Below, in pieces: positions 1 through 64,000 of a stretch of DNA of 64,000 nt. The DNA is from Niveispirillum irakense DSM 11586 (GTDB lineage: Bacteria > Pseudomonadota > Alphaproteobacteria > Azospirillales > Azospirillaceae). The notes beneath the pieces are model-generated. The model saw only the letters and a program-made list of their open reading frames with translations. It made no database searches and was not told where the DNA came from. Position 1 is the first letter of the stretch, and every line of letters starts with the position of its first letter. The position numbers and the translations under genes were made by a program. Location of the stretch: the NCBI RefSeq assembly GCF_000429645.1, contig NZ_AUCG01000016.1, positions 558,001 to 622,000 on the forward strand, in the 5' to 3' direction.

Positions 1-127
1 CAGCACCGCCATCCTGCGGGACCGTTCCGTTCGTGGACAGGGAAGCCGGGGTCGCCGAGGCGCGCTCCTCCCGCATCATATGATGCGTGGCGCGGACATG
101 ATCCATATGGATGCTGCTCGGCGGCAT
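1..127 (-). CDS. Start of an unidentified protein (cut by window edge)
   Basis: On the minus strand an ATG at 127 is preceded by a good Shine-Dalgarno sequence (AAGGGAG, six bases before the ATG) and the frame stays open to the window edge. The visible 42 residues are rich in His and Met near the start and then in Ala, Ser and Thr; no family was recognised. The region upstream (128-293) is AT-richer than its surroundings and could hold its promoter. The call rests only on the ribosome binding site and the open frame, so it may not be a real gene. Confidence 0.4.
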   Translation of the reverse strand, partial: MPPSSIHMDHVRATHHMMREERASATPASLSTNGTVPQDGGA

Positions 128-293
128 GGTGGGCTCCCTTGTGACGGGATGCACCATGCAGAACCCATGCCAGATACGGGTCCATTAATAATGATACAGA
201 ATCAACTATTTATAGCCCGACAGGACATATCCGCCGCCCCTGCTGATCCGGCAAGCGGCGGAATTTGCCGGGCGCGCGGCCCATCCTGCCGGG

Positions 294-1457
294 TCAGAAC
301 AAATGGCCGGACCGTTCCGCCTTGGTGCGCAGATAGGCCTCGTTATGGCCATTGGCGGGGAAGATGTGCGGCACCCGCTCCACCACTTCCACCCCGCACC
401 GGGCAAGCTGTTCCATCTTGTCCGGGTTGTTGGTCATCAGCCGGACCTGGGAGAAGCCAAGCTGCTTCAGCATATGGGCAGCCGGCAGATAGACACGCTC
501 GTCAGCATCGAAGCCCAGAACGGTGTTGGCATCCACCGTATCCAGCCCGCCATCCTGCAGCTTATAGGCGCGCAGCTTGTTCATCAGGCCAATGCCGCGC
601 CCTTCCTGGGCCAGATACAGCACGATGCCGCTGCCGGCGGTGGAAACCTCCCGGATGGCGCCGCGAAGCTGGGGGCCGCAATCACAGCGGAGCGAGCCCA
701 GCAGATCACCGGTGAAACATTCCGAGTGCAGGCGGGCCAGCACCGGCTGCCCCGGCACCGGATCGCCAATGATGATGGCCAGATGCTCCGGCCCGCCATC
801 ACTGGGGCGGAAAGCGACGATGCGCGTGCGCTCCGCATCCTCCAGCGGCACAGCGGCCTCTGCCACCCGTGTCAGCGACCGGGCAGAGCGGCGGCGATAA
901 TCCACAATATCGGCGGCAGCCACCATCAGCAGGTCATGGCGGCGGGCGAAGACCCGCACTTCCCGATCCGCCGGCAGCGGCACCACCAGGGCTGCCGGCA
1001 GCAGGCGGGCGATCTTGGCCAGGATCGTGGCCGCCCCTTCCGCTGTCACGTCACCGGGCAGGGAAACCGCCCCCAGCCGCTCTGCCAGATCGGCACCGGT
1101 CAGGGATTTCAGCGGTCGGGTCGGGTCTGCCAGTTCCCGCACCAGTTCCAGCCCCAGGCCCTTGGGTGGGGACAGGCGCACCGGCTGATCGACCGGCATA
1201 TCCAGGCCCAGCGCTACCGCCCGCTGCCCGGTCACGATCAAAGACGGGGTTGCCCCGCCCAGCACGGTCAGATGGTCCAGCGATGCCGCCGTCACCGCCT
1301 CCGCCGCCAGGACCAGCAATGTGCCTTCCACCGCCGTGACCAGAACGGCCTCACCCCGGCGCAGATCGGCCAAGGCACGGTCTACGGCACGTTGGGCCGC
1401 CTGATCCGGCAGGGCATCGATATCAGCGGAGGCGTAATCCAGTGCCATATTATCCAT
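294..1457 (-). CDS. ribA: GTP cyclohydrolase II (RibA) with a degenerate N-terminal domain
   Basis: Opens the imidazole ring of GTP to give formate and the diaminopyrimidine precursor of riboflavin. Residues about 205-387 are the GCHII domain: HSEC, then RCDC, give the three zinc cysteines (247, 258, 260), followed by LAQEGRGIGL, a conserved RAYKLQD and LGFDADER, so the enzyme looks active. Residues 1-200 sit where bifunctional RibBA carries DHBP synthase, but the acidic DDExRExEGD signature of that enzyme is absent. The start chosen (MDNM) overlaps the stop of the upstream CDP-alcohol transferase gene by 8 bp; further ATGs at 1484 and 1448 are possible. Its neighbours are not riboflavin genes, which suggests that the GTP-derived pyrimidine feeds another product here. 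Confidence 0.93.
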   Translation of the reverse strand: MDNMALDYASADIDALPDQAAQRAVDRALADLRRGEAVLVTAVEGTLLVLAAEAVTAASLDHLTVLGGATPSLIVTGQRAVALGLDMPVDQPVRLSPPKGLGLELVRELADPTRPLKSLTGADLAERLGAVSLPGDVTAEGAATILAKIARLLPAALVVPLPADREVRVFARRHDLLMVAAADIVDYRRRSARSLTRVAEAAVPLEDAERTRIVAFRPSDGGPEHLAIIIGDPVPGQPVLARLHSECFTGDLLGSLRCDCGPQLRGAIREVSTAGSGIVLYLAQEGRGIGLMNKLRAYKLQDGGLDTVDANTVLGFDADERVYLPAAHMLKQLGFSQVRLMTNNPDKMEQLARCGVEVVERVPHIFPANGHNEAYLRTKAERSGHLF

Positions 1458-2208
1458 GTTCCGTTCCGTTGGCGCGGCCGCCATGGCGTATCAGCCAGAC
1501 GGTATCGGTGGTAAAGGAGAAAAGCAAAAGCGCAAGGGCTGCACCTGCCGCAACGCCGGTCAGCGGTGGTTCCATCCAGGGGCTGGCGCCGGCCGCCAGC
1601 ACGGCGACCTGCACAACGCAGATGGCCCGGCGCCGCTGGCTGAAGGGCAAGGGGCCGGCCAGCACCGGCCAGACCATCCCGGCCAGGATGAACAGGTGCC
1701 GCATGAGGCCCAAGCCCAGCACCCAAACCCCCGCTTCGCCCCACAGATAGAGCAGCAGCGAGAGAAGCAGGATCAGCAGCGCATCCAGTTCCATGTCGAA
1801 GCGCGCACCATAGGGGCTGCACATGCCCTGCCGCCGCGCGATCCAGCCATCCACCCCATCCAATGCCAGGGCCACCAGCGCGATAACGGCCAGCATCCAC
1901 GCCTGTTCCGCCGCCATGCCGGGGGCCAGCGGCAGGGCACCGCCCACCAGGGCGATCAGGCCGCCACGCAACAGGGTGATCCGGTTGGCCGTACCCCAGC
2001 CGCCATGGTTGAGATGCCCCGGCAATCCCATCCAGGCCAGGCCTGCGACCACACAGAAGGCGCCCAGCGCCGCCGCCGCATACCAGGCGGGCAGTTCCAT
2101 CATCCCGGCCAGGACCAGCGCACTGGCCACAACCAGGGGGGCTGCGACCAGCAGATGGGCGGAAACCTCAAGACGCAGGCGGGAAAGAGTGATGGGGGCA
2201 GCGGTCAT
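1450..2208 (-). CDS. CDP-alcohol phosphatidyltransferase family membrane protein
   Basis: A 252-residue integral membrane protein carrying the CDP-alcohol phosphotransferase signature DGx2ARx8-9Gx3Dx3D (DGVDGWIARR followed by the spaced Gly, Asp, Asp). Family members transfer a phosphoalcohol from a CDP-linked donor to a lipid or polyol. Several hydrophobic helices lie on both sides of the motif. The ATG at 2208 was chosen because the frame upstream has no hydrophobic or conserved content. It is translated just before ribA with an 8-bp overlap, so the two are probably co-transcribed and divergent from the dehydrogenase at 2407. It could be a PgsA-like phospholipid enzyme, but its position beside GTP cyclohydrolase, PTPS-like and glycosyltransferase genes makes a specialised acceptor possible. 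Confidence 0.85.
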   Translation of the reverse strand: MTAAPITLSRLRLEVSAHLLVAAPLVVASALVLAGMMELPAWYAAAALGAFCVVAGLAWMGLPGHLNHGGWGTANRITLLRGGLIALVGGALPLAPGMAAEQAWMLAVIALVALALDGVDGWIARRQGMCSPYGARFDMELDALLILLLSLLLYLWGEAGVWVLGLGLMRHLFILAGMVWPVLAGPLPFSQRRRAICVVQVAVLAAGASPWMEPPLTGVAAGAALALLLFSFTTDTVWLIRHGGRANGTEHG

Positions 2209-2406
2209 GATCTGGAAAGATTGGTCGTTCTGCCGGTTTGGCAAGGGTATGCAACAGACAGAAGAGAAGGCGCCGGAGGACCTATGGCATCCGTCCGGTT
2301 GCCATGCCACAGTGCCTGCGGGCAGCATTGCGGGACAAGTCTTCCGTTTCCCGCCGCCATTCCGGCATCCCGCCGCCTTCCCTGCCCCACGGATATCAGC
2401 CACCCC

Positions 2407-3402
2407 ATGTCTCTTATTGCCCGGTCCTTCTGGACACTCGCCCCCGGACGCGGTGCCGTCTGCCAGCAGGCGCTGACCGATCCCGGTCCCGATGCCGTGC
2501 TGGTACGGGCCCTGGCCAGCGGTATCAGCCGGGGCACCGAATCGCTGGTTTTCCATGGACAGGTACCGGGTGAACTGGCTGATATCATGGCCTGCCCGAT
2601 GCAGGAGGGGGCCTTTCCCGGCCCGGTGAAATATGGCTATTCCCTGGTGGCGCGGGTGGAGCGGGGGCCGGAAGGCCTGGCAGGTCGCCGGGTCTTCGTC
2701 CTGCACCCGCATCAGGACTGGGCCTTTGTGCCCGCCGATGCGTGCCGGCTGATCCCAAACAGCGTGCCGGATGAACGCGCCGTGCTGGCCGCGAATATGG
2801 AGACAGCGCTGAACCTGTTATGGGATGGCGGTGCTGCCCCCGGTCAGCGCATCGCCATTGTCGGCGGCGGCATTGTCGGCTGCCTTGCAGCCTATCTGGC
2901 CGCCCGCCTGCCCGGCGCGGAGGTGACACTGGTCGATCTGGCACCAGAGCGGGCGGACATCGCCCGGACACTGGGGGCCGGCTTCGCCCTGCCGGCGGCG
3001 GCGGCGCAGTCCCTGGCAGGGACTTGCGATCTGGTGATCCATTGCAGCGCCAGCGAGACCGGCCTTGCCACCGCCCTGTCCCTTGCCGGGACGGAGGCTA
3101 CCCTGGTGGAAGGTTCCTGGTATGGCACAAGGCCGGTGGCGGCCCCGCTGGGGGCGGGGTTCCACCCCAGGCGCCTGCGCCTTGTTTCTTCCCAGGTTGG
3201 CATGGTGTCGCCGGGCTTCCGCCCACGCTGGACCCACGCAAGACGGCTGGATAAGGCCCTGTCCCTGCTGGCCGATCCGGTCCTGGACAGTCTGCTGGGG
3301 CCACGCCTGACACTGGACGAGGTGCCCGACGCCATGATCAGCCTGGACCGGCTGCCATTTGGTTGTCCTGTCATCCGCTATGAGGCTATCAACAATCCCT
3401 GA
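2407..3402 (+). CDS. Medium-chain dehydrogenase/reductase lacking catalytic zinc ligands
   Basis: A 331-residue MDR-superfamily oxidoreductase. The Rossmann fold is clear (IVGGGIVGCLAA, with an acidic residue at the end of the next strand in LVDLAPERA). The N-terminal half reads SGISRGTES where zinc alcohol dehydrogenases have a Cys-Gly-x-Asp-x-His zinc motif, so the catalytic zinc cysteine is gone; the SGIS-GTE wording resembles BchC-type dehydrogenases. The ATG at 2407 is the first Met in frame after the divergent intergenic region shared with the 1450-2208 gene. It is the first of four plus-strand genes running to 5804. A redox step on a cluster intermediate is likely; the substrate is unknown. 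Confidence 0.82.
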   Translation: MSLIARSFWTLAPGRGAVCQQALTDPGPDAVLVRALASGISRGTESLVFHGQVPGELADIMACPMQEGAFPGPVKYGYSLVARVERGPEGLAGRRVFVLHPHQDWAFVPADACRLIPNSVPDERAVLAANMETALNLLWDGGAAPGQRIAIVGGGIVGCLAAYLAARLPGAEVTLVDLAPERADIARTLGAGFALPAAAAQSLAGTCDLVIHCSASETGLATALSLAGTEATLVEGSWYGTRPVAAPLGAGFHPRRLRLVSSQVGMVSPGFRPRWTHARRLDKALSLLADPVLDSLLGPRLTLDEVPDAMISLDRLPFGCPVIRYEAINNP

Positions 3403-3433
3403 TCTGAAAACCGTTCCGCCTTCGGGAGACGCC

Positions 3434-3847
3434 ATGTACGCCCTGACCGTTCGCGACCACATCATGATCGCCCATAGTTTCACCGGCGCCATCTTCGGCC
3501 CGGCGCAGAAGCTGCACGGCGCCACCTTCGTGGTCGATGCCGAGTTCCGCCGCACCAGCCTGTCCACCGACGGGCTGGTGGTGGATATCGGGGCCGCGGC
3601 GGAAATGCTGAAGCAGGTGCTGGCGCCGCTGAATTACACCAATCTGGACGAAGTCCCGGAACTGGCCGGCCGCAACACCACCACCGAATTCCTGGCCGGC
3701 GAGATCCATCGCCGGCTGGATAAAGCCATTGCCGGCGGCGCCCTGGGGGCCGATGGCGCAGCATTGGCATCGCTGAAAGTGTCGCTGCACGAATCGCACA
3801 CTGCCTGGGCCAGCTATGACGCCCCGCTGACCGGAGGGACGGCATGA
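3434..3847 (+). CDS. 6-pyruvoyl-tetrahydropterin synthase/QueD-like protein, catalytic residues lost
   Basis: A 137-residue protein with the PTPS (T-fold) architecture. Compared with E. coli QueD, the first two zinc histidines are kept (His14, His28) and the pterin-anchoring Glu (Glu120) is kept. The catalytic Cys is Ala24, the third zinc His is Ala30 (LHGAT instead of LHGHx), and the Asp-His pair is Asn67-Tyr68. It is therefore unlikely to run the normal 6-carboxy- or 6-pyruvoyl-tetrahydropterin reaction. ATG at 3434 follows a GGGAGA ribosome binding site. Its stop overlaps the next gene's start (ATGA), so it is translationally coupled to the glycosyltransferase. It may bind a pterin or pyrimidine made from the RibA product, or carry out altered chemistry. 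Confidence 0.85.
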   Translation: MYALTVRDHIMIAHSFTGAIFGPAQKLHGATFVVDAEFRRTSLSTDGLVVDIGAAAEMLKQVLAPLNYTNLDEVPELAGRNTTTEFLAGEIHRRLDKAIAGGALGADGAALASLKVSLHESHTAWASYDAPLTGGTA

Positions 3848-4935
3848 ACCGGCGCATCAACCGGCCTGTCCATATCATCTCCCCCGGCAGCATCGACCAG
3901 TTGACCGGCGGCTATGGCTATCTGCGCCGCCTGCGCGACGGGCTGCTGGCGCGGGGGGAAAAGGTCACGGTGCATGAGGTGCCGGGCCCCCATCCTTTCG
4001 TGGAAGAAGAGGCGCGGCTGGCCGCCGATGCGGTGCTGGCCACCATTCCCGATGGCGATGTGGTTCTGGTCGACGGGCTGGCTTTACCGGCTGCCGGCCA
4101 TGCCCTGTGGGTGGAGCGCTACCGGTTGCGGCAGGTGGCGCTGGTCCATCACCCGCTGCATCTTGAACATGGATTGACGGCGGAACAGGCGACCATCCTG
4201 CGCCGGCTGGAACGGGACAGTCTGGCCCAGGTGCGCCGGGTGATCGTGCCCAGCCGCGCCACCCGGGCCGGGGTGATGGATCTGGATGTGCCCGCCGGTC
4301 GCATCACCATCGCCAATCCCGGCACCGACCGCCAGGCCCCCGCCCCGGGCAGCGGCGGAACCGCCCCCGTGCTGCTGACCGTGGCGACATTGACCCCGCG
4401 CAAGGGCCATCTGGTGCTGGTGGAAGCCCTGGCCCGGCTGCACCACCTGCCCTGGTCCCTGGTGCTGGTCGGCAGTGATGATCGCCATCCCGGCCATGCC
4501 GCCGCATTGCGCACCGCCATAGCAGAGGCCGGGTTGGCTGACCGCGTGCGCCTGACGGGGGAATTGTCCGGCCCGGCGCTGGAGACGGAATGGCAGGGGG
4601 CAGACCTGTTCGTGCTGCCCTCCCTGCATGAAGGCTATGGGATGGTGGCGGCCGATGCCCTGGCGCGCGGCCTGCCGGTGGTGACCAGCGATGCCGGTGC
4701 TTTGGGCGAGTTCGTGCCGCCCGCCGCCGGTGCCCTGGTCCCGCCCGGCGATCCGGTGGCACTGGCCGCCGCATTGGAACCGCTGCTGACCGACCCCGCC
4801 GCCCGCAAGGCCGCGGAGCAAGCGGCACGAACGGCAGGGGCCAGTCTGCCAAGCTGGGACGATACGGTCGGCATCATCCGGTCCGCGCTGGCCGCCAGTG
4901 TCTCCCCCCTGCCCGAGATCGAGCGCATCGCATGA
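3844..4935 (+). CDS. Glycosyltransferase family 4 (GT-B fold)
   Basis: A 363-residue GT-B glycosyltransferase. The N-terminal Rossmann domain carries a glycine-rich TGGYGYLRRL segment. The C-terminal nucleotide-sugar domain has LTVATLTPRKGH followed by LPSLHEGYGMVAADALARG, the family 4 E-x7-E region with Asp in place of the second Glu. It moves a sugar from a nucleotide donor onto an acceptor and has no membrane segment, so it is probably cytosolic. The start overlaps the PTPS-like gene by ATGA and its own stop overlaps the methyltransferase by ATGA, so the three are one translation unit. The acceptor is unknown; context suggests a small molecule from this cluster rather than a cell-wall polymer. 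Confidence 0.88.
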   Translation: MNRRINRPVHIISPGSIDQLTGGYGYLRRLRDGLLARGEKVTVHEVPGPHPFVEEEARLAADAVLATIPDGDVVLVDGLALPAAGHALWVERYRLRQVALVHHPLHLEHGLTAEQATILRRLERDSLAQVRRVIVPSRATRAGVMDLDVPAGRITIANPGTDRQAPAPGSGGTAPVLLTVATLTPRKGHLVLVEALARLHHLPWSLVLVGSDDRHPGHAAALRTAIAEAGLADRVRLTGELSGPALETEWQGADLFVLPSLHEGYGMVAADALARGLPVVTSDAGALGEFVPPAAGALVPPGDPVALAAALEPLLTDPAARKAAEQAARTAGASLPSWDDTVGIIRSALAASVSPLPEIERIA

Positions 4936-5804
4936 GCGAGGGATTTGACGCCGGCTGGCTGCGCCTGCGGGAACCGCTGGATGCGGCGGCATTGGACAGG
5001 CCCCTGGCCCGGCAGTTCGCCCGGCTGCTGCCACCGGCGCCGAAACTGATGGATCTGGGCGCCGGCACGGGCAGCCATGTCCGCCTGCTCTGCCGCGACC
5101 TGGGCCAGCCGCGTCAGGATTGGACGCTTGTGGACCATGATCCCCGCCTGCTGGCGGTGGCACCGGCGGAACTGGCGGGCTGGGCCGGGGAACAGGGCTG
5201 GGGCACGACATGGGAAACCGGCGCCTGCCATATCCAGGCGCCTGGCCTGGAAATCGGCGTCACCCTGCGCACCCTTGATCTGGCGGCAGGGCTGGAGGGG
5301 CTGGATCTGTCCCGCTGCGACGGCATCACGGCCAAGGCCCTGTTCGACCTTGTATCCGCCGACTGGATGGCCGCTTTTGCCACTGCGCTTACGGCAGCCG
5401 GCCATCCGCCCCTTTATGCCAGCCTGAATGTCGATGGCAGGGTGGCCTTCAGCCTGCCCGATCCGGATGATGATTTCGTGCTTGGCCTTTTCCATGCCCA
5501 TATGACGCGCGATAAGGGGCTTGGCCCTGCGCTGGGGCCGGCGATTGCCACCGCGATGCCGGACATTCTGGCGCGGAACGGTTATAAGGTGGAAACGGCT
5601 TCATCAGACTGGCAGATCGGCCCGGAACATCCCGGCGCCTATCTGGCCCTGCTGGACGGGTATGAACAGGCGGCGCGGGAGCAGGAACCAGCGGCAGCGG
5701 CACAGATCGCCGCCTGGGGACAGCGCCGGCGGGCGCTTGCGGGACGCCAAGACAGCGGGTTGATGGTGGGCCATGTCGATCTTCTGGCCTGGCGCCAGGG
5801 CTGA
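4932..5804 (+). CDS. Class I SAM-dependent methyltransferase
   Basis: A 290-residue methyltransferase. Motif I is LMDLGAGTGSHVRLL at about residues 38-52, followed by an acidic loop (LVDHDPRLL) typical of SAM ribose binding. There are no transmembrane segments. It is the last of the ATGA-coupled genes from 3434, so it probably methylates the compound handled by the PTPS-like, dehydrogenase and glycosyltransferase proteins. The C-terminal third (about residues 190-290) has no motif I can name and may set substrate choice. Assignment to the superfamily is firm; the substrate is unknown. Confidence 0.86.
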   Translation: MSEGFDAGWLRLREPLDAAALDRPLARQFARLLPPAPKLMDLGAGTGSHVRLLCRDLGQPRQDWTLVDHDPRLLAVAPAELAGWAGEQGWGTTWETGACHIQAPGLEIGVTLRTLDLAAGLEGLDLSRCDGITAKALFDLVSADWMAAFATALTAAGHPPLYASLNVDGRVAFSLPDPDDDFVLGLFHAHMTRDKGLGPALGPAIATAMPDILARNGYKVETASSDWQIGPEHPGAYLALLDGYEQAAREQEPAAAAQIAAWGQRRRALAGRQDSGLMVGHVDLLAWRQG

Positions 5805-5836
5805 AGCGGGGGCAGGTTGGGGAGTGCCATGGCACC

Positions 5837-6511
5837 ATGACCGCAAAGCATATCCTTCTGGTCGATGATGATGCGGCCCTGCGCCCGCTGATCGCCGAGC
5901 AGCTTACAGCCGCTGGCATGCAGGTGACAGAAGCCGCCTCCATGGCCGAAGGGCTGGAGAAGGGGCTGCACCAGGGCCCGTTCGATGCCATGCTGCTGAA
6001 TAGCGATCTGCCGGATGGCGATGGCGGGCACCTGTGCCGGCATCTGCGGGCTCAGGGCATCACCTGCCCCATCATCCTGCTGACCGCCCCCGGCGGCCCC
6101 GCCCCCGCCCTGGCGGAAAGTGGCGCAACCGGCCATATCGCCAAGCCGTTCCGGCTGGCGATGCTGCTGGCACGGCTGCGTGATCATCTGCGTCAGGGGC
6201 AGGCGGCAACAGACCAGGGGCTGGATCTAGGGCCCTACCGCTTCCATCCCGGTGCCAAGCAGCTTCTGGCCGGGACACAAAAAATCCGCCTGACGGAAAA
6301 GGAAACCCAGATCCTGCGCCATCTGCACGGTGCCGGCGGGCAATGCGTGCCGCGCGATGCGCTGCTGGATGCCGTCTGGGGCTATGCGGACGGCATCACC
6401 ACCCATACGCTGGAAACCCATATTTACCGCCTGCGCCGCAAGATTGAACCCGACCCCGCACAGGCCAGCCTGCTGGTGACGGAACCTGGAGGCTATCGGC
6501 TGGTTGTTTGA
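5837..6511 (+). CDS. OmpR-type response regulator with Asn at the phosphorylation site
   Basis: A 224-residue receiver plus winged-helix regulator. The receiver (1-120) keeps the acidic cluster (Asp10-12), Thr84 and the Lys104-Pro105 pair, but the phosphoacceptor in the LLDxxLP context is Asn55 (LLNSDLP; codon aat). The C-terminal DNA-binding domain (about 130-224) is intact: TEKETQILRHL, then THTLETHIYRLRRKIE and a PGGYRLV end. It therefore probably works without normal aspartyl phosphorylation, through protein contacts, a ligand, or as a constitutively locked form. No sensor kinase gene is adjacent. It lies 32 bp after the methyltransferase and could be read through from the 2407-5804 operon. 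Confidence 0.88.
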   Translation: MTAKHILLVDDDAALRPLIAEQLTAAGMQVTEAASMAEGLEKGLHQGPFDAMLLNSDLPDGDGGHLCRHLRAQGITCPIILLTAPGGPAPALAESGATGHIAKPFRLAMLLARLRDHLRQGQAATDQGLDLGPYRFHPGAKQLLAGTQKIRLTEKETQILRHLHGAGGQCVPRDALLDAVWGYADGITTHTLETHIYRLRRKIEPDPAQASLLVTEPGGYRLVV

Positions 6512-6593
6512 CGGGTTGTCCCGACAGCCCCTTTTTTGTCACCCTGTACCCGTCACCCGACTTTCGCGCCCGCTGCCCGCCGGAGCCCACCCC

Positions 6594-7178
6594 TTGTCCC
6601 TGTCACGCCGTACCTTTGCCGGCCTGCTGCTGGCTGCCCCCGCCCTGTTGACCGCCTGTTCCACCCGCCCGCCGAAAGCCCCGGTGGAAGAGGAGATGCC
6701 GCCGCTTCCGCCCCTGCCGGACATCCGCCGCATCGTGCTGTCCCACCCGCGCAGCAAGGAGCTGGTGGACGTGATCTATTTCCACAATGGCGGTTACGAC
6801 AAGGACGCCATGGCCAAGATCAACCACCTGCTGCGCGACCGGCGCACCGGCGAGGTGGGCAGGATCGACCCGCTGCTGATGGATTTCATGTTCGATCTGC
6901 TGCTGCGCACCGGCCTGCCCCCCACGACGGTGGTGGAGGTGACGGATGGCTTCCGGTCCGCCGGCACCAATGCCGATCTGGTCAAGGTCAACAGCAATGC
7001 GGCGCGGGAAAGCTACCATCTTTCCGGCCGCGCCATGGATTTCAAGGTGCCGCTGCTGCCCGGCGCCGCCTTGGGCGAGATTGCCAAGACCATGCAGCGC
7101 GGCGGGGCTGCCTATTATCCCTCCACCGGCCACACCCATATTGATACCGGCCCCAACCGCACCTGGAAAACACGATGA
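6594..7178 (+). CDS. Exported DUF882/YcbK-like M15 peptidase-family protein
   Basis: Peptidoglycan-peptidase-like protein of the DUF882 (M15-related) family. The N-terminus has a twin-arginine-like SRRTFAG, a hydrophobic stretch and a lipobox-like LLTAC, so it should be exported and perhaps lipid-anchored. Likely zinc ligands are in YHLSGRAMDF (His and Asp) and GHTHIDTG. A TTG at 6594 is preferred because GGAG lies about nine bases upstream and it places the signal at the N-terminus; an ATG at 6504 would overlap the response regulator and add 30 residues. Its stop overlaps the next lipoprotein gene by ATGA, suggesting that the two envelope proteins act together. The family is usually tied to cell-wall remodelling. 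Confidence 0.8.
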   Translation: MSLSRRTFAGLLLAAPALLTACSTRPPKAPVEEEMPPLPPLPDIRRIVLSHPRSKELVDVIYFHNGGYDKDAMAKINHLLRDRRTGEVGRIDPLLMDFMFDLLLRTGLPPTTVVEVTDGFRSAGTNADLVKVNSNAARESYHLSGRAMDFKVPLLPGAALGEIAKTMQRGGAAYYPSTGHTHIDTGPNRTWKTR

Positions 7179-7867
7179 GCAGACGCCCCCTTTCCCTGCT
7201 GGTGCGGCTGGCGGCGGGCCTGTTCTTGATGCTGGGGCTAGGGGGCTGCCTGCTGACGCAGAGCGACAGCGTGTTGCTGCCCACGGGGGAGGCGCTGCCG
7301 CCGGGCCTGCTGTCCCGCGATATCCCCACTGGGCTGGGCGATACGTTGAGCGTGCGGGCAGAAGGGGGGCGCAACGGGACGCGCTATATCGTCTCCGGTG
7401 CCGGGGGGCTGATTGGCAGCCTGGCCTTCCAGGAATTGCCTGGTCTGCCCCTGCAATCCCTGTCCGTTCCGGGGGGAGAGGCGCGGGCGGTTTATCTGGT
7501 GCAGGCCCGCCTGACCGGTGACGGGTTGCGCCGGCTGGACAGACGGGTCCGTTTGCCCGATGCCATGCGCACCGATGGGGAGGCCCAGCGTTACGCCTAT
7601 CTGCCGCTGGCCCTGGTGCGCCAGGGCACCGATGCGCCCACCCTGGCCTTTATCGATTGCGAAGGGACCGATATCGGTACGCTATTCCGGTCAGAAGCAA
7701 CGAAATCCGGCTTCCGCTTCAGCCGGGATGGCGTGCTGCGCATCGGCGACCGGGCCGCGACATTGCGCGCCATGCGGATGAGCATCGCGCAGCAGATCGA
7801 AAGCGGCACCTGCCGGGCGGAGCGGCGGCTGGAACTGTCCCAGGCCCATCCACTGCATCTGCCATAG
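7175..7867 (+). CDS. Putative lipoprotein of unknown function
   Basis: A 230-residue protein with a signal sequence ending in the lipobox LGGC (about residue 25), so a lipid-anchored envelope protein is predicted. The rest is soluble with no recognised domain; a DCEGTD segment lies near residue 161 and the C-terminal part is Arg-rich. It overlaps the DUF882 gene by ATGA and is probably co-expressed with it. The next gene, hslV, starts 77 bp downstream. Function not recognised. Confidence 0.72.
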   Translation: MSRRPLSLLVRLAAGLFLMLGLGGCLLTQSDSVLLPTGEALPPGLLSRDIPTGLGDTLSVRAEGGRNGTRYIVSGAGGLIGSLAFQELPGLPLQSLSVPGGEARAVYLVQARLTGDGLRRLDRRVRLPDAMRTDGEAQRYAYLPLALVRQGTDAPTLAFIDCEGTDIGTLFRSEATKSGFRFSRDGVLRIGDRAATLRAMRMSIAQQIESGTCRAERRLELSQAHPLHLP

Positions 7868-7944
7868 TGCTGCGGCTTGACGCGGGCGTGCGCCTGCCCA
7901 CATAGCAGGGACCCTTTTCCGATCCGTCAGGCAGCGAACCCGAC

Positions 7945-8502
7945 ATGAGCCAATCCAACCCCCATGATCCGATCCAGTGGCATGGCACCACCATCATTTC
8001 CGTCCGCAAGGGCGGACAGGTGGTCATTGCCGGCGATGGCCAGGTTTCCATGGGCCAGACCGTGATGAAATCCAACGCCCGCAAGGTGCGCCGCCTGGCC
8101 GGCGGATCGGTGATGGCCGGTTTCGCCGGTGCCACCGCCGATGCCTTTGCCTTGTTCGAGCGGCTGGAAGCCAAGCTGGAACAGCATCCCGGCCAGTTGA
8201 CCCGTGCGGCGGTGGAAATGGCCAAGGATTGGCGCACCGACCGTTACCTGCGCCGGCTGGAAGCCCTGATGGCCGTGGCGGACAAGGATGTCTCCCTGGT
8301 CATCACCGGCAATGGCGATGTGCTGGAGCCGGAGGACGGCATTATCGGCATCGGTTCCGGCGGCTCATACGCGCTGGCCGCCGCCCGCGCCCTGATTGAT
8401 ATTGAAGGGCTGGACGCGGAAACCATCGCACGGCGGGCCATGAAGGTGGCCGGCGATATCTGCGTCTATACCAACCATTCCGTCACGCTGGAGAAGATGT
8501 GA
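7945..8502 (+). CDS. hslV: HslV, ATP-dependent protease subunit
   Basis: Proteolytic subunit of the HslUV (ClpYQ) protease, a threonine peptidase forming a double hexamer in the cytosol. The sequence [13 protein letters not shown] contains the nucleophile threonine exposed after removal of the leader, followed by the family blocks [14 protein letters not shown] and [14 protein letters not shown]. Length (185 aa) is normal. The stop codon abuts hslU, so the two subunits are made from one message. Expression in this family is usually heat-shock controlled; no clear heat-shock promoter was identified in the 77-bp gap upstream. Confidence 0.97.
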
Positions 8503-8507
8503 CCGCC

Positions 8508-9830
8508 ATGAGCACGACGACCGCCTTCTCCCCGCGTGAGATCGTATCCGAACTGGACCGCTATATTGTCGGCCAGAATGAGGCCAAGCGCGCCGTTGCC
8601 ATTGCGCTGCGCAACCGCTGGCGCCGCCAGCAGTTGGATGCCGGATTGAAGGATGAGGTTCTGCCCAAGAACATCCTGATGATCGGCCCCACCGGTGTCG
8701 GCAAAACCGAAATCGCCCGCCGTCTGGCCAAGCTGGCCAATGCCCCCTTCCTGAAGGTGGAAGCCACCAAATTCACTGAGGTCGGTTATGTCGGCCGCGA
8801 TGTGGAACAGATCGTCCGCGATCTGGTGGAGGTTGCCATCGGCCTGTCGCGCACCCGCCTGCGCAAGGAAGTGGAAGCCAAGGCCGAACTGGCGGCGGAA
8901 GAACGGGTGCTGGATGCGCTGGTCGGCAATGGCGCCTCCCCCGATACCCGCGCCAAGTTCCGCAAGATGCTGCGTGAAGGCAGCCTGAACGACAAGGAGA
9001 TCGAGATCCAGGTGGCCGACAATGCCGTGCCCGGCATGCCGACCCTGGATATTCCCGGCATGCCGGGTGCCCAGATGGGCATGGTCAATCTGGGCGATAT
9101 TTTCGGCAAGGCGTTCGGCGGCGGTCGCACCAAGACCCGCAAGATGAGCGTGTCGGAAAGCTACGAAGTGCTGATGGCGGAAGAGAGCGACAAGCTGCTG
9201 GATGCCGAGAAGGTGACGGCTGATGCCATCCATGCGGTGGAACAGAACGGCATCGTCTTCCTGGACGAGGTGGACAAGATCTGCGCCCGCAGCGAGGCGC
9301 GCGGCGGCGATGTCTCCCGCGAGGGCGTGCAGCGCGACCTGCTGCCGCTGATCGAGGGCACGACAGTGGCCACCAAGCATGGGCCGGTGAAGACCGACCA
9401 TATCCTGTTCATCGCGTCCGGCGCCTTCCACATCGCCAAGCCCAGCGACCTGCTGCCGGAATTGCAGGGCCGCCTGCCCATCCGCGTCAACCTGACCCCG
9501 CTGACCCAGGGTGATTTCCGCCGCATCCTGACGGAGCCGGAAGCCAGCCTGATCAAGCAATATGTGGCCTTGATGAAGACCGAAGAGGTGGAACTGGTCT
9601 TCGAGGATACCGCCATCGACGAACTGGCCCGGCTGGCAGCCGAGATCAACCGCACGGTAGAAAATATCGGCGCCCGCCGCCTGCATACGGTGCTGGAACG
9701 GCTGCTGGAGGAAATCAGCTTCTCCGCCACCGAAAAGGGCGGCCAGACCATCACGATTGATGCCGACTATGTCCGCCAGCAGTTGGACGGGCTGGCGCAG
9801 AATACCGACCTGTCCAAGTTCATCCTGTAA
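8508..9830 (+). CDS. hslU: HslU, AAA+ unfoldase of the HslUV protease
   Basis: ATPase that unfolds substrates and feeds them into HslV. Near residue 60 is Walker A GPTGVGKT, followed by an inserted I-domain (about 105-235), Walker [10 protein letters not shown], and the C-terminal sensor region ending in KFIL, the tail that docks into HslV. ATG at 8508 gives [13 protein letters not shown]; a GTG at 8499 overlaps the hslV stop and would add three residues, so either is possible. A terminator-like hairpin lies at 9961-9995. Confidence 0.97.
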
Positions 9831-9878
9831 GGGGTTTGACAGGGGACGGGGCCGCCAAAAGCCCCATCCCTTGGGGTC

Positions 9879-9913
9879 TGTCAGGTTTAGGTGGGATCAA
9901 CCTACACCTGACG
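9879..9913. repeat. Short copy of a MITE-like palindromic element
   Basis: About 35 bp beginning TGTCAGGTTTAGGT and ending ACCTACACCTGAC, so the two ends are inverted repeats of each other. The same terminal sequence borders the longer elements at 18501-18650 and 51861-52007, but here the inner GC-rich palindrome is missing. It sits between hslU and the hairpin at 9961. Confidence 0.65.
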
Positions 9914-9960
9914 GACCTTAGAATCCCAAGCCGGAATAGGCATCATTACGATTACAAAAT

Positions 9961-9995
9961 AAACCCCAGTGGCAGATCAGGCCGCTGGGGTTTTT
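9961..9995. terminator. Rho-independent terminator after hslU
   Basis: AAACCCCAG and CTGGGGTTT form a nine-bp stem around a 15-base GC-rich loop, followed by a T run on the plus strand. The stem is flanked by A and T runs, so it may end transcription from both hslU and the convergent ABC transporter gene. Confidence 0.8.
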
Positions 9996-10035
9996 CATTG
10001 CGAATACGGAATGATAAAGGCAGGGGCGGCGTGCC

Positions 10036-11898
10036 TCACACCGCCACCATCTCCCCCTTCGCCCCGCTTTCCTGCTGGCGGGCCCACAGGGCGGCATAGG
10101 CACCGCCCTCGGCCAGCAGGTCGGCATGGCTGCCGCGTTCCACGATGCGACCGGCATCCAGCACGATAATCTCATCCGCATCCACCACGGTGGACAGGCG
10201 GTGGGCGATGACTAGGGTGGTGCGGCCGCGGGCGGCATCGGTCAGGGCAGCCTGGATTTCCCGCTCCGTATGGGTATCCAGCGCGCTGGTCGCTTCATCC
10301 AGGATCAGGATCGGCGGGTCCTTCAGCAGGGTGCGGGCAATCGCCACCCGCTGCTTTTCCCCGCCGGACAGTTTCAGCCCCCGTTCGCCCACCATCGTGT
10401 CCCAGCCATCCGGCAAGGCCTTGATGAAGTCCAGGATCTGCGCTGAGGCGGCCACCCGGTCCAGATCGGCCTGACTGGCACCGGTACGGCCATAGGCGAT
10501 GTTGTAACGGATCGTGTCGTTGAACAGCACCGTGTCCTGCGGGACGATGCCGATGGCAGCCCGCAGCGAGGTCTGCGTCACGTCGCGCACATCCTGCCCG
10601 TCGATCAGCACGGCGCCATCGGTCACGTCATAAAACCGGTAGAGCAGGCGGGACAGGGTGGATTTGCCGGCCCCGGTCGGTCCGACCACGGCCACGGTGC
10701 GACCGGCAGGCACGGCCAGATCGATCCCTTTCAGGATCGGGCGGCGGGCATCATAGGCGAAATGCACATCGCGGAACCGGATGGCACCACCCTGGGGGGC
10801 CAGGGCAGGCGCGCCCGGCTTATCCTCCACCTCCCGATCCACGGTCAGCAGTTCGAACATCCGCTCCATATCGTTCAGCGACTCGCGGATGCCGCGATAG
10901 ACGAAACCGAAAATATTCAGCGGCTGGTAAAGCTGCAAAAGATAGGTGTTCACCAGCACGAAATCGCCAATGGTAAGCTGGCCGGCCACAATCCCCGCCG
11001 CCGCCATCCACATCACCGCCACCACGCCGACCGCGATGATGATGCCCTGGCCCACATTCAGCAGGGAGAGGGAGGATTGGGTGCGGACGGCCGCATCCTC
11101 ATAGACCCGCAGCGCCTTGTCATAACGGTTGGCCTCGAACGCCTCGTTGCCGAAATATTTCACCGTCTCGTAATTCAGCAGCGTGTCGATGGCCTTGGCA
11201 TTGGCGCTGGTATCGGCATCCAGCATCTGCCGGCGGATGCGGGTACGCCAGTTGGTGACCGTGATCGTGTAGGTGATGTAAAGCGCGACCGTGCCGAAGG
11301 TGACGGCGGCGAAACGGAAATCGAACAATTTCCACAAGATGCCCGTGACCAGCAGGATTTCCAGCAGGGTCGGCAGCACATTGAACAGGGACGTGCTGAG
11401 CAGGCTGTCGATGGATTTCGTCCCCCGCTCCACAATGCGGGACAGGCCGCCGGTCTGGCGTTCCAGGTGGAAGCGCAGCGACAGGGCGTGCAGATGGCGG
11501 AAGACATTCAGCGCCGCCACCCGCATGGCGCGCTGGCTGACCCGCTCAAACACGGCGTCGCGCAATTCCCCGAACGCCAGGCTCAAAACCCGCGCCAGCC
11601 CATAGGCCAGGATAAAGCCCAGCGGGATGGCCACAGCCGGGTTGGCTGCGGCGGCCTGGGCCACCCCTTCCGGCGACAGGGTATCAACCGCACCCTTGTA
11701 CCAGATGGGCACCGTGACGTTGGCCCCCTTGGCCGCAGCCAGGAACAGCAGCGCCACCACCACCCGCACCTTCATGCCCGTCTGCCCTACCGGCCACAGA
11801 TAGGGCAGCAGGCGTTTCAGCACCTGACCATCGGTCAGACGGGTACGATTGCCGCGATCGGCATTCTGGGTGCCGCTGGGGCGGTCGTGACGGCGCAT
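10036..11898 (-). CDS. ABC exporter of the ATM1/HMT1 type (fused permease-ATPase)
   Basis: A 620-residue half-transporter. The first about 340 residues are a six-helix type 1 exporter membrane domain. The ATPase domain carries Walker A GPTGAGKST, the LSGGEKQRVAIARTLL signature, Walker B ILILDEATSALD and the H-loop IAHRLSTV. Sequence such as IVPQDTVLFNDTIRYNIAYG and DTLLNYETVKYFGNE is typical of ATM1-like proteins, which export glutathione-linked sulfur or heavy-metal conjugates. The ATG at 11898 was taken because sequence upstream in the same frame is low-complexity Pro/Arg. It acts as a homodimer and stands alone, convergent with hslU and divergent from upp. Confidence 0.92.
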   Translation of the reverse strand: MRRHDRPSGTQNADRGNRTRLTDGQVLKRLLPYLWPVGQTGMKVRVVVALLFLAAAKGANVTVPIWYKGAVDTLSPEGVAQAAAANPAVAIPLGFILAYGLARVLSLAFGELRDAVFERVSQRAMRVAALNVFRHLHALSLRFHLERQTGGLSRIVERGTKSIDSLLSTSLFNVLPTLLEILLVTGILWKLFDFRFAAVTFGTVALYITYTITVTNWRTRIRRQMLDADTSANAKAIDTLLNYETVKYFGNEAFEANRYDKALRVYEDAAVRTQSSLSLLNVGQGIIIAVGVVAVMWMAAAGIVAGQLTIGDFVLVNTYLLQLYQPLNIFGFVYRGIRESLNDMERMFELLTVDREVEDKPGAPALAPQGGAIRFRDVHFAYDARRPILKGIDLAVPAGRTVAVVGPTGAGKSTLSRLLYRFYDVTDGAVLIDGQDVRDVTQTSLRAAIGIVPQDTVLFNDTIRYNIAYGRTGASQADLDRVAASAQILDFIKALPDGWDTMVGERGLKLSGGEKQRVAIARTLLKDPPILILDEATSALDTHTEREIQAALTDAARGRTTLVIAHRLSTVVDADEIIVLDAGRIVERGSHADLLAEGGAYAALWARQQESGAKGEMVAV

Positions 11899-12142
11899 GG
11901 GGACTTTCCGGGGAACCGGGACGGGCGGGGGTGAGGCCAAAGAATATGGGCCATAACCCGCCGCCGGCACAGCCCATGGTGGCTGCGCGGCTGCCGCCCG
12001 CCGGGCGCAGGGGTCGGCCACGGGCACGGATGCGCCCGCCCGGCGCCTGAAGGGATGGATATGCCGCGCATCTGGACGCTGACGCTGGCGGCATCACTCG
12101 CTATGCTGGGCTTATCCTTCAAAGAGCTTGAGCCCGGTGGCC

Positions 12143-12787
12143 ATGACGACCGACCTGCCCAACCTGCATGTGCTGACCCACCCGCTGATCCAGCACAAGC
12201 TGTCGCATATGCGCGATAAGAACCGCTCCACCATGGGTTTCCGCCAGTTGCTGCGGGAGATCGCCCTGCTGATGGGGTATGAGATCACGCGCGACCTGCC
12301 CATGACGACGGAGCGGATTGAAACACCGCTCTGCCCGATGGATGCGCCCGTGATCGAGGGGCGCAAACTGGCCGTGGTGCCTATCCTGCGCGCCGGCCTG
12401 GTGATGGCGGAAGGGCTGCTGGAACTGGTGCCGGCAGCCCGCGAAGGCCATATCGGCCTTTACCGCGACCATGAAACCAAGCGGCCGGTAGAATATCTGG
12501 TCAAGCTGCCGGACCCGGTGGGCCGCATCTTCATCCTGGTCGATCCGATGCTGGCCACCGGCTATTCCGCCGTCCACGCCGTGGATGTGCTGAACCGCCA
12601 TGGCGTGGCGGACAGCCAGATCCGCTTCATGGCCCTGGTTTCCGCCCCCGAAGGGGTCAAGGTGTTCCACCAGCACCATCCCGATGTGCCGGTCTTCACC
12701 GCCGCCCTGGACAGCCACCTGAACGATGATTCCTACATCGTGCCCGGCCTGGGCGATGCGGGTGACCGGCTGTTCGGCACGAAATAA
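12143..12787 (+). CDS. upp: Uracil phosphoribosyltransferase
   Basis: Converts uracil and PRPP to UMP (pyrimidine salvage), in the cytosol. The 214-residue protein has the PRPP-binding loop [13 protein letters not shown] and the uracil-binding C-terminus [18 protein letters not shown] typical of the family. ATG at 12143 gives the normal N-terminus; an in-frame TTG at 12128 is less likely. The gene is single, divergent from the ABC exporter, and convergent with the nucleosidase gene 15 bp downstream. Confidence 0.97.
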
Positions 12788-12802
12788 GGGGCTTTCCGCC
12801 TT

Positions 12803-13723
12803 TTACGGGGCCGGCATCGCCTTGACGAAGCCGGTCACCACCTTGGCCGCGTTGGCAGCGGCCAGGTTTAAGAAAATCCTGAACCGGTTTTCATCCGGAT
12901 CGGCGCCGGCCAGATCGGACACGGACCGGAAGATGATGAAGGGGACGCCGTTCTGTTCCGCCACCAGGGCAACGGCGGAGGATTCCATATCCACCACCCG
13001 CGCCTGCATGGTGGCGAACAGATATTCCCGCCAGGCCGCATTATCCATGAAGGCCGGGCCGGAGACGGCATTGCCGCCCACCGTCGCCACCGGCTGGCGA
13101 TCCAGGCAATCCGTCTTGGTGGCACAGCGTTCCAGCGTGATGCCCGGCACCACCTTCCCGGCCAGGGCCAGCAGGTCAGCCGACGCCTCGAACCAGAATT
13201 TACGCTCCGGCTCCGCCTTGCCGGGCCGGCGGATATAGGCGTTGGAGGGCTGGATCACCCCCATGGGCGGATAGGGCAGGCTGGCCCAGCCCACAGGTGC
13301 CAGCTTTCCATCCGCCGTCTGGCGCACGATATGGCTTTCCAGATACTGGCCCCAGCGCTGCGGCACGCTGACATCACCAATATGCAGGCCGGGATCAACC
13401 CCGCCGGCAACGCCGCTGAAAACCAGGCTTTTCACGGCAAACCGGTCGAACAGCATCTGCGTCGTCATGGCCGCATTGACCATGCTGATCCCGCTTTGCA
13501 CCAGCACCACCGGCTTGCCGCCCAGCGTGCCGGTGGTGAAGCTGATGCCATGCTGGCTGTGGGTTTGCCTGTCCGCCGTCGCTGCCAGCAGCGCTTCCAT
13601 CTCCGGATCGAAGGCCGACATCACGGCGATGCGCGGTGTCTTGTCAACCGACTGGGCCTGGACAGCAGCGCCCGGCACCAGCAGGGCAAGGCACAGGGCA
13701 AGGGCGGCGGGCAGTTTCAGCAT
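12803..13723 (-). CDS. Exported nucleosidase/purine phosphorylase-family protein (MTAN-like)
   Basis: A 306-residue protein with a cleavable signal peptide (hydrophobic segment ending AVQAQS, about residue 24). The mature part starts IAVMSAFDPEMEAL, carries GVAGGVDPGLHIGDV for the base/ribose pocket, VVDMESSA with the ribose-binding Met-Glu, and RSVSDLAG with the catalytic-type Asp. Cytosolic MTA/SAH nucleosidases have the same motifs but no signal peptide and are about 230 aa, so this looks like a periplasmic variant with an insert at about residues 150-210. It may salvage nucleosides outside the inner membrane. It lies downstream of two exported DUF885 genes on the same strand. Confidence 0.85.
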   Translation of the reverse strand: MLKLPAALALCLALLVPGAAVQAQSVDKTPRIAVMSAFDPEMEALLAATADRQTHSQHGISFTTGTLGGKPVVLVQSGISMVNAAMTTQMLFDRFAVKSLVFSGVAGGVDPGLHIGDVSVPQRWGQYLESHIVRQTADGKLAPVGWASLPYPPMGVIQPSNAYIRRPGKAEPERKFWFEASADLLALAGKVVPGITLERCATKTDCLDRQPVATVGGNAVSGPAFMDNAAWREYLFATMQARVVDMESSAVALVAEQNGVPFIIFRSVSDLAGADPDENRFRIFLNLAAANAAKVVTGFVKAMPAP

Positions 13724-13777
13724 GCGTCGGTCCTTGGGGAAAGTAGGTGTCGGGGAAGGCGGTGTCGGATGCCTATA

Positions 13778-15640
13778 TCACTTCACCGAAGCGATCCAGG
13801 CATCCACCTGTTCGCCCAGGATATCCAGGGGTACCGCACCGGTGCGCAGCACCACCTCATGGAAGCCTTTCAGGTCGAATTTGGCACCCAATTCCCGGCG
13901 GGCCTTGTCGCGCAGTTCCATGATGCGGAGCATGCCGACATAATAGCTGGTGGCCTGACCGGGATTGACGATGTAGCGATCCACTTCCCGGATCACCTGA
14001 TCCCGGTTCAGCGGCGTGTTGGCGACGAAATAATCCACCGCCTGTTCGCGGGTCCATTTCTTGGCATGGATGCCGCTATCCACCACCAGCCGCACGGCGC
14101 GCCAGATCTGGGTCGTCAACCGGCCGAAATCGGCATAGGGGTCCTGGTAGAAACCCTGCTCCTTGGGCAGCATCTCCGAATAGAGGCCCCAGCCCTCGGT
14201 ATAAGCGCCATAGAAGCCGAAGCGGCGGAAGCTGGGCACATCGTCCCCCAGTTCCTGCGCGATGGCGATCTGCATGTGATGGCCGGGAATGCCCTCATGA
14301 TAGATGATGGCGTCGGACTGCCATTTCGCCATTTCCCGCATATCGGCCAGATTGGCGTAGAAGATGCCGGGCCGCGAGCCATCCGGGGAGGGCTGGTTAT
14401 AGAAGGCCGGCGGGGCCGATTTTTCCCGATAGGCTTCCACCCGCTTCACCACCAGCGGCGCCTTGGGCTTGGTGATGAACCATTCATCCAGCCGGGCGGT
14501 GAATTCAGCCAGGATCTTCTCGCAATGGGCCAGATAGGCCGCACGCCCGGCATCATCATTGCTGAAGTAGAATTTCGGGTCGGTGCGCAGATGATGGAAA
14601 AATTCCGGCAGCGTGCCTTTGAATTCCACCTTGCGCATGATGGTCTGCATTTCCTTTTGCAGTTCGGCCACATGCTTCAGGCCCAGTTCATGGATCTGGT
14701 TGGGTGTCAGGTCGGTGGTGGTGTCCTGCTTCACCACGAAGCGATAATAGGTTGCCCCGTCCGGCAACTTCCAGACGCCATCTTCCTGGGTGGCTTGGGC
14801 TTCCAGCTTCCCGGCGGCCACATCCAGCGCCTCATAGGCGGGCTTCACCTTCTCCACCAGGATGCGGGCGGCTTCGGCCACCAGCTTGTCCTTCTCGGCC
14901 TGGGGAATGTCCAGGGCTGTGACCTTGCCCTTGAAATCGGCATAAAGGGCGCTGTCCGCGCCGCCATCGAACGGTGCGCCGGTAATGACGGACCGGATAT
15001 CCGGGCGCATCTTGGTCAGGGAGAATTTGGGCGGGATGATGCCCTTGGCCGCGCTGTCATAGCCCCGGTCGATGGTCTGCTGGATCACGCGGGGGATGCC
15101 TTCCAGCCGGGCCAGATAGGCCCGCGCATCACCGATATCCGCGATATCATGGGCATTGGCCAGGAAGCTGGGGATGCCGGTATGGCGCCCGCCCAGATGG
15201 TTCAGCGGATAGCCATAGGGCCGCCATTGCAGGGCGGCGATTTCCAGCTCGCACCGGTTCTCAAACAACCGGTAATTCAGTTTGGCCGCCGGCGGCAGCC
15301 GGGCCGGGTCCCAACCCTGGCGCAGCAGCTTCAGCGCCGTGCGCGTGCGCTCCACCGCCAGCGCGGCGAAGGCGTCGCTGTCATCGTCCCAGCGGTCATA
15401 ATTGGTCTTGCGGCCCAGATAGGTCTGCATCTCCGGGGAGAGCGACACCCCGGCCTCGAACACTTCTTCCAGGAAGGCGTTCAGGGCCGTCACATCATCC
15501 TTGGTCTTGGGCGTGGCTGCAGGCGACAGGGTAAGCGGGCCAAGGCCCGACTGGGCCAGGGCGGCGGGCAAGCCACCGGCCACCAAGGCAAGCGTGGCCG
15601 CAGCCCCCAGCAGGGTACGGCGGGAAAACGACTCAGACAT
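13778..15640 (-). CDS. DUF885 family exported metallohydrolase-like protein (copy B)
   Basis: A 620-residue protein with a twin-arginine signal (SFSRRTLLGAAATL, cleavage near LAQS). The conserved block YHEGIPGHHMQIAIAQEL matches the HEGxPGHH motif of DUF885, a probable zinc-dependent peptidase family. It is a clear paralogue of the next gene upstream (15677-17539): same length, same motif, and close matches such as GWGLYSE and YVGM/YIGL near the C-terminus. Cytoplasmic folding before Tat export fits a metal-bound protein. The two copies are 36 bp apart and probably form one transcript. The substrate is not known from sequence. Confidence 0.9.
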   Translation of the reverse strand: MSESFSRRTLLGAAATLALVAGGLPAALAQSGLGPLTLSPAATPKTKDDVTALNAFLEEVFEAGVSLSPEMQTYLGRKTNYDRWDDDSDAFAALAVERTRTALKLLRQGWDPARLPPAAKLNYRLFENRCELEIAALQWRPYGYPLNHLGGRHTGIPSFLANAHDIADIGDARAYLARLEGIPRVIQQTIDRGYDSAAKGIIPPKFSLTKMRPDIRSVITGAPFDGGADSALYADFKGKVTALDIPQAEKDKLVAEAARILVEKVKPAYEALDVAAGKLEAQATQEDGVWKLPDGATYYRFVVKQDTTTDLTPNQIHELGLKHVAELQKEMQTIMRKVEFKGTLPEFFHHLRTDPKFYFSNDDAGRAAYLAHCEKILAEFTARLDEWFITKPKAPLVVKRVEAYREKSAPPAFYNQPSPDGSRPGIFYANLADMREMAKWQSDAIIYHEGIPGHHMQIAIAQELGDDVPSFRRFGFYGAYTEGWGLYSEMLPKEQGFYQDPYADFGRLTTQIWRAVRLVVDSGIHAKKWTREQAVDYFVANTPLNRDQVIREVDRYIVNPGQATSYYVGMLRIMELRDKARRELGAKFDLKGFHEVVLRTGAVPLDILGEQVDAWIASVK

Positions 15641-15676
15641 GGATTGCCTCGCTGACAGTTTGTTATAGGCCGCGCT

Positions 15677-17539
15677 TTACGCTTTGCGGCCATTGATCCA
15701 GCCATCCACCACCTGTTCCAGCACCGACAAGGGCACCGACCCATTGGCCAGGATGGCATCGTGGAACCCCTTCATATCAAAGGAAGGCCCCAGTTCCTTC
15801 TTCGCTTTTTCCCGCAATTCCAGCACCTTGCGCAGCCCGATATAATAGGCGCAGGCCTGTCCTGGATAGACGATGTAGCGATCGACCTCCCGTTCCGCCA
15901 CTTCGCGCGTGAAGGCGGTATTGCGGGTGAAATAGTCTATCGCCTGCTGGCGTGACCATTTTTTCACATGGATGCCGGTATCCAGCACCAGCCGGATGGC
16001 GCGCCATAACTCAAAGGTCAGGCGGCCGAAATCGGAATAGGGATCTTCATAGAAGCCCAGTTCCTTGGGCAGCCGTTCCGAATAAAGCCCCCAGCCCTCC
16101 ACATAGGCCGTGTGCATGTCATGCCGGCGGAAGGCGGGCAGGTTGGTGGCTTCCTGTGCCAGGGCGATCTGCATGTGATGGCCGGGAATGCCCTCGTGGA
16201 AGGCCAGAACCTCCATCTGCCAGATCGGCATTTCCTTCATGTTGGACAGGTTGACGTAATAAATGCCGGGGCGCGACCCGTCGCTGGCGGGGGGGGAATA
16301 GCGGGCAATGGTCTCGCTCGCCTCCCGATACCGTTCAAACCGCTGCACCACCAGGGGGGCCTTGGGCTTCAGGTTGAACTGCCCGTCCAGGGCGGCCTTC
16401 ACCTTTTCCAGGATGTGTGTGGCACCGTTGATATAGGCGGCATGGCCTTCATCGGTATCGGGGAAGTAAAAGCGCCCTTCTTCGCGCAGGAAGCGGTTGA
16501 AGGCCGCCATATCGCCGGTGAAGCCGACCTTATGCTTGATGGCGGCCATTTCGTCCTGGATACGCCGTACTTCCTGCAGGCCCAGGGCGTGAACGGTTTC
16601 CGGCTCCAGTTCCAGGGTCGTGTGGCTGCGCAGGCACCAGCGGTAATAATCCTCACCATCGGGCAGTTTCCACACCCCGTCGCGATCATCCGCCCGTGCC
16701 GCCAGCCCTTCCAGGCTCGTGGCCAGCCGCTGCCAGGCGGGGGCGAAAGCATCTTGCAGCGCGCCGCTTGCCTGGCGGGTCAAATCCTGCTTCTCCGCCT
16801 CCGGCAAGGGCAGGTCGGCGACCTTGCGGGCAAAACCCGCCAGCAGAGCACTGTCCGCTGCCGCATCCGGCTGGAAAGGCCGACCTGTCAGGACGTTGCG
16901 CACGGCCCCCAGGGTCTTTTCCACAGAAAAGCGGGGCGGGATCACGCCATTGGCGGCCCGTTCCTCCAGCGCCTGGATCAAGTGTCCCACCGGCTGGCCG
17001 ACGCTGCGGACACGCGCGATCCAGGCGCGCGCGCCTTGCCCATCCCGCACCGGATGGTATGTCGACAGCAGATCGACGATTTCCCCATGCCGACCATTGA
17101 AATGGTCAGCGGGATAGGAATTGCCCCGCCAGCGGGCAGCGGCCAACTTTTCCCCGGCCTGATATTCCCATAATTTCTTGTTCAGCCGTCCGGCGGGGGT
17201 CAGCCCGCCATCGGGGAAATCGCGATGCAGCCGATCCAGGGCGGCGGCCAGCACCCGGTCATTCTCGGCCAGGGCTGCTTCCGACCGGTCATCCCAGCCA
17301 TCCTGCGGCCCGCCCAGGCCCAGCCATGTCCGCATTTCCGGTGATCGGGCGGCGTCGGCGTCAAATTGTTCGGCAAAAAACCGGTCCAGTGCCGCATCCG
17401 GGCCGGTCGCCATGGTCTGCGCCTGCGCGATGCCGCGGCCCAGCATCATCCCGGCGGCAAGGGCGCCACATCCGGCCAGCAAACCCCGCCGGGTAAGGGG
17501 GCCATGCACCAATCGCTGCGGGGCATTGTGCTGGACCAT
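15677..17539 (-). CDS. DUF885 family exported metallohydrolase-like protein (copy A)
   Basis: A 620-residue paralogue of the gene at 13778. The N-terminus reads LTRRGLLAGCGALAAG, a twin-arginine signal with a hydrophobic core ending near AQAQT; a Cys inside the h-region might be lipidated but is not a good lipobox. The motif FHEGIPGHHMQIALAQE supplies the presumed metal ligands. The ATG at 17539 gives the same length as copy B; an upstream ATG at 17593 adds 18 unconserved residues. Two such genes in tandem suggest local duplication with divergence in substrate choice. Likely periplasmic peptidase; the biological role is unknown. Confidence 0.9.
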   Translation of the reverse strand: MVQHNAPQRLVHGPLTRRGLLAGCGALAAGMMLGRGIAQAQTMATGPDAALDRFFAEQFDADAARSPEMRTWLGLGGPQDGWDDRSEAALAENDRVLAAALDRLHRDFPDGGLTPAGRLNKKLWEYQAGEKLAAARWRGNSYPADHFNGRHGEIVDLLSTYHPVRDGQGARAWIARVRSVGQPVGHLIQALEERAANGVIPPRFSVEKTLGAVRNVLTGRPFQPDAAADSALLAGFARKVADLPLPEAEKQDLTRQASGALQDAFAPAWQRLATSLEGLAARADDRDGVWKLPDGEDYYRWCLRSHTTLELEPETVHALGLQEVRRIQDEMAAIKHKVGFTGDMAAFNRFLREEGRFYFPDTDEGHAAYINGATHILEKVKAALDGQFNLKPKAPLVVQRFERYREASETIARYSPPASDGSRPGIYYVNLSNMKEMPIWQMEVLAFHEGIPGHHMQIALAQEATNLPAFRRHDMHTAYVEGWGLYSERLPKELGFYEDPYSDFGRLTFELWRAIRLVLDTGIHVKKWSRQQAIDYFTRNTAFTREVAEREVDRYIVYPGQACAYYIGLRKVLELREKAKKELGPSFDMKGFHDAILANGSVPLSVLEQVVDGWINGRKA

Positions 17540-17651
17540 CGCCGATATCCCTTGCTGTCTCGCGGCACAGGACTTTGGCGCAGCACGGCCCATCCGGCAA
17601 GATGGCGTGAAGGCGACGGGCCTTTCAGGACCAACTGAAGCGGCCGTTTCT

Positions 17652-18407
17652 TCAGCCCTTCGGCCCTTTGCCGGTCAGCGCCTGGAAAAGCCCCTGCGGC
17701 GTATCAGTGAAAATTCCGGTGACACCCCAGGCGAACAGGCGGCGGGCCTGCTCCGCCTCGTTCACCGTATAGGCCAGAACGGGGCGGCCCGTGGCGCGAT
17801 AGGCAGCGATGCTCTCCGCCGTCTGACGGGCGGCGTTGATGTTGATGGTGCGGACGTCCAGCCGGTCGGCAATGGCGGCCCAATCGTCCGGGGGCTCATC
17901 CATCAGATAACCGCGCGGCCAGTGCGGCGCCACCTGCTGCGCCATCTCCAGCGCCGTGACGGAAAAGCTGCTGACCAGCGGTGGTGGCCGGTCGGCGGGC
18001 CAGAGCGACAGGGCCATGGACAGGGCAATGCCGGCTGTCTGTTCATCCCGCCCGGGGCAGGGCTTGATCTCCAGGTTCAGGCCGATATCCAACAGGATGG
18101 CAGCCTGCAGCGCTTCCGCCAGCGTCGGCACCCGTTCCCCCCGGAAACTGGCACCGAACCAGGAACCGGCATCCAGCCGCCGCAAGCTGGTGAAATCCAT
18201 CTGCGCCACCGGGCCATGGCAATTGGTGGTGCGGTCCAGATCATCATCATGGAACAGGACCGGCACACCATCGGCCGTGATCTTCACATCCAGTTCCACC
18301 CACAACGCCCCCTGCAACGCGGCGGCGCGCATGCCGGCAAGGGTGTTTTCCGGCGCGTGGCGGGCAGCACCGCGATGGCCGATCAGGCGGGGGATGGAAA
18401 GGCTCAT
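17652..18407 (-). CDS. Glycerophosphodiester phosphodiesterase (cytosolic, UgpQ-like)
   Basis: A 251-residue GDPD TIM-barrel enzyme that hydrolyses glycerophosphodiesters to glycerol-3-phosphate and an alcohol. The opening IGHRGAARHAPENT carries the catalytic HRG and ENT, ELDVKITADGVPVLFHDDDLDRTTN carries the metal Glu/Asp and second His (HDD), and LNLEIKP carries the later Glu. It lacks a signal peptide, so it is cytosolic. It is about 110 bp downstream of copy A of DUF885 in the opposite reading direction of transcription order, that is, its start is farther from that gene. A second, only distantly similar GDPD is at 27286. Confidence 0.93.
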   Translation of the reverse strand: MSLSIPRLIGHRGAARHAPENTLAGMRAAALQGALWVELDVKITADGVPVLFHDDDLDRTTNCHGPVAQMDFTSLRRLDAGSWFGASFRGERVPTLAEALQAAILLDIGLNLEIKPCPGRDEQTAGIALSMALSLWPADRPPPLVSSFSVTALEMAQQVAPHWPRGYLMDEPPDDWAAIADRLDVRTININAARQTAESIAAYRATGRPVLAYTVNEAEQARRLFAWGVTGIFTDTPQGLFQALTGKGPKG

Positions 18408-18500
18408 CGGTCCCTGCTTATCCGGGGATTACCTGGGGAGAGTTTGTGAGGGTTTGGGGTTGTCAGGCGTAAGCTGAAGCAAAGGGGGGCAGCCTAGAAT

Positions 18501-18650
18501 TTGTCAGGTTTAGGTTGGATCAACCTCGACCGTCACCCCGGCGCAGGCCGGGGCCCAGGATCACAAGCGCCTTGCTCTACGAAACTGGACCCCGGCCGCA
18601 GCATGGGTGACGGTAGTGAGAACCATGTCCGATTCCAACTAAACCGGACA
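18501..18650. repeat. MITE-like nested palindromic element (full-length copy)
   Basis: About 150 bp. The outer ends (TGTCAGGTTTAGGTTGG and, inverted, GTGTCCGGTTTAGTTGG) are imperfect terminal inverted repeats. Inside is a GC-rich palindrome starting GTCACCCCGGCGCAGGCC and closing near GGGTGAC, with a loop containing TTGCTCTACGAAACTGG. The whole unit aligns with the reverse complement of 51861-52007. It fills the gap between the GDPD and hslO genes (18408-18670); the right palindrome arm is eroded (CCGGCCGCAGCATGGG). Confidence 0.75.
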
Positions 18651-18670
18651 CACTCTAAACCCGACAAGCC

Positions 18671-19645
18671 TTAAAACCCGCCGCCATAGACCTTATCCAG
18701 GTCGGCATCATTGAAGCTGTAGGTGGTGTTGCAGAACTCGCACGTCACCTGCACCGCCCCATCAACCCGCAGATCGTCCAGTTCCGCCCGGTTCAGGCTG
18801 GCCAGCACCGTTTCCACCCGCTCACGCGAGCAGCGGCAGCCAGGGCGCAGGGCCGTACGGTCATAGATGCGCGGATTTTCCTCGTGGAACAGGCGGTACA
18901 GCAGATCGTTGGCCGGCAGATCGTCATCCAGCAATTCCGCCGCTGTCACCGTATCCAGCAGGGCATTGGCGCGGTTCCAGTCTTCTTCACGGCTGCCCTG
19001 GATATGGTCGGCGGCGATGCCGGCCGTTTCCGGCGGCAGGGCCTGAAGCATGATGGCGCCGCCCACCCATTTGCCGTCCTTATCCTGGCCGACAAAGGAT
19101 TTGATGCTGGTCGCCATCTGTTCGGACTGGCGGAAATAATGGCGGGTGGCTTCCGCCATCGTATCGCCGCGCAGTTCCACAATGCCCTGATAGCGTTCAG
19201 TATGTTCGCCCTGATCCACCGTGAAGGCGACATAGCCCGACCCCAGCAGGGAACCGAGATCGGCCTTGAAGCCCTTATGGCTCATCTGCTCGGCCAGACG
19301 GTCGGCATCAAACCGGGCATAGCCGCGCATATCGCCGACGGAGGTCACGTCGGAGACGGTATAGGCGACCGGCCCGTCGCCCTTGGTCTGCAACGTGAAG
19401 ATACCTTCGTACTTCACCGCCGATGCCAGGGTCGCCGCCAGCAGGATGGTTTCCGCCAGCAGCGGCTGCACCTGGGCGGGATAGGCATGCCGGGTCACGA
19501 TCTCATCCAGCCCCGGACCCAGCCGGACAAGGCGCCCCCGGAAGGAGGCGCTGTCGAGTTGGAAGGGCTGGACGATATCGAACTCGGACGAAACAAGATC
19601 GGTATCGTGGCGGGGGCTGCCCGCCACGGGGTCACGCGAAGTCAT
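18671..19645 (-). CDS. hslO: Hsp33 redox-regulated chaperone
   Basis: Cytosolic holdase chaperone activated by oxidation of a zinc-bound cysteine cluster. The C-terminal zinc centre is present as CRCS (C-x-C) and CEFC (C-x2-C). The N-terminal domain shows the usual glycine-rich sheet and the [12 protein letters not shown] stretch. The 324-residue length is normal for alphaproteobacteria. Its ATG overlaps the argF stop, so it is the third gene of an argD-argF-hslO operon, an arrangement seen widely in alphaproteobacteria. Confidence 0.95.
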
Positions 19646-20556
19646 CGGTCAAGACACCAGGTCAAAATGCCCTTCTGGGCGTGCATGCGGTTCTCCGCCT
19701 CGTCCCAGACCGCCGATTGCAGGCCGTCGATGATGGCGGAGGTCACCTCCTCCTCCCGGTGGGCCGGGAGACAATGCATGAATATGGCGTCTTTTTTCGC
19801 CAGACCCATGACATGGGCGTTGACCTGATATGGCTTCAGCAGATTGTGACGGCGCTGGCCGTCCTTATTATGCATCGACACCCAGGTGTCAGTGACCACG
19901 GCATCGGCATCCCTTGCAGCCACCTCAATATCACGGGTGACGCTGACGCGGCCCTGATGCTGACGCACCCAGTCCAGGGTCGCTGCCGGCGGGGACAATT
20001 CCTCCGGACAGGCGATGCGCAGTTCGAAATCGAACAGCACCGCGGCATGGATCCAGCTTTCGCACACATTATTGGCATCGCCGGCCCAGCACACCACCGC
20101 ATCCTTGATCGACCCTTTGCGTTCCTCATAGGTCAGGATATCGGCCATGATCTGGACCGGGTGGGAACTGTCGGTCAGGCCGTTGATCACCGGCACGGTG
20201 GCGGCAGCGGCCATTTCATGCAGCTTCGCCTCATGGTCGGTGCGCAGCATGATGATATCGACATAGCGGGACAGAACGCGCGCCGTATCGGCGATCGTCT
20301 CGCCGTGGCCGAGCTGGATTTCCTTGCCGGTCAGGCAGATCACCTCACCGCCCAACTGGCGCATCCCCACTTCAAACGACACGCGGGTGCGGGTGCTGGG
20401 CTTTTCGAAGATCAGTGCCAGGGTCTTGCCCAGCAGCGGCTTTTCCGCCCCCGCCCCGCGCTTCATCATGGCGGCGCTGTCCAGCATGCGGCGCAGGCTG
20501 GGCAGATCATGCTGGTGGATATCCAGAAAATGGCGGACCTTGCTTTCAGAAGTCAT
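19642..20556 (-). CDS. argF: Ornithine carbamoyltransferase
   Basis: Makes citrulline from ornithine and carbamoyl phosphate in arginine synthesis. The carbamoyl-phosphate loop [12 protein letters not shown] is near residue 53, followed by the conserved HxxQ-type segment ([10 protein letters not shown]) and the ornithine-binding [11 protein letters not shown] near the C-terminus. Length of 304 is normal. It overlaps argD upstream and hslO downstream by ATGA junctions, so the three proteins are coupled in translation. Confidence 0.97.
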
Positions 20557-21725
20557 TGCGCGAACTCCCGGCAGGTCTTCTCAAGGATTTCCATGGCTTC
20601 GGTCACTTCCTTTTCGCCGATGGTCAGCGGCGGCAGAATGCGCACCACATTATCCGCCGCGCCCACGACCAGCAGGCCATTCTCGCGCAGGCGGGTCACC
20701 ATCTCCCCGTTATTCACCACGCATTTCAGGCCCAGCATCAGGCCCTTGCCGCGCGCATCCGCCAGAACGGACGGATAGCGGGCGACCAGTTCCCCCAGCT
20801 TGCCCTTCAGCAGGTCGCCGATCTGGCTGACATGGTCCATGAAGCCCGGTGCCGTCACCACATCCAGCACGGCATTGGCAACCGCCATAGCCAGCGGATT
20901 GCCGCCAAAGGTGCTGCCATGGGTGCCGGGCACCATGCCCAGCGCCGCCTTTTCCGATGCCAGGCAGGCACCGACAGGGAAGCCGCCGCCAATGCCCTTG
21001 GCGATGCACATCACGTCCGGCGCGATATCCGCCCATTCATGGGCGAACAGCTTGCCGGTGCGGCCCACGCCGGTCTGGATTTCATCAAACACCAGCAGCA
21101 GGCCGAACTCGTCAGCCGCGGCGCGCAGGGCCTTCAGATAGTCGATGCTGGCCGGGCGGATGCCGCCTTCGCCCAGGATCGGTTCTACGATGATGCCGGC
21201 CGTCTCCGGCGTGATGGCGGCGCGCAGTTCGTTCAGATTGTCATAAGACACCTGATCGAACGCATCCAGCAGCGGGCCGAAACCGCCGACCATCTTGTCG
21301 GACTTGGCGGCGGCAATGGCGGTGGTGGAACGGCCATGGAAGGCACCGCCGACCACGACGAAGCGGGTCTTTTCCGGATGCCCGCTGTCATGATGGTATT
21401 TGCGTACCGTCTTGACGGCACACTCCCACGCTTCCACGCCGGAATTGGTGAAGAACATGGTGTCGGCGAAGGTCAGTTCCTTCAGCCGCGCGGCCAGCTT
21501 TTCCTGGCCCGCAACCCGGAACAGGTTGGACGTATGCCAGAGCTTGCCCGCCTGCTCGGTCAGCTTTTCCACCAGATAGGGGTGCGCGTGACCAAGGGCG
21601 TTCACCGCGATACCGGCGGTGAAATCCAGGAATCGTCGGCCATGTGTGTCCCAGATGTAGGCGCCTTCACCCCGTTCGAACACGGTGTCGATCCGGGAAT
21701 AGGTGGGCATCACTGCTGGAATCAC
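20553..21725 (-). CDS. argD: Acetylornithine aminotransferase
   Basis: PLP-dependent class III aminotransferase acting on N-acetylornithine (arginine synthesis). The PLP region reads [21 protein letters not shown] and the Schiff-base lysine lies in [15 protein letters not shown] at 21725 is preferred: AGGAG lies eight bases upstream and it gives [11 protein letters not shown], a common start in this family; ATG at 21710 would lose the ribosome-binding spacing. It is the first gene of argD-argF-hslO; the region upstream to the bactofilin at 21957 is a divergent promoter region. Confidence 0.95.
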
Positions 21726-21956
21726 GGCACTTGCTCCTGATTTCACAAAGCACGGCGGCCAAGAAGCCGATAAGGGACCGCCGGAACGCGCGACTATCCT
21801 GTGTCCGTGCGCGCACGTCAACGGAGCCCCGCGCATCCCTCTTGTGATACGGGCAAGAAGCGTTGCGGATTTAACCCTTTCAGCTTATGAATAAACCAGA
21901 AACGACAGGCTGCCGGTTTCTGTAAGGCCGGCCTATTGGCGGAGAATGTTGAGGCG

Positions 21957-22373
21957 ATGCCGAACGATATCCTGGACCCGCGCAGCTTCCAGCGCCCCGG
22001 CTTCAACGGCGCTGCGGAAGCAGTGGCCGATAGCGGGACGACGACGGGCGGCATCACGACCATTTCCGCCGAGGCGCGGATTGAGGGCGCGAAGATTTCC
22101 CACTGCCATACCCTGCATGTTGCGGGACGGCTGGCGGATGTGACCCTGGCCGACATCAAGATCCTGGAAGTGGCCGAAGGTGGTCATTTCGAAGGCACGG
22201 CCAAGGTGGAGCAGATGCGCGTCAATGGCCGCGCCACTGGCACGATTGAAGTGACGGGCACCCTGTCGGTGGGTGAGACCGGGCAGGTGGATGGCACCAT
22301 CCGCTATGGCCGCATCGCCATTGCCGATGGCGGCAGCGTCACCGGTACGCTGGCCACCGGCAAGGTGCAGTAA
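21957..22373 (+). CDS. Bactofilin family cytoskeletal protein (short)
   Basis: A 138-residue protein whose central part (about 35-135) is a bactofilin beta-helix: repeated hydrophobic-glycine rungs such as ARIEGAKISHCHTLHVAG, GGHFEGTAKVEQMRV and GQVDGTIRYGRIAI. Bactofilins polymerise without nucleotide and scaffold cell-wall or polarity proteins. It lacks long terminal tails, unlike the second bactofilin at 57097. ATG at 21957 is chosen over a TTG at 21936. Its last codons and stop lie inside the first unit of the tandem repeat at 22362. Confidence 0.88.
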   Translation: MPNDILDPRSFQRPGFNGAAEAVADSGTTTGGITTISAEARIEGAKISHCHTLHVAGRLADVTLADIKILEVAEGGHFEGTAKVEQMRVNGRATGTIEVTGTLSVGETGQVDGTIRYGRIAIADGGSVTGTLATGKVQ

Positions 22374-22460
22374 GCACCGTTGGACCAAGGTGCAGTAAGC
22401 ACTATTGGACCAGGGTGCAGTAAGCACCGTTGGACTAAGGTGCAGTAAGCGTCACAGGAC
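22362..22460 (+). repeat. 25-bp tandem repeat covering the bactofilin stop codon
   Basis: Four head-to-tail 25-bp units start at 22362, 22387, 22412 and 22437. Each begins with AAGGTGCAGTAAGC (AGG in the third), which in the first unit encodes the last residues Lys-Val-Gln and the TAA stop of the bactofilin; the second half is CACCGTTGGACC or a variant. The fourth unit diverges after GTAAGC. A period of 25 shifts the reading frame at each unit, so this is noncoding duplication of the gene end. Confidence 0.85.
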
Positions 22461-22510
22461 AAGCCGCTCCCATTCCGCCGGGAAGGGGGCTTGTCCAGGG
22501 GATAGAATAA

Positions 22511-22536
22511 GGGGCTGTATTTGCAGCCCCTTTTTT
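22511..22536. terminator. Terminator between bactofilin and OhrR-type gene
   Basis: GGGGCTG and CAGCCCC form a stem around a five-base TATTT-type loop, followed by six T. A second, GC-rich hairpin (GGACAAGCC pairing with GGCTTGTCC) precedes it at about 22457-22497. It ends plus-strand transcription of the bactofilin. Confidence 0.85.
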
Positions 22537-22976
22537 CATACCCCCGCCATACGGTTCAGATTGTCGCGCAGCGTCACGATATTGCGCCGCAATTCCCCGA
22601 TCTCCTCCACGCTCATGCCGGTGGCTTCCACCAGCTGCTGGAGGAAATCAGCAGTCTGCTGCTGCATGTCGCGGCCTTCCGGGGTCAGCCGGATCAGTAC
22701 CTGACGCTCATCGGCGGGGTTGCGCTCCCGCTTTACCAGGCCTGCCGTCTCCAGCCGCTTCAGCAACGGGGTCAGGGTGCTGCTTTCCAAAAACAGCTTT
22801 TCCCCGATCCCGCCCACGGTCTGGCCATCCTGTTCCCACAGGACCACCATCACCAGATATTGCGGGTAGGTCAGGCCCAGCCGCTCCAACAGCGGCTTAT
22901 AAATCCGCGTAAAAGCGTGGCTGGCGGAATAAAGGGAGAAGCAGATGAAATCTCCCAGACGCAGTTTCGTATCCAT
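22536..22976 (-). CDS. OhrR-type MarR family regulator
   Basis: A 146-residue winged-helix regulator. The N-terminus (LGDFICFSLYSASHAFTR) matches the OhrR pattern with the peroxide-sensing cysteine at residue 12, and LTYPQYLVMVVLWEQDG is also typical; the recognition helix region is STLTPLLKRLETAGLVKR and the wing carries DERQVLIRLT. OhrR proteins repress genes until organic hydroperoxide oxidises the Cys. ATG at 22976 follows an AAAGGGTGG ribosome binding site; ATGs at 23006 and 23096 are less likely. It is divergent from an exported esterase, not the usual Ohr peroxidase, and two similar operators lie between the genes. Confidence 0.9.
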   Translation of the reverse strand: MDTKLRLGDFICFSLYSASHAFTRIYKPLLERLGLTYPQYLVMVVLWEQDGQTVGGIGEKLFLESSTLTPLLKRLETAGLVKRERNPADERQVLIRLTPEGRDMQQQTADFLQQLVEATGMSVEEIGELRRNIVTLRDNLNRMAGV

Positions 22977-23047
22977 CGCGGACCACCCTTTCAAATCACC
23001 CTCCATCCCCGCACCCGGCAGGATGGCGACAGCGTGACCGTGCATAT

Positions 23048-23069
23048 TATATCGCAAGCGATCTAATCG
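23048..23069. promoter_or_regulatory. Putative MarR/OhrR operator 1
   Basis: A 22-bp site whose core ATCGCAAGCGAT is a palindrome, with TAT before it and CTAATCG after. It matches operator 2 (23106-23127) at nearly all positions and lies upstream of the regulator's start, where it would give autorepression. Confidence 0.6.
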
Positions 23070-23105
23070 CAGGCGCGCACATCGCATGGCTCCCATTCAT
23101 TTAAT

Positions 23106-23127
23106 TATATCGTACACGATTAAATCG
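23106..23127. promoter_or_regulatory. Putative MarR/OhrR operator 2
   Basis: A 22-bp site with palindromic core ATCGTACACGAT, again preceded by TAT and followed by TAAATCG. It sits 58 bp from operator 1 and about 60 bp before the esterase start, placed to control that gene. Confidence 0.6.
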
Positions 23128-23188
23128 TGATGTACCAATTTGTCCATGCCGAGCGCCGCTCCTGGCGCCCCTCACTGGAGAGCCCAAA

Positions 23189-24217
23189 ATGAACAGCCTG
23201 CGTAACACCGTCGCCGCCGTCGCCCTTTCCGCTGCTGCCCTGTTGTCTGTCACTGGCCCAGCCGCTGCCGATGTGGTGCTGGAGCCCAAGACCCAGGCTT
23301 TTGTCGATGCTGTTGCCGCCGCCGGTGGCAAGCCGATCTATACCCTGACCGCTGAAGAGGCGCGTGCCGTGCTGGCCGGTGCCCAGGCACAGACCCTGCC
23401 CAGCGCTGCGACCACGGTGCAGGATACCAGCTTCCCCACCGGCCCCCATGGCAAGGTGAATGTCCGCATCGTCCGGCCGGAAGGGGCCAAGGGCGTGCTG
23501 CCGGTGGTGATGTATTTCCATGGCGGCGGCTGGGTGATGGGGGACCGCAATACCCATGACCATCTGATCCGGGAATTGTCTGCCGCTGCCGGTGCCGCCG
23601 TGGTCTTTGTTGATTATGCCCGCGCCCCCGAAGCCGTCTATCCCAGCCAGAATGAGGAAGGCTATGCGGCCATCCAATATGTTGCCAAGCATGCCCGGTC
23701 CCTGGGCCTGGATGCCAGCCGGATCGCCGTGGCCGGTGACAGTGCGGGCGGCAACATGGCCGCTGGCATCACGCTGCTGACCAAGCAGCGCGGCGGGGCC
23801 AAGCTGGTTCACCAGTTGCTGTTCTACCCGGTGACCGATGATGTGTCGCAGAACGGCTCCTACACCCAATTCGGCGAAGGCCCCTGGCTGACGACGAAGG
23901 CGATGCATTACTTCCTGGATGCCACCTTCCCGGCTTCCGTGCGCAACGACGCCAACACTTTCCCCCTGAAGGCCAGCCAGGACCAGTTGACCGGCCTGCC
24001 GAGCGCCACCGTGATCGTGGCGGAGAATGACCTGCTGCGGGACGAGGGCGAAGCCTATGCCCGCAAGCTGGCCGCCGCCGGGGTGACGGTCACCTCCACC
24101 CGGTATAATGGCACGATCCATGATTTCGTGATGCTGAACGGTCTGGCCGACACGCCCGCCGCCAAGGGTGCCATCGCCCAGGGCGCTGCCGCCCTGAAGG
24201 CCGCCTTTGCCAAGTAA
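23189..24217 (+). CDS. Exported alpha/beta hydrolase (HSL-type esterase/lipase)
   Basis: A 342-residue protein with a signal peptide (cleavage near PAAAD, about residue 28). The oxyanion motif FHGGGWVMG and the nucleophile elbow GDSAGGNMA place it in the hormone-sensitive-lipase family; a conserved His is in TIHDFVML near the end. It should hydrolyse short-chain esters in the periplasm or outside. It starts with CTGGAG upstream of ATG at 23189 and is divergently controlled with the OhrR-type gene, so the substrate or product may be linked to lipid peroxide or aromatic stress. A hairpin follows its stop. Confidence 0.9.
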   Translation: MNSLRNTVAAVALSAAALLSVTGPAAADVVLEPKTQAFVDAVAAAGGKPIYTLTAEEARAVLAGAQAQTLPSAATTVQDTSFPTGPHGKVNVRIVRPEGAKGVLPVVMYFHGGGWVMGDRNTHDHLIRELSAAAGAAVVFVDYARAPEAVYPSQNEEGYAAIQYVAKHARSLGLDASRIAVAGDSAGGNMAAGITLLTKQRGGAKLVHQLLFYPVTDDVSQNGSYTQFGEGPWLTTKAMHYFLDATFPASVRNDANTFPLKASQDQLTGLPSATVIVAENDLLRDEGEAYARKLAAAGVTVTSTRYNGTIHDFVMLNGLADTPAAKGAIAQGAAALKAAFAK

Positions 24218-24237
24218 CACCATATCTTAAACGCAAA

Positions 24238-24267
24238 ACGCCGCCCGGTTATCCACCGGGCGGCGTT
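24238..24267. terminator. GC-rich hairpin between esterase and argG
   Basis: CGCCGCCCGG pairs with CCGGGCGGCG around a seven-base loop. There is no T run, but the perfect ten-bp stem lies between two convergent genes, so it may end transcription from both sides. Confidence 0.6.
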
Positions 24268-24299
24268 CGCGTAACCATATCAAATCGCCAGAATTTGGA

Positions 24300-25517
24300 T
24301 TACAGATCCTTGGCGATATTGTTCAGGCGCAGGCGCAGGGCGTTCAGCTTGATAAAGCCTTCGGCGTCCTTCTGGTTATAGACGCTGTCCGCCTCAAACG
24401 TCACATAATCCAGCCGATACAGGCTGTTCGGGCTCTTGCGACCGACAACGCGGGCCGAACCCTTGAACAGCTTCAACCGGACCATGCCGTTGACGCGCTC
24501 CTGCGTCTTGTCGATCAGGGCCTGCAGGGCCTCACGCTCGGCGGAGAACCAGAAGCCGTTATAGATCAGCTTGGCATAGCGCGGCATCAGCTCGTCCTTG
24601 AGGTGCATCGCCTCACGGTCAAGGGTGATGCTCTCGATACCACGATGGGCAACCGACAGCAGGGTGCCGCCCGGCGTCTCATACACGCCACGGCTCTTCA
24701 TGCCGACAAAGCGGTTTTCCACCAGATCCAGGCGGCCGATGCCGTGCTTGCCGGCCAGACGGTTCAACTCGATCAGCAGGTTGGCCGGCGACAGCTTGAC
24801 GCCGTTCACGGCGACCGGATCGCCCTTCACATATTCGATCTCGACATATTCGGCCTCGTCCGGGGCCTTTTCCGGCGCCACGGTGCGGGTGAACATGTCC
24901 TCATCGGGCTCCACCCACGGATCTTCCAGCGCCTTCCCCTCGTAGGAGATGTGCAGCATGTTGGCATCGGTGGAATAGGGCGCCTCGCCGCGCTTGTCCT
25001 TGGCGATGGGGATCTGGTGGCGCTCCGCGAAGTCCAGCAACTGGGTGCGGCTGTTCAGGTCCCATTCGCGCCACGGCGCGATCACGGTCACATCGGGCTT
25101 CAGGGCGTAATAGCCCAGCTCGAACCGGACCTGATCATTGCCCTTGCCGGTGGCGCCGTGAGACACGGCATCGGCACCGACCAGATTGGCAATCTCGATC
25201 TGGCGCTTGGCGATCAGCGGGCGGGCGATGGAGGTGCCCAGCAGATAGGTGCCTTCATACAGCGTGTTGGCCCGGAACATGGGGAACACGAAATCCCGCA
25301 CGAATTCCTCGCGCAGATCGTCGATGAAGATGTTTTCCTGCTTCACGCCCAGCAGTTCGGCCTTCTTGCGCGCCGGCTCCAGCTCTTCGCCCTGGCCGAG
25401 ATCGGCGGTGAAGGTCACCACCTCGCATTTATAGGTTTCCTGCAGCCATTTCAGGATCACCGAGGTGTCGAGGCCGCCGGAATAGGCAAGCACGACTTTC
25501 TTCACGCCGCTCTTCAT
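24300..25517 (-). CDS. argG: Argininosuccinate synthase
   Basis: Joins citrulline and aspartate with ATP to give argininosuccinate. The N-terminal PP-loop motif AYSGGLDTS is followed by the usual KAELLGV and [10 protein letters not shown] blocks. Length (405) matches the family. It is a single-gene unit convergent with the esterase and divergent from the small membrane protein at 25690; with argD and argF nearby, this part of the window holds three arginine-synthesis genes in separate units. Confidence 0.97.
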
Positions 25518-25689
25518 GGGAAATATCCGTCACGGTTACATGTGGAACCGGGCTGCGACGTTAGCGACAGGCCCCGCCCCTGTCCAGACCAACGCCGGAA
25601 TGGCGGGACAACCCAGCAATTACAAAAGTCCCCATGCCCATGCTAACCATGAGGTCACATTGCCCCCTGAGCCTGCCGGAGTCATATAA

Positions 25690-25959
25690 ATGAGCCGTGG
25701 TGCCTTGCTGATAATTGCCTGCCTCGTGGGGCTGCTGGCCCTGGCCATCACCCTGGCTGTTATCGCCTGGAACGCGATGGATGCTCCTTTAAACATCTCC
25801 CTCCACGGTTTCATCGCCCTGGGACTTGGCGCTGTTGGTTCCCTGGCTGTGGGGGGTGGGCTGATGGCGCTGGTCTTCTTCTCCAACCGCAGTGGCCATG
25901 ATCAGGCCGTACATGAGGAAAATAGCCGTACCCTGGGCGAGCCACCCGAAGATGATTGA
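25690..25959 (+). CDS. Small membrane protein with two helices
   Basis: An 89-residue protein with two transmembrane segments (about residues 5-27 and 40-65, with a glycine-rich second helix) and an acidic tail ending PPEDD. No catalytic motif or named domain was recognised. Its ATG follows a weak ribosome binding site. It precedes the sensor kinase at 26066 by 106 bp on the same strand, so the two could be linked in expression. Confidence 0.65.
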   Translation: MSRGALLIIACLVGLLALAITLAVIAWNAMDAPLNISLHGFIALGLGAVGSLAVGGGLMALVFFSNRSGHDQAVHEENSRTLGEPPEDD

Positions 25960-26065
25960 GAAGAGCGCCAGTTATCACAGCCGGGCCTGTAAAACGGCTG
26001 CTATTGGAATATAACGTTCGGGGTAACCCGCAGTCTGTCAAAGAAAGGCGATCGGGTCTCCTCTC

Positions 26066-27091
26066 ATGGCATTTCTCAGTCAAGCTCTTGAAAAGCTGGT
26101 CGATGAGCCGCGCAGCCTTATGTTCCGCTACGGCTTGGCCGTCGCAGCGACAGTCATCGCCTGGGCGACGCGGCATGTGGCGGACCCTATTCTGCCGCAG
26201 GGTTTTCCTTTCCTTACCTTTTTTCCCGCCGTTATCCTGACCGCCCTTTGGGCAGGTCTGTGGCCGGGTATTTTGGCTGGGGTTTTATCAGGACTTACGG
26301 CCTGGTACTTTTTCATCCCCACGCTGAACAGCTTCGACATCAGCGGGCCGACCGCGCTGGCACTGGCATTTTATGCGCTGGTGATCGGGGTCGATATTGC
26401 CATCATCCATTTGCTGAAAAGCTCTTTGCAGCAGCTCCGTCAGGAACGGGGGCGGGCGCAAATGGCGGAAAGCAAGGCATTGGACCATGCGCGCCATCGC
26501 GATGTGCTGTTTGCCGAGCTTCAGCACCGCGTCTCCAACAATCTTCAGATCGTATCCGCCCTTTTAAGCCTGCAGCGCGCCGGCGTGTCAGATGAAAAGG
26601 CGCGGGCGGCATTGGCCGATGCGGCCAACCGCCTGGCTCTGATCGGCAGCATCCATCGCCGGCTGTATAATCCGGGAAGCGAAAACGTGGATTTCGGCCA
26701 GTTTCTGCGGGATCTGTCTGATGATCTGCTGACCACGGCGGGGATGGAGAATGTGGCCAGCAAGGTGGAGGCGGTTGCCCTGTCGCTGCCGCCGCACCTG
26801 ATGGTGCCTGTCGCCCTGATTGTCGCCGAGCTGATCAGCAATTCCCTGGAACATGCCTTCATCGACCGGCCGGCGGGGGAAATCGCCATCACGGTCCAGA
26901 CCGAAACACCGGGCCATATCGCCATTGCCGTCCGCGATGATGGGCGTGGCCTGCCATCGGGTTTCGACCTGGAGAAGACAGAAAGCCTTGGCCTCCGGCT
27001 TGTCCGGCTGCTGGCCCAGCAGATCGGCGCCCGATTCGAGATGATGGCCGATGGCGGCACCCATGCCCGGCTGCTCTTTGCACCGGACTAG
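26066..27091 (+). CDS. DUF4118 membrane sensor histidine kinase (HWE/HisKA_2 type)
   Basis: A 341-residue kinase. Residues 20-115 form four hydrophobic helices matching the DUF4118 (KdpD-like) membrane region, followed by a short coiled linker. The dimerisation block LQHRVSNNLQIVSALLSLQ holds the phospho-acceptor His154 and is typical of HisKA_2. The ATP domain has LISNSLEHAF (N box), DDGRGLP (G1) and ESLGLRLV (G2). There is no adjacent response regulator, so it may act on a distant partner; many such kinases feed the general stress or light response. Its TAG stop is also the first base pairs of the hairpin at 27089-27128. Confidence 0.9.
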   Translation: MAFLSQALEKLVDEPRSLMFRYGLAVAATVIAWATRHVADPILPQGFPFLTFFPAVILTALWAGLWPGILAGVLSGLTAWYFFIPTLNSFDISGPTALALAFYALVIGVDIAIIHLLKSSLQQLRQERGRAQMAESKALDHARHRDVLFAELQHRVSNNLQIVSALLSLQRAGVSDEKARAALADAANRLALIGSIHRRLYNPGSENVDFGQFLRDLSDDLLTTAGMENVASKVEAVALSLPPHLMVPVALIVAELISNSLEHAFIDRPAGEIAITVQTETPGHIAIAVRDDGRGLPSGFDLEKTESLGLRLVRLLAQQIGARFEMMADGGTHARLLFAPD

Positions 27092-27128
27092 AGCCGTGTG
27101 CGTTTAATCGGAAACGCACACGGCTCTA
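27089..27128. repeat. 40-bp perfect hairpin on the kinase stop codon
   Basis: The arms AGAGCCGTGTGCGTTT (27090-27105) and its exact complement (27112-27127) surround a six-base loop, and an outer T-A pair extends the stem to 17 bp. The TAG stop of the kinase lies at the left edge. It joins the 71-bp repeat that follows. Confidence 0.85.
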
Positions 27129-27191
27129 AGCCCTTGTTCAGCGAGCAGATTCACGCTCCAAAGCGATTCCGCTTTTCCGCGATCTGCTCTA
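27121..27191 (-). repeat. 71-bp dispersed repeat, copy 1
   Basis: Identical over 71 bp to the reverse complement of 63015-63085. It contains an imperfect palindrome (GAGCAGAT ... ATCTGCTC, about 47 bp) plus a spacer ending GGGCTTAGAGCC. Both copies lie in noncoding DNA. This resembles the palindromic intergenic elements common in alphaproteobacteria. Confidence 0.85.
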
Positions 27192-27285
27192 ATAGCCCAC
27201 CCCTGTGATCGTAACCGATCACCAACCTCAATCCCCGGCGCCAACGTCCGTTGTCTTGGGCGCGCTGCACATACGGCGCAGCGGC

Positions 27286-28044
27286 TTATGAGTATGCGGG
27301 CCACAGCCCGCGACGGCGCAGGATATCGCGCAGCAGCGTCGGGCGATCCGTGATCAGCCCGTCCACCCCCAGATCCAGCAGCCGTTCCATCTCCGTCGCC
27401 TCATCCACCGTCCAGACATGGACGGGAAGGCCCCGCCGATGGGCGCTGGCGATGAAGCGGGGGGTGATGATGGGGATACCATGGTGGTGAACCGGCACCT
27501 GCAGGCAATCGGCCTTGGGTCGGCCCAATGGCAGGCCATTGGCGGCTGACCAGATACGGGCCACCTCCATCGGACCGGCAGAACTGCACAGGTTGGGGCC
27601 CAGCCGGCGACGGAGCCGGTTAAGGCGCTGACCGGAGAAGGAGCCGACACAAACCCGTCCCAGCGCACCATGTTTTTCCAGCGCATCGGCCAGGGCAAGT
27701 GCCGCCGCGTCGCTTTTGGGATCAATATTGAAATGCAGGCCGGGCCAGCGTTCCAGCACCTCGTCCAGCAGGGGGATGGGCTCCCGGCCGGCGATACGGG
27801 CCTGTGAGACGATGGCCCAGGGCAGGTCACTCACCCGCCCCTGTCCATCCGTCAAATGGTCCAGCACATCATCATGGAAAATGATGAGCCTTCCATCCGC
27901 CGTCCGCTGGACATCGGTTTCGATATAGCGGTAGCCAAGGGATACGGCATTGGCGAAAGCGGCAAGGCTGTTTTCTGGCGCTTCCAGCCCACCGCCGCGA
28001 TGGGCAAAGGCGATGGGGCCGGCATGGGTCAGATAGGGATGCAT
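27286..28044 (-). CDS. Glycerophosphodiester phosphodiesterase (second copy)
   Basis: A 252-residue GDPD enzyme. FAHRGGGLEAPENSLAAF holds the catalytic HRG and EN pair, YIETDVQRTADGRLIIFHDDVLDHLTDG holds the acidic metal ligands and second His, and FNIDPK has Asp where many relatives have Glu. It has no signal peptide. It differs clearly from the copy at 17652 (IETDVQ against ELDVKI, and no long shared stretches), so the two were probably acquired or diverged separately. It is followed by two small membrane-protein genes upstream on the same strand. Confidence 0.92.
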   Translation of the reverse strand: MHPYLTHAGPIAFAHRGGGLEAPENSLAAFANAVSLGYRYIETDVQRTADGRLIIFHDDVLDHLTDGQGRVSDLPWAIVSQARIAGREPIPLLDEVLERWPGLHFNIDPKSDAAALALADALEKHGALGRVCVGSFSGQRLNRLRRRLGPNLCSSAGPMEVARIWSAANGLPLGRPKADCLQVPVHHHGIPIITPRFIASAHRRGLPVHVWTVDEATEMERLLDLGVDGLITDRPTLLRDILRRRGLWPAYS

Positions 28045-28057
28045 GCCGGCCTGCCTT

Positions 28058-28300
28058 TCACTTTGCCTGGGGGTCCTTTTCCGGCCGGGGCCAGCGGCTT
28101 ACGGCCACAAACCACAGACCAGCCGCCAGCAGCGGGGGGAAAACAAAGATCACCAGCGCCCAGAGCGGGTTGCGGCCCGTCTTGCCCAGCGCGATGCCCA
28201 GCATGCAAACGGTCCAGGTGACGGCAAGGACCATGATCAGCATGGAAAGCCATCCCGGCAGGGACAGCATCAGTTCGGTCATATCGCCATAGCGTGGCAT
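28058..28300 (-). CDS. Small membrane protein (two helices)
   Basis: An 80-residue protein with helices at about 10-32 and 42-65 separated by a short loop (GKTGRNPLW) and a basic tail. ATG at 28300 is preferred; ATG at 28282 would shorten it by six residues. Its start lies 5 bp from the stop of the next small membrane gene, so they are probably translated as a pair. No family recognised. Confidence 0.55.
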   Translation of the reverse strand: MPRYGDMTELMLSLPGWLSMLIMVLAVTWTVCMLGIALGKTGRNPLWALVIFVFPPLLAAGLWFVAVSRWPRPEKDPQAK

Positions 28301-28304
28301 CGGA

Positions 28305-28592
28305 TCAGCCCTTTCTGGCGTCGGCAGCCGCACGCTCGCGGCGCAATTTCTCACGCGGGTGCAGCTTTTCCGGACGGGGCGGCATGTTGGGCCAGGTGCG
28401 GAACGCCAGAAGGCTGGCAAAGACCGGCCAGCCCAGAACGGGCACTATAAGCCACGCCACCCAGACCGTGGGCAACCCGGCGCGGCGCAACAGCCGGATC
28501 GCCGGCCACAGGCAGAGCAGCGCCAGGGCGACGTGGATGGCCAGCGCCACCGGCCAGCCGCCGATCCCCCCCATGACATTGTCCATCTTCAT
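28305..28592 (-). CDS. Small membrane protein with charged C-terminus
   Basis: About 95 residues: two hydrophobic segments (about 9-30 and 38-58, the second WVAWLIVPVLGWPVFASLL) and a strongly basic tail (REKLRRERAAADARKG). ATG at 28592 or 28586 are both possible. It is immediately upstream of the 28058 gene, which has a similar two-helix layout, so the pair may form a complex. No family recognised. Confidence 0.55.
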   Translation of the reverse strand: MKMDNVMGGIGGWPVALAIHVALALLCLWPAIRLLRRAGLPTVWVAWLIVPVLGWPVFASLLAFRTWPNMPPRPEKLHPREKLRRERAAADARKG

Positions 28593-28649
28593 CCCATCCG
28601 CGCATCGCTTATGGGGCGGAGATAGCATGCCTGCCGTCCGCGTCAACCG

Positions 28650-29036
28650 CTTATGTCCTGTGGGACCCTGGGGGTGCGGGCGTCTTTTGTGGACGGCTGC
28701 TTGCCAAGACCTGACAGGATGCGGAAAAATGCAACTGTGGGTCTGGTTCGACCGTGTCTTGCCCGGAAATCGCGATCAGCATTGCGCCCCGGCCCCGGTG
28801 GCTCGTCGTCGCCTCCCTCTTTGGGCCGAAAGCTCTTCATCGACGCCCAGGCTTCCAGCAACGTGCCATCGACCGAGAAATGCTCGTCCGACAGCATTTT
28901 GCGAGCCCGGGCCTGCGCCACCAGCGCAGACAGAGACACTGCGAACGTCACTGCCGCGCATCTCGATCTCCAATCCGGTACAGGACCGCAGCGAATCACG
29001 ATCAAATCCCGGCCAGAAGACTTTTTAAGAAGCCCA
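28650..29036 (-). pseudogene. IS5-family transposase remnant, copy 1 (middle part)
   Basis: A minus-strand fragment reading KMLSDEHFSVDGTLLEAW, then ASMKSFRPK and PGRNADRDF, which is the region around the first catalytic Asp of IS5-type DDE transposases. The N-terminal part and everything after RDF are missing. Its 5' end (28975-29036) shares a 36-bp exact match with 63466-63501, followed by a terminal-repeat-like tip TGGGCTTCTTAAAAAG that directly abuts the CTAG containing the cysA stop. It is a decayed copy of the same element as at 63221. Confidence 0.8.
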
Positions 29037-30077
29037 CTAGCCCTGATAAACATTCGCCTGTCGCAGGCGCAGCGAAACCTGCTGGCCGGGGGTGGGCACC
29101 TGCAGGGTGGCTTCCCGGTCCAGCACGGCTTCCACCGTATGGCCATCCAGGTCCAGATCCAGGCGAAGCTGGGGGCCGACCGGCTGTACCAGACGCACCC
29201 GCGCCGGCAGCGTACCGGGACCGGGGCTGGTCAGTTCGATATCATGGGCGCGGATATAGGCGACGGCGGGGCCGCTGACCGGCACATTATTGAGGATCGG
29301 CACCGATACGCCGCCGATCAATGCCGCCCCATCCTGCACCTGACAATCAAGCCGGGTGCCGCCGCCCAGAAAGTCGCAGACAAAGGCCGAGGCCGGCCGG
29401 TCATAGACTTCCGCCGGCGTGCCGATCTGCTCGATCCGGCCGCGATGCAGGATGGTGACCCGATCCGCCAGTTCCAGCGCTTCTTCCTGGTCATGGGTGA
29501 CGAAGACGGTGGTCACGCCCATGCCCTTATGGATGTCGCGCAGCCAGCGGCGCAGTTCCTTGCGCACCTTGGCGTCCAGCGCGCCGAACGGCTCGTCCAG
29601 CAGCAGCACGCGCGGTTCTGTTGCCAGGGCGCGCGCCAGGGCCACGCGCTGGCGCTGGCCGCCGGAAAGCTGGTTGGGATAGCGTCCGGCCAGCGGTGCC
29701 AACTGCACCAGATCCAGCAGGTCCATCACCTTGGTCTTGATGGTGCTTTCCGACAATTTCGGCTTGCGGCGGGAGACGCGCAGCCCGAAGGCCACATTCT
29801 CAAACACGCTCATATGTCGGAACAGGGCGTAATGCTGGAAGACGAAGCCGACGCGGCGGGCATGGGGGGCCGTGACGGTCGCCTCCTCCCCCTCAATCAG
29901 CAGCCTGCCTTCATCGGCGAAATCTAACCCGCCGATCATGCGCAGCAAGGTGGTCTTGCCTGAACCGCTGGGCCCGAGCAGGGCCATCAGTTCCCCGCTT
30001 TCAATGTCCAGATCAATGCCGTCCACGGCGGCGAAGCCGCCGAAACGCTTGGTCAGGGCTTGGATGGAAATGCTCAT
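29037..30077 (-). CDS. cysA: Sulfate/thiosulfate ABC transporter ATPase
   Basis: ATP-binding subunit of the sulfate importer. Walker [14 protein letters not shown] is near residue 34, the Q-loop is [10 protein letters not shown], the signature is [15 protein letters not shown] and Walker B is [12 protein letters not shown]. The C-terminal about 110 residues form a TOBE-like regulatory domain. Length 346 is normal for CysA. It is the last gene of sbp-cysT-cysW-cysA. Its TAG stop forms the CTAG next to the IS5-type remnant, so the protein end was kept when the element inserted. Confidence 0.95.
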
Positions 30078-30101
30078 CGAACGGGTTCCGGCGCGAAAGG
30101 G

Positions 30102-30971
30102 TCAGTGGCGGCGGGCGGTGGCGGCCAATTCGGCCCCATACCGCCATTCCAGCAGCGATTTGGCGATCAGCGTCACCAGGGCCAGGATGGCCAGCACAGA
30201 GGCGACGGCAAAAGCGGCGACGAAATTATATTCATTATAAAGGATTTCGACATGCAGCGGCATCGTGTTCGTCTCCCCCCTGATATGGCCGGAGACGACG
30301 GACACGGCACCAAATTCCCCCATCGCGCGGGCATTGCAGAGCAACACGCCATAAAGCAAACCCCAGCGGATATTGGGCAGGGTCACGCGGCGGAAGGTCT
30401 GCCAGCCGGACGCGCCAAGGGTGATGGCCGCCTCTTCGTCGTCGCTGCCCTGGGCCTGCATCAGGGGGATCAGTTCGCGAGCGACAAAGGGGAAGGTGAC
30501 GAAGATGGTGGCCAGCACCAGCCCCGGCACGGCAAAGACGATCTGTATGCCATTATCCCGCAGAAACGGGCCGATCAGGCTGTGCGTGCCGAACAGCAGC
30601 ACATAGACCAGACCGGAAATGACCGGGCTGACGGAGAAGGGCAGGTCGATCAGTGTCAGCAGCAGCGATTTGCCGGGGAATTTATGCTTGGCGATGGCCC
30701 AGGCGGCACAGATGCCGAAGACGAGATTGGCCGGCACGGCGATGGCGGCAACCAGCAGCGTCAGCCGGATGGCGGCCAGCGCATCCGGTTCCACCAGCGC
30801 TTCCCAATAGGTGTCCAGCCCGCGGCGCAATGCCTCTGTGAAGACAGCAGCCAGGGGCAGCAGAATGAAGAAAGCGAGGAAGGCCAGGGAAAGGGTGATG
30901 ATTCCGGCCTTCACCCAGGGGCTTTCACTGACCACAGGGCGGGCGGGTGTTGCGTTCCTGAAAGCGGCCAT
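30102..30971 (-). CDS. cysW: Sulfate ABC transporter permease CysW
   Basis: Inner-membrane permease of 289 residues with six hydrophobic helices and the EAA-loop region ([23 protein letters not shown]) that contacts Cys[18 protein letters not shown] is typical of CysW. It starts one base after the cysT stop and lies 24 bp before cysA, so all three are co-translated. It pairs with CysT to form the sulfate channel. Confidence 0.94.
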
Positions 30972-30972
30972 G

Positions 30973-31827
30973 TCACGCCCCCGCCCAGCGGCGGTTCCAC
31001 CGCTGCAAAAGATTGATCACCAGCAGCATCGCGAAGGAAAGGATCAGCATGGCGACGCCAATGGCGGCGGCACCGGCATAATCAAACTGTTCCAGCTTGA
31101 TCACGATCAGCAGCGGGGCGATTTCCGACACCAGCGGCATGTTGCCGGCGATGAAGATGACCGAGCCATATTCCCCCACCGCGCGCGCCAGGGCGAGTGC
31201 AAAGCCCGTCATCAGGGCCGGCAGGATCAGGGGGAAGATCACGCGGGTGAAGGTTTCCCAGCGCGTGGCGCCCAGGCAGGCGGCCGCCTCCTCCAGTTCC
31301 GCATCCAACTCCTCCAGCACGGGCTGGACGGTGCGGACCACGAAGGGCAGGCCGATGAAGGTGAGCGCCACCACAATGCCCAGCGGGGTGAAGGCCACCT
31401 TGATCCCCAGCGGGTCCAGGAACTGGCCGACCCAGCCATTGGGGGCATAGAGCGAGGTCAGCGCGATGCCAGCCACGGCGGTGGGCAGGGCAAAGGGCAG
31501 ATCGACCATCGCATCCACGATGCGTTTGCCCGGAAATTCATACCGCACCAGCATCCAGGCGACGCCCAGGCCGAAAACGGCATTGATGGCGGCGGCAAAG
31601 AAGGCGGTGGTGAAGCTGAGGCGCAGGGCGGCCAGCACGCGCGGTTGCGTAATGGCCTCCCAGAAGCCCGCCAGCCCCATTTCCCAGGGGCGCAGCACCA
31701 GGGCCGCCAGCGGGATCAGAACGATAATGGTGAGGTAGAAGAGCGTGATACCCAGCGTCAGACCGAAACCGGGGATGATCGACCTTTCCCGCCGCAGGAA
31801 CGCGGGGACGAGAGAAAGCCTCGTCAC
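30973..31827 (-). CDS. cysT: Sulfate ABC transporter permease CysT
   Basis: A 284-residue permease with six helices. The CysT-type segment [18 protein letters not shown] and the EAA loop [21 protein letters not shown] are clear. The start is GTG at 31827 (MTRLSLVP); a tiny frame of seven codons ends on the same TGA overlap just before it. With CysW it forms the membrane channel of the importer; sbp is 61 bp upstream. Confidence 0.93.
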
Positions 31828-31888
31828 GAATGCACCTGTTCGGTCATGACGCGAGATATCCCTATTTACCCTTCAATCCAGGATGAGC

Positions 31889-32896
31889 TTACTGGCCCGG
31901 CTTGTAAATCTGGTCGAAGACGCCACCATCGGCAAAATGGGTCTTCTGGGCGTTCTGCCAGTCACCGAACTTGGTGATGTCGAACAGTTCCAGCTTGGGG
32001 AAACGGTCGGCATATTTCTGGGCAAGCTGCGGCAGGCGCGGGCGGTAATAATGCTTGGCCGCCAGTTCCTGGCCTTCCGGCGTGTAGAGATATGTCAGAT
32101 AGGCTTCAGCCACCTTGCGGGTGCCCTTGCGATCGACATTCTTGTCCACCACAGCCACCGGCGGTTCCGCCAGGATGGAAACGGAAGGAACAACGATTTC
32201 CAGCTTGTCCGGCCCCAGCTCATTGATGGCGAGGAAGGCTTCATTCTCCCAGGCCAGCAGCACATCACCAATGCCGCGCTGAACGAAGGTGGTGGTGGCG
32301 CCGCGGGCGCCGGTATCCAGCACCGGCACATTCTTGAACAGCTTGGTCACGAAATCGCGGCCCGCCGCCTCATCCCCGCCGGCCTTGTTCACGGCATAGC
32401 CCCAGGCAGCCAGATAGTTCCAGCGCGCCCCGCCCGAGGTTTTCGGGTTGGGGGTGATGACCTGGGTACCGGGCTTCAGCAGATCATCCCAATCCTTGAT
32501 GCCCTTGGGGTTGCCCTTGCGAACCAGGAAGACGATGGTGGAGGTGTAGGGCGAGGAATTATAGGGCAGCTTGGCCTGCCATTCCTTGTCCAGCAGGTTG
32601 CCATTCTCGACCAGCGCATCGATATCGTAGGCCAGCGCCAGGGTGACGACATCCGCGTCCAGCCCGTCGATGACGGACCGGGCCTGCTTGCCGGAACCGC
32701 CATGCGAGGCGCGGATCTGCACCGCCTCACCGGTCTGTTCCTTCCAATGCTTGGCGAAGGCCTCGTTAAATTCCTTGTAAAGCTCGCGGGTCGGGTCGTA
32801 GGAGACGTTGAGGATCTGGCCGTTACCCCACACCGGCGTTACCGCCAGGGTCATGAGGGCCGCCGTTGTAAAAGCAACGCGTTTGAACCACTTCAT
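31889..32896 (-). CDS. Periplasmic sulfate-binding protein
   Basis: A 335-residue substrate-binding protein with a signal peptide (MKWFKR, hydrophobic core, cleavage near VWGNG). The ligand-binding segments [13 protein letters not shown] and [16 protein letters not shown], and the closing [19 protein letters not shown], are typical of the Sbp/CysP group. ATG at 32896 follows AAGGAGAC. It heads the sulfate import operon and should be expressed under sulfur limitation; no CysB site was recognised in the AT-rich upstream DNA. Confidence 0.94.
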
Positions 32897-33182
32897 TGGA
32901 TGTCTCCTTCGACTGGCCGCGTCCGACAATGGTACGCGGATGGTGGCGGGCCCACGAAGGTTTTTCGTGGCGCTTTAGCGTTTGGTGCGCGGCGCAAGCT
33001 GCCCTGATCAAATTGCCGCGATGAGCTGGTTAATCCCTACTCATGAGATGGAAATTCCATGATATAGAAATTGGTGTCAATTAAAAAAATAAACACATAT
33101 TTTTTGTTATTTTTGAAACGCAAGAAGTGCCCGAACATCCGGGATGACAAACAGTCTCAAAAATGCTGAAAAACGCTGGAGA

Positions 33183-34169
33183 TCAGCCGTTACGTTGCCA
33201 GACTTTGCTGATCAAAAAATTCTTGGCCAGGAACTGGTAGGTGCGTTTCAGCCGCCCTTCCGTTTCTGGATCACGATCAATTTCGTGGCCATGCCACATC
33301 TCGATCATCTCGTCCCATACCATCAACATGGTGTGCAATTCGTCGCGCATGCCGCGGATAAAGGTGATCTGCGCATCGAAAGAGCGCAGCATGGCCATCA
33401 CTTCCGAAGTTTGCCCATCGATTTGGTCGAATATATCGTCGAAAGTGGAAACTGGCGCTTTAGCCAGGGCGATCATCCGGCTCACTTCAGATGATAATTG
33501 CTGGTCACTGCGGAAGACCCGCTTGGCCTGACCCAGGCGGACCATGATTTTCTGTACCTCGGCATACCGCTCACGCAGTGCTTCGATATAGGACAGTTCC
33601 CGCGCCAGGTGATCGACCTTGTCGACCATCTCCTGCTTGCGTTCCTCGGGCAGGCCGAACTGTTTGGCCAACTTCGCGAAGGCTTCCTGTGCCCGCTGTT
33701 TGATGTTGGGGTCTTCGATCAACTGTTCCAGCTTATACCGGTCAGTGATCATCTCCTCCCGGCCGGTGATCCAGGAGACAAGCTGCAGCGTCAAACGGCC
33801 CCGGGCCACCATCAGGTGATGCTCATCCACACGCCATGATGCCGACCCATCCAGCAATTCCCGGGGGATACTGTCACCGGGCCGGATTTCCTTCACATAT
33901 TTCAGGCCTTTTTCCACTACGGTCAGAAGGCGTGCATCTTCGCTCTTCTCGTCGATGGCGAAGCTATCCCGCAAGGTGCGGAAATTGATCTTGCCCCAGA
34001 CATCCCCCAGATGGACGTTGAAGACGGGGTCATTATTGTCGCGGGACAGACAGAAATAGCCGCCCGGCAAGGCGAAAACCTTGCTGCTGAAAAGGAAATG
34101 CGTGCTGGTACTATTTTCTTCCCCGGTGGATGAATCCGGCGCGGGTGCGGTGGTTGCTCTTTCAGGCAC
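33183..34169 (-). CDS. Conserved-type hypothetical protein, alpha-helical
   Basis: A 328-residue protein starting at GTG 34169 (no upstream Met before a stop). It has no signal peptide or membrane segment. The first about 130 residues look like a beta-rich domain (FALPGGYFCLSRDN, VFNVHLGDVWGKINF), and about 135-290 are long helices likely to form coiled coils (ELSYIEALRERYAEVQK, EVMAMLRSFDAQITFIRGM). The C-terminus has HGHEIDRDPETEGRLK. No family was recognised. It follows the degenerate EAL gene (34315) on the same strand by 145 bp, so a shared role is possible. Confidence 0.7.
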   Translation of the reverse strand: MPERATTAPAPDSSTGEENSTSTHFLFSSKVFALPGGYFCLSRDNNDPVFNVHLGDVWGKINFRTLRDSFAIDEKSEDARLLTVVEKGLKYVKEIRPGDSIPRELLDGSASWRVDEHHLMVARGRLTLQLVSWITGREEMITDRYKLEQLIEDPNIKQRAQEAFAKLAKQFGLPEERKQEMVDKVDHLARELSYIEALRERYAEVQKIMVRLGQAKRVFRSDQQLSSEVSRMIALAKAPVSTFDDIFDQIDGQTSEVMAMLRSFDAQITFIRGMRDELHTMLMVWDEMIEMWHGHEIDRDPETEGRLKRTYQFLAKNFLISKVWQRNG

Positions 34170-34314
34170 AGACGCTATCGGGGGTTTCCCCCGTCCCTAT
34201 TCATCGCGAATGAAAGACATCCTAGCAGATTGCGTCCAGGATCGCCCAATTAAGGTTCATATCGCAAGGATAGGGCACAATGGCGCAGCATTCCCGACTG
34301 CGCAAAGTCCTATG

Positions 34315-35628
34315 TCACTCATGCATCATCTTGGCGCTTTTGATCGCATCCCGGATCAGCACGCCCTTGCGCAGGATGTTATCCACAATCCGGCCCTGGA
34401 CCAGGTCAATCCCAGCCTTCTCTGCGAACATCAAGCCCGATACACTGCCGCAGCGGGCCAGGATGAAACGGCAGTTGCTCTGCCCCTGGATTTTGTCTGC
34501 GAAGGATTTGTATTCATAGTCCGACATCTGGTCCATTTCGTCGGTCCAGAATATCTTGGCATAATCACAGGCCATATATTCCAGGTCCATATGGGTGACC
34601 CAGAAGTCATTCAGCCCGTCGATACAGATTTTGTAGCCTTTGGACGAGGCGAAATCGACCACCTCCTTGTAGGTGTCGATATTCTCCACAAGATCGGCCT
34701 TGTTGATTTCAAGAATCACATTGCCGCGCAGATCGGCGGTCAGCCTTTCATCGAACTTCACGAAAGCAGAGGACATAACGGTGGACAGGTTCAGGTTCAA
34801 CCCGATCCGCCGGCCCCGCAGGAAATCCACGCCGTAATTCAGCGCCTTGAGCACTGAATTATCGAGATTGGCCGTGAAATAGCTGAACAGCCATTTATTG
34901 GCTGTGATGTCGTAACTGGGGGATAGCCGCTCTTCCAGCGCCTTGATGGCGATATAGAGCTCAAAATATTCGTAATGAGTGGCGTCGCCGGTCTGGATAT
35001 TGACGACAGGCTGGTTGAGCATAAAAGGTGACAGATCGAACATCTGCACCGCGCGCTCAATCTTGCCCAATTCCTCCAGCGTGATCGGCGGCTTGGTCTC
35101 CGCTTTCACCGAATCGGCGCTGCTTTCCCGTGCCAGCCCCTCGATGAAGCGGATGACATTCACAAAATTGAGCGACAACTCCATGATCGAATAAAGGCTG
35201 TCCTCCCCATAGGGATTGCGCTTCATCATCACGGTGCGCGCCAACATCAATTTTTCGATTTTGGAACAGACTTCCGAAATCAGGGAAAACTTGATGCCCT
35301 TGTACAGGATGATGACATCATCATTGGACAGGCTGAATATCTGCAGATAGGCGGACTGGTCGGCGGTTTCCTGCATCGCCCGCTTGATGGAGATGTTGTC
35401 GAGCTGGCTCTTATCCTTCAACAGTGACATGTGAAGGTGGATAAGGCGCAGCCCCTGCACTTCCCGCTTGGCTGATTGCAGCAGGGTCAAAAGTTTCTGG
35501 TCGTCATGCTCCGGGCGCTCGGCCATCGCAGTCGCTGACCGTTCGCCGGGTTTGACCCGGACCCAGTCGCGCTTGGGTGCATTGGGCTGCCGATTCATGA
35601 AACCGCCTGTGCCTGATCCTGCTGACAT
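34315..35628 (-). CDS. Degenerate EAL-domain protein (likely non-catalytic)
   Basis: A 437-residue cytosolic protein. The last about 240 residues have the EAL-domain outline: NLNLSTVM (the N-x-S strand), LEINKADLVEN, IDGLNDFW where DDFGxG is normal, and a closing AEKAGIDLVQGRIV. The E-A-L signature is ELYIA, the DDFG acidic pair is lost, and the catalytic Lys-x-Asp is KIFW, so c-di-GMP hydrolysis is not expected. Residues 1-190 hold a PAS-like or helical sensory region without clear motif. ATG at 35628 is used; ATG at 35598 is possible. It may bind c-di-GMP or a partner and lies just upstream of the unknown gene at 33183. Confidence 0.72.
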   Translation of the reverse strand: MSAGSGTGGFMNRQPNAPKRDWVRVKPGERSATAMAERPEHDDQKLLTLLQSAKREVQGLRLIHLHMSLLKDKSQLDNISIKRAMQETADQSAYLQIFSLSNDDVIILYKGIKFSLISEVCSKIEKLMLARTVMMKRNPYGEDSLYSIMELSLNFVNVIRFIEGLARESSADSVKAETKPPITLEELGKIERAVQMFDLSPFMLNQPVVNIQTGDATHYEYFELYIAIKALEERLSPSYDITANKWLFSYFTANLDNSVLKALNYGVDFLRGRRIGLNLNLSTVMSSAFVKFDERLTADLRGNVILEINKADLVENIDTYKEVVDFASSKGYKICIDGLNDFWVTHMDLEYMACDYAKIFWTDEMDQMSDYEYKSFADKIQGQSNCRFILARCGSVSGLMFAEKAGIDLVQGRIVDNILRKGVLIRDAIKSAKMMHE

Positions 35629-35850
35629 CCCGGCTTTTGCTTAATCGAGGCAGCCGACCCTCGCCGTCGCCACTGATACCAGCCCTGCAGAAAAAAGAGC
35701 GGCAACGGCAAAGACGGACGCATTCAATCTATAACGAATTTTATCCAATGTTAACACAGTAATCCTACCCTATCGCATAGTCCGGTAGGACGTATGAAAC
35801 CGGGACGTCTTACCCTTCCGCGTGTAACGGTGTGATAGGGTGTCGCCTGT

Positions 35851-36879
35851 TCACTCCCATTCGATAAAAGGCATTTGCCCCACGCGGATCGGCCCGATGG
35901 AAAATTGCTGATCCTGGATGGTCAGCGGCACCCGCACGACCCGGCGACCATCCGGCTGTTGCTGGGAAAGAAAGCCCAGCGCCGTCTTCATCGCCTTGCC
36001 CTGGTCCCGGCTCAGCGTGCCGCGGGCAACCATCATGTCGGCCAGGGCATCGGCCCCGGACAGTTCCGCACTGCCGGCCATTTGGGGCTGCAGCATCTCG
36101 TCCAGCGCCAGGGTGGCGTTGCCGCGCAGATCCATTCCGCTCCAGAGCAGGCGGAAACCCGTCACTTCCACTGTGCCGCCGGCCTCGCTCCATCCACGCA
36201 ACGCGGCCGGATCGGGGTTGGGCGGCAGGATGCCGTGTAATTGCGCTTCCAGGGCGATTTCCTGCATCTCTGCGTCCAGCGGCGGCGGCACGGGGCCGGG
36301 CAGCGTGATGGCGCGGGCCAGCAGATTGAAACTGCCGATCACGGGTGTGGGTGTTGCCGCCGTCAATGCGGGCACCGTCCAGGACAGATCCAGGCTGGAT
36401 GCGGCCAGCGGGCCCATCAAGCCACCGCTTTCAAGACGGGGCTGGTCCAGATGGATTTTCCACTGCTGAATGCCGCCCTGTCTGGCAAGCCGCAATTCCC
36501 CTTCGCCGGCGGGGGCCGTCAGGGCCAGGGTTCCTTCCGTCCCGCGCGGCGGTCCGACAACCCGCGCGCCACCATCCAGATGCAGGGTGATGCGCAGCGG
36601 GTCCCAGGGGCGGGCCCAGGCCTCCAGGCTTCCGACCTCCACCAGCATGCCATCGGATCGTTGCCAGCGGGCCTGATCCAGCCGCAGCGACAGGCGCAGG
36701 GGAAAGCCGCCGATGGCGGGCTCGGTCGGGTTGATGCTGTTGCCCTGTGCCTGCTGTGCTGCCACGACATCGTTGACGGCACGGCGTAATTGCGCCGATG
36801 CCGCCACCCACCATCCCGTATAGGCCAGGAACAACAGCAGCAGCAGGGCAACGGCAAGGGAGATCGGGCGCAATCGCAT
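35851..36879 (-). CDS. DUF2125 family membrane-anchored protein
   Basis: A 342-residue protein with a single N-terminal transmembrane anchor (about residues 6-25) and a periplasmic part of repeated beta-strand segments such as GFPLRLSLRLDQARW and LRITLHLDGGARVVGPP, the pattern of alphaproteobacterial DUF2125 proteins. A late segment DALADMMVARGTLSRDQG may be helical. ATG at 36879 is the first Met of a proper anchor. It stands alone, divergent from the ChaC gene. Function unknown; the layout suggests an envelope or lipid-handling role. Confidence 0.82.
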   Translation of the reverse strand: MRLRPISLAVALLLLLFLAYTGWWVAASAQLRRAVNDVVAAQQAQGNSINPTEPAIGGFPLRLSLRLDQARWQRSDGMLVEVGSLEAWARPWDPLRITLHLDGGARVVGPPRGTEGTLALTAPAGEGELRLARQGGIQQWKIHLDQPRLESGGLMGPLAASSLDLSWTVPALTAATPTPVIGSFNLLARAITLPGPVPPPLDAEMQEIALEAQLHGILPPNPDPAALRGWSEAGGTVEVTGFRLLWSGMDLRGNATLALDEMLQPQMAGSAELSGADALADMMVARGTLSRDQGKAMKTALGFLSQQQPDGRRVVRVPLTIQDQQFSIGPIRVGQMPFIEWE

Positions 36880-37011
36880 CAGGCGGGGTCCAGCACAGGC
36901 AGAAAGAGTGGTCGGCGGCAGGGCGCCACGGAACGGGCGGGCCGTCAAGGGCGGGTTCCCTGCGCAGGCACCTTGCGCTAAGCTTCGCAGGTGCGAAAGT
37001 GCCAGGATAAG

Positions 37012-37581
37012 ATGAACGTTCAAGCCTCCCCATCCGCTCCCGTCCCCATCGTCGATTTCGACCATCCGCCGGGGGAGGATCTCTGGGTCTTCGCCTATGG
37101 CTCCTTGATGTGGAACCCGGCCTTCCCCTCCGTGGCGCGGGTACAGGCCCTGTTGCGCGGCTGGCACCGCTGCTTCTGCATCTACAGCCACCAGCATCGC
37201 GGAACCCCAGAAAAGCCGGGGGCTGTGCTGGGGCTGGATCGCGGCGGTTCCTGCAGGGGCATCGCCTATCAGGTGGCGGCGGCGGATGTGCCCGCTGTGC
37301 TGGCTTATCTGTGGCAGCGGGAAATGGCCTATCGCGTCTATGTTCCCCGCCGGGTGGGGCTGGAGGCTGAAGGTGGGCGCATCACGGCGCTTGCCTTCAC
37401 CGCAGACCGGTCCCACGCCCAATATTGTGGGCGTCTTGGCCCCGACGGTACAGCCGCGCTGATCCGGCAGGGGGAGGGCCAGTCCGGCCGCAATATCGAT
37501 TACCTGGACAGCCTGATCGCCCATCTGCGCGAACTGGGGATCCATGATCGCGGGCTGGAAGACCTGCGCGCCCGCGTCTGA
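37012..37581 (+). CDS. ChaC-type gamma-glutamylcyclotransferase
   Basis: A 189-residue enzyme that releases 5-oxoproline from gamma-glutamyl compounds such as glutathione. The substrate loop FAYGSLMWNP at about residue 26 and the acidic residue in LWQREM (about 101) match the catalytic Glu of the family. It lacks a signal, so cytosolic. ATG at 37012 follows AGGAT. A role in glutathione turnover fits the ATM1-type exporter elsewhere in the window, though the genes are not linked. Confidence 0.92.
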   Translation: MNVQASPSAPVPIVDFDHPPGEDLWVFAYGSLMWNPAFPSVARVQALLRGWHRCFCIYSHQHRGTPEKPGAVLGLDRGGSCRGIAYQVAAADVPAVLAYLWQREMAYRVYVPRRVGLEAEGGRITALAFTADRSHAQYCGRLGPDGTAALIRQGEGQSGRNIDYLDSLIAHLRELGIHDRGLEDLRARV

Positions 37582-37673
37582 GCCCTGTGCACGCCCAGGC
37601 CGGGCGCGATGCAACAAGCCGATGCCAAAACCGTTCCCCTATCGGGTGCAAGGAACAGTCAGGCGGGTTGCGC

Positions 37674-38510
37674 ATGATCGGCACATGGATCAGCACGGGA
37701 GTGCGGGATACGGTAGGCACGGCACAGGCCGCGGCCCGCACGGTCCAGGCCGCACGGGCGCCGGGCAGTGCCCGGCGGCTGGTTCTGCGTGTCGGCGCCG
37801 GCATCCTGGTCATTATCGCCATCGCGCTCGCCTGGGCGCTGCTGCCGGTGGGCGAATGGATGGGCGCTTTCCGGGAATGGATCAATGGCTTCGGCTGGTG
37901 GGCGCCGCTCGCCTTCGCCGTGGCCTATATCATCTCCACCCTGGCCATGGTGCCGGGGGCGCCCATGACCATGGTGGCGGGTCTTGTCTTCGGCCTGTGG
38001 GGGCTGCCGCTGGTTGTGGCATCGGCCACGGTCGGCTCGGCCCTGGCCTTTCTTTCCGCCCGCTATCTGGCGCATGAACGCATCGACCGGATGATCGAAC
38101 AAAGGCCGAAGTTGAAGGCGGTGGCCCGCGCCGTGGCAGCAAAAGGCTGGACCGTCATCACCCTGCTGCGCCTCAGTCCCCTGATCCCGTTCAACATGCA
38201 GAATTACCTGCTGGGCGTGACGCGGCTTTCCTTCGGCTGGTTTCTGCTGGCCACGGTGCTGGGCTCCCTGCCGGGGTCGCTGCTGTTCGTCTATATCGGC
38301 ATGGCCGGGCGGCCAGGGGCAGAGCGCGGCTTCTGGGAATGGGTGATGATCGGCATCGGTCTGGCGGCCACGGTGCTGGTTGCCATCGTCATCGCCAACC
38401 GGGCCCGGCGGGAGCTACGCGCCATTGGGCTGGAGGAAGGGGAGGATGAAGGCTTCCCCCTGGCCGAAGAGGGTGGGCCCACGCCCCGACCGGCGCGGGC
38501 CGATGGTTGA
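37674..38510 (+). CDS. TVP38/TMEM64 (VTT domain) membrane protein
   Basis: A 278-residue inner-membrane protein of the DedA/VTT superfamily. ISTLAMVPGAPMTMVAGLVFG and the following FNMQNYLLGVTRLSFG carry the conserved re-entrant loop features. There are about six helices and an acidic C-terminal tail. Relatives are linked to lipid scrambling or selenium/small-molecule transport. The ATG at 37674 starts a soluble N-terminus followed by a helix near residue 38. It lies about 90 bp after chaC on the same strand. Confidence 0.85.
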   Translation: MIGTWISTGVRDTVGTAQAAARTVQAARAPGSARRLVLRVGAGILVIIAIALAWALLPVGEWMGAFREWINGFGWWAPLAFAVAYIISTLAMVPGAPMTMVAGLVFGLWGLPLVVASATVGSALAFLSARYLAHERIDRMIEQRPKLKAVARAVAAKGWTVITLLRLSPLIPFNMQNYLLGVTRLSFGWFLLATVLGSLPGSLLFVYIGMAGRPGAERGFWEWVMIGIGLAATVLVAIVIANRARRELRAIGLEEGEDEGFPLAEEGGPTPRPARADG

Positions 38511-38577
38511 CAGGGTCGGCTGGCAATGTCACCCACGGGGAATGTGAACCTCCTCCCGCACCGCCGTGAAAGACCCG

Positions 38578-39255
38578 ATGATGAGCCAGACCCCGCCCCT
38601 GAAAGCCGTGATCATCCCGGTCACGCCATTCCAGCAGAACTGCTCCATCATCTGGTGTACCGCCACCAACCGCGCCGCCGTGATCGACCCCGGTGGTACG
38701 GTGGATGCGGTGCAGGCCGTCATCGCCAAAAACGGGCTGACGGTGGAACGCATCCTGGTGACCCATGGCCATATCGACCATGCCGCCGGCGTCGCCGACC
38801 TGAAGGAAGCGTTGAAGGTACCGGTGGAAGGCCCGGCGATTGAGGATAATTACTGGCTGATGGGCCTGAAGGAACAGGGCGCCTCCTACGGCATTCCCTA
38901 TGCACGCTCCTTCACCCCTGACCGCTGGCTGGTGGAAGGGGATACGGTGACAGTGGGCGACCAGACCCTGTCCGTGATCCAGTGCCCGGGCCATACGCCG
39001 GGCCATGTTGTCTTCTTCCATGCCCCGTCACGCTTCGCCATCGTCGGCGATGTGATCTTCGAAGGCTCCGTCGGGCGGACCGATTTCCCCGGCGGCAATG
39101 CAGATGATCTGATCCGCTCCATCCGAGACAAGCTGTTCCCGCTGGGCGACGACATCACCTTCCTGCCCGGCCATGGCGGCCTGTCCACCTTTGGCCGGGA
39201 ACGGCAGAATAATCCCTATGTCGGGGATCGGGCGGTGGCGCGTCAGGCCCACTGA
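38578..39255 (+). CDS. MBL-fold metallo-hydrolase (glyoxalase II-like)
   Basis: A 225-residue metallo-beta-lactamase-fold hydrolase. The metal site THGHIDHAAG (HxHxDH) is near residue 61, CPGHTPGHV supplies another His, GDVIFEGSVGRTDFPGG holds the bridging Asp, and LPGHGG the last His. Such YcbL-like enzymes hydrolyse thioesters such as S-lactoylglutathione. ATG at 38578 or 38581, or a GTG at 38566, are possible starts. A hairpin follows the stop. Confidence 0.9.
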   Translation: MMSQTPPLKAVIIPVTPFQQNCSIIWCTATNRAAVIDPGGTVDAVQAVIAKNGLTVERILVTHGHIDHAAGVADLKEALKVPVEGPAIEDNYWLMGLKEQGASYGIPYARSFTPDRWLVEGDTVTVGDQTLSVIQCPGHTPGHVVFFHAPSRFAIVGDVIFEGSVGRTDFPGGNADDLIRSIRDKLFPLGDDITFLPGHGGLSTFGRERQNNPYVGDRAVARQAH

Positions 39256-39280
39256 CCCCGCTACCATATAGGGATATGGA

Positions 39281-39310
39281 AAAGAGGCGCCCCGTGCAGG
39301 ACGCCTCTTT
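39281..39310. terminator. Terminator between MBL hydrolase and chemoreceptor
   Basis: AAAGAGGCG pairs with CGCCTCTTT around a 12-base loop. The A and T runs at the outer edges suit termination in both directions between the two convergent genes. Confidence 0.75.
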
Positions 39311-39332
39311 CCAACATGATATTCGGTGCAGA

Positions 39333-41027
39333 TCAGGCGGCCCGGATACCGGCCAGGAAGCTCTCCACCTCGCCCTTCATCTCCTGGGCTTGACGACCCA
39401 GGTCGCGGGCTGCACCCAGAACCTGACTGGCAGAGGTGCCGGTTTCGCTGGCGGCGACATTCACATTAGCAATGTTCTGCGAGACCTCGCGGGTACCGAC
39501 AGCCGCCTGCTGCACGTTGCGGCTGATTTCCAGGGTTGTGGCGTTCTGTTCTTCCACCGCGGCAGAGATGGCGGCCATGGCATCATTGATCTGGGCAATG
39601 GTGCCATTAATCGTGCGGATGGCACCGACAGCCGCGCCGGAAACCGACTGCATCGCCTGCACCTGCTGGCTGATCTCGTCCGTCGCCCTGGCGGTCTGGA
39701 GCGCCAGGCCCTTGACCTCGGCAGCGACGACCGCGAAGCCCTTGCCCGCTTCACCAGCCCGTGCTGCCTCGATGGTGGCGTTCAGGGCCAGCAGGTTGGT
39801 CTGGTGAGCAATGTCAGAGATCAGTTGTAAGACATTGCCGATCTTATTTGCCGCCTCGGCCAGGGCCTGCATGGTGGCGTCGGTCCGCTCGGCTTCTGCT
39901 GTTGCCAATCCGGCCACCTCGGTGGAACGGTTGACCTGACGGGCGATTTCCTGGATGGAGGCAGCCATCTCCTCTGCGGCTGATGCCACCGTCTGCACAT
40001 TGGCTGCCGTCTGCTCCGCCGCACTGGCGGAGGCTGTTGCCTGGCTGCGGGTTTGCAAGGCAATCCCGTTCATGCCCTGGGCGGTCGCGTCGAGCTGGCT
40101 GGTCGCCCCGGACACGGTACCGAGCATCGCCGCCACCTTGTGATCAAAACCAGCGATCAGGGCATCAATCGCGATGGCTCGAGCGATCTTCGCTTCCTGT
40201 TCGGCAGTCTGCGCCGCGGCCAGCCGCTCAGCCTCAATGGCGTTCTGGCGAAATACTTCCAGCGCCTGCGCCATGTCGCCGATCTCGTCACGACGATCCA
40301 GCCCGCCAACCACGATCTCCTTATCGCCATCGGCCAGTTTGCGCATCTGCGCTGTCATGGCCCCGATTGGTCTGGCGATGGCGGATGTCAGGCCGAAACC
40401 AGCCATGATCGCAATCAGAAGTGACAGAAGACCGCCGCCGATGGTGGCGATATCGGCCATGGAAAAAGCCCTGGCCAACGCACTGGAACGCTGTTCCAGC
40501 AACCGGCGCTCTTCATTCTGGGCCTCTTCAGACATGGCGCGAAGCTTGTCGGTCAGCCCTTTTCCGGTGCCGTTGCCAACACTGGCGAGCGTGGCTTCCC
40601 GGGTTTCCGCGTTCTGAATGCCCGCGATCTGGGGACGCGCCACCTTTTCCAGCCATTCATCAGAGGCCTGCTGGATGATGTCCAATCGCCGGAGTTGGGC
40701 GGGATTGTCCCCCACGAGTACGCGGGCGCGTTCCATGGATTCCGCGAACACCTTCATTCCCATATTGTAAGGTTCCAGGAATTCCGGGTTCTGTGTCAGC
40801 AGGAAGCCGCGCACGCCGGTTTCCTGATCTGCCTTCGCGGTTACCAGCTTGCGGATTGTGCGCATCACCTCATAGGTGTGCACCGTCATGTCATTGCTGC
40901 TGCGGATAAAAACCAGCTGCGTGCGATTGATTGCACCGACCGCAACAGTGGTTATGATCAGCGCGCCAAACACCATCAGAAATTTGCGGCCGATACGAAG
41001 ATCCCTGAACATCTTTTTCATCTTCAT
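39333..41027 (-). CDS. Methyl-accepting chemotaxis protein with CHASE3-like sensor
   Basis: A 564-residue receptor. A first helix (about 13-35) and a second (about 190-212) enclose a periplasmic helical domain of the CHASE3 type ([33 protein letters not shown]). HAMP follows ([17 protein letters not shown]), then a signalling domain with the hairpin tip [23 protein letters not shown]. Candidate methylation sites are Glu/Gln-rich heptads on both sides. The C-terminus lacks the CheR pentapeptide. The ligand is unknown. It is a single-gene unit with an AT-rich 380-bp region upstream. Confidence 0.94.
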
Positions 41028-41407
41028 TGCCCCATTTCCCGGTTCGATTTGATATGACGATGATCAAGGAAATAGGGGTGCAGGACGCGGGAGTATTAAC
41101 TCTGCGCCATATCCCTGTTTCCAGGTAAGAAGTCATTGATTGGTTGATTTGTCTTGCCAGAGTTTGTTCTGGTGACTTTGATTATTAATTGAGAATCATA
41201 AAAATTGGTTAAGTGCGCGTTGATGGAAACATAGGAGATTTGAAAGAAAATCAGTTTATATCAATTGGATATGGGTGGCTGAATGCCTGTGTGTGCATGA
41301 TATATGCTTAAGGCTAGTACATGCGTGAAAAAAGACGGAAACGTCAATTTTTCCGAGCGCTTACAGGTCAAAAAGAGAAAATGGTCTAGGTTTCCCCGAA
41401 GTATCTT
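41028..41407. other. AT-rich intergenic region upstream of the chemoreceptor
   Basis: No gene is supported here. The stretch is markedly AT-richer than the window average and probably holds the chemoreceptor promoter on its left. At about 41327-41356 A-rich and T-rich runs flank a GACG-GAAA-CGTC hairpin that could act as a weak terminator on the minus strand. Confidence 0.5.
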
Positions 41408-42358
41408 TTAGCGCAGCGTCTTGAACCGTTCCATGGCCTGGACCAGACCCGTGCGGATGCCGGGTTCCATGGCGCTGTGCCCGGCATCGGACACGACGAT
41501 ATAATCCGCTTCCGGCCAGGCCCGGTGCAGCGCATCAGCCGTGGCGATGGGGCAGACGATATCGTACCGGCCCTGGATGATCACAGCCGGGATGTGGCGG
41601 ATCTTCTCCACGTCGCGCAGCAGCTTGTCTTCCGGGTTCAGCATGTTGTTGCGGAAATAATGCGCCTCAATCCGGGCCAAGCCCAGCGCATGCACGTCCT
41701 CGCCGGAAGCAGCCACCAGCTCCGGGCTGGGCAGCAGGGTGGAGCAGGCCCCTTCATACATGCTCCAGACCCGTGCCGCCTGCATCCGCACGCTGGGATT
41801 CTCATGGGTCAGGCGGCGCCAATAAGCGTCCAGCAGGTCGCCGCGCTCCGCCTCCGGGATATAGGCGGCGAACTGGTTCCAGGCTTCGGGGAAGATGTTG
41901 CGCATCCCGTAGAGGAACCAGTCGATCTCGTGCTGCTGCATCAGGAAGATGCCGCGCAGTACCAGTCCGATCACACGGCCGGGATGGGCCTGGGCATAGG
42001 CGATGGAGAGGGTGGAGCCCCAGGACCCGCCGAACACCATCCAGCGCTCAATCCCCAGCAGTGTGCGCAGCGCTTCCAGATCAGCCACCAGATGCGGGAT
42101 GTCATTATCCCGCAATTCGCCCAGCGGGCTGGACCGGCCGGCCCCGCGCTGGTCCAGGATGATGATGCGGTAATGGCTGGGATCGAAGAAGCGGCGATGG
42201 GTGGGCGATGCCCCCGCCCCCGGCCCGCCATGCAGGAACAGCACCGGGACGCCGTCTGGATTGCCCGACTGCTCCCAGTACAGGGTATGGATATCATCGA
42301 CCTTCAAACGGCCGGTCTGGAAGGGCTCAAGGGGGAAAAAAAGGTCGCCGCGCGGCAT
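41408..42358 (-). CDS. pip: Proline iminopeptidase
   Basis: Releases N-terminal proline from peptides. The 316-residue alpha/beta hydrolase has the oxyanion HGGPGAGASP, the nucleophile elbow GGSWGSTLSIAYAQ, and near the end GRYDIVCP and SDAGHSA carrying the catalytic Asp and His. The ATG at 42358 gives a normal N-terminus (MPRGDLFFPLEPF); upstream frame is not conserved. No signal peptide. Divergent from the haemoglobin gene. Confidence 0.95.
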   Translation of the reverse strand: MPRGDLFFPLEPFQTGRLKVDDIHTLYWEQSGNPDGVPVLFLHGGPGAGASPTHRRFFDPSHYRIIILDQRGAGRSSPLGELRDNDIPHLVADLEALRTLLGIERWMVFGGSWGSTLSIAYAQAHPGRVIGLVLRGIFLMQQHEIDWFLYGMRNIFPEAWNQFAAYIPEAERGDLLDAYWRRLTHENPSVRMQAARVWSMYEGACSTLLPSPELVAASGEDVHALGLARIEAHYFRNNMLNPEDKLLRDVEKIRHIPAVIIQGRYDIVCPIATADALHRAWPEADYIVVSDAGHSAMEPGIRTGLVQAMERFKTLR

Positions 42359-42498
42359 GGGTCCGATCCCGCTGTTCTTTGGATGGGATTGTAGGCAAGC
42401 GCGCGGCGCAACGCAAACCGTCCTGCGGCGGGCGGGTGTCAAAACCTCCCCGCTGCTATCATGCGCCCGTCCTTAATCCGCAAAGCCCCGTGCGTCCC

Positions 42499-42882
42499 AT
42501 GAATGCCTATGACCGTATCGACGATGAAAGCATCGCCGCCCTGATCGTCGCCTTTTATGGCGAAGCGCGGCGCGACCCCGTGCTGGGCCCCGTTTTCTCC
42601 CGCATGGTGGGAGAAGGGGAGGCGGAATGGGCCATCCATCTGCGCAAGGTGCATGATTTCTGGTCGTCCGTCATGCTGGCCACCGCGCGCTATGATGGCA
42701 GGCCGATGCAGACCCATGCCATGATCGACGGGTTGAAACCCGCGCATTTCGCCCGCTGGCTGATCCTGTTCGGGATGGAAGCGGAACGGCTGTTCGTGCC
42801 GGAGATCGCGGCGGCCTTCAAAGCCAAGGCCGATAAAATGGCCCAGGCGCTGCAGAACGGAATTGCCCTTGCGCGCGGCTGA
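42499..42882 (+). CDS. Group III truncated haemoglobin
   Basis: A 127-residue globin of the truncated group III type (CgtB/YjbI side). The block VHDFWSSVML and then LKPAHFARWLILF contains the proximal His (in PAHF). It may bind O2 or NO; physiological role is not shown by context. ATG at 42499 is preceded by a weak ribosome binding site. It is transcribed away from pip. Confidence 0.9.
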   Translation: MNAYDRIDDESIAALIVAFYGEARRDPVLGPVFSRMVGEGEAEWAIHLRKVHDFWSSVMLATARYDGRPMQTHAMIDGLKPAHFARWLILFGMEAERLFVPEIAAAFKAKADKMAQALQNGIALARG

Positions 42883-42922
42883 AGACAGGGCCATCTCTAT
42901 CGCCTGCCTATTTTGATTTGAC

Positions 42923-43372
42923 GTGCCCCCCGACCCGATGCCACCCGCCCCCACCCTTGCACAGTTGATTGCCGGCCCGATGGGCCGGTGGCTGCGCCAT
43001 GGGTCGGACAGGGTGAAGGCGGCCTTGCTGCTGGTCGCCCTGGCCCTGGTGGGGGCGGCTGCCCTGCCGGTGCCGACGGGCACGGAGAGCGACCGCCAGA
43101 CCGGCAGCAATGCCAGCAGTATCGGGCGTGTCCCTTCCGGCGTCGCCAGCCTGTCCCTGGCCCCGGTCGTGACCGCCGATGAAGGGGCGCGACCGGACAG
43201 CAGCCATGGCGGGGACGGGCATCCGGCCCGCATCGCCCTTGCCGTCGACCCGGTGGTCCCGCCGCTGCCGCCACGGGTACTTGTCCTGGCCGGCTGGGAG
43301 ATGCCGCCCCCTGCACGACCTGTGCATCAGGGACCCCGCCAGCCCACCGGACCGCCGTTCCATTTTTCCTGA
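42923..43372 (+). CDS. Hypothetical protein with one membrane segment
   Basis: A 149-residue frame starting at GTG 42923 (or ATG 42938). One hydrophobic segment (about residues 33-50, AALLLVALALVGAAALP) is followed by a Pro/Gly/Ser-rich, probably unfolded tail. Supporting evidence is limited to the frame, the position 41 bp after the globin gene and the absence of a better frame; it could be noncoding. Confidence 0.35.
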   Translation: MPPDPMPPAPTLAQLIAGPMGRWLRHGSDRVKAALLLVALALVGAAALPVPTGTESDRQTGSNASSIGRVPSGVASLSLAPVVTADEGARPDSSHGGDGHPARIALAVDPVVPPLPPRVLVLAGWEMPPPARPVHQGPRQPTGPPFHFS

Positions 43373-43459
43373 CCTGATCCAACCTTGAACGATCATGCGC
43401 GCCCCTGAAGGGCTGCGCCTGCGCGCTTCCTGCGCGCATACTGGAAAATGGAACGCGAA

Positions 43460-43618
43460 ATGAAAAAGTCTCTGGTGATCTACGGCCTCGCCTTTGCCGC
43501 CGCCCTGGGCGTGATGAGCGTCAGCCGCCAATGGGGTGGCTTCATGCTGCTGACAACCTGCATCGGCTGGTTCCTGCACAGCGTCTTCGCCAGCACAGGC
43601 GACCAGCCGCGCATGTGA
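43460..43618 (+). CDS. Small two-helix membrane protein (52 aa)
   Basis: A short frame MKKSLVIYGLAFAAALG, then VMSVSRQW and GGFMLLTTCIGWFLHSVF with a polar end, giving two membrane helices. ATG at 43460, or ATG at 43448 with four extra residues, each with GGAA-like upstream bases. It ends 35 bp before the convergent Nudix gene. No family recognised. Confidence 0.55.
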   Translation: MKKSLVIYGLAFAAALGVMSVSRQWGGFMLLTTCIGWFLHSVFASTGDQPRM

Positions 43619-43652
43619 GGACGGGTGGGATGGCGGGGGCCATGCCCCCCCG

Positions 43653-44282
43653 CTAGTCCCGCAGGCCGTCCAGCAGGTCGCAGAGATTGATCAACATCCC
43701 CGCCGTGGCGCCCCAGATATAGCGCTCGCCATAGGGGAAGGCCCAGAAATGGCGCATCGCGCCTTTGAATTCCCGCGTCTCCCGCCGGCGGCTGGCCGGG
43801 TCCAGGATGAAGGAGAGCGGCACCTCGAAGATCTCGGCCACCTCATGCGGGTCGGGATTGAGGATGAAGGGCGGGCGTACAAAGCCCACCACCGGCACGA
43901 CGCGGAAGCCGGTGCGGGTGATATACGTATCCATGTGGCCCAGCAGCTCAATCCGGTGGCGGGGCAGGCCGATCTCCTCCTCCGTCTCCCGCAGGGCGGT
44001 GTCGTGGGGGTCTTTATCCTCCGGCTCCACCCGCCCGCCGGGAAAGCTGATCTGGCCGGCATGGGCGGCCAGATGCGCCGTGCGCTGGGTCAGCAGCACG
44101 GTAAAGCCATCCGGCCTATCGACCAGCGGCACCAGAACGGCGGCGTCGCGCAGTTCCGCCGGCAGCGAAAAACCGGGATTGCCATCCTGATCACCCCGCA
44201 CATTGGTCATACGGCTGGGCGGGGTCCGGCGACGCATGAACAGTTCGCGGATCGCGTTCTCCGTCGGAATATCCGCGCTCAC
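43653..44282 (-). CDS. Nudix hydrolase, CoA diphosphatase type
   Basis: Hydrolyses CoA or its derivatives. The Nudix box is present (GGRVEPEDKDPHDTALRETE followed by EEIGL), preceded by LLTQRTAHLAAHAGQISFPG, the CoA-diphosphatase-specific sequence. GTG at 44282 is preferred: it overlaps the DUF1285 stop as GTGA, so the two are coupled; an ATG at 44327 would overlap by 49 bp. In alphaproteobacteria this pair commonly sits opposite moxR. Confidence 0.9.
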   Translation of the reverse strand: MSADIPTENAIRELFMRRRTPPSRMTNVRGDQDGNPGFSLPAELRDAAVLVPLVDRPDGFTVLLTQRTAHLAAHAGQISFPGGRVEPEDKDPHDTALRETEEEIGLPRHRIELLGHMDTYITRTGFRVVPVVGFVRPPFILNPDPHEVAEIFEVPLSFILDPASRRRETREFKGAMRHFWAFPYGERYIWGATAGMLINLCDLLDGLRD

Positions 44283-44908
44283 GCCGGGGGTAGCAGGCCC
44301 AGCGGAAAGTACATTCCCTTGCTCCATAGCCCGATCTCTGTTCCCCGGTCGGTTACCGTCGGCTCCGCCCGGTCCACCAGTTCATAAAACACCGCCCGGT
44401 TGATCCGGGCCTCAAGCGGTGCATCGGCACCGCCACGGACCAGGATATAGGGGTTGGGCGCCCCTGTCTCGGGGTCCGTCCTCACCCGGATGGGGTGGTC
44501 GGGTCCGGCGGTGACCATCTCATCCAGATTGGTGCGGAAAGTCAGGGTCTGATCCGGCCCTTCCCCTTCCATCTCCACCGCCACGGCGGTGAAGGGTGCA
44601 TCCTCCACAATGATACGCCCGCGCTCGGCCGGGGTGATCAGCCAGAAATCGCCTGCGGCATCCCGCCTCAGCACCGTGGCGAACAGCCTGACCATCGCTG
44701 GCCGGCCAATGGGGCTGCCGTGATAATACCAGGTGCCGTCGCGGGCGATGCGGATATCATAGGCTTCATCCGCCGCCGTGGGCACCCGCGACGGATCGTG
44801 CGGCGGCCGGGCACCGGCCAGGGCACGGGTGGCGGCGTCAGCGGCGGCACCATCGGTTTCAGCCGCACTGGCGGCGGGTGCCGCGTCATTCTGCTTGCTT
44901 TCCGTCAT
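44279..44908 (-). CDS. DUF1285 family protein
   Basis: A 209-residue protein. After an Ala-rich leader (1-40), the family core reads DIRIARDGTWYYHGSPIGRP, then VRLFATVLRRDAAGDFWLITPAERGRI and the IGLWSKGMYFPLG closing block. These form a small beta-rich cytosolic fold of unknown job. ATG at 44908 is the first Met after the divergent region shared with moxR. Its stop overlaps the Nudix start. Confidence 0.88.
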   Translation of the reverse strand: MTESKQNDAAPAASAAETDGAAADAATRALAGARPPHDPSRVPTAADEAYDIRIARDGTWYYHGSPIGRPAMVRLFATVLRRDAAGDFWLITPAERGRIIVEDAPFTAVAVEMEGEGPDQTLTFRTNLDEMVTAGPDHPIRVRTDPETGAPNPYILVRGGADAPLEARINRAVFYELVDRAEPTVTDRGTEIGLWSKGMYFPLGLLPPA

Positions 44909-45080
44909 GGTGGAACAGACCATCCCCTGTCCAAAATGCCAGGGCCTGTCGGCATTTGTTGATAGGTGCCCTATTGATAACATAGTCGCGGTGTCTTGGT
45001 TCTGGTACCCGTTGGCCCTACATGCAGCATAGGCGCTTGGGCCCGACCCGCTGCCGCACCGCATCTCCCAAGGATTGACG

Positions 45081-46094
45081 ATGGTGAATGCCCTGGATCT
45101 CAGCCGTTCGACCGATACGCAGGCCCTGATCCGCGAGGTGGAGGCGCTGGGCGCCAAGCTGGCAACCGCGCGCGACGCCATTGGCCGGGTCATCTATGGC
45201 CAGCATGAGGCGATTGACCTGTCGCTGGTCACCCTGCTGGCCGGCGGCCATCTGCTGCTGATCGGCGTGCCCGGCCTGGCCAAGACCCGGCTGGTGGAAA
45301 CGCTGGGCACGGTGATGGGGCTGGATGACCGCCGCATCCAATGCACGCCCGACCTGATGCCCGCCGACATTCTGGGCTCGGAAGTGCTGGAAGAAGGGGA
45401 GGATGGCCGCCGCGCCTTCCGCTTCATCCCCGGTCCCGTCTTCTCCCAGCTTCTGATGGCGGATGAGATCAACCGCGCCAGCCCGCGCACCCAGTCAGCG
45501 CTGTTGCAGGCGATGCAGGAAGGCCGGGTATCGGTCGCCGGCCATTACCACCCGCTGCCCCGCCCCTTCCATGTGCTGGCAACCCAGAATCCGCTGGAAC
45601 AGGAAGGCACATATCCGCTGCCTGAAGCGCAGTTGGACCGGTTCTTGATTCAGGTGGATATGGATTATCCCGACCGGGATGCCGAACGGCGGATGATGAT
45701 CGCCACCACCGGGGCCGATGCCGCCACCGCCCTTGCCGTGCTGACGCCGGTGGAACTGATGGCAGCCCAGGCGCTGGTGCGCCGCATCCCCGTGGGTGAC
45801 AGCGTGGTGGATGGTATCCTGGATCTGGTGCGCAATGCCCGTCCGGGGGAATCGCCGCTGCCCGCCGTGCGCCAGCATGTCGCCTGGGGGCCGGGGCCGC
45901 GCGCCAGCCAGTCGCTGATGCTGGCCGCCCGCGCCCGTGCCCTGCTGGAAGGGCGGCTGACGCCGTCGCTGGATGATGTGCTGGCCTTGGCCAAGCCGGT
46001 GCTGCGCCACCGTATGGCGCTGAATTTCTCGGCCCGTGCCGATGGCGTCACGCTGGACGATATTATCGACCAGCTTTGCATCCCCTTGCGCTGA
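45081..46094 (+). CDS. MoxR-type AAA+ ATPase
   Basis: A 337-residue AAA+ protein. Walker A GVPGLAKTRL is near residue 64, Walker B LLMADEINRASPRTQSALLQAM near 130, and sensor 1 VLATQNP near 170. MoxR proteins act as chaperones that load metals or remodel partner complexes carrying VWA domains. ATG at 45081 follows AAGGA with a six-base spacer. It leads an operon with DUF58, BatA/DUF4159 and VWA-like proteins (to 51856), which are its likely clients. Confidence 0.95.
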   Translation: MVNALDLSRSTDTQALIREVEALGAKLATARDAIGRVIYGQHEAIDLSLVTLLAGGHLLLIGVPGLAKTRLVETLGTVMGLDDRRIQCTPDLMPADILGSEVLEEGEDGRRAFRFIPGPVFSQLLMADEINRASPRTQSALLQAMQEGRVSVAGHYHPLPRPFHVLATQNPLEQEGTYPLPEAQLDRFLIQVDMDYPDRDAERRMMIATTGADAATALAVLTPVELMAAQALVRRIPVGDSVVDGILDLVRNARPGESPLPAVRQHVAWGPGPRASQSLMLAARARALLEGRLTPSLDDVLALAKPVLRHRMALNFSARADGVTLDDIIDQLCIPLR

Positions 46095-46102
46095 AGGCTG
46101 GC

Positions 46103-46993
46103 ATGGACCGTATCCAGGCTGCCCTTCACGCGCAGCATCGGGCCGAGGATCTGGCGCTCCGCCTGCCGCCGCTTTTGGTGGCGGCGGAACGGGTGGCCGC
46201 CAGCGTTGCCCAGGGCGTGCATGGCCGCCGCCGTGTCGGCACGGGGGAGGCGTTCTGGCAGTTTCGCCGCTATCAGCCCGGTGATGGCAACAACCGGATC
46301 GACTGGCGGCAATCGGCCAAGACCGCCCATGTCTTTGTGCGGGAAAATGAATGGGAAGCCGCGCAGACCGTCTGGGTCTGGCGCGATGACAGCCCATCCA
46401 TGAACTGGCATTCCGCCCGCGCCCTTCCCACCAAGCGGCAGCGGGCCGACCTGCTGGCTTTGGCGCTTTCGGTCCTGCTGGTGCGGGGCGGGGAACGGGT
46501 GGCCCTGGCCGGTGCGCCGGTGCCGGCATCGGCGGCCCGGTCGATCATGCCCCGGCTGGCCCTGTGGCTGACGGGGCAGGAGGGGGAGCATGGCGGCAGC
46601 GGCCTGCCACCGCCGGAACCCTTGCCCCGCCATGCCCAGGCCGTGGTGATCGGTGACTTGCTGGCCCCGCTGGATGAAATCCACGCCGCGCTGAAACATC
46701 TGACCGGGCGCGGCGTGCGTGGCCATCTGGTGCAGGTGCTGGACCCGGCGGAAGAGAATTTGCCCTTCGACGGGCGGGTGGAATTTCGCGGGCTGGAAGG
46801 GGAAGGCAAATTGCTGGTGCCCAGGGTCGAGTCGGTGCGTGCCGCCTATCGCGAACGGCTGGCCGCCCAGCGCGAGGGGCTGGCCAATCTGGCCCGCGCC
46901 GCCGGCTGGACGCTGACCTTGCACCGGACGGACAAGCCGCCGCAGACGGCGCTGCTGTCGCTCTGGTCCTCGCTGTCGCAGGCTTTGGGATAG
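46103..46993 (+). CDS. DUF58 (VWA-like) protein of the MoxR operon
   Basis: A 296-residue soluble protein. GEAFWQFRRYQPGDGNNRID and WRQSAKT are DUF58 signatures, and VWVWRDDSPSMNW holds a MIDAS-like DxSxS, so a VWA-type metal site is probable. It starts 8 bp after moxR. Such proteins are usual substrates or partners of MoxR in aerotolerance and envelope stress systems. Confidence 0.92.
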   Translation: MDRIQAALHAQHRAEDLALRLPPLLVAAERVAASVAQGVHGRRRVGTGEAFWQFRRYQPGDGNNRIDWRQSAKTAHVFVRENEWEAAQTVWVWRDDSPSMNWHSARALPTKRQRADLLALALSVLLVRGGERVALAGAPVPASAARSIMPRLALWLTGQEGEHGGSGLPPPEPLPRHAQAVVIGDLLAPLDEIHAALKHLTGRGVRGHLVQVLDPAEENLPFDGRVEFRGLEGEGKLLVPRVESVRAAYRERLAAQREGLANLARAAGWTLTLHRTDKPPQTALLSLWSSLSQALG

Positions 46994-46997
46994 GCCG

Positions 46998-49766
46998 ATG
47001 CTGAGTTTCGGATCACTGGCCTTCGCCGCCCCTTGGCTGCTGCCCCTGCTGGGGGTGCTGCCAGTGCTGTATTGGCTGCTGCGGGTTACCCCGCCCAATC
47101 CGCGTGCCATCACCTTTCCGGCGCTGCGCCTGTTGCGCGACCTGACCCAGCGGGAGGAAACACCCGCCCGCACCCCGCCCTGGCTGCTGATCCTGCGCCT
47201 TGTCCTGGCCGGTCTGGTGATCCTGGCCCTGGCTCGACCCTTGCTGAACCCCGCCGCCAGCCTGCCCGGCGGCGGCCCGGTGCTGCTGGTGGTGGATGAT
47301 GGCTGGGCGGCAGGGCGCGACTGGCTGGCCCGCCAGCGGGCAATGCAGGATCTGGTGGAACAGGCCGATCGCCAGGGCCGCCCCGTGGCCATGCTGACCA
47401 CCGCACCCGCCGCCAATGGCGATGCCCCGCATGTGCGCGGGCCGATGCCGGCGGGCACAATGCTGCCGCTGTTGCAGGCCATGCGCCCCAGCCCCTGGCC
47501 CACCGACCGGGCCGCCGCGACCAGGGCGCTGGCGGAATTCCGGCCCGAAGGCACGCCCTATATCGCTTATCTGACCGATGGCACGGCAGCGGCGGGGGAG
47601 GATGCGGCCACCACGGGCCTGCTGACGGCCCTGCGCCGCGCCGGCCCGCTGGAACTGGTCAGCGACGGGGCTGAACGCCCGGCGCTGCTGATCCGCGCGC
47701 CGCAGGTGGACAATGGCAGCTTCACCGTGCCGGTGGAACGCTCCCATGCCGACCTGCCGCAGCCGGCCCTGCTGCGGGCGCTGGGGGATGATGGCAGGCT
47801 GCTGGGCAGTGCCGATATCCGGTTCGAGGCGGGACAATCCCGTCTGAACGTGGCACTGGATCTGCCGGTGGAACTGCGCAACGAGGTCTCCAGCCTGCGC
47901 CTGGAAGGTCAGGACACGGCGGGTGCCGTACTGCTGATGGATGAACGCTGGCGTCGCCGGCCCGTGGGGCTGGTATCGGGCAATGCGGCGGGTGAGCAGA
48001 CGCTGCTGTCGGACCTTTATTATCTGGACCGGGCTTTGTCGCCCTTTGCCGAGGTGCGGCGCGGATCGGTGACGGAATTGCTGGAACGGCAACTGGCCGT
48101 GCTGATCCTGGCCGATGTCGGCACCTTGTCGGAGACGGAAACCGCCCGGCTGGAAAGCTGGATCGACCAGGGCGGCGTGCTGCTGCGCTTTGCCGGCCCC
48201 CGTCTGGCACAGCATGCCGATGGTCTGGTGCCTGTCTTCCTGCGTGCGGGCGACCGGGCGCTGGGCGGGGCGCTTTCGTGGGAGGAGCCGGCCCGGCTGG
48301 CCCCATTCCCGGAAAACAGCCCCTATGCCGGGCTGACGGTGCCGCCCGATGTGACGGTGAAGCGGCAGGTGCTGGCCGAACCCTCCGTCGATCTGGCCGA
48401 TCGCACCTGGGCCCGGCTGGGCGATGGCACGCCGCTGGTCACGGCGGAACGGCGCGGGCGTGGTGCCCTGGTGCTGGTCCACACCACGGCGGGGCCGGAC
48501 TGGTCCAACCTGGCCTTGTCCGGCCTGTATGTGGAGATGCTGCGCCGGACCGTGGCCCTGTCCGCCGGGGTCAGCGGGGGGGAGGATACCGGCACCCTGC
48601 CGCCGCAGCAGGTGCTGGATGGCCAGGGCAGGCTGGTGCCGCCGCCGGCCACCGCCTTCCCCGTCGCCGCCAAATCCCTGTCTGCCGCCCCTGCCGGCGG
48701 CCTGCCGGGGCCGGCCCATCCGCCGGGCTTCTATGGCACGGCGGAGGCGCGGCGTGTGTTGAACCTGTCGCCCGCCGTGGCCACCCTGGCCCCCATCGAC
48801 CCGCTGGCGGCGGGCCTGCCCCACCGGTCCTATGCCGGGGGCGGAGAGATTGATTTGAAGCCGGCTTTGCTGACCATCGCCCTGATCCTGGCCCTGATCG
48901 ACCTGCTGGTGGCGCTGCGCCTGCGCGGGCTGCTGCCGCTGCCCGCATTGCCCCGCCGGCGCCCGTCGGCGCTGGGTGCCCTGCTGCTGCTGGCCGGGCT
49001 GGCGCTGGCCCCGCCGCCATCGGCCCAGGCCCAGCCGGTCACTGTGCCGACCAACCCGGATGAGCGGGCGGTGATGGCCACCACCAGCAACTGGCTGGCC
49101 TATGTCAGCACGGGTGACACGCTGGTGGATAATAATAGCCGCAGCGGCCTGCAGGGGCTGGCCCGCGCCCTGGATGACCGCACGGCGATTGAGGTGGCGG
49201 GTGCCATGCCGGTGGACCTGGAACAGGATGAACTGGCCTTTTTCACCCTGATCTATTGGCCCCTGACACCGGGGCAACAGCCTTTATCGGACCGGGCGCG
49301 GGAACGGTTGAATGAATATATGCGCCAGGGCGGCATGCTGCTGGTGGATACGCGCATGCCCGGCGGCGGGGCCACCGGCCCCGGCGGGCCGGAGCTGGAG
49401 ACCATGCTGGCAGGCCTGGATATCCCGCCTTTGGCCCCGGTGGGGCCGGACCATGTGCTGACCCGCGCCTTCTATCTGCTGAATGATTTTCCTGGCCGCT
49501 ATAATGGCGGGGAGGTCTGGGCAGAAGCGCAGGAAGACCAGATGAATGACGGTGTATCCAGCATCATCATCGGGTCCAGCGACTGGGCCGGGGCCTGGGC
49601 GGTGGATGAGAATGGCCGGCCGCTGAATGCCGTGGTGCCGGGGCCGGAACGCCAGCGTGAAATGGCCCTGCGCACCGGGATCAATATCGTGATGTATGCC
49701 ATGACGGGCAATTACAAGGCCGATCAGGTCCATGTGCCGGCCATCCTGGAAAGGCTGGGACAATGA
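46998..49766 (+). CDS. BatA-like N-terminus fused to DUF4159 membrane protein
   Basis: A 922-residue protein. The first 90 residues are a BatA-type region with two helices around residues 5-27 and 60-80. A VWA-like part follows, but the MIDAS position reads VVDDGWAAG and lacks DxSxS, so metal binding is doubtful. Further helices are near residues 625-650 and 665-680, and the last about 240 residues (TNPDERAVMATTSNW to VHVPAILERLGQ) are the DUF4159 domain. It overlaps the next gene (ATGA) and is part of the moxR operon. Role in envelope integrity or oxidative tolerance is inferred from the family. Confidence 0.88.
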   Translation: MLSFGSLAFAAPWLLPLLGVLPVLYWLLRVTPPNPRAITFPALRLLRDLTQREETPARTPPWLLILRLVLAGLVILALARPLLNPAASLPGGGPVLLVVDDGWAAGRDWLARQRAMQDLVEQADRQGRPVAMLTTAPAANGDAPHVRGPMPAGTMLPLLQAMRPSPWPTDRAAATRALAEFRPEGTPYIAYLTDGTAAAGEDAATTGLLTALRRAGPLELVSDGAERPALLIRAPQVDNGSFTVPVERSHADLPQPALLRALGDDGRLLGSADIRFEAGQSRLNVALDLPVELRNEVSSLRLEGQDTAGAVLLMDERWRRRPVGLVSGNAAGEQTLLSDLYYLDRALSPFAEVRRGSVTELLERQLAVLILADVGTLSETETARLESWIDQGGVLLRFAGPRLAQHADGLVPVFLRAGDRALGGALSWEEPARLAPFPENSPYAGLTVPPDVTVKRQVLAEPSVDLADRTWARLGDGTPLVTAERRGRGALVLVHTTAGPDWSNLALSGLYVEMLRRTVALSAGVSGGEDTGTLPPQQVLDGQGRLVPPPATAFPVAAKSLSAAPAGGLPGPAHPPGFYGTAEARRVLNLSPAVATLAPIDPLAAGLPHRSYAGGGEIDLKPALLTIALILALIDLLVALRLRGLLPLPALPRRRPSALGALLLLAGLALAPPPSAQAQPVTVPTNPDERAVMATTSNWLAYVSTGDTLVDNNSRSGLQGLARALDDRTAIEVAGAMPVDLEQDELAFFTLIYWPLTPGQQPLSDRARERLNEYMRQGGMLLVDTRMPGGGATGPGGPELETMLAGLDIPPLAPVGPDHVLTRAFYLLNDFPGRYNGGEVWAEAQEDQMNDGVSSIIIGSSDWAGAWAVDENGRPLNAVVPGPERQREMALRTGINIVMYAMTGNYKADQVHVPAILERLGQ

Positions 49767-51856
49767 ACGGTGCCGGCATTGCCCTTTCCCCCCTGATCCC
49801 GCTGGTCTGGCTGCTGCCGCTGGCCGGCATCGCCCTGGCGCTGGCCGCCTATGGGCTGTGGCGGCGCGCGCGCGGCGGCTGGCTGCGCTTTGCCGCGCTG
49901 GCCGTGCTGGTGCTGGCCCTGCTGAACCCGTCCTGGGTGGAGGAAAAGCGGGAGCCGATCAAGGATGTGGCCGTGATCGTTCTGGACCAGTCGCCCAGCC
50001 AGCAGATCGGCGAGCGCAAGGCGCGGGGGGAAAAAGCCCTGGCCGACCTGCAGGCCCGGCTGGAACGGGAACAGGATCTGGATGTGCGCGTGGTGCGCAG
50101 CCAGTCCGCCGAAGGGCCGGAAGGGGCCGCGGTGGATGAAACCCGGCTGATGGAGGCAATGACCCAGGCGGTGGCCGATGTGCCCCGCCGCCGCATCGCT
50201 GGCGCCATCCTGATCACGGACGGGCAGGTGCATGATGTCACCACCGCCCTGCCCGGTCTTGCCGGCTTCGGCCCCGTCCACACGCTGCTGACGGGGGAGC
50301 AGGACGAGGGTGACCGCCGGCTGTCCATCGTCCAGGCCCCCAGCTTTGGCATTGTCGGCAAGGAGATCAGCGTTTCCATCCGGGTGGATGACCTGCCCGG
50401 CACGGGCCCCGCCGGCCCCGCCATGGTGCGGTTGCGCCAGGATGGGCGGGAGGCCACCGCCTTCGCCGTGCCGGTGGGGGAAGAGGTGCCGCTCAGCTTT
50501 CCCATCGGTCATGGCGGGCTGAATGTGTTTGAACTGTCGGTGGAATCAGGACCGCAGGAACTGACCCTGGCCAATAACAAGGCCGCCATCGTCGTCAATG
50601 GCGTGCGCGACCGGCTGCGTGTGCTGCTGGTATCGGGCGAACCCCATGCCGGGGAGCGCACCTGGCGCAACCTGCTGAAGGCCGACCCGTCGGTCGATCT
50701 GGTGCATTTCACCATCCTGCGCCCGCCGGAGAAGAATGACGGCACGCCGATCCGGGAATTGTCGCTGATCGCCTTCCCGATCCGGGAATTGTTCGAGATG
50801 AAGCTGTCGGAATTCGACCTGATCATCTTCGACCGCTACAAGAAGCGCGGCGTCATCAACAATATGTATCTGGCGAATATCGCCGATTATGTGGAAAAGG
50901 GCGGCGCCTTCCTGGAAGCCAGCGGCCCGACCTTCGCCACGCCTTTGTCACTGTACCGTTCCCCCCTGGGGCTGGTCCTGCCGGGGGAACCGACGGGCGA
51001 AGTGACGGAAAAGCCCTTCACGCCCAGCGTGACCGAGTTGGGCAAGCGCCATCCGGTGACGGCAGGCCTGACCGATGCCGCTGATGGGGTGGGGCAATGG
51101 GGCCGCTGGTTCCGGCAGGTGGATGTGGTGGCCGACCGGGGCAGCACGGTAATGGCCGGTGCCGATGGCAAGCCGCTGCTGATCCTGGACCGGGTGGGCG
51201 AGGGGCGCGTGGCGCAACTGGCATCCGACCATATCTGGCTCTGGTCGCGCGGTTATGAGGGCGGCGGCCCGCAGGCGGAACTGCTGCGCCGGCTGGCCCA
51301 CTGGCTGATGAAGGAGCCGGAGCTGGAGGAAAATGACCTCCGCACCGCTGTCGATGGCAACCGCATCACCATCACCCGCCGCTCGCTGGAGCCGGATACC
51401 AGCCCGGTGCGCGTCACCTCCCCTTCGGATGTGGAACGGGAACTGGCGATGCAGGATGGCGGCGACGGACAGGCCAGCGCCTCCCTGACCGCGACGGAAC
51501 CGGGCATCTGGCGCGTGACCGATGGCACCCGCACGGCGCTGGCCGTAGTCGGCACCATCAACCCGCCGGAACTGGCCGATGTCCGCACCACGGACGAAAA
51601 ACTGGCCCCCGCCGCCAAGCAGACCGGCGGCGGCATCTTCTGGCTGGCAGCATCGGGCGGGACGGGGGATATCCCCAGCATCCGCCGCACCCAGCCTGAC
51701 CGCGACCAGCATGGGCGCGACTGGCTGGGCCTGCGCGCCAATGGCGACCATATCGTCACCGGCGTCAATCAGGTGCCGCTGGTACCGGCCTTGGTGGTGC
51801 TGATGCTGGCCTTGGGCCTGATCTTCGCGGCTTGGTATCGGGAAGGGCGGGGATAG
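49763..51856 (+). CDS. Large membrane VWA-like protein of the MoxR operon
   Basis: A 697-residue protein with N-terminal helices (about 6-26 and 38-55) and a C-terminal helix (about 672-692), leaving a large periplasmic part. The VWA-like MIDAS is LDQSPSQQ (DxSxS) near residue 76. A middle part resembles class I glutamine-amidotransferase-like folds (FDLIIFDRYKKRG, FLEASGPTFA) without a catalytic Cys. It overlaps the BatA/DUF4159 gene by ATGA and ends the operon. It probably forms an envelope complex with the other VWA proteins under MoxR. Confidence 0.88.
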   Translation: MNGAGIALSPLIPLVWLLPLAGIALALAAYGLWRRARGGWLRFAALAVLVLALLNPSWVEEKREPIKDVAVIVLDQSPSQQIGERKARGEKALADLQARLEREQDLDVRVVRSQSAEGPEGAAVDETRLMEAMTQAVADVPRRRIAGAILITDGQVHDVTTALPGLAGFGPVHTLLTGEQDEGDRRLSIVQAPSFGIVGKEISVSIRVDDLPGTGPAGPAMVRLRQDGREATAFAVPVGEEVPLSFPIGHGGLNVFELSVESGPQELTLANNKAAIVVNGVRDRLRVLLVSGEPHAGERTWRNLLKADPSVDLVHFTILRPPEKNDGTPIRELSLIAFPIRELFEMKLSEFDLIIFDRYKKRGVINNMYLANIADYVEKGGAFLEASGPTFATPLSLYRSPLGLVLPGEPTGEVTEKPFTPSVTELGKRHPVTAGLTDAADGVGQWGRWFRQVDVVADRGSTVMAGADGKPLLILDRVGEGRVAQLASDHIWLWSRGYEGGGPQAELLRRLAHWLMKEPELEENDLRTAVDGNRITITRRSLEPDTSPVRVTSPSDVERELAMQDGGDGQASASLTATEPGIWRVTDGTRTALAVVGTINPPELADVRTTDEKLAPAAKQTGGGIFWLAASGGTGDIPSIRRTQPDRDQHGRDWLGLRANGDHIVTGVNQVPLVPALVVLMLALGLIFAAWYREGRG

Positions 51857-51860
51857 AGTC

Positions 51861-52007
51861 TGCCAGGTTTAGGCTGGGTCGGGATGGTTCTCACTCACGT
51901 CACCCCGGCGCAGGCCGGGGTCCAGTTTCGTAGAGCAAAGTGCTTGTGACCCTGGACCCCGGCCTGCGCCGGGGTGACGGTGTTGGTTGGTCCAACCTAA
52001 CCCTGAT
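51861..52007. repeat. MITE-like nested palindromic element (inverted copy)
   Basis: About 147 bp. The inner palindrome is almost perfect: GTCACCCCGGCGCAGGCCGG at the left and its complement at the right, around a loop with TTTCGTAGAGCAAAGTGC. The outer ends TGCCAGGTTTAGGCTGG and CCAACCTAACCCTGATA are imperfect inverted repeats. Read backwards it aligns with 18501-18650. It lies between the moxR operon and the XRE regulator, both ending here. Confidence 0.8.
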
Positions 52008-52013
52008 AACCCC

Positions 52014-52817
52014 TCAAACCGGGTGCAGTACCACCAGCCGGTGACCGGGCTGGGTTTCCAGGGCGAAGGTCAGTTGCTGGAAGCGCAGCAGGCCCTGTGT
52101 GGGGTGGTTGAAGGCGCGTTCGCCGCCTTCCCGGCCCTGCACGGCGGCCTGCTTCCAGCCCGTGGCGAAATCCCGGCTACCGGCTTGCAAAGCGGCCAGC
52201 AGGTCGGCCAGTTCGGCATCTGCCAGATGCAGGCTGTAATCGGCGCGCAATTCCGCCAGCACCCGCTGGCACCGCTGCTGCCAATCCACCACCAGCATGC
52301 GCGCCGCCGGGTCCAGGAATAAAAAGCGCAGCATATTGGGCGGCGGGTCAGCCGGGCGGTCCAGCCAGCCGGTGAACAGCCCTTCCGCCGCGCCGTTCCA
52401 GGCCAGCATGCGATAGCGATGGTCCATGGCATAGGCGGGTGCCGTGATGGCCGCCACGGTGCGGCGCAGCAGGGCGATGCGTTCCGCCGCCGGATCGGGG
52501 GCGGCAGCCCCGGCATCGGGATCATGCCGCCCGGCAAGCTGGAACAGATAGGCCCGCTCCGCCCGCGACAAGGACAGGGCCGTCGCCAGCCGCGCCAGCG
52601 CATGGGGGGAGACGGCAATCTCACGCCCCTGCTCCATCCAGGTGTACCAGGTGGCGCTGATGCCGGACAGCATCGCCACCTCCTCCCGCCGCAGGCCGCG
52701 CGTGCGGCGGCGGCTCCCCAGCGGCAGGCCCAGTTGCACCGGGTCCAGCCGCTGGCGGCGGTCGCGCAGGAAATCGCCCAGCAGGCGGCGTTGCATATCG
52801 GGAGGTGACTGGCTCAT
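52014..52817 (-). CDS. XRE-family regulator with MmyB-like C-terminal domain
   Basis: A 267-residue regulator. The N-terminal helix-turn-helix (about 20-90) holds RTRGLRREEVAMLSGISATW and YTWMEQGR, the common MmyB group signature. The C-terminal part (about 105-260) is the MmyB ligand-like domain (PAYAMDHRYRMLAWN, then FNHPTQGLLRFQQLTFAL). ATG at 52817 gives MSQSPPDMQ. It is divergent from the methyltransferase at 52911 and probably represses it through the direct repeats between them. Confidence 0.9.
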   Translation of the reverse strand: MSQSPPDMQRRLLGDFLRDRRQRLDPVQLGLPLGSRRRTRGLRREEVAMLSGISATWYTWMEQGREIAVSPHALARLATALSLSRAERAYLFQLAGRHDPDAGAAAPDPAAERIALLRRTVAAITAPAYAMDHRYRMLAWNGAAEGLFTGWLDRPADPPPNMLRFLFLDPAARMLVVDWQQRCQRVLAELRADYSLHLADAELADLLAALQAGSRDFATGWKQAAVQGREGGERAFNHPTQGLLRFQQLTFALETQPGHRLVVLHPV

Positions 52818-52825
52818 GTCAGGTT

Positions 52826-52863
52826 TTATACCAGGATAAACGCCAATCTTGTACCCGGATAAA
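52826..52863. promoter_or_regulatory. Paired direct repeats, candidate operator
   Basis: Two 15-bp direct repeats of consensus TTRTACCMGGATAAA lie at 52826-52840 and 52849-52863, 23 bp apart (about two helical turns). They sit between the divergent regulator and methyltransferase starts, where the regulator would bind. Confidence 0.55.
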
Positions 52864-52910
52864 ACAGGTCTACCCTGCCGGATATCCACCCAAGCAGAAG
52901 GTTCCAGGCA

Positions 52911-53711
52911 ATGTCCAACAGCACCCCCGCAGAAGCAACCAGCCCGGATGAGGGGCAGCATACGCTCGTGGCCCGGCGTTTCGGTGCCCGTGCCGATGCC
53001 TATGTCAGCAGTGCCGTGCATGCCGCCGGCCCCGATCTGGTGGCATTGGCGGACCTGTTGCGCGCCACCCCGCCGGAAAGCCTGCTGGACCTGGGCTGCG
53101 GCGGCGGGCATGTCAGCTTCACCGCCGCCCCGCTGGCTGGCAGCGTCACCGCCTATGATCTGTCGCCCGACATGCTGGCGGTGGTGGCGCGCACGGCCAG
53201 GGAGCGGGATTTTGCCAACATCACGACGCAGCAGGGCCCGGCGGAGGCCCTGCCCTTCCCCGATGCCAGTTTCGACCATGTCGTCACCCGCTACAGCGCC
53301 CATCACTGGCGCGATGTGCCGCTGGCCCTGGCGGAGATGCGCCGGGTGTTGAAGCCGGGCGGGCGGGCTGTGGTGATGGATGTTTTCGCGCCGTCCCATC
53401 CCCTGCTGGACAGCCATTTGCAGACGCTGGAAATGCTGCGCGACCCCAGCCATGTCCGCAATTACGATCTAGCGGAATGGCAATCCATGCTGGAAGAAGC
53501 CGGCTTCCGCCCCCAGGCGCCGCATTGCTGGCGGCTGCGGCTGGAGTTTCAAAGCTGGGTGGACCGGATCGGCACGCCCGATCTGCATCGCCCGGCCCTT
53601 CTCTCGCTCCAGGCCAAGGCGGCGGCAGAGGTGAAGGCCCATTTCGCCGTGGAACCGGATGGTACCTTCACCCTGGATACGATGCTGATAGCGGCGGAAA
53701 TCCAGGATTGA
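52911..53711 (+). CDS. UbiE/COQ5-like SAM-dependent methyltransferase
   Basis: A 266-residue class I methyltransferase. Motif I LLDLGCGGGHVSF is near residue 59, then AYDLSPDML and ALPFPDASFDHVVTRYSAHHW (motif II region) and LKPGGRAVVMDVFAP (motif III). The substrate is not shown. It is under likely control of the divergent XRE regulator, suggesting an inducible modification or resistance function rather than ubiquinone synthesis. Confidence 0.9.
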   Translation: MSNSTPAEATSPDEGQHTLVARRFGARADAYVSSAVHAAGPDLVALADLLRATPPESLLDLGCGGGHVSFTAAPLAGSVTAYDLSPDMLAVVARTARERDFANITTQQGPAEALPFPDASFDHVVTRYSAHHWRDVPLALAEMRRVLKPGGRAVVMDVFAPSHPLLDSHLQTLEMLRDPSHVRNYDLAEWQSMLEEAGFRPQAPHCWRLRLEFQSWVDRIGTPDLHRPALLSLQAKAAAEVKAHFAVEPDGTFTLDTMLIAAEIQD

Positions 53712-53776
53712 CCGGAGAGCAAAAGGCCGGTTTGGGCTTGACTCCCCGGCCTGATGGGGGGCGGAATATCTCTATC

Positions 53777-54079
53777 ATGATCATCCCGCCCGCCCAGCCG
53801 CCCATGGTGGCGAACACGGTGACGCCGACCACGCCGCAGCAGAATGCGGCGCTGGCTTCGGCCAGTGCCGCTGCGCAGAAGGTGGCGCAGCCCACCCAGA
53901 CGCAGACGAAACGGGCCCCGGGGGCGGTAGCCCGGGCCGATGCCGGGCGGGGCGGCACCGATGCCGGCTTTGTCGGCCACGCTTTTGACAATGAAGCCGC
54001 CGCCGTGCAGGCCCAGACCAATGGCCCCCACGGCACACCGGACCGCCAGCGCGGCGGCAAACTGGATCTCAGCGTCTGA
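53777..54079 (+). CDS. Small Ala/Gln/Thr-rich hypothetical protein
   Basis: A 100-residue low-complexity protein (MIIPPAQPPMVAN, then many Ala, Gln, Thr, Pro) ending RGGKLDLSV, a C-terminus of the type seen in small alphaproteobacterial hypotheticals. No hydrophobic segment. ATG at 53777 is the most reasonable of several starts; the longer upstream frame is a shadow of the methyltransferase gene. Function unknown. Confidence 0.5.
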   Translation: MIIPPAQPPMVANTVTPTTPQQNAALASASAAAQKVAQPTQTQTKRAPGAVARADAGRGGTDAGFVGHAFDNEAAAVQAQTNGPHGTPDRQRGGKLDLSV

Positions 54080-54278
54080 CCGGCTGCCACCGGCTCTGAT
54101 CAACGATCCTCAACAGCTTGCTAAAGTTCCTTCTTCCCGTCCCTATACCCCTCTTGCGGGAAACCGGGTGCTTGCCCACATTGGAATTGATCCCTCCCGG
54201 ATCGCACATTGACGTGGATCATCGCATCTGTCGGGCCCAGCGGGGACGATAGGGCAGCAATGGGGAGCTTTGTTCACC

Positions 54279-56921
54279 ATGGACTTCAAGAATTACACCG
54301 AACGCGCCCAGGGCTTTGTCCAGGCGGCGCAGAACATGGCCCTGCGCGACGGCCATCAGCAACTGACACCCGAACATCTGCTGAAGGTGTTGCTGGACGA
54401 TAATGAAGGTCTGGCCGCCAACCTGATCCGCAGCGCCGGCGGCGACCCCGCCAAGGCGCTGACGGCGGTGGATGGCGAGTTGAAGAAGCGGCCCAAGGTG
54501 GAAGGGGCCGGTGCCGGGCAGGTCTATCTGACCCGTGAACTGGCGCGCGTGTTTGAGACCGCCAATGACGTGGCCAAGAAGGCTGGCGACAGTTTCGTCA
54601 CCGCTGAACGCATGCTGCTGGCCCTGGCGCTGACCACGGGCACGCCGTCCGCCACCATCCTGGCCGATGCCGGCGCCCCGCCGCAGAAGCTGAACGAGGC
54701 GATCAACGCGCTGCGCAAGGGCCGCACGGCGGATAGTGCGTCTGCCGAACAGGGCTATGACGCGCTGAAGAAATATGCCCGCGACCTGACCCAGGCCGCC
54801 CGTGACGGCAAGCTGGACCCGGTGATCGGTCGGGATGAGGAAATCCGCCGCACCATCCAGGTGCTGGCCCGCCGCACCAAGAATAACCCCGTGCTGATCG
54901 GTGAGCCCGGCGTGGGCAAGACCGCCATTGTCGAAGGGCTGGCGCTCCGCATCGTCAATGGCGATGTGCCGGAAGGCTTGAAGTCCAAGCAGTTGCTGTC
55001 GCTCGACCTGGGCAGCCTGGTGGCGGGCGCCAAATTCCGCGGTGAGTTCGAGGAGCGGCTGAAGGCGGTGCTGTCGGAAATCCAGGCGGCTGCGGGGGAA
55101 ATCATCGTCTTCATTGACGAGTTGCATACCCTGGTCGGCGCAGGTAAGGCCGATGGCGCGATGGATGCCTCCAACATGCTGAAGCCCGCCCTGGCGCGGG
55201 GTGAGTTGCATTGCGTCGGTGCCACCACGCTGGATGAATACCGCAAATATATCGAGAAGGATGCGGCGTTGGCCCGCCGCTTCCAGCCCGTTTTCGTGCC
55301 GGAACCGACGGTGGAGGACACGATCTCCATCCTGCGCGGGCTGAAGGAAAAGTATGAGCTTCACCATGGCGTGCGCATCACCGACAGCGCCATCGTGTCG
55401 GCTGCCACGCTGTCCAACCGCTATATCACCGACCGGTTCCTGCCCGACAAGGCTATCGACCTGATCGATGAGGCGGCCTCGCGCCTGCGCATGATCGTGG
55501 ACAGCAAGCCGGAAGCGATCGATGAACTGGACCGCCGCATCATCCAGTTGAAGATCGAGCGCGAGGCGTTGAAACGCGAAACCGATCAGGCTTCCAAGGA
55601 CCGGCTGGAAAAGCTGGAGGTGGAACTGGCCGATCTGGAGCAGCGCTCCGGTGAGTTGACGGCGCAGTGGCAGGCGGAGAAGGAAACGCTCACCTCCGCC
55701 CAGAAGCTGAAGGAGGATCTGGACCGCGCGCGGGCTGAGTTGGAACAGGCGCAGCGCGCCGGCGACTGGGCCAAGGCCGGGCAGATCACCTATGGCGTCA
55801 TCCCGGAACTGGAAAAGAAACTGGCCACCGCGCAGGAGGCCAGCCAGCACCGGATGCTGAATGAGGCCGTGCGCGACCAGGATATTGCCGCCGTTGTCAG
55901 CCGCTGGACCGGCATCCCCGTTGACAAGATGCTGACGGGGGAACGGGAAAAGCTGTTGAAGATGGAGGAAAAGCTGCGCAGCCGCGTCATCGGGCAGGAA
56001 GAGGCGGTGGTGGCCGTTTCCAACGCTGTCCGCCGCGCCCGCGCCGGCCTTCAGGACCCCAACCGTCCCATTGGCAGCTTCCTCTTCCTCGGCCCCACCG
56101 GCGTGGGCAAGACGGAACTGACCAAGGCTCTGGCTGAATTCCTGTTCGATGACGAGACGGCGATGGTCCGGCTCGACATGTCCGAATATATGGAAAAACA
56201 CGCCGTTTCCCGCATGATCGGTGCCCCGCCGGGCTATGTCGGTTATGATGAAGGCGGGGCGTTGACGGAGGCGGTGCGCCGCCGGCCCTATCAGGTGGTT
56301 TTGTTCGATGAGGTGGAGAAGGCCCACCCGGATGTGTTCAACGTGCTGCTCCAGGTGCTGGATGATGGCCGCCTGACCGACGGCCAGGGCCGCACCGTGG
56401 ATTTCCGCAACACGCTGATCATCATGACCTCCAACTTGGGCTCGGAGTTCCTGGCCAACCTGCCCGATGGGGAGGATAGCAACCAGGCCCGTGCCCAGGT
56501 GATGGAGGTGGTGCGCGCCTCCTTCCGGCCGGAATTCCTGAACCGGCTGGATGAGGTGCTGATGTTCCACCGCCTGTCGCGGCACAACATGACCGGCATC
56601 GTGGATATCCAACTGGCGCGACTGAAAAAGATGCTGGCCGACCGCGATATCGCGCTGGACCTGACGCCGGCTGCCCTGCAATGGCTGGCCGACAAGGGCT
56701 ATGATCCCGTCTATGGCGCGCGCCCCTTGAAACGGGTGATCCAGCGGGAATTGCAGAACCCGCTGGCGACCAAGCTGCTGGAAGGCGTGATCGGCGATGG
56801 TGGCACGGTCGCCGTGGATGCGGTGGCCGATGGGCTGACGCTGAACGGGGAGGCGGTGCATGGCGCCGTGCCCCCGCCATCGGAGTCGGCCTGGGGCCAG
56901 GACCGGCCCGTCCTGCACTGA
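54279..56921 (+). CDS. clpB: ClpB disaggregase
   Basis: Hexameric Hsp100 that solubilises aggregates with DnaK. The N-domain (1-145) is followed by NBD1 with Walker A GEPGVGKT at residue 208, a coiled-coil middle domain (about 400-520, rich in Leu/Glu/Lys heptads), and NBD2 with Walker A GPTGVGKT at 605. The 880-residue length is normal. ATG at 54279 ([12 protein letters not shown]) is chosen over the in-frame start nine bases earlier. Usually heat-shock induced. Confidence 0.97.
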
Positions 56922-56930
56922 TCGCAATTC

Positions 56931-56962
56931 CCCCCCCTGGATCGGGCCTGATCCAGGGGGGC
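56931..56962. terminator. Hairpin after clpB
   Basis: CCCCCCCTGGATC pairs with GATCCAGGGGGGC around a six-base loop, directly after the clpB stop. No T run follows, so it could be a processing or attenuating hairpin; the stronger terminator lies at 57045. Confidence 0.6.
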
Positions 56963-57044
56963 GTTCCCACATGCGTCAGGCGGATGGGCGCCAGCATCAT
57001 ATCCGCCAAGGGGCGAACCCTCCGCGGATGGCTATGATCCCAAT

Positions 57045-57080
57045 AAAAAACCCGGCCGGATCGCTCCGGCCGGGTTTTTC
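57045..57080. terminator. Bidirectional terminator between clpB and bactofilin
   Basis: AAACCCGGCCGGA pairs with TCCGGCCGGGTTT around a TCGC loop, with A run before and T run after. It suits rho-independent termination in both directions between two convergent genes. Confidence 0.88.
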
Positions 57081-57096
57081 ATGAAACGGCGGTGGC

Positions 57097-57894
57097 TTAT
57101 TCGCCGATGCCGCTATCCGACAGGTCGGCCACCGGGGTGGGGGCCGGCGCGGGGGCGAAAGTGACGGCGGGCTTGGCCAGACCGCCGGTCAGCACTTCGA
57201 TGGAGCCGGAAAGCTGGCCGCCATTTTCCACTTCCAGCGTGCCATAGCGCACATTGCCCTGGATCTTGCCGGTGGCGCGCACCTTCAGGGTGCCGCGGAC
57301 GGTGATGTCGCCTTCAAACCGGCCACCAATATCGGCATCGTCTATTTCGACCGAGCCCTTGAACAGGCCGGTATCGGCGATCTCGATGGTGCGGCCATCG
57401 CGCAGCTTGGCTTCCACCGTGCCTTCGACCACCAGCACGTCGCAGGCGGCGATCTCACCGGACAGGCTGATGTCGCGGCCGACGATCAGCTTGCGCATTT
57501 CCGCGCTGCTGGCGGCCGGCGTGGTGCCTTCGGTGCCGGTCGGGGCCACGCGCTTGGGCGGGGTGCCGGGGATTTCCACGACGCGGCGGGGAATGTCCGA
57601 CTTCAGCGGGTTGGACGGGGAGATACCGGTAGAAGGATTGGTCGAAAAAGGCGTGTTCATCGTCGTCCTCGTGCTGGTGTCGGAACCCCGGTCGGCGATC
57701 GCCGACCCGATGGTGGTGTCGGCCGGGGCCGACGATAGGGCGGTATCAGCAATGTTCGGCGCAGACGCCGGCTCCGACGGGCGGAAACCAAAGCCGTTTT
57801 CCGTCTGGCCGCCACCCTGGACCGCGGCCGGTTCCTGCTGTGGCGGTTCGGGTGGCTTGGCGGGCAGGGTAGGCGGTCTCTGGCGTCGGAACAT
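57097..57894 (-). CDS. Bactofilin with long Pro/Thr-rich N-terminal tail
   Basis: A 265-residue bactofilin. Residues 1-125 are low-complexity (PPTLPAKPPEPPQQEP and many Ser/Thr) with a PRRVVEIPGTPPKR motif, and the bactofilin core (about 135-245) reads GRDISLSGEIAACDVLVVEG, then rungs such as GGRFEGDITVRGTLKVR. The tail is longer than in the copy at 21957, so it may recruit other proteins. ATG at 57894 gives MFRRQR, a basic start that could touch membrane. It is convergent with clpB. Confidence 0.88.
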   Translation of the reverse strand: MFRRQRPPTLPAKPPEPPQQEPAAVQGGGQTENGFGFRPSEPASAPNIADTALSSAPADTTIGSAIADRGSDTSTRTTMNTPFSTNPSTGISPSNPLKSDIPRRVVEIPGTPPKRVAPTGTEGTTPAASSAEMRKLIVGRDISLSGEIAACDVLVVEGTVEAKLRDGRTIEIADTGLFKGSVEIDDADIGGRFEGDITVRGTLKVRATGKIQGNVRYGTLEVENGGQLSGSIEVLTGGLAKPAVTFAPAPAPTPVADLSDSGIGE

Positions 57895-57981
57895 GGTGAT
57901 ATCGTCCCCAATCTCGCAATCGCAAAAAGGCAGTATCGCCTTCGTGGCCGGACACCCCGATTGGTAGCACATCCAGGCCCG

Positions 57982-58662
57982 TCACGCAGCCGCCTCGGGC
58001 GGCAGGTCGCGGCGAATATCCTCGAAAATGTGCACCATGAAGGCGGCAGCCAGCACCGGCACGACAAGATTCACGATTGGGAGGGTCGAAATAAAGGCGA
58101 TAATGATGCCGGCCGCAAAAAGTCTCACCTTGGCCTGCGCGCGCAGGTAACGAACCCCCGCCGCATTCAGCCGCCGCACGGCCACCAGTTCATAATATTC
58201 CCGGCCGATCAGATAGCCATTGACCAGGAAATAGACGATCAGATTGACCACGGGCACGAAATAAAGCGGCAGGGCGGCAAGGTTGAGAACCAGCACCAGC
58301 CCCAGGAAACGCAGACTTTCCAGGATGGAGCGCCAGAGCGGGATTTCATGCGCCGGCCCCAGATGGGGATAATGGCGCCGTTCCACCGCCACCACGATGC
58401 TTTCCAGCATCAAGGAGGAGACGGCGACCATGACGGCGGGAAACATCAGCCAGGACAGGGCCAGGGCGGCAACGCCACCCAGCAGGCTGACCGATGTATC
58501 CAGCCACCCCGTCTCGAACAAGGTCGTATTGGCCAGCACCCAGCCGAAGCCGCCCAGCAGCAGGGCGAACAGGGTGATGCTGGACAGGATGGCGGTGATG
58601 AGAACGCGGGTGAAGGTGGGGTCCGGCAATTGCCCCACGGCGCGCATCAGCGGTCGAATCAT
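57982..58662 (-). CDS. EI24-domain membrane protein
   Basis: A 226-residue inner-membrane protein with four or more helices and an EI24-type segment FLGLVLVLNLAALPLYFVPVVN followed by YFLVNGYLIGREYYELV. The family includes CysZ-like sulfate permeases and proteins of unknown function; the sulfur context of the distant cys operon gives no support. ATG at 58662 is selected because the upstream frame is low-complexity. Divergent from the adenosine-kinase-like gene. Confidence 0.85.
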   Translation of the reverse strand: MIRPLMRAVGQLPDPTFTRVLITAILSSITLFALLLGGFGWVLANTTLFETGWLDTSVSLLGGVAALALSWLMFPAVMVAVSSLMLESIVVAVERRHYPHLGPAHEIPLWRSILESLRFLGLVLVLNLAALPLYFVPVVNLIVYFLVNGYLIGREYYELVAVRRLNAAGVRYLRAQAKVRLFAAGIIIAFISTLPIVNLVVPVLAAAFMVHIFEDIRRDLPPEAAA

Positions 58663-58793
58663 CGGGCAACGGGTTCCTGCTCTGTCACCACCCATGCGTG
58701 GTGCATCTGCATATGGGGATGCACATGCACTTGCCGCAAGACGGCCATCCACTATACTCCGCGCCAATTCCCCTTACAAACTGGAGACCATTC

Positions 58794-59786
58794 GTGGCGG
58801 CTGAGGCTTTACTGGATGTTGTAGGTATCGGTAATGCGATCGTGGACGTGATCGCCAAGGCCGATGAAGACTTCTTGACCGCCAACGGCATGGTGAAAAG
58901 CGGGATGCGGCTGATCGATGCCGCCCAGTCGGAAGAGTTGTACGGCAAGATGGGGCCGGGCCTGGAAATGTCCGGCGGATCGGCCGGCAATACCATGGCC
59001 GGCATCGCCGGGCTGGGGGGCAAGGGCGCGTTCATCGGCAAGGTCGCCCATGACCAGTTGGGCAAGGTCTATCGCCATGACATCCGCGCCGTGGGTGTGC
59101 AGTTCGACACGCCAGACCTGACCGATGGCACGCCCACCGGCACCTGCCTGATCCTGGTGACGCCGGATGCGCACCGGACCATGAATACGTTCCTGGGTGC
59201 CTGCCAGCTTCTGACCCCTGACGATATCGACCCCGCCCTGATCCAGTCGGCCCAGGTCACCTATCTGGAAGGCTATCTGTGGGATCCGCCGGAAGCCAAG
59301 GCGGCCTTCCTGAAGGCGGCCAAGCTGGCGCATGAGGCTGGTCGCAAGGTGGCCCTGTCTTTGTCGGACGCTTTCTGTGTCCATCGCCACCATGACAGCT
59401 TCCTGGAACTGGTGCGCGACCATATCGACATCCTGTTCGCCAATGAGAGCGAGATCACGGCCCTTTACGGCGGCGATTTCGACAGTGCGGCTGCTGCCGC
59501 GCAAAAGGATGTGGAAACCGTGGTGCTGACCCGCAGTGAGCAGGGTGCCCATGTCTATACCGGCGGTCAGGCCTATCATGTGTCGGCAGAGAAAGTGTCG
59601 GCGGTGGTGGATACGACCGGTGCGGGCGACCTGTTCGCCGCCGGCTTCCTCTATGGCTACACCAATGGCCGCAGCCCGGCGGATAGCGCCCGGCTGGGCG
59701 CCATCTGCGCTGGCGAGATCATCAGCCATTTCGGCGCCCGCGCCGAGGCCGATCTGGCAGCACTGGTGAAGTCCAAGGGCCTTTAA
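58794..59786 (+). CDS. PfkB-family kinase, adenosine kinase-like
   Basis: A 330-residue sugar/nucleoside kinase. LLDVVGIGNAIVDVIAKAD and GGSAGNTMAGIA at the start, DTTGAGDLFAAGFL (ATP/catalytic Asp) near residue 279. It phosphorylates a nucleoside or sugar 5'-hydroxyl; adenosine kinase is the nearest recognised relation. The GTG at 58794 is chosen because GGAGA lies eight bases upstream; the longer frame upstream is not conserved. A TATACT-like -10 element precedes it at about 58752. Confidence 0.9.
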   Translation: MAAEALLDVVGIGNAIVDVIAKADEDFLTANGMVKSGMRLIDAAQSEELYGKMGPGLEMSGGSAGNTMAGIAGLGGKGAFIGKVAHDQLGKVYRHDIRAVGVQFDTPDLTDGTPTGTCLILVTPDAHRTMNTFLGACQLLTPDDIDPALIQSAQVTYLEGYLWDPPEAKAAFLKAAKLAHEAGRKVALSLSDAFCVHRHHDSFLELVRDHIDILFANESEITALYGGDFDSAAAAAQKDVETVVLTRSEQGAHVYTGGQAYHVSAEKVSAVVDTTGAGDLFAAGFLYGYTNGRSPADSARLGAICAGEIISHFGARAEADLAALVKSKGL

Positions 59787-59798
59787 GTATCAGGTGCA

Positions 59799-59823
59799 GC
59801 CCCTGCCGGCCACCGGCAGGGGC
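59799..59823 (+). terminator. Hairpin after the PfkB-family gene
   Basis: GCCCCTGCCGG pairs exactly with CCGGCAGGGGC around a three-base loop, 12 bp after the stop. No clear T run, but the strong stem suits termination. Confidence 0.65.
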
Positions 59824-59933
59824 ATTTACCGAGGACCCAAGTGGGACCTGGTCTCACGCCCCGCAAGGGATGCAAGGCACCCTGACCGGCTGCGCCTTTG
59901 ACAGAAGGGCGTTTCTGCCCCATTTAACCGGCC

Positions 59934-61133
59934 ATGGGCATCGAAAATCATAGCGACAAGTTCGCCGCCGCTCCCCGCGCGGACGGGCTGACCAATCTTG
60001 TTGGGCTTTCCCGCGAAGAGCTGGAGGCGACGCTGGTCGCTGCCGGTTTCGAGAAGTTCCGCGCGCGGCAGGTCTGGCACTGGATCTATCATCGCGGCGT
60101 CACCGACTTTGCGCAGATGTCGACGCTGGCCAAGCCCGCCCGCGAGAAGCTGGCCGAAGGCTTTGTGGTGGACCGCCCGACGGCCGTGAAGGCCCTGCTG
60201 TCGGAGGATGGCACCCGCAAATGGCTCTGCCGTTTCCATGACGGGCAGGAGGTGGAGGCCGTCCACATCCCGGAGGAGGATCGCGGCACGCTCTGCGTTT
60301 CCTCCCAGGTCGGCTGCACGCTGACCTGCCGCTTCTGCCATACCGGCACCCAGCGCCTGGTGCGCAATCTGACAGCGGATGAAATTGTTGGCCAGGTGAT
60401 GCTGGCGCGTGACCATCTGGAAGAATGGCCCAGCCCGCCGGACGGGCGCATGCTGTCCAACATCGTCATGATGGGGATGGGGGAGCCGCTTTATAATTAC
60501 GACAATGTCGCCAAGGCGCTGAAGATCATCATGGATGGGGAAGGTATCTCCATTTCCAAGCGCCGGATCACGCTTTCCACCTCGGGCGTTGTGCCGCTGA
60601 TGAAGCGCTGTGGCGAGGAACTGGGCGTCAATCTCGCCGTGTCACTGCATGCGGTGAATGATGATCTGCGCGACCGCATCGTGCCCATCAATCGCAAATA
60701 TCCCATCAAGGAATTGATGGAGGCGGTGCGGACATATCCGGGCCTGAACAATGCCCGGCGCTGCACCTGGGAATATGTGATGCTGAAAGGCGTCAATGAC
60801 AGCATGGCGGATGCCCGCGAGCTGGTGCGCCTGATCCGCGGCATCCCGTCCAAGATCAACCTGATCCCCTTCAATCCCTGGCCCGGTTCGCCGTTTGAGC
60901 GCAGCGATTGGGATCAGATCGAGAAGTTCAGCGATTATCTGAACGAGGCCGGCTATGCCAGCCCGATCCGTCGCCCGAGAGGCGACGATATCCTGGCCGC
61001 CTGCGGTCAGTTGAAGAGCGAAAGCCAGCGGGCGACGGCATCCCAACGTTCTGCCCAGTTGGAACAGCATAAAATTCTGGCGGCGGAATATGCCGCGCAG
61101 ATTGCCGCCAAGGAGGCGGCGCTGGCGCTCTGA
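59934..61133 (+). CDS. rlmN: 23S rRNA and tRNA adenine-C2 methyltransferase
   Basis: Radical SAM enzyme that methylates C2 of A2503 in 23S rRNA and A37 in some tRNAs. The 4Fe-4S motif CTLTCRFC (Cys128, 132, 135) is followed by [11 protein letters not shown] and GMGEPL; a late conserved Cys lies in ILAACGQLK. The 399-residue length fits alphaproteobacteria, with a longer N-terminus and an Ala/Gln-rich tail. ATG at 59934 is the only good start; the ribosome binding site is weak. Confidence 0.96.
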
Positions 61134-61549
61134 TAGCCTTTCCTTCCCGCCCCTTCCTGGTTTTCCATCCCCTTCCACCCTTCTTCTGATCTCATTGCAG
61201 AAGCATGAAGGGTGGTGGGGGTGGTGCGCCATGCCGGCCTGTCTGCCAATCCAGACCCCGCCCCAGCCCCCGCCCAAAGTCGGGGTTTCCTGCTGGCTGG
61301 AAGGGGATAACACTTTCCTTAATCAAAAATTCACACCCGCCCCTGTAGGGCGCTAGTAATCGCATATTCATGTCTGTGCGATTGCTTTGATTTGTGAACT
61401 ATCCAAAAGAACTGTTGCTGCTTCGCCACATGGGCAACAGAAGCTAGTAAGCAAATGACAGGCGGCCTTGGCAGTATTTCACAATAATGTCATCTTAATG
61501 TAAGAAATGAATTGCCCCATTTGAGGGCAATCACCGGGAGGAAAGCGCA
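61134..61549. other. Intergenic region before the porin, with Pho-box-like site
   Basis: No gene is supported; longer frames here are low-complexity. The distal half is AT-rich and must hold the porin promoter. At 61487-61504 ATGTCAT-CTTA-ATGTAAG matches the spacing of a Pho box (two 7-bp repeats, 4-bp gap); a GGGAGG ribosome binding site precedes the porin ATG. Confidence 0.45.
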
Positions 61550-62839
61550 ATGAAGTTGAGGTCGCGTGCGGCATGCACCCTCTTGGCGGGTGTGGCCTTC
61601 TGTTCGCTCGCCTTTTCGTCCCCTGCGGCTGCGCAGCAGACGGCTGAGGTGGAGGCGTTGCGCAATCAGGTCAAGGAACTGATGGCGCGGATTGAGCGTC
61701 TGGAAAAGGCTCCGCCGCCGGCTGTGGCTTCCGGTGCGGCGGCTGGTGCGCCGGCCCGAACGGATGTGCCGCTGGTGGCGGCTGATGCCTTCAAGGCTCC
61801 CCAGATCGTGCAAAGCGGGAACAGCAAATACAAGCTGACCCTGACCGGCTGGGTCAACCGCATGGTTGTCTATGCCGATGATGGCGTGGCTGACGACTTC
61901 ATGTTCACCGACAATAATGGCGCCTCAAGCCGCTTCCGCCTGTTTGGTGCGGCCAAGCTGGATGATGAATGGAGCGCTGGGACGGACATCGAGCTGGAGG
62001 CGATTTCCGCCAATAGCCGATCCAGCGGTCTGAACACCGATAGCGGTGCTTTCAGCTTCAATGAACGCAAGATCGAATTTTATATTGAAAGCAAGCGCCT
62101 GGGTCGCCTGACCGTGGGCCAGGGCGATACCGCTTCCAACATCACCTCTGAAATCGATCTGTCGGGCACGGCCAATCTGGGCGGCTATTCCGACATTGGC
62201 GCCACCTTCGGCGGTATCGCCATGCGCAACAAGGCCACCGGGGCTGCCGGCGGCACCATCAATGCCCTGTTCAGCAATCTGGACGGCCTCCATCGCGAGG
62301 ATCGCGTCCGGTACGACACACCGACCTTCGGGGGCGGCTTCGTCGCCTCCACCAGCGTCACCGAAGGCGGCGCCACCGATGCCGTCCTGCGCTATAACGG
62401 CAAGATCGGAACCGCCACCGTGGCCGGTGCCATCGCCTATGCCAATTCCGACAGCCGGGATCTGGCCGGCTTCGACTTCAACGATCAGGTTAACGGCTCC
62501 GTCTCCGTCCGGTTGGAAAATGGCTTCAACGCCACCTTTGCTGCCGGCACGCGCGACCAGAAGGCCGGTTTTGATACCCAGTTCTATTATGGGAAGCTGG
62601 GATATCTGACCAAGCTTAACAGCCTGGGTACTACTGCCTTCTCCATCGACTACTTCACCCAGGACGATTTCGGCGTCCGCACCGCCAAGGGCGATGCATA
62701 TGGCGCCTACGTGGTACAGGTGATCGACGCCCTGTCGACCGACCTGTATGCCGGCGTGCGCAATCACGAGTACAGCACCAGCACGACGGATTATCACGAC
62801 GCGATCGCCTTCATGACCGGTGCCCGCGTCCGCTTCTGA
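61550..62839 (+). CDS. Outer-membrane porin with N-terminal coiled coil
   Basis: A 429-residue porin with a signal peptide (cleavage near SPAAAQQ, about residue 28). A short coiled coil (AEVEALRNQVKELMARIERL) comes next, then an about 350-residue barrel of alternating strands (KLTLTGWVNRMVVYADDG to the last residue Phe), the terminal Phe suiting BAM-dependent insertion. A glycine-rich segment suits loops. Related proteins include phosphate-selective porins; the nearby Pho-box-like sequence is compatible with that. A strong terminator follows at 62973. Confidence 0.85.
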   Translation: MKLRSRAACTLLAGVAFCSLAFSSPAAAQQTAEVEALRNQVKELMARIERLEKAPPPAVASGAAAGAPARTDVPLVAADAFKAPQIVQSGNSKYKLTLTGWVNRMVVYADDGVADDFMFTDNNGASSRFRLFGAAKLDDEWSAGTDIELEAISANSRSSGLNTDSGAFSFNERKIEFYIESKRLGRLTVGQGDTASNITSEIDLSGTANLGGYSDIGATFGGIAMRNKATGAAGGTINALFSNLDGLHREDRVRYDTPTFGGGFVASTSVTEGGATDAVLRYNGKIGTATVAGAIAYANSDSRDLAGFDFNDQVNGSVSVRLENGFNATFAAGTRDQKAGFDTQFYYGKLGYLTKLNSLGTTAFSIDYFTQDDFGVRTAKGDAYGAYVVQVIDALSTDLYAGVRNHEYSTSTTDYHDAIAFMTGARVRF

Positions 62840-62972
62840 TCCTCTCTGCTTTCGTCTCCGTTGGGTGTGGCCGGCGTTTTGCGACAGTCGGCTGCGCTCT
62901 TCACTCGATACCCTGTTTAGCATTCTCTGCGATTAGACTGCCTTTCCATGGCCCGTGTTATGGACACGCTCT

Positions 62973-63004
62973 GGGTCCGGCTGATCAGCCGGACCCTTTT
63001 TTCT
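62973..63004 (+). terminator. Terminator after the porin
   Basis: GGGTCCGGCTGATCAGCCGG followed by ACCC is a complete palindrome (24 bp), followed by six T. It lies in the porin's downstream gap and ends plus-strand transcription. Confidence 0.9.
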
Positions 63005-63014
63005 TGGTGCTGCC

Positions 63015-63085
63015 TAGAGCAGATCGCGGAAAAGCGGAATCGCTTTGGAGCGTGAATCTGCTCGCTGAACAAGGGCTTAGAGCCG
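63015..63085 (+). repeat. 71-bp dispersed repeat, copy 2
   Basis: Identical over 71 bp to the reverse complement of 27121-27191. Bounded by CTAG on the left. The 40-bp hairpin adjoining copy 1 is absent, and the sequence diverges after AGAGCCG. Confidence 0.85.
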
Positions 63086-63220
63086 GGTGCGGAAGAATCC
63101 GTGAATGGCCTCCTTTCCCCGTTGATCAGCTTTGTTTTGCGGCGCTGATGCGGGGTTACGGGCCGCGTTTGTGGCCATTTTTGCCATTTTCCGCTGATCT
63201 GGGACGGAGTCCGGGTGTTA

Positions 63221-63526
63221 TCAGGCAGCCTGTATGAGCTTTGACATCCTGATGAGGTTGTAGGCGGCGGCGTTCGGGGTAAAGGTCCAGTCGACGCGGT
63301 CTGTGCCCTTGTGACGGGTTTTGCGCAGGCCCGTAGCAGCCTTGATCCAGCCGAACACCTCCTCAATCCGCTTGCGAATGCGCAAGGACACGGCATAGCC
63401 GGGGTGGCGGGTGATGCGGCCCCTGGGTTTCAGACCGTCGATCAAGGCCAAGGCGGCTTCACGCCCCGGTACAGGACCGCAGCGAATCACGATCAAATCC
63501 CAGCCGAAGACTATTTCAGCAGCCTG
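63221..63526 (-). pseudogene. IS5-family transposase remnant, copy 2 (C-terminal part)
   Basis: A minus-strand fragment reading REAALALIDG then GRITRHPGYAVS and RKRIEEVFGWIKAA, which is the C-terminal third of an IS5-type transposase, including the last catalytic Glu. The joint LALIDGLKPRGRITR shows an internal deletion of the middle third. The 5' edge carries the same 36-bp block as copy 1 (63466-63501) and the tip CAGGCTGCTGAAATAG, which abuts TTAG containing the helicase stop. The other inverted repeat was not found. Confidence 0.82.
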
Positions 63527-64000
63527 CTAAGCGACCGGGCCGGTGCCGGTGACAGCCGTGCGCCGGGCCTGATCGTGATGCAGGAAAGCGCGGGTCTGGC
63601 GGACAGCCTCGGCCAGACCCACCCGCTGAATCTCCACCCCTTCCGGAAAGGCGCCGGCCAACCGTGTCGGCATCATAGGGTCCAGCAGCACGAAAACGCC
63701 GACATCATTGGCCCGTCGCACCAGCCGGCCAAAGGCCTGACGCAGGCGCAGACGGGTGATCATGTCATCAAAGCCGCGCCGTCCCTGCACCTTGTCGAAA
63801 TAGTTGCGCCGCGCCTTGTGCAGAATGTCGGGCCGGGGCCAGGGCACCCGGTCGAACACGATCAGGCGCAGGGAACGGCCCGGCACATCCACCCCGTCGC
63901 GCACCGCATCGGTGCCCAGCAGGCAGGCATCTTCCTCGCCCCGGAAAATATCCACCAGGGTGGGCACATCCATGCCATCCAGATGCTGGGCCAGCAGGGG
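63527..64000 (-). CDS. DinG/YoaA-like ATP-dependent helicase, 3' part
   Basis: The frame is open to the window edge and only about 158 C-terminal residues are seen. LLGTDAVRDGVDVPG and LIVFDRVPWPRP, then LRQAFGRLVRRANDVGVFVLLDPM (motif VI with arginine fingers) identify an XPD/DinG-type helicase. The stop TAG lies exactly at the junction with an IS5-type remnant, so the last residues may be native or slightly changed. Function presumed in DNA repair; the rest of the gene is outside the window. Confidence 0.85.
   Translation of the reverse strand, partial: PLLAQHLDGMDVPTLVDIFRGEEDACLLGTDAVRDGVDVPGRSLRLIVFDRVPWPRPDILHKARRNYFDKVQGRRGFDDMITRLRLRQAFGRLVRRANDVGVFVLLDPMMPTRLAGAFPEGVEIQRVGLAEAVRQTRAFLHHDQARRTAVTGTGPVA

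Follow-up and report, generated by a model that had tools for sequence, protein, structure and literature searches.

Several described systems resemble parts of the locus analysed here. In the Archaea the early steps of riboflavin and F420 synthesis are carried out by ArfA, ArfB and ArfC, a cyclohydrolase, a creatininase-family protein and a reductase that acts before deamination; in the assembly of phosphatidylinositol (PI) phosphate and of PI-glycosides, a CDP-alcohol transferase is paired with a GT4 glycosyltransferase. SCO6650 of Streptomyces coelicolor, the solved structure 3d7j, is reported to have neither zinc nor PTPS activity, and near it is encoded a GTP cyclohydrolase II (GCH II), SCO6655, that makes the formyl-pyrimidine; we know of no pathway or product for this pair. 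In passages of a 2016 review (PMC5041015) and of a 2017 network paper (PMC5445326), a COG0720 subfamily, PTPS-IV, is given an FGPAQ signature and a neighbourhood of PF00925 and RibD_C genes, and the review credits it, as unpublished work, to coenzyme F420. A part of another paper presents a riboflavin pathway in which RibBX is accompanied by a separate RibA (PMC10012899).

The window, by which we mean the whole stretch of 64,000 nucleotides that was analysed, comes from Niveispirillum irakense DSM 11586 (contig NZ_AUCG01000016.1, positions 558,001 to 622,000). An earlier note on it had proposed that six genes in two divergent groups make a joint GTP-derived product. These genes, their order, the 31 bp between the dehydrogenase and PTPS-like genes and the ATGA overlaps at the PTPS-IV/glycosyltransferase and glycosyltransferase/methyltransferase junctions all proved correct (Table 1); in addition, the CDP-alcohol transferase and GCH II genes overlap by 35 bp. 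No Rfam family reached its gathering score in the window, the divergent region included, and a riboswitch link was rejected, there being no Rfam match in the window or in eight of the ten intended loci. No viral relatives were confirmed.

Table 1. Features of the PTPS-IV locus, in window coordinates
Feature	Position	Strand	Basis
GTP cyclohydrolase II (RibA type)	294..1484	-	PF00925 E 4.1e-59
CDP-alcohol phosphatidyltransferase	1450..2208	-	PF01066 E 1.1e-13; intact DGVDGWIARR...GARFDMELD motif
Divergent intergenic region, 198 bp, separating two transcription units	2209..2406	.	coordinates
Medium-chain dehydrogenase, BchC-like	2407..3402	+	PF00107 E 8.8e-8
PTPS-IV subfamily protein	3434..3847	+	PF01242 E 9.4e-23; FGPAQ...HGAT signature
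GT4-type glycosyltransferase	3844..4935	+	PF00534 E 2.8e-30
Class I SAM-dependent methyltransferase	4932..5804	+	sub-threshold Methyltransf_12/25; counterpart above cut-off

By its sequence, the PTPS-like protein is assigned to PTPS-IV. It carries FGPAQ (FGPA recurs in 116 of 118 sequences and HGAT in all 118), contains no cysteine, has an alanine in place of the third zinc histidine (HGA, not HGH) and keeps Glu120; among solved structures 3d7j (E 1.4e-45) is its best match and the sole one to reach E 0.01. The GCH II and RibD_C genes that mark the PTPS-IV neighbourhood are both present, the latter as a stand-alone reductase gene some 48 kb beyond the edge of the window. The earlier note could not include this reductase in its set of six, since the gene lies beyond the window. 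PTPS or QueD chemistry is precluded in the PTPS-like protein by the missing cysteine and the change of HGH to HGA. The note's description of the set as possibly undescribed holds in part: the subfamily with its PF00925 and RibD_C neighbourhood had already appeared in a passage of PMC5445326, and among open-licence PMC papers we found none describing the cluster.

The window GCH II, best matched among solved structures by the E. coli enzyme 2bz0 (E 4.6e-58), retains the zinc ligands Cys54/65/67 as well as Tyr105 and Arg128 (E. coli numbering; CCCYR), and its N-terminal half is RibB-like and degenerate (PF00926 sub-threshold only). The second GCH II homologue of the genome (C14) has lost the zinc cysteines (D, H, P, gap, R at the same positions); it is a RibB with a dead GCH II-like domain, and lies in a riboflavin operon that also encodes riboflavin synthase and lumazine synthase. 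Judged by these residues, the window copy alone of the two homologues found is intact, so that it must feed riboflavin synthesis too. The enzyme is thus not the extra copy that had been supposed, and a ribA reserved for the pathway was ruled out for this genome. A sole ribA together with the lack of an extra compound had been named as evidence against the proposal, and with regard to intact copies a sole ribA is what the genome contains; the absence of nearby riboflavin genes, also claimed, needs the qualifier that the window GCH II is itself one. Window-type cyclohydrolases are also carried by PTPS-negative relatives. The CDP-alcohol gene adjoins them in 9 of 12 PTPS-positive genomes vs 1 of 12 PTPS-negative ones, a count from which 5 of 29 loci (L175-L178, L180) with other GCH II types were dropped and in which one of the three PTPS-positive misses (G055) is a contig end. 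The cyclohydrolase match of L030 is a 24-residue fragment and leaves gaps in the residue alignment.

A second RibD_C copy (E 1e-33 or better) is found in 21 of 23 PTPS-positive and 0 of 59 PTPS-negative genomes, G055 and G056 having one match each, that of G056 being of stand-alone size. The solved structures closest to the reductase of this genome are 5xv5 (E 4.8e-21) and 6p8c, a 2,5-diamino-6-ribosylamino-pyrimidinone reductase (E 2.4e-19), ahead of the RibD structure 2b3z (E 1.1e-11), and favour an archaeal-type DARPP reductase (Rib7/ArfC). On the NCBIfam models the alphaproteobacterial RibD_C of L113 scored 123.9 bits as bacterial RibD vs 117.4 as archaeal reductase, both below cut-off, and the scores on the archaeal-type equivalog TIGR01508 were 103.6 and 117.4 bits vs a cut-off of 186.45. 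In the window's genus the RibD_C gene is unlinked to the cluster and sits in no conserved neighbourhood, and no further pathway genes were recognised around it there.

The remaining proteins were characterized by their motifs and structural matches. The dehydrogenase scores 35.8 bits on the BchC model, far under its cut-off of 291; across 119 sequences its SGxSRGTE-type stretch is invariant, and cysteine is absent from every column with at least 93% conservation. The glycosyltransferase matches 6kih (E 2.8e-20) and the inositol-3-phosphate glycosyltransferase 7qsg (E 5.5e-14). The window methyltransferase falls under the curated Pfam cut-off that its counterpart L212:10445-11257 exceeds, and its orthologues on plasmids are annotated as class I SAM-dependent methyltransferases. 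The CDP-alcohol phosphatidyltransferase motif DGxxARx8Gx3Dx3D is present as DGVDGWIARRQGMCSPYGARFDMELD, and the best solved matches of the CDP-alcohol profile are choline/ethanolamine phosphotransferases (E 3e-7).

Of 385 sampled alphaproteobacterial genomes, 45 have the dehydrogenase gene and the same 45 have the PTPS-like gene; in 43 of these the two are adjacent and on the same strand with gaps of 1-129 bp. The CDP-alcohol transferase family was found in 24 of the 385, 23 of them PTPS-IV positive (23/45 PTPS-positive vs 1/340 PTPS-negative genomes), and it goes with the PTPS gene also where the two are not linked (7/23), in support of a joint pathway. Chance neighbourhood was ruled out, both co-occurrences being far above chance. 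Wide neighbourhoods were fetched for 60 loci from 59 of the 64 distinct PTPS-IV genomes (23 + 45 - 4 shared; G053, G078, G080, G133 and G339 left out); they contain the dehydrogenase in 59, PTPS in 59, the glycosyltransferase in 57, the methyltransferase in 51, RibD_C in 36, GCH II in 25 and the CDP-alcohol motif in 21, a broader CDP-alcohol count of 25 being contaminated by FkbM and long spurious ORFs. A scan of species genomes revealed at least 587 PTPS-IV relatives, and the cluster is found in four phyla. The best 80 of the 587 loci, chosen by PTPS similarity with PTPS as bait, have the dehydrogenase in 80, the glycosyltransferase in 79, the methyltransferase in 71, the CDP-alcohol motif in 59, RibD_C in 48, LPG_synthase_TM in 37, creatininase in 34 and GCH II in 29. 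In either set, then, fewer than half of the loci have GCH II as a neighbour, and in the window's genus RibD_C lies apart from the cluster, so that the membership of these two genes there rests on co-occurrence. A cluster of this kind is located on a plasmid in Methylosinus trichosporium OB3b.

The creatininase gene was considered as a partner of GCH II enzymes lacking Tyr105. In Actinomycetota it accompanies 9 of 9 Tyr105-replaced and 0 of 5 Tyr-type enzymes, in a post hoc comparison of related species that includes one Tyr-type contig of only 6.5 kb. This rule holds in those 14 actinobacterial loci and fails in Proteobacteria, and 19 of 45 Tyr-type clusters also have a creatininase. On the ArfB deformylase equivalog NF033501 (cut-off 180) the creatininase of L242 scored 34.4 bits and that of L235 was unlisted, and both score higher on MftE; a deformylase role for this partner is at most something that could be supposed.

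On balance we favour the view that the core of a widespread biosynthetic cluster of PTPS-IV lies in the window, and that this cluster diverges from riboflavin synthesis at its first steps. We are highly confident that the genes form a joint pathway fed by a GCH II product, as the earlier note had proposed, for they recur in four phyla and far beyond close relatives. From the gene content, its conservation and co-occurrence and the catalytic residues, we infer the chemical steps, their order and the product as follows. GCH II, in common with riboflavin synthesis, would make 2,5-diamino-6-ribosylamino-4(3H)-pyrimidinone 5'-phosphate, the ribosyl group of which would be reduced to ribityl by the Rib7-like stand-alone RibD_C, encoded elsewhere in the genome, without RibD's deamination; that this reductase acts before deamination is rather probable. 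The dehydrogenase would then oxidise one of the ribityl hydroxyls, perhaps the one at C2', in which case an Amadori-type ketone open to attack by the 5-amino group would result. PTPS-IV, with its pterin-anchoring Glu kept and its zinc/cysteine chemistry lost, may bind the 2-amino-4-oxopyrimidine and aid ring closure; a pterin ring could well be formed, although we would not count on it. Glycosylation by the GT4 enzyme and methylation by the methyltransferase are plausible, and where the CDP-alcohol phosphatidyltransferase is present it might join the 5'-phosphate to a lipid, while in other species the flippase-like membrane protein LPG_synthase_TM might move a lipid-linked product. We thus propose a ribityl-diaminopyrimidine or pterin that would carry sugar and methyl groups and sometimes be linked to a lipid. 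Since 22 of 45 PTPS-IV genomes lack the transferase, lipid linkage cannot be universal, and even in species with the transferase we consider it somewhat short of probable; the choline/ethanolamine phosphotransferases that best match this enzyme do not use an alcohol phosphate, which speaks against such a step.

The same missing transferases, and core loci that comprise only the dehydrogenase, PTPS, methyltransferase and RibD, would suit a soluble, exported product of this pathway, a glycosylated and methylated pterin or pyrimidine, with the CDP-alcohol transferase and flippase-like protein serving something else or some species only. The near confinement of the transferase family to PTPS-IV genomes and the overlap of its gene with that of GCH II in the window argue otherwise, and we judge a soluble product unlikely, if worth keeping in mind. 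A modified flavin or lumazine cofactor, with PTPS-IV as a binding or chaperone protein, would fit the riboflavin-type nature of GCH II and RibD_C and the loss of the known catalytic residues of PTPS-IV; it is quite improbable, because the gene groups common in the examined loci include neither lumazine nor riboflavin synthase and because the 2-amino group would stay in place after reduction by an enzyme to which no deaminase is fused.

Synthesis of F420 also uses a riboflavin precursor, and the genome from which the window comes contains an FbiC-like match to CofH (E 6.5e-153), both of which could be read as placing PTPS-IV in that pathway. The PF00925 and RibD_C genes given for its neighbourhood in a passage of PMC5445326 point the same way. 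Against this, among the Alphaproteobacteria, to which the test was confined, CofH was above cut-off in 60 of 385 genomes and in 9 of the 45 with PTPS-IV vs 7.0 expected (Fisher p 0.38), 36 being without it; in these genomes CofH and PTPS-IV show no association, and we regard an F420 role as very improbable. Still less credible is an ordinary QueD (queuosine), a FolB-replacing PTPS-III (folate) or a BH4 PTPS-II with incidental neighbours, even though orthologues are annotated in databases as 6-carboxytetrahydropterin synthase and the window protein is the sole PTPS-family match in its genome. The QueD/PTPS-I motif CxxxHGH reads AxxxHGA here, with alanine at position 4 before HGA in 118 of 118 sequences; the PTPS-II motif CxxxxxHGH is lacking; and the PTPS-III motif ExxHGH reads QxxHGA (with Q in 117 of the 118 sequences and R in the other). 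Furthermore, the genome has just two weak partial QueC matches (best E 1.8e-4) and a FolB (E 7.3e-19), and in the bacterial family a smaller share of genomes has strong QueC when PTPS-IV is present (6/23) than when it is absent (47/59). Residues and partner genes together rule out these three roles.

Genes this common are annotated as queuosine enzymes despite missing that active site. Their tie to GCH II, RibD_C, the dehydrogenase, GT4, the methyltransferase and the CDP-alcohol transferase makes for a concrete pathway and tells against assigning them to F420 in Alphaproteobacteria. It would also suggest that a new metabolite, perhaps a lipid, is derived from GTP; here the genome's one intact riboflavin GCH II would feed, or is at least genetically tied to, this second pathway. 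On a more speculative and rather unlikely reading, PTPS-IV might build from the first riboflavin intermediate the ribityl-pterin (or diaminopyrimidine) headgroup of a membrane-anchored glycolipid in hundreds of species of at least four phyla; if true, this would be a lipid cofactor or pigment that derives from GTP and resembles none so far described.

Among known systems, SCO6650 (3d7j) of Streptomyces coelicolor provides the solved structure that is nearest to the window PTPS. The actinobacterial versions, for which a similar set of cyclohydrolase, creatininase-family protein and reductase is proposed, recall ArfA/ArfB/ArfC; they differ in that the cyclohydrolase is GCH II, the creatininase is under the ArfB cut-off, and neither a deaminase nor lumazine synthase is a common partner in the loci examined. 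By analogy with PI phosphate and PI-glycoside assembly, the CDP-alcohol transferase and GT4 might be a lipid-headgroup and glycosylation pair, although, unlike there, no inositol gene was identified here. The FGPAQ signature and the GCH II (PF00925) and RibD_C (PF01872) neighbourhood are those of PTPS-IV as it appears in passages of PMC5041015 and PMC5445326; those passages name no dehydrogenase, GT4, methyltransferase, CDP-alcohol transferase, creatininase or flippase-like partners, and the F420 attribution in the former is unsupported by co-occurrence in Alphaproteobacteria. Finally, as in the part of PMC10012899 that presents RibBX with RibA, a RibB with a fused GCH II-like domain that lacks zinc ligands is accompanied here by a separate, intact RibA; unlike in that system, the gene for this RibA is attached to a PTPS-IV cluster.

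The gene cluster is a real and widespread pathway, known in part, as a gene family; no description of its product was found in open-licence PMC papers. All six genes lie where the earlier note had placed them, and its spacing also holds, with 31 bp between the dehydrogenase and PTPS genes and two ATGA overlaps; the CDP-alcohol transferase and cyclohydrolase genes overlap by 35 bp. Conservation of the neighbours over many genomes, which that note had proposed as a check, was borne out. At E 1e-20 for the dehydrogenase and E 1e-8 for the PTPS protein, each was found in 45/385 class genomes, the identical 45. The two genes adjoin on one strand in 43 of these (gaps 1-129 bp), but are split over two contigs in G116 and lie on opposite strands in G312. 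Three genomes of 1.4-1.6 Mb (G241, G338 and G415) retain the set plus creatininase, RibD_C and GTP cyclohydrolase II (GCH II). The order sample, 82 genomes all from the window's own family, gave PTPS-IV relatives in 23.

A scan of named species genomes confirmed at least 587 PTPS-IV relatives among 594 candidate stretches. Going by their record titles, the best 80 of these belong to Pseudomonadota (48), Actinomycetota (23), Gemmatimonadota (7) and Acidobacteriota (2). Around the PTPS gene, present in all 80 loci by construction, and with partner families checked on example loci, there were a dehydrogenase in 80, a glycosyltransferase in 79, a methyltransferase in 71, a CDP-alcohol motif in 59, RibD_C in 48, LPG_synthase_TM in 37, creatininase in 34, GCH II in 29 and FkbM in 23. 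A PTPS-IV relative also occurs in 20 of 72,556 plasmid records, including the large plasmids NZ_CP023738.1 and NZ_CP020371.1. Four plasmid loci viewed hold a dehydrogenase and a gene in the methyltransferase position (4/4 each), a glycosyltransferase and RibD (3/4 each), the CDP-alcohol transferase (2/4) and GCH II with creatininase (1/4); such locations are consistent with horizontal spread.

Other genes recur nearby. A relative of the response regulator gene directly 3' of the methyltransferase lies close by in 18 of 60 neighbourhoods from sampled genomes, the window counted. An MdoH-like glucosyltransferase group (loci L281, L287 and others), often divergent to the dehydrogenase, was seen in 11/60 and in 19 of the best 80 loci. 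Cytochrome b561-like and YceI-like genes (L115, L139 and others), matched by group, were near the cluster in 10/60 and 12/60.

Features of the window (C2:558001-622000 of the 5.45 Mb genome) and of loci elsewhere in this genome
Feature	Location	Strand	Remark
GCH II	294-1484	-	
CDP-alcohol transferase	1450-2208	-	
Dehydrogenase	2407-3402	+	
PTPS-IV	3434-3847	+	
GT4 glycosyltransferase	3844-4935	+	
Methyltransferase	4932-5804	+	
Response regulator	5837-6511		
Own RibD_C	C2:508926-509558		~48 kb before window
C14 copy: RibB fused to GCH II-like domain without zinc cysteines	L029:4655-5866		riboflavin operon, RibBX arrangement
FbiC-like ORF, 989 aa	G000:C10:134134-135177		CofH match over cut-off, E 6.5e-153

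Not every partner is encoded in the operon. Of the 24/385 genomes with a member of the CDP-alcohol transferase family (alignment A3), 23 are PTPS-IV positive; the sole exception, G207, is an assembly 74% complete. PTPS is no more than 8 kb away from the transferase gene in 16 of the 23, but not in the other seven. The transferase gene adjoins the window-type GCH II in 9/12 PTPS-positive versus 1/12 PTPS-negative genomes examined in the family (p 0.003). A second RibD_C (E 1e-33 or better) is present in 21/23 PTPS-positive versus 0/59 PTPS-negative genomes. By solved structures these proteins are closer to archaeal-type reductases than to bacterial RibD, and NCBIfam is equivocal; no other pathway genes were recognised around our organism's own copy.

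Judged from the families, the GCH II product would be the starting compound, which the RibD_C enzyme would reduce; the ribityl chain would then be oxidised and the ring closed on PTPS-IV. The product would be glycosylated and methylated, and in some species phosphatidyl transfer may be a further step. Against solved structures the dehydrogenase has weak matches (best E 6.3e-7), polyol dehydrogenases being numerous among them. For the CDP-alcohol transferase, PgsA and archaetidylinositol-phosphate synthase lead in NCBIfam, both far under cut-off, and choline phosphotransferases are the best solved profile matches.

The earlier note had asked for a separate ribBA. Two GCH II homologues were found, and the second is indeed RibB-fused and in a riboflavin operon, flanked by riboflavin synthase-like and lumazine synthase/NusB-like genes (read by eye), but its cysteine positions are occupied by Asp, His and Pro, and Tyr105 falls in a gap. 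The window enzyme retains Cys54, Cys65, Cys67, Tyr105 and Arg128. PMC10012899 reports the RibBX GCH II-like domain to be inactive in Aeromonas and Shewanella. Because the second copy lacks the zinc cysteines in such an arrangement, and the window-type GCH II also occurs in PTPS-negative relatives, the window enzyme most likely acts as the GCH II of riboflavin synthesis, which the cluster shares.

A 2016 review assigns PTPS-IV to F420 synthesis, citing unpublished work (PMC5041015). CofH exceeds its cut-off in 60/385 genomes, and 9/45 PTPS-IV genomes carry it versus 7.0 expected (p 0.38); our genome is among the nine and thus has an F420-type gene, and the organism, on its gene content, probably makes F420 or Fo. 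Because neither a full-length QueC match nor a PTPS other than PTPS-IV was found in this genome, de novo queuosine synthesis is probably missing in it and in most sampled members of its genus. FolB is present. The FolE2 association published for PTPS-IV is apparently a labelling error, because PF00925, which PMC5445326 labels GTP cyclohydrolase I / FolE2, is GTP cyclohydrolase II.

The window PTPS protein has FGPAQ...HGAT, given as the PTPS-IV signature in PMC5445326. Ala stands four residues before HGA in 118/118 sequences, and Glu120, conserved in PTPS-IV, aligns with the QueD substrate Glu. The QueD Cys falls in a gapped stretch of the MAFFT alignment, and the case for its loss therefore depends on how the motif is spaced and on the window protein, which has no cysteine; some Cys lies upstream of HGA in 15/118 PTPS-IV sequences.

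GCH II is part of 14 actinobacterial clusters. Nine of these have Met, His or Gln in place of Tyr105, and all nine include creatininase; the other five keep Tyr105, and none of them has creatininase (p 0.0005, a post hoc test on related species, one of the five Tyr-type contigs being short); over all taxa, creatininase also accompanies 19/45 Tyr-type sequences. The creatininases score below the ArfB cut-off. The actinobacterial pattern fits a formyl-pyrimidine that the Tyr105 variant would make, as SCO6655 reportedly does, and that the creatininase would remove. The only solved match to the window PTPS is 3d7j, SCO6650 (E 1.4e-45), which we take to be zinc-free and devoid of PTPS activity.
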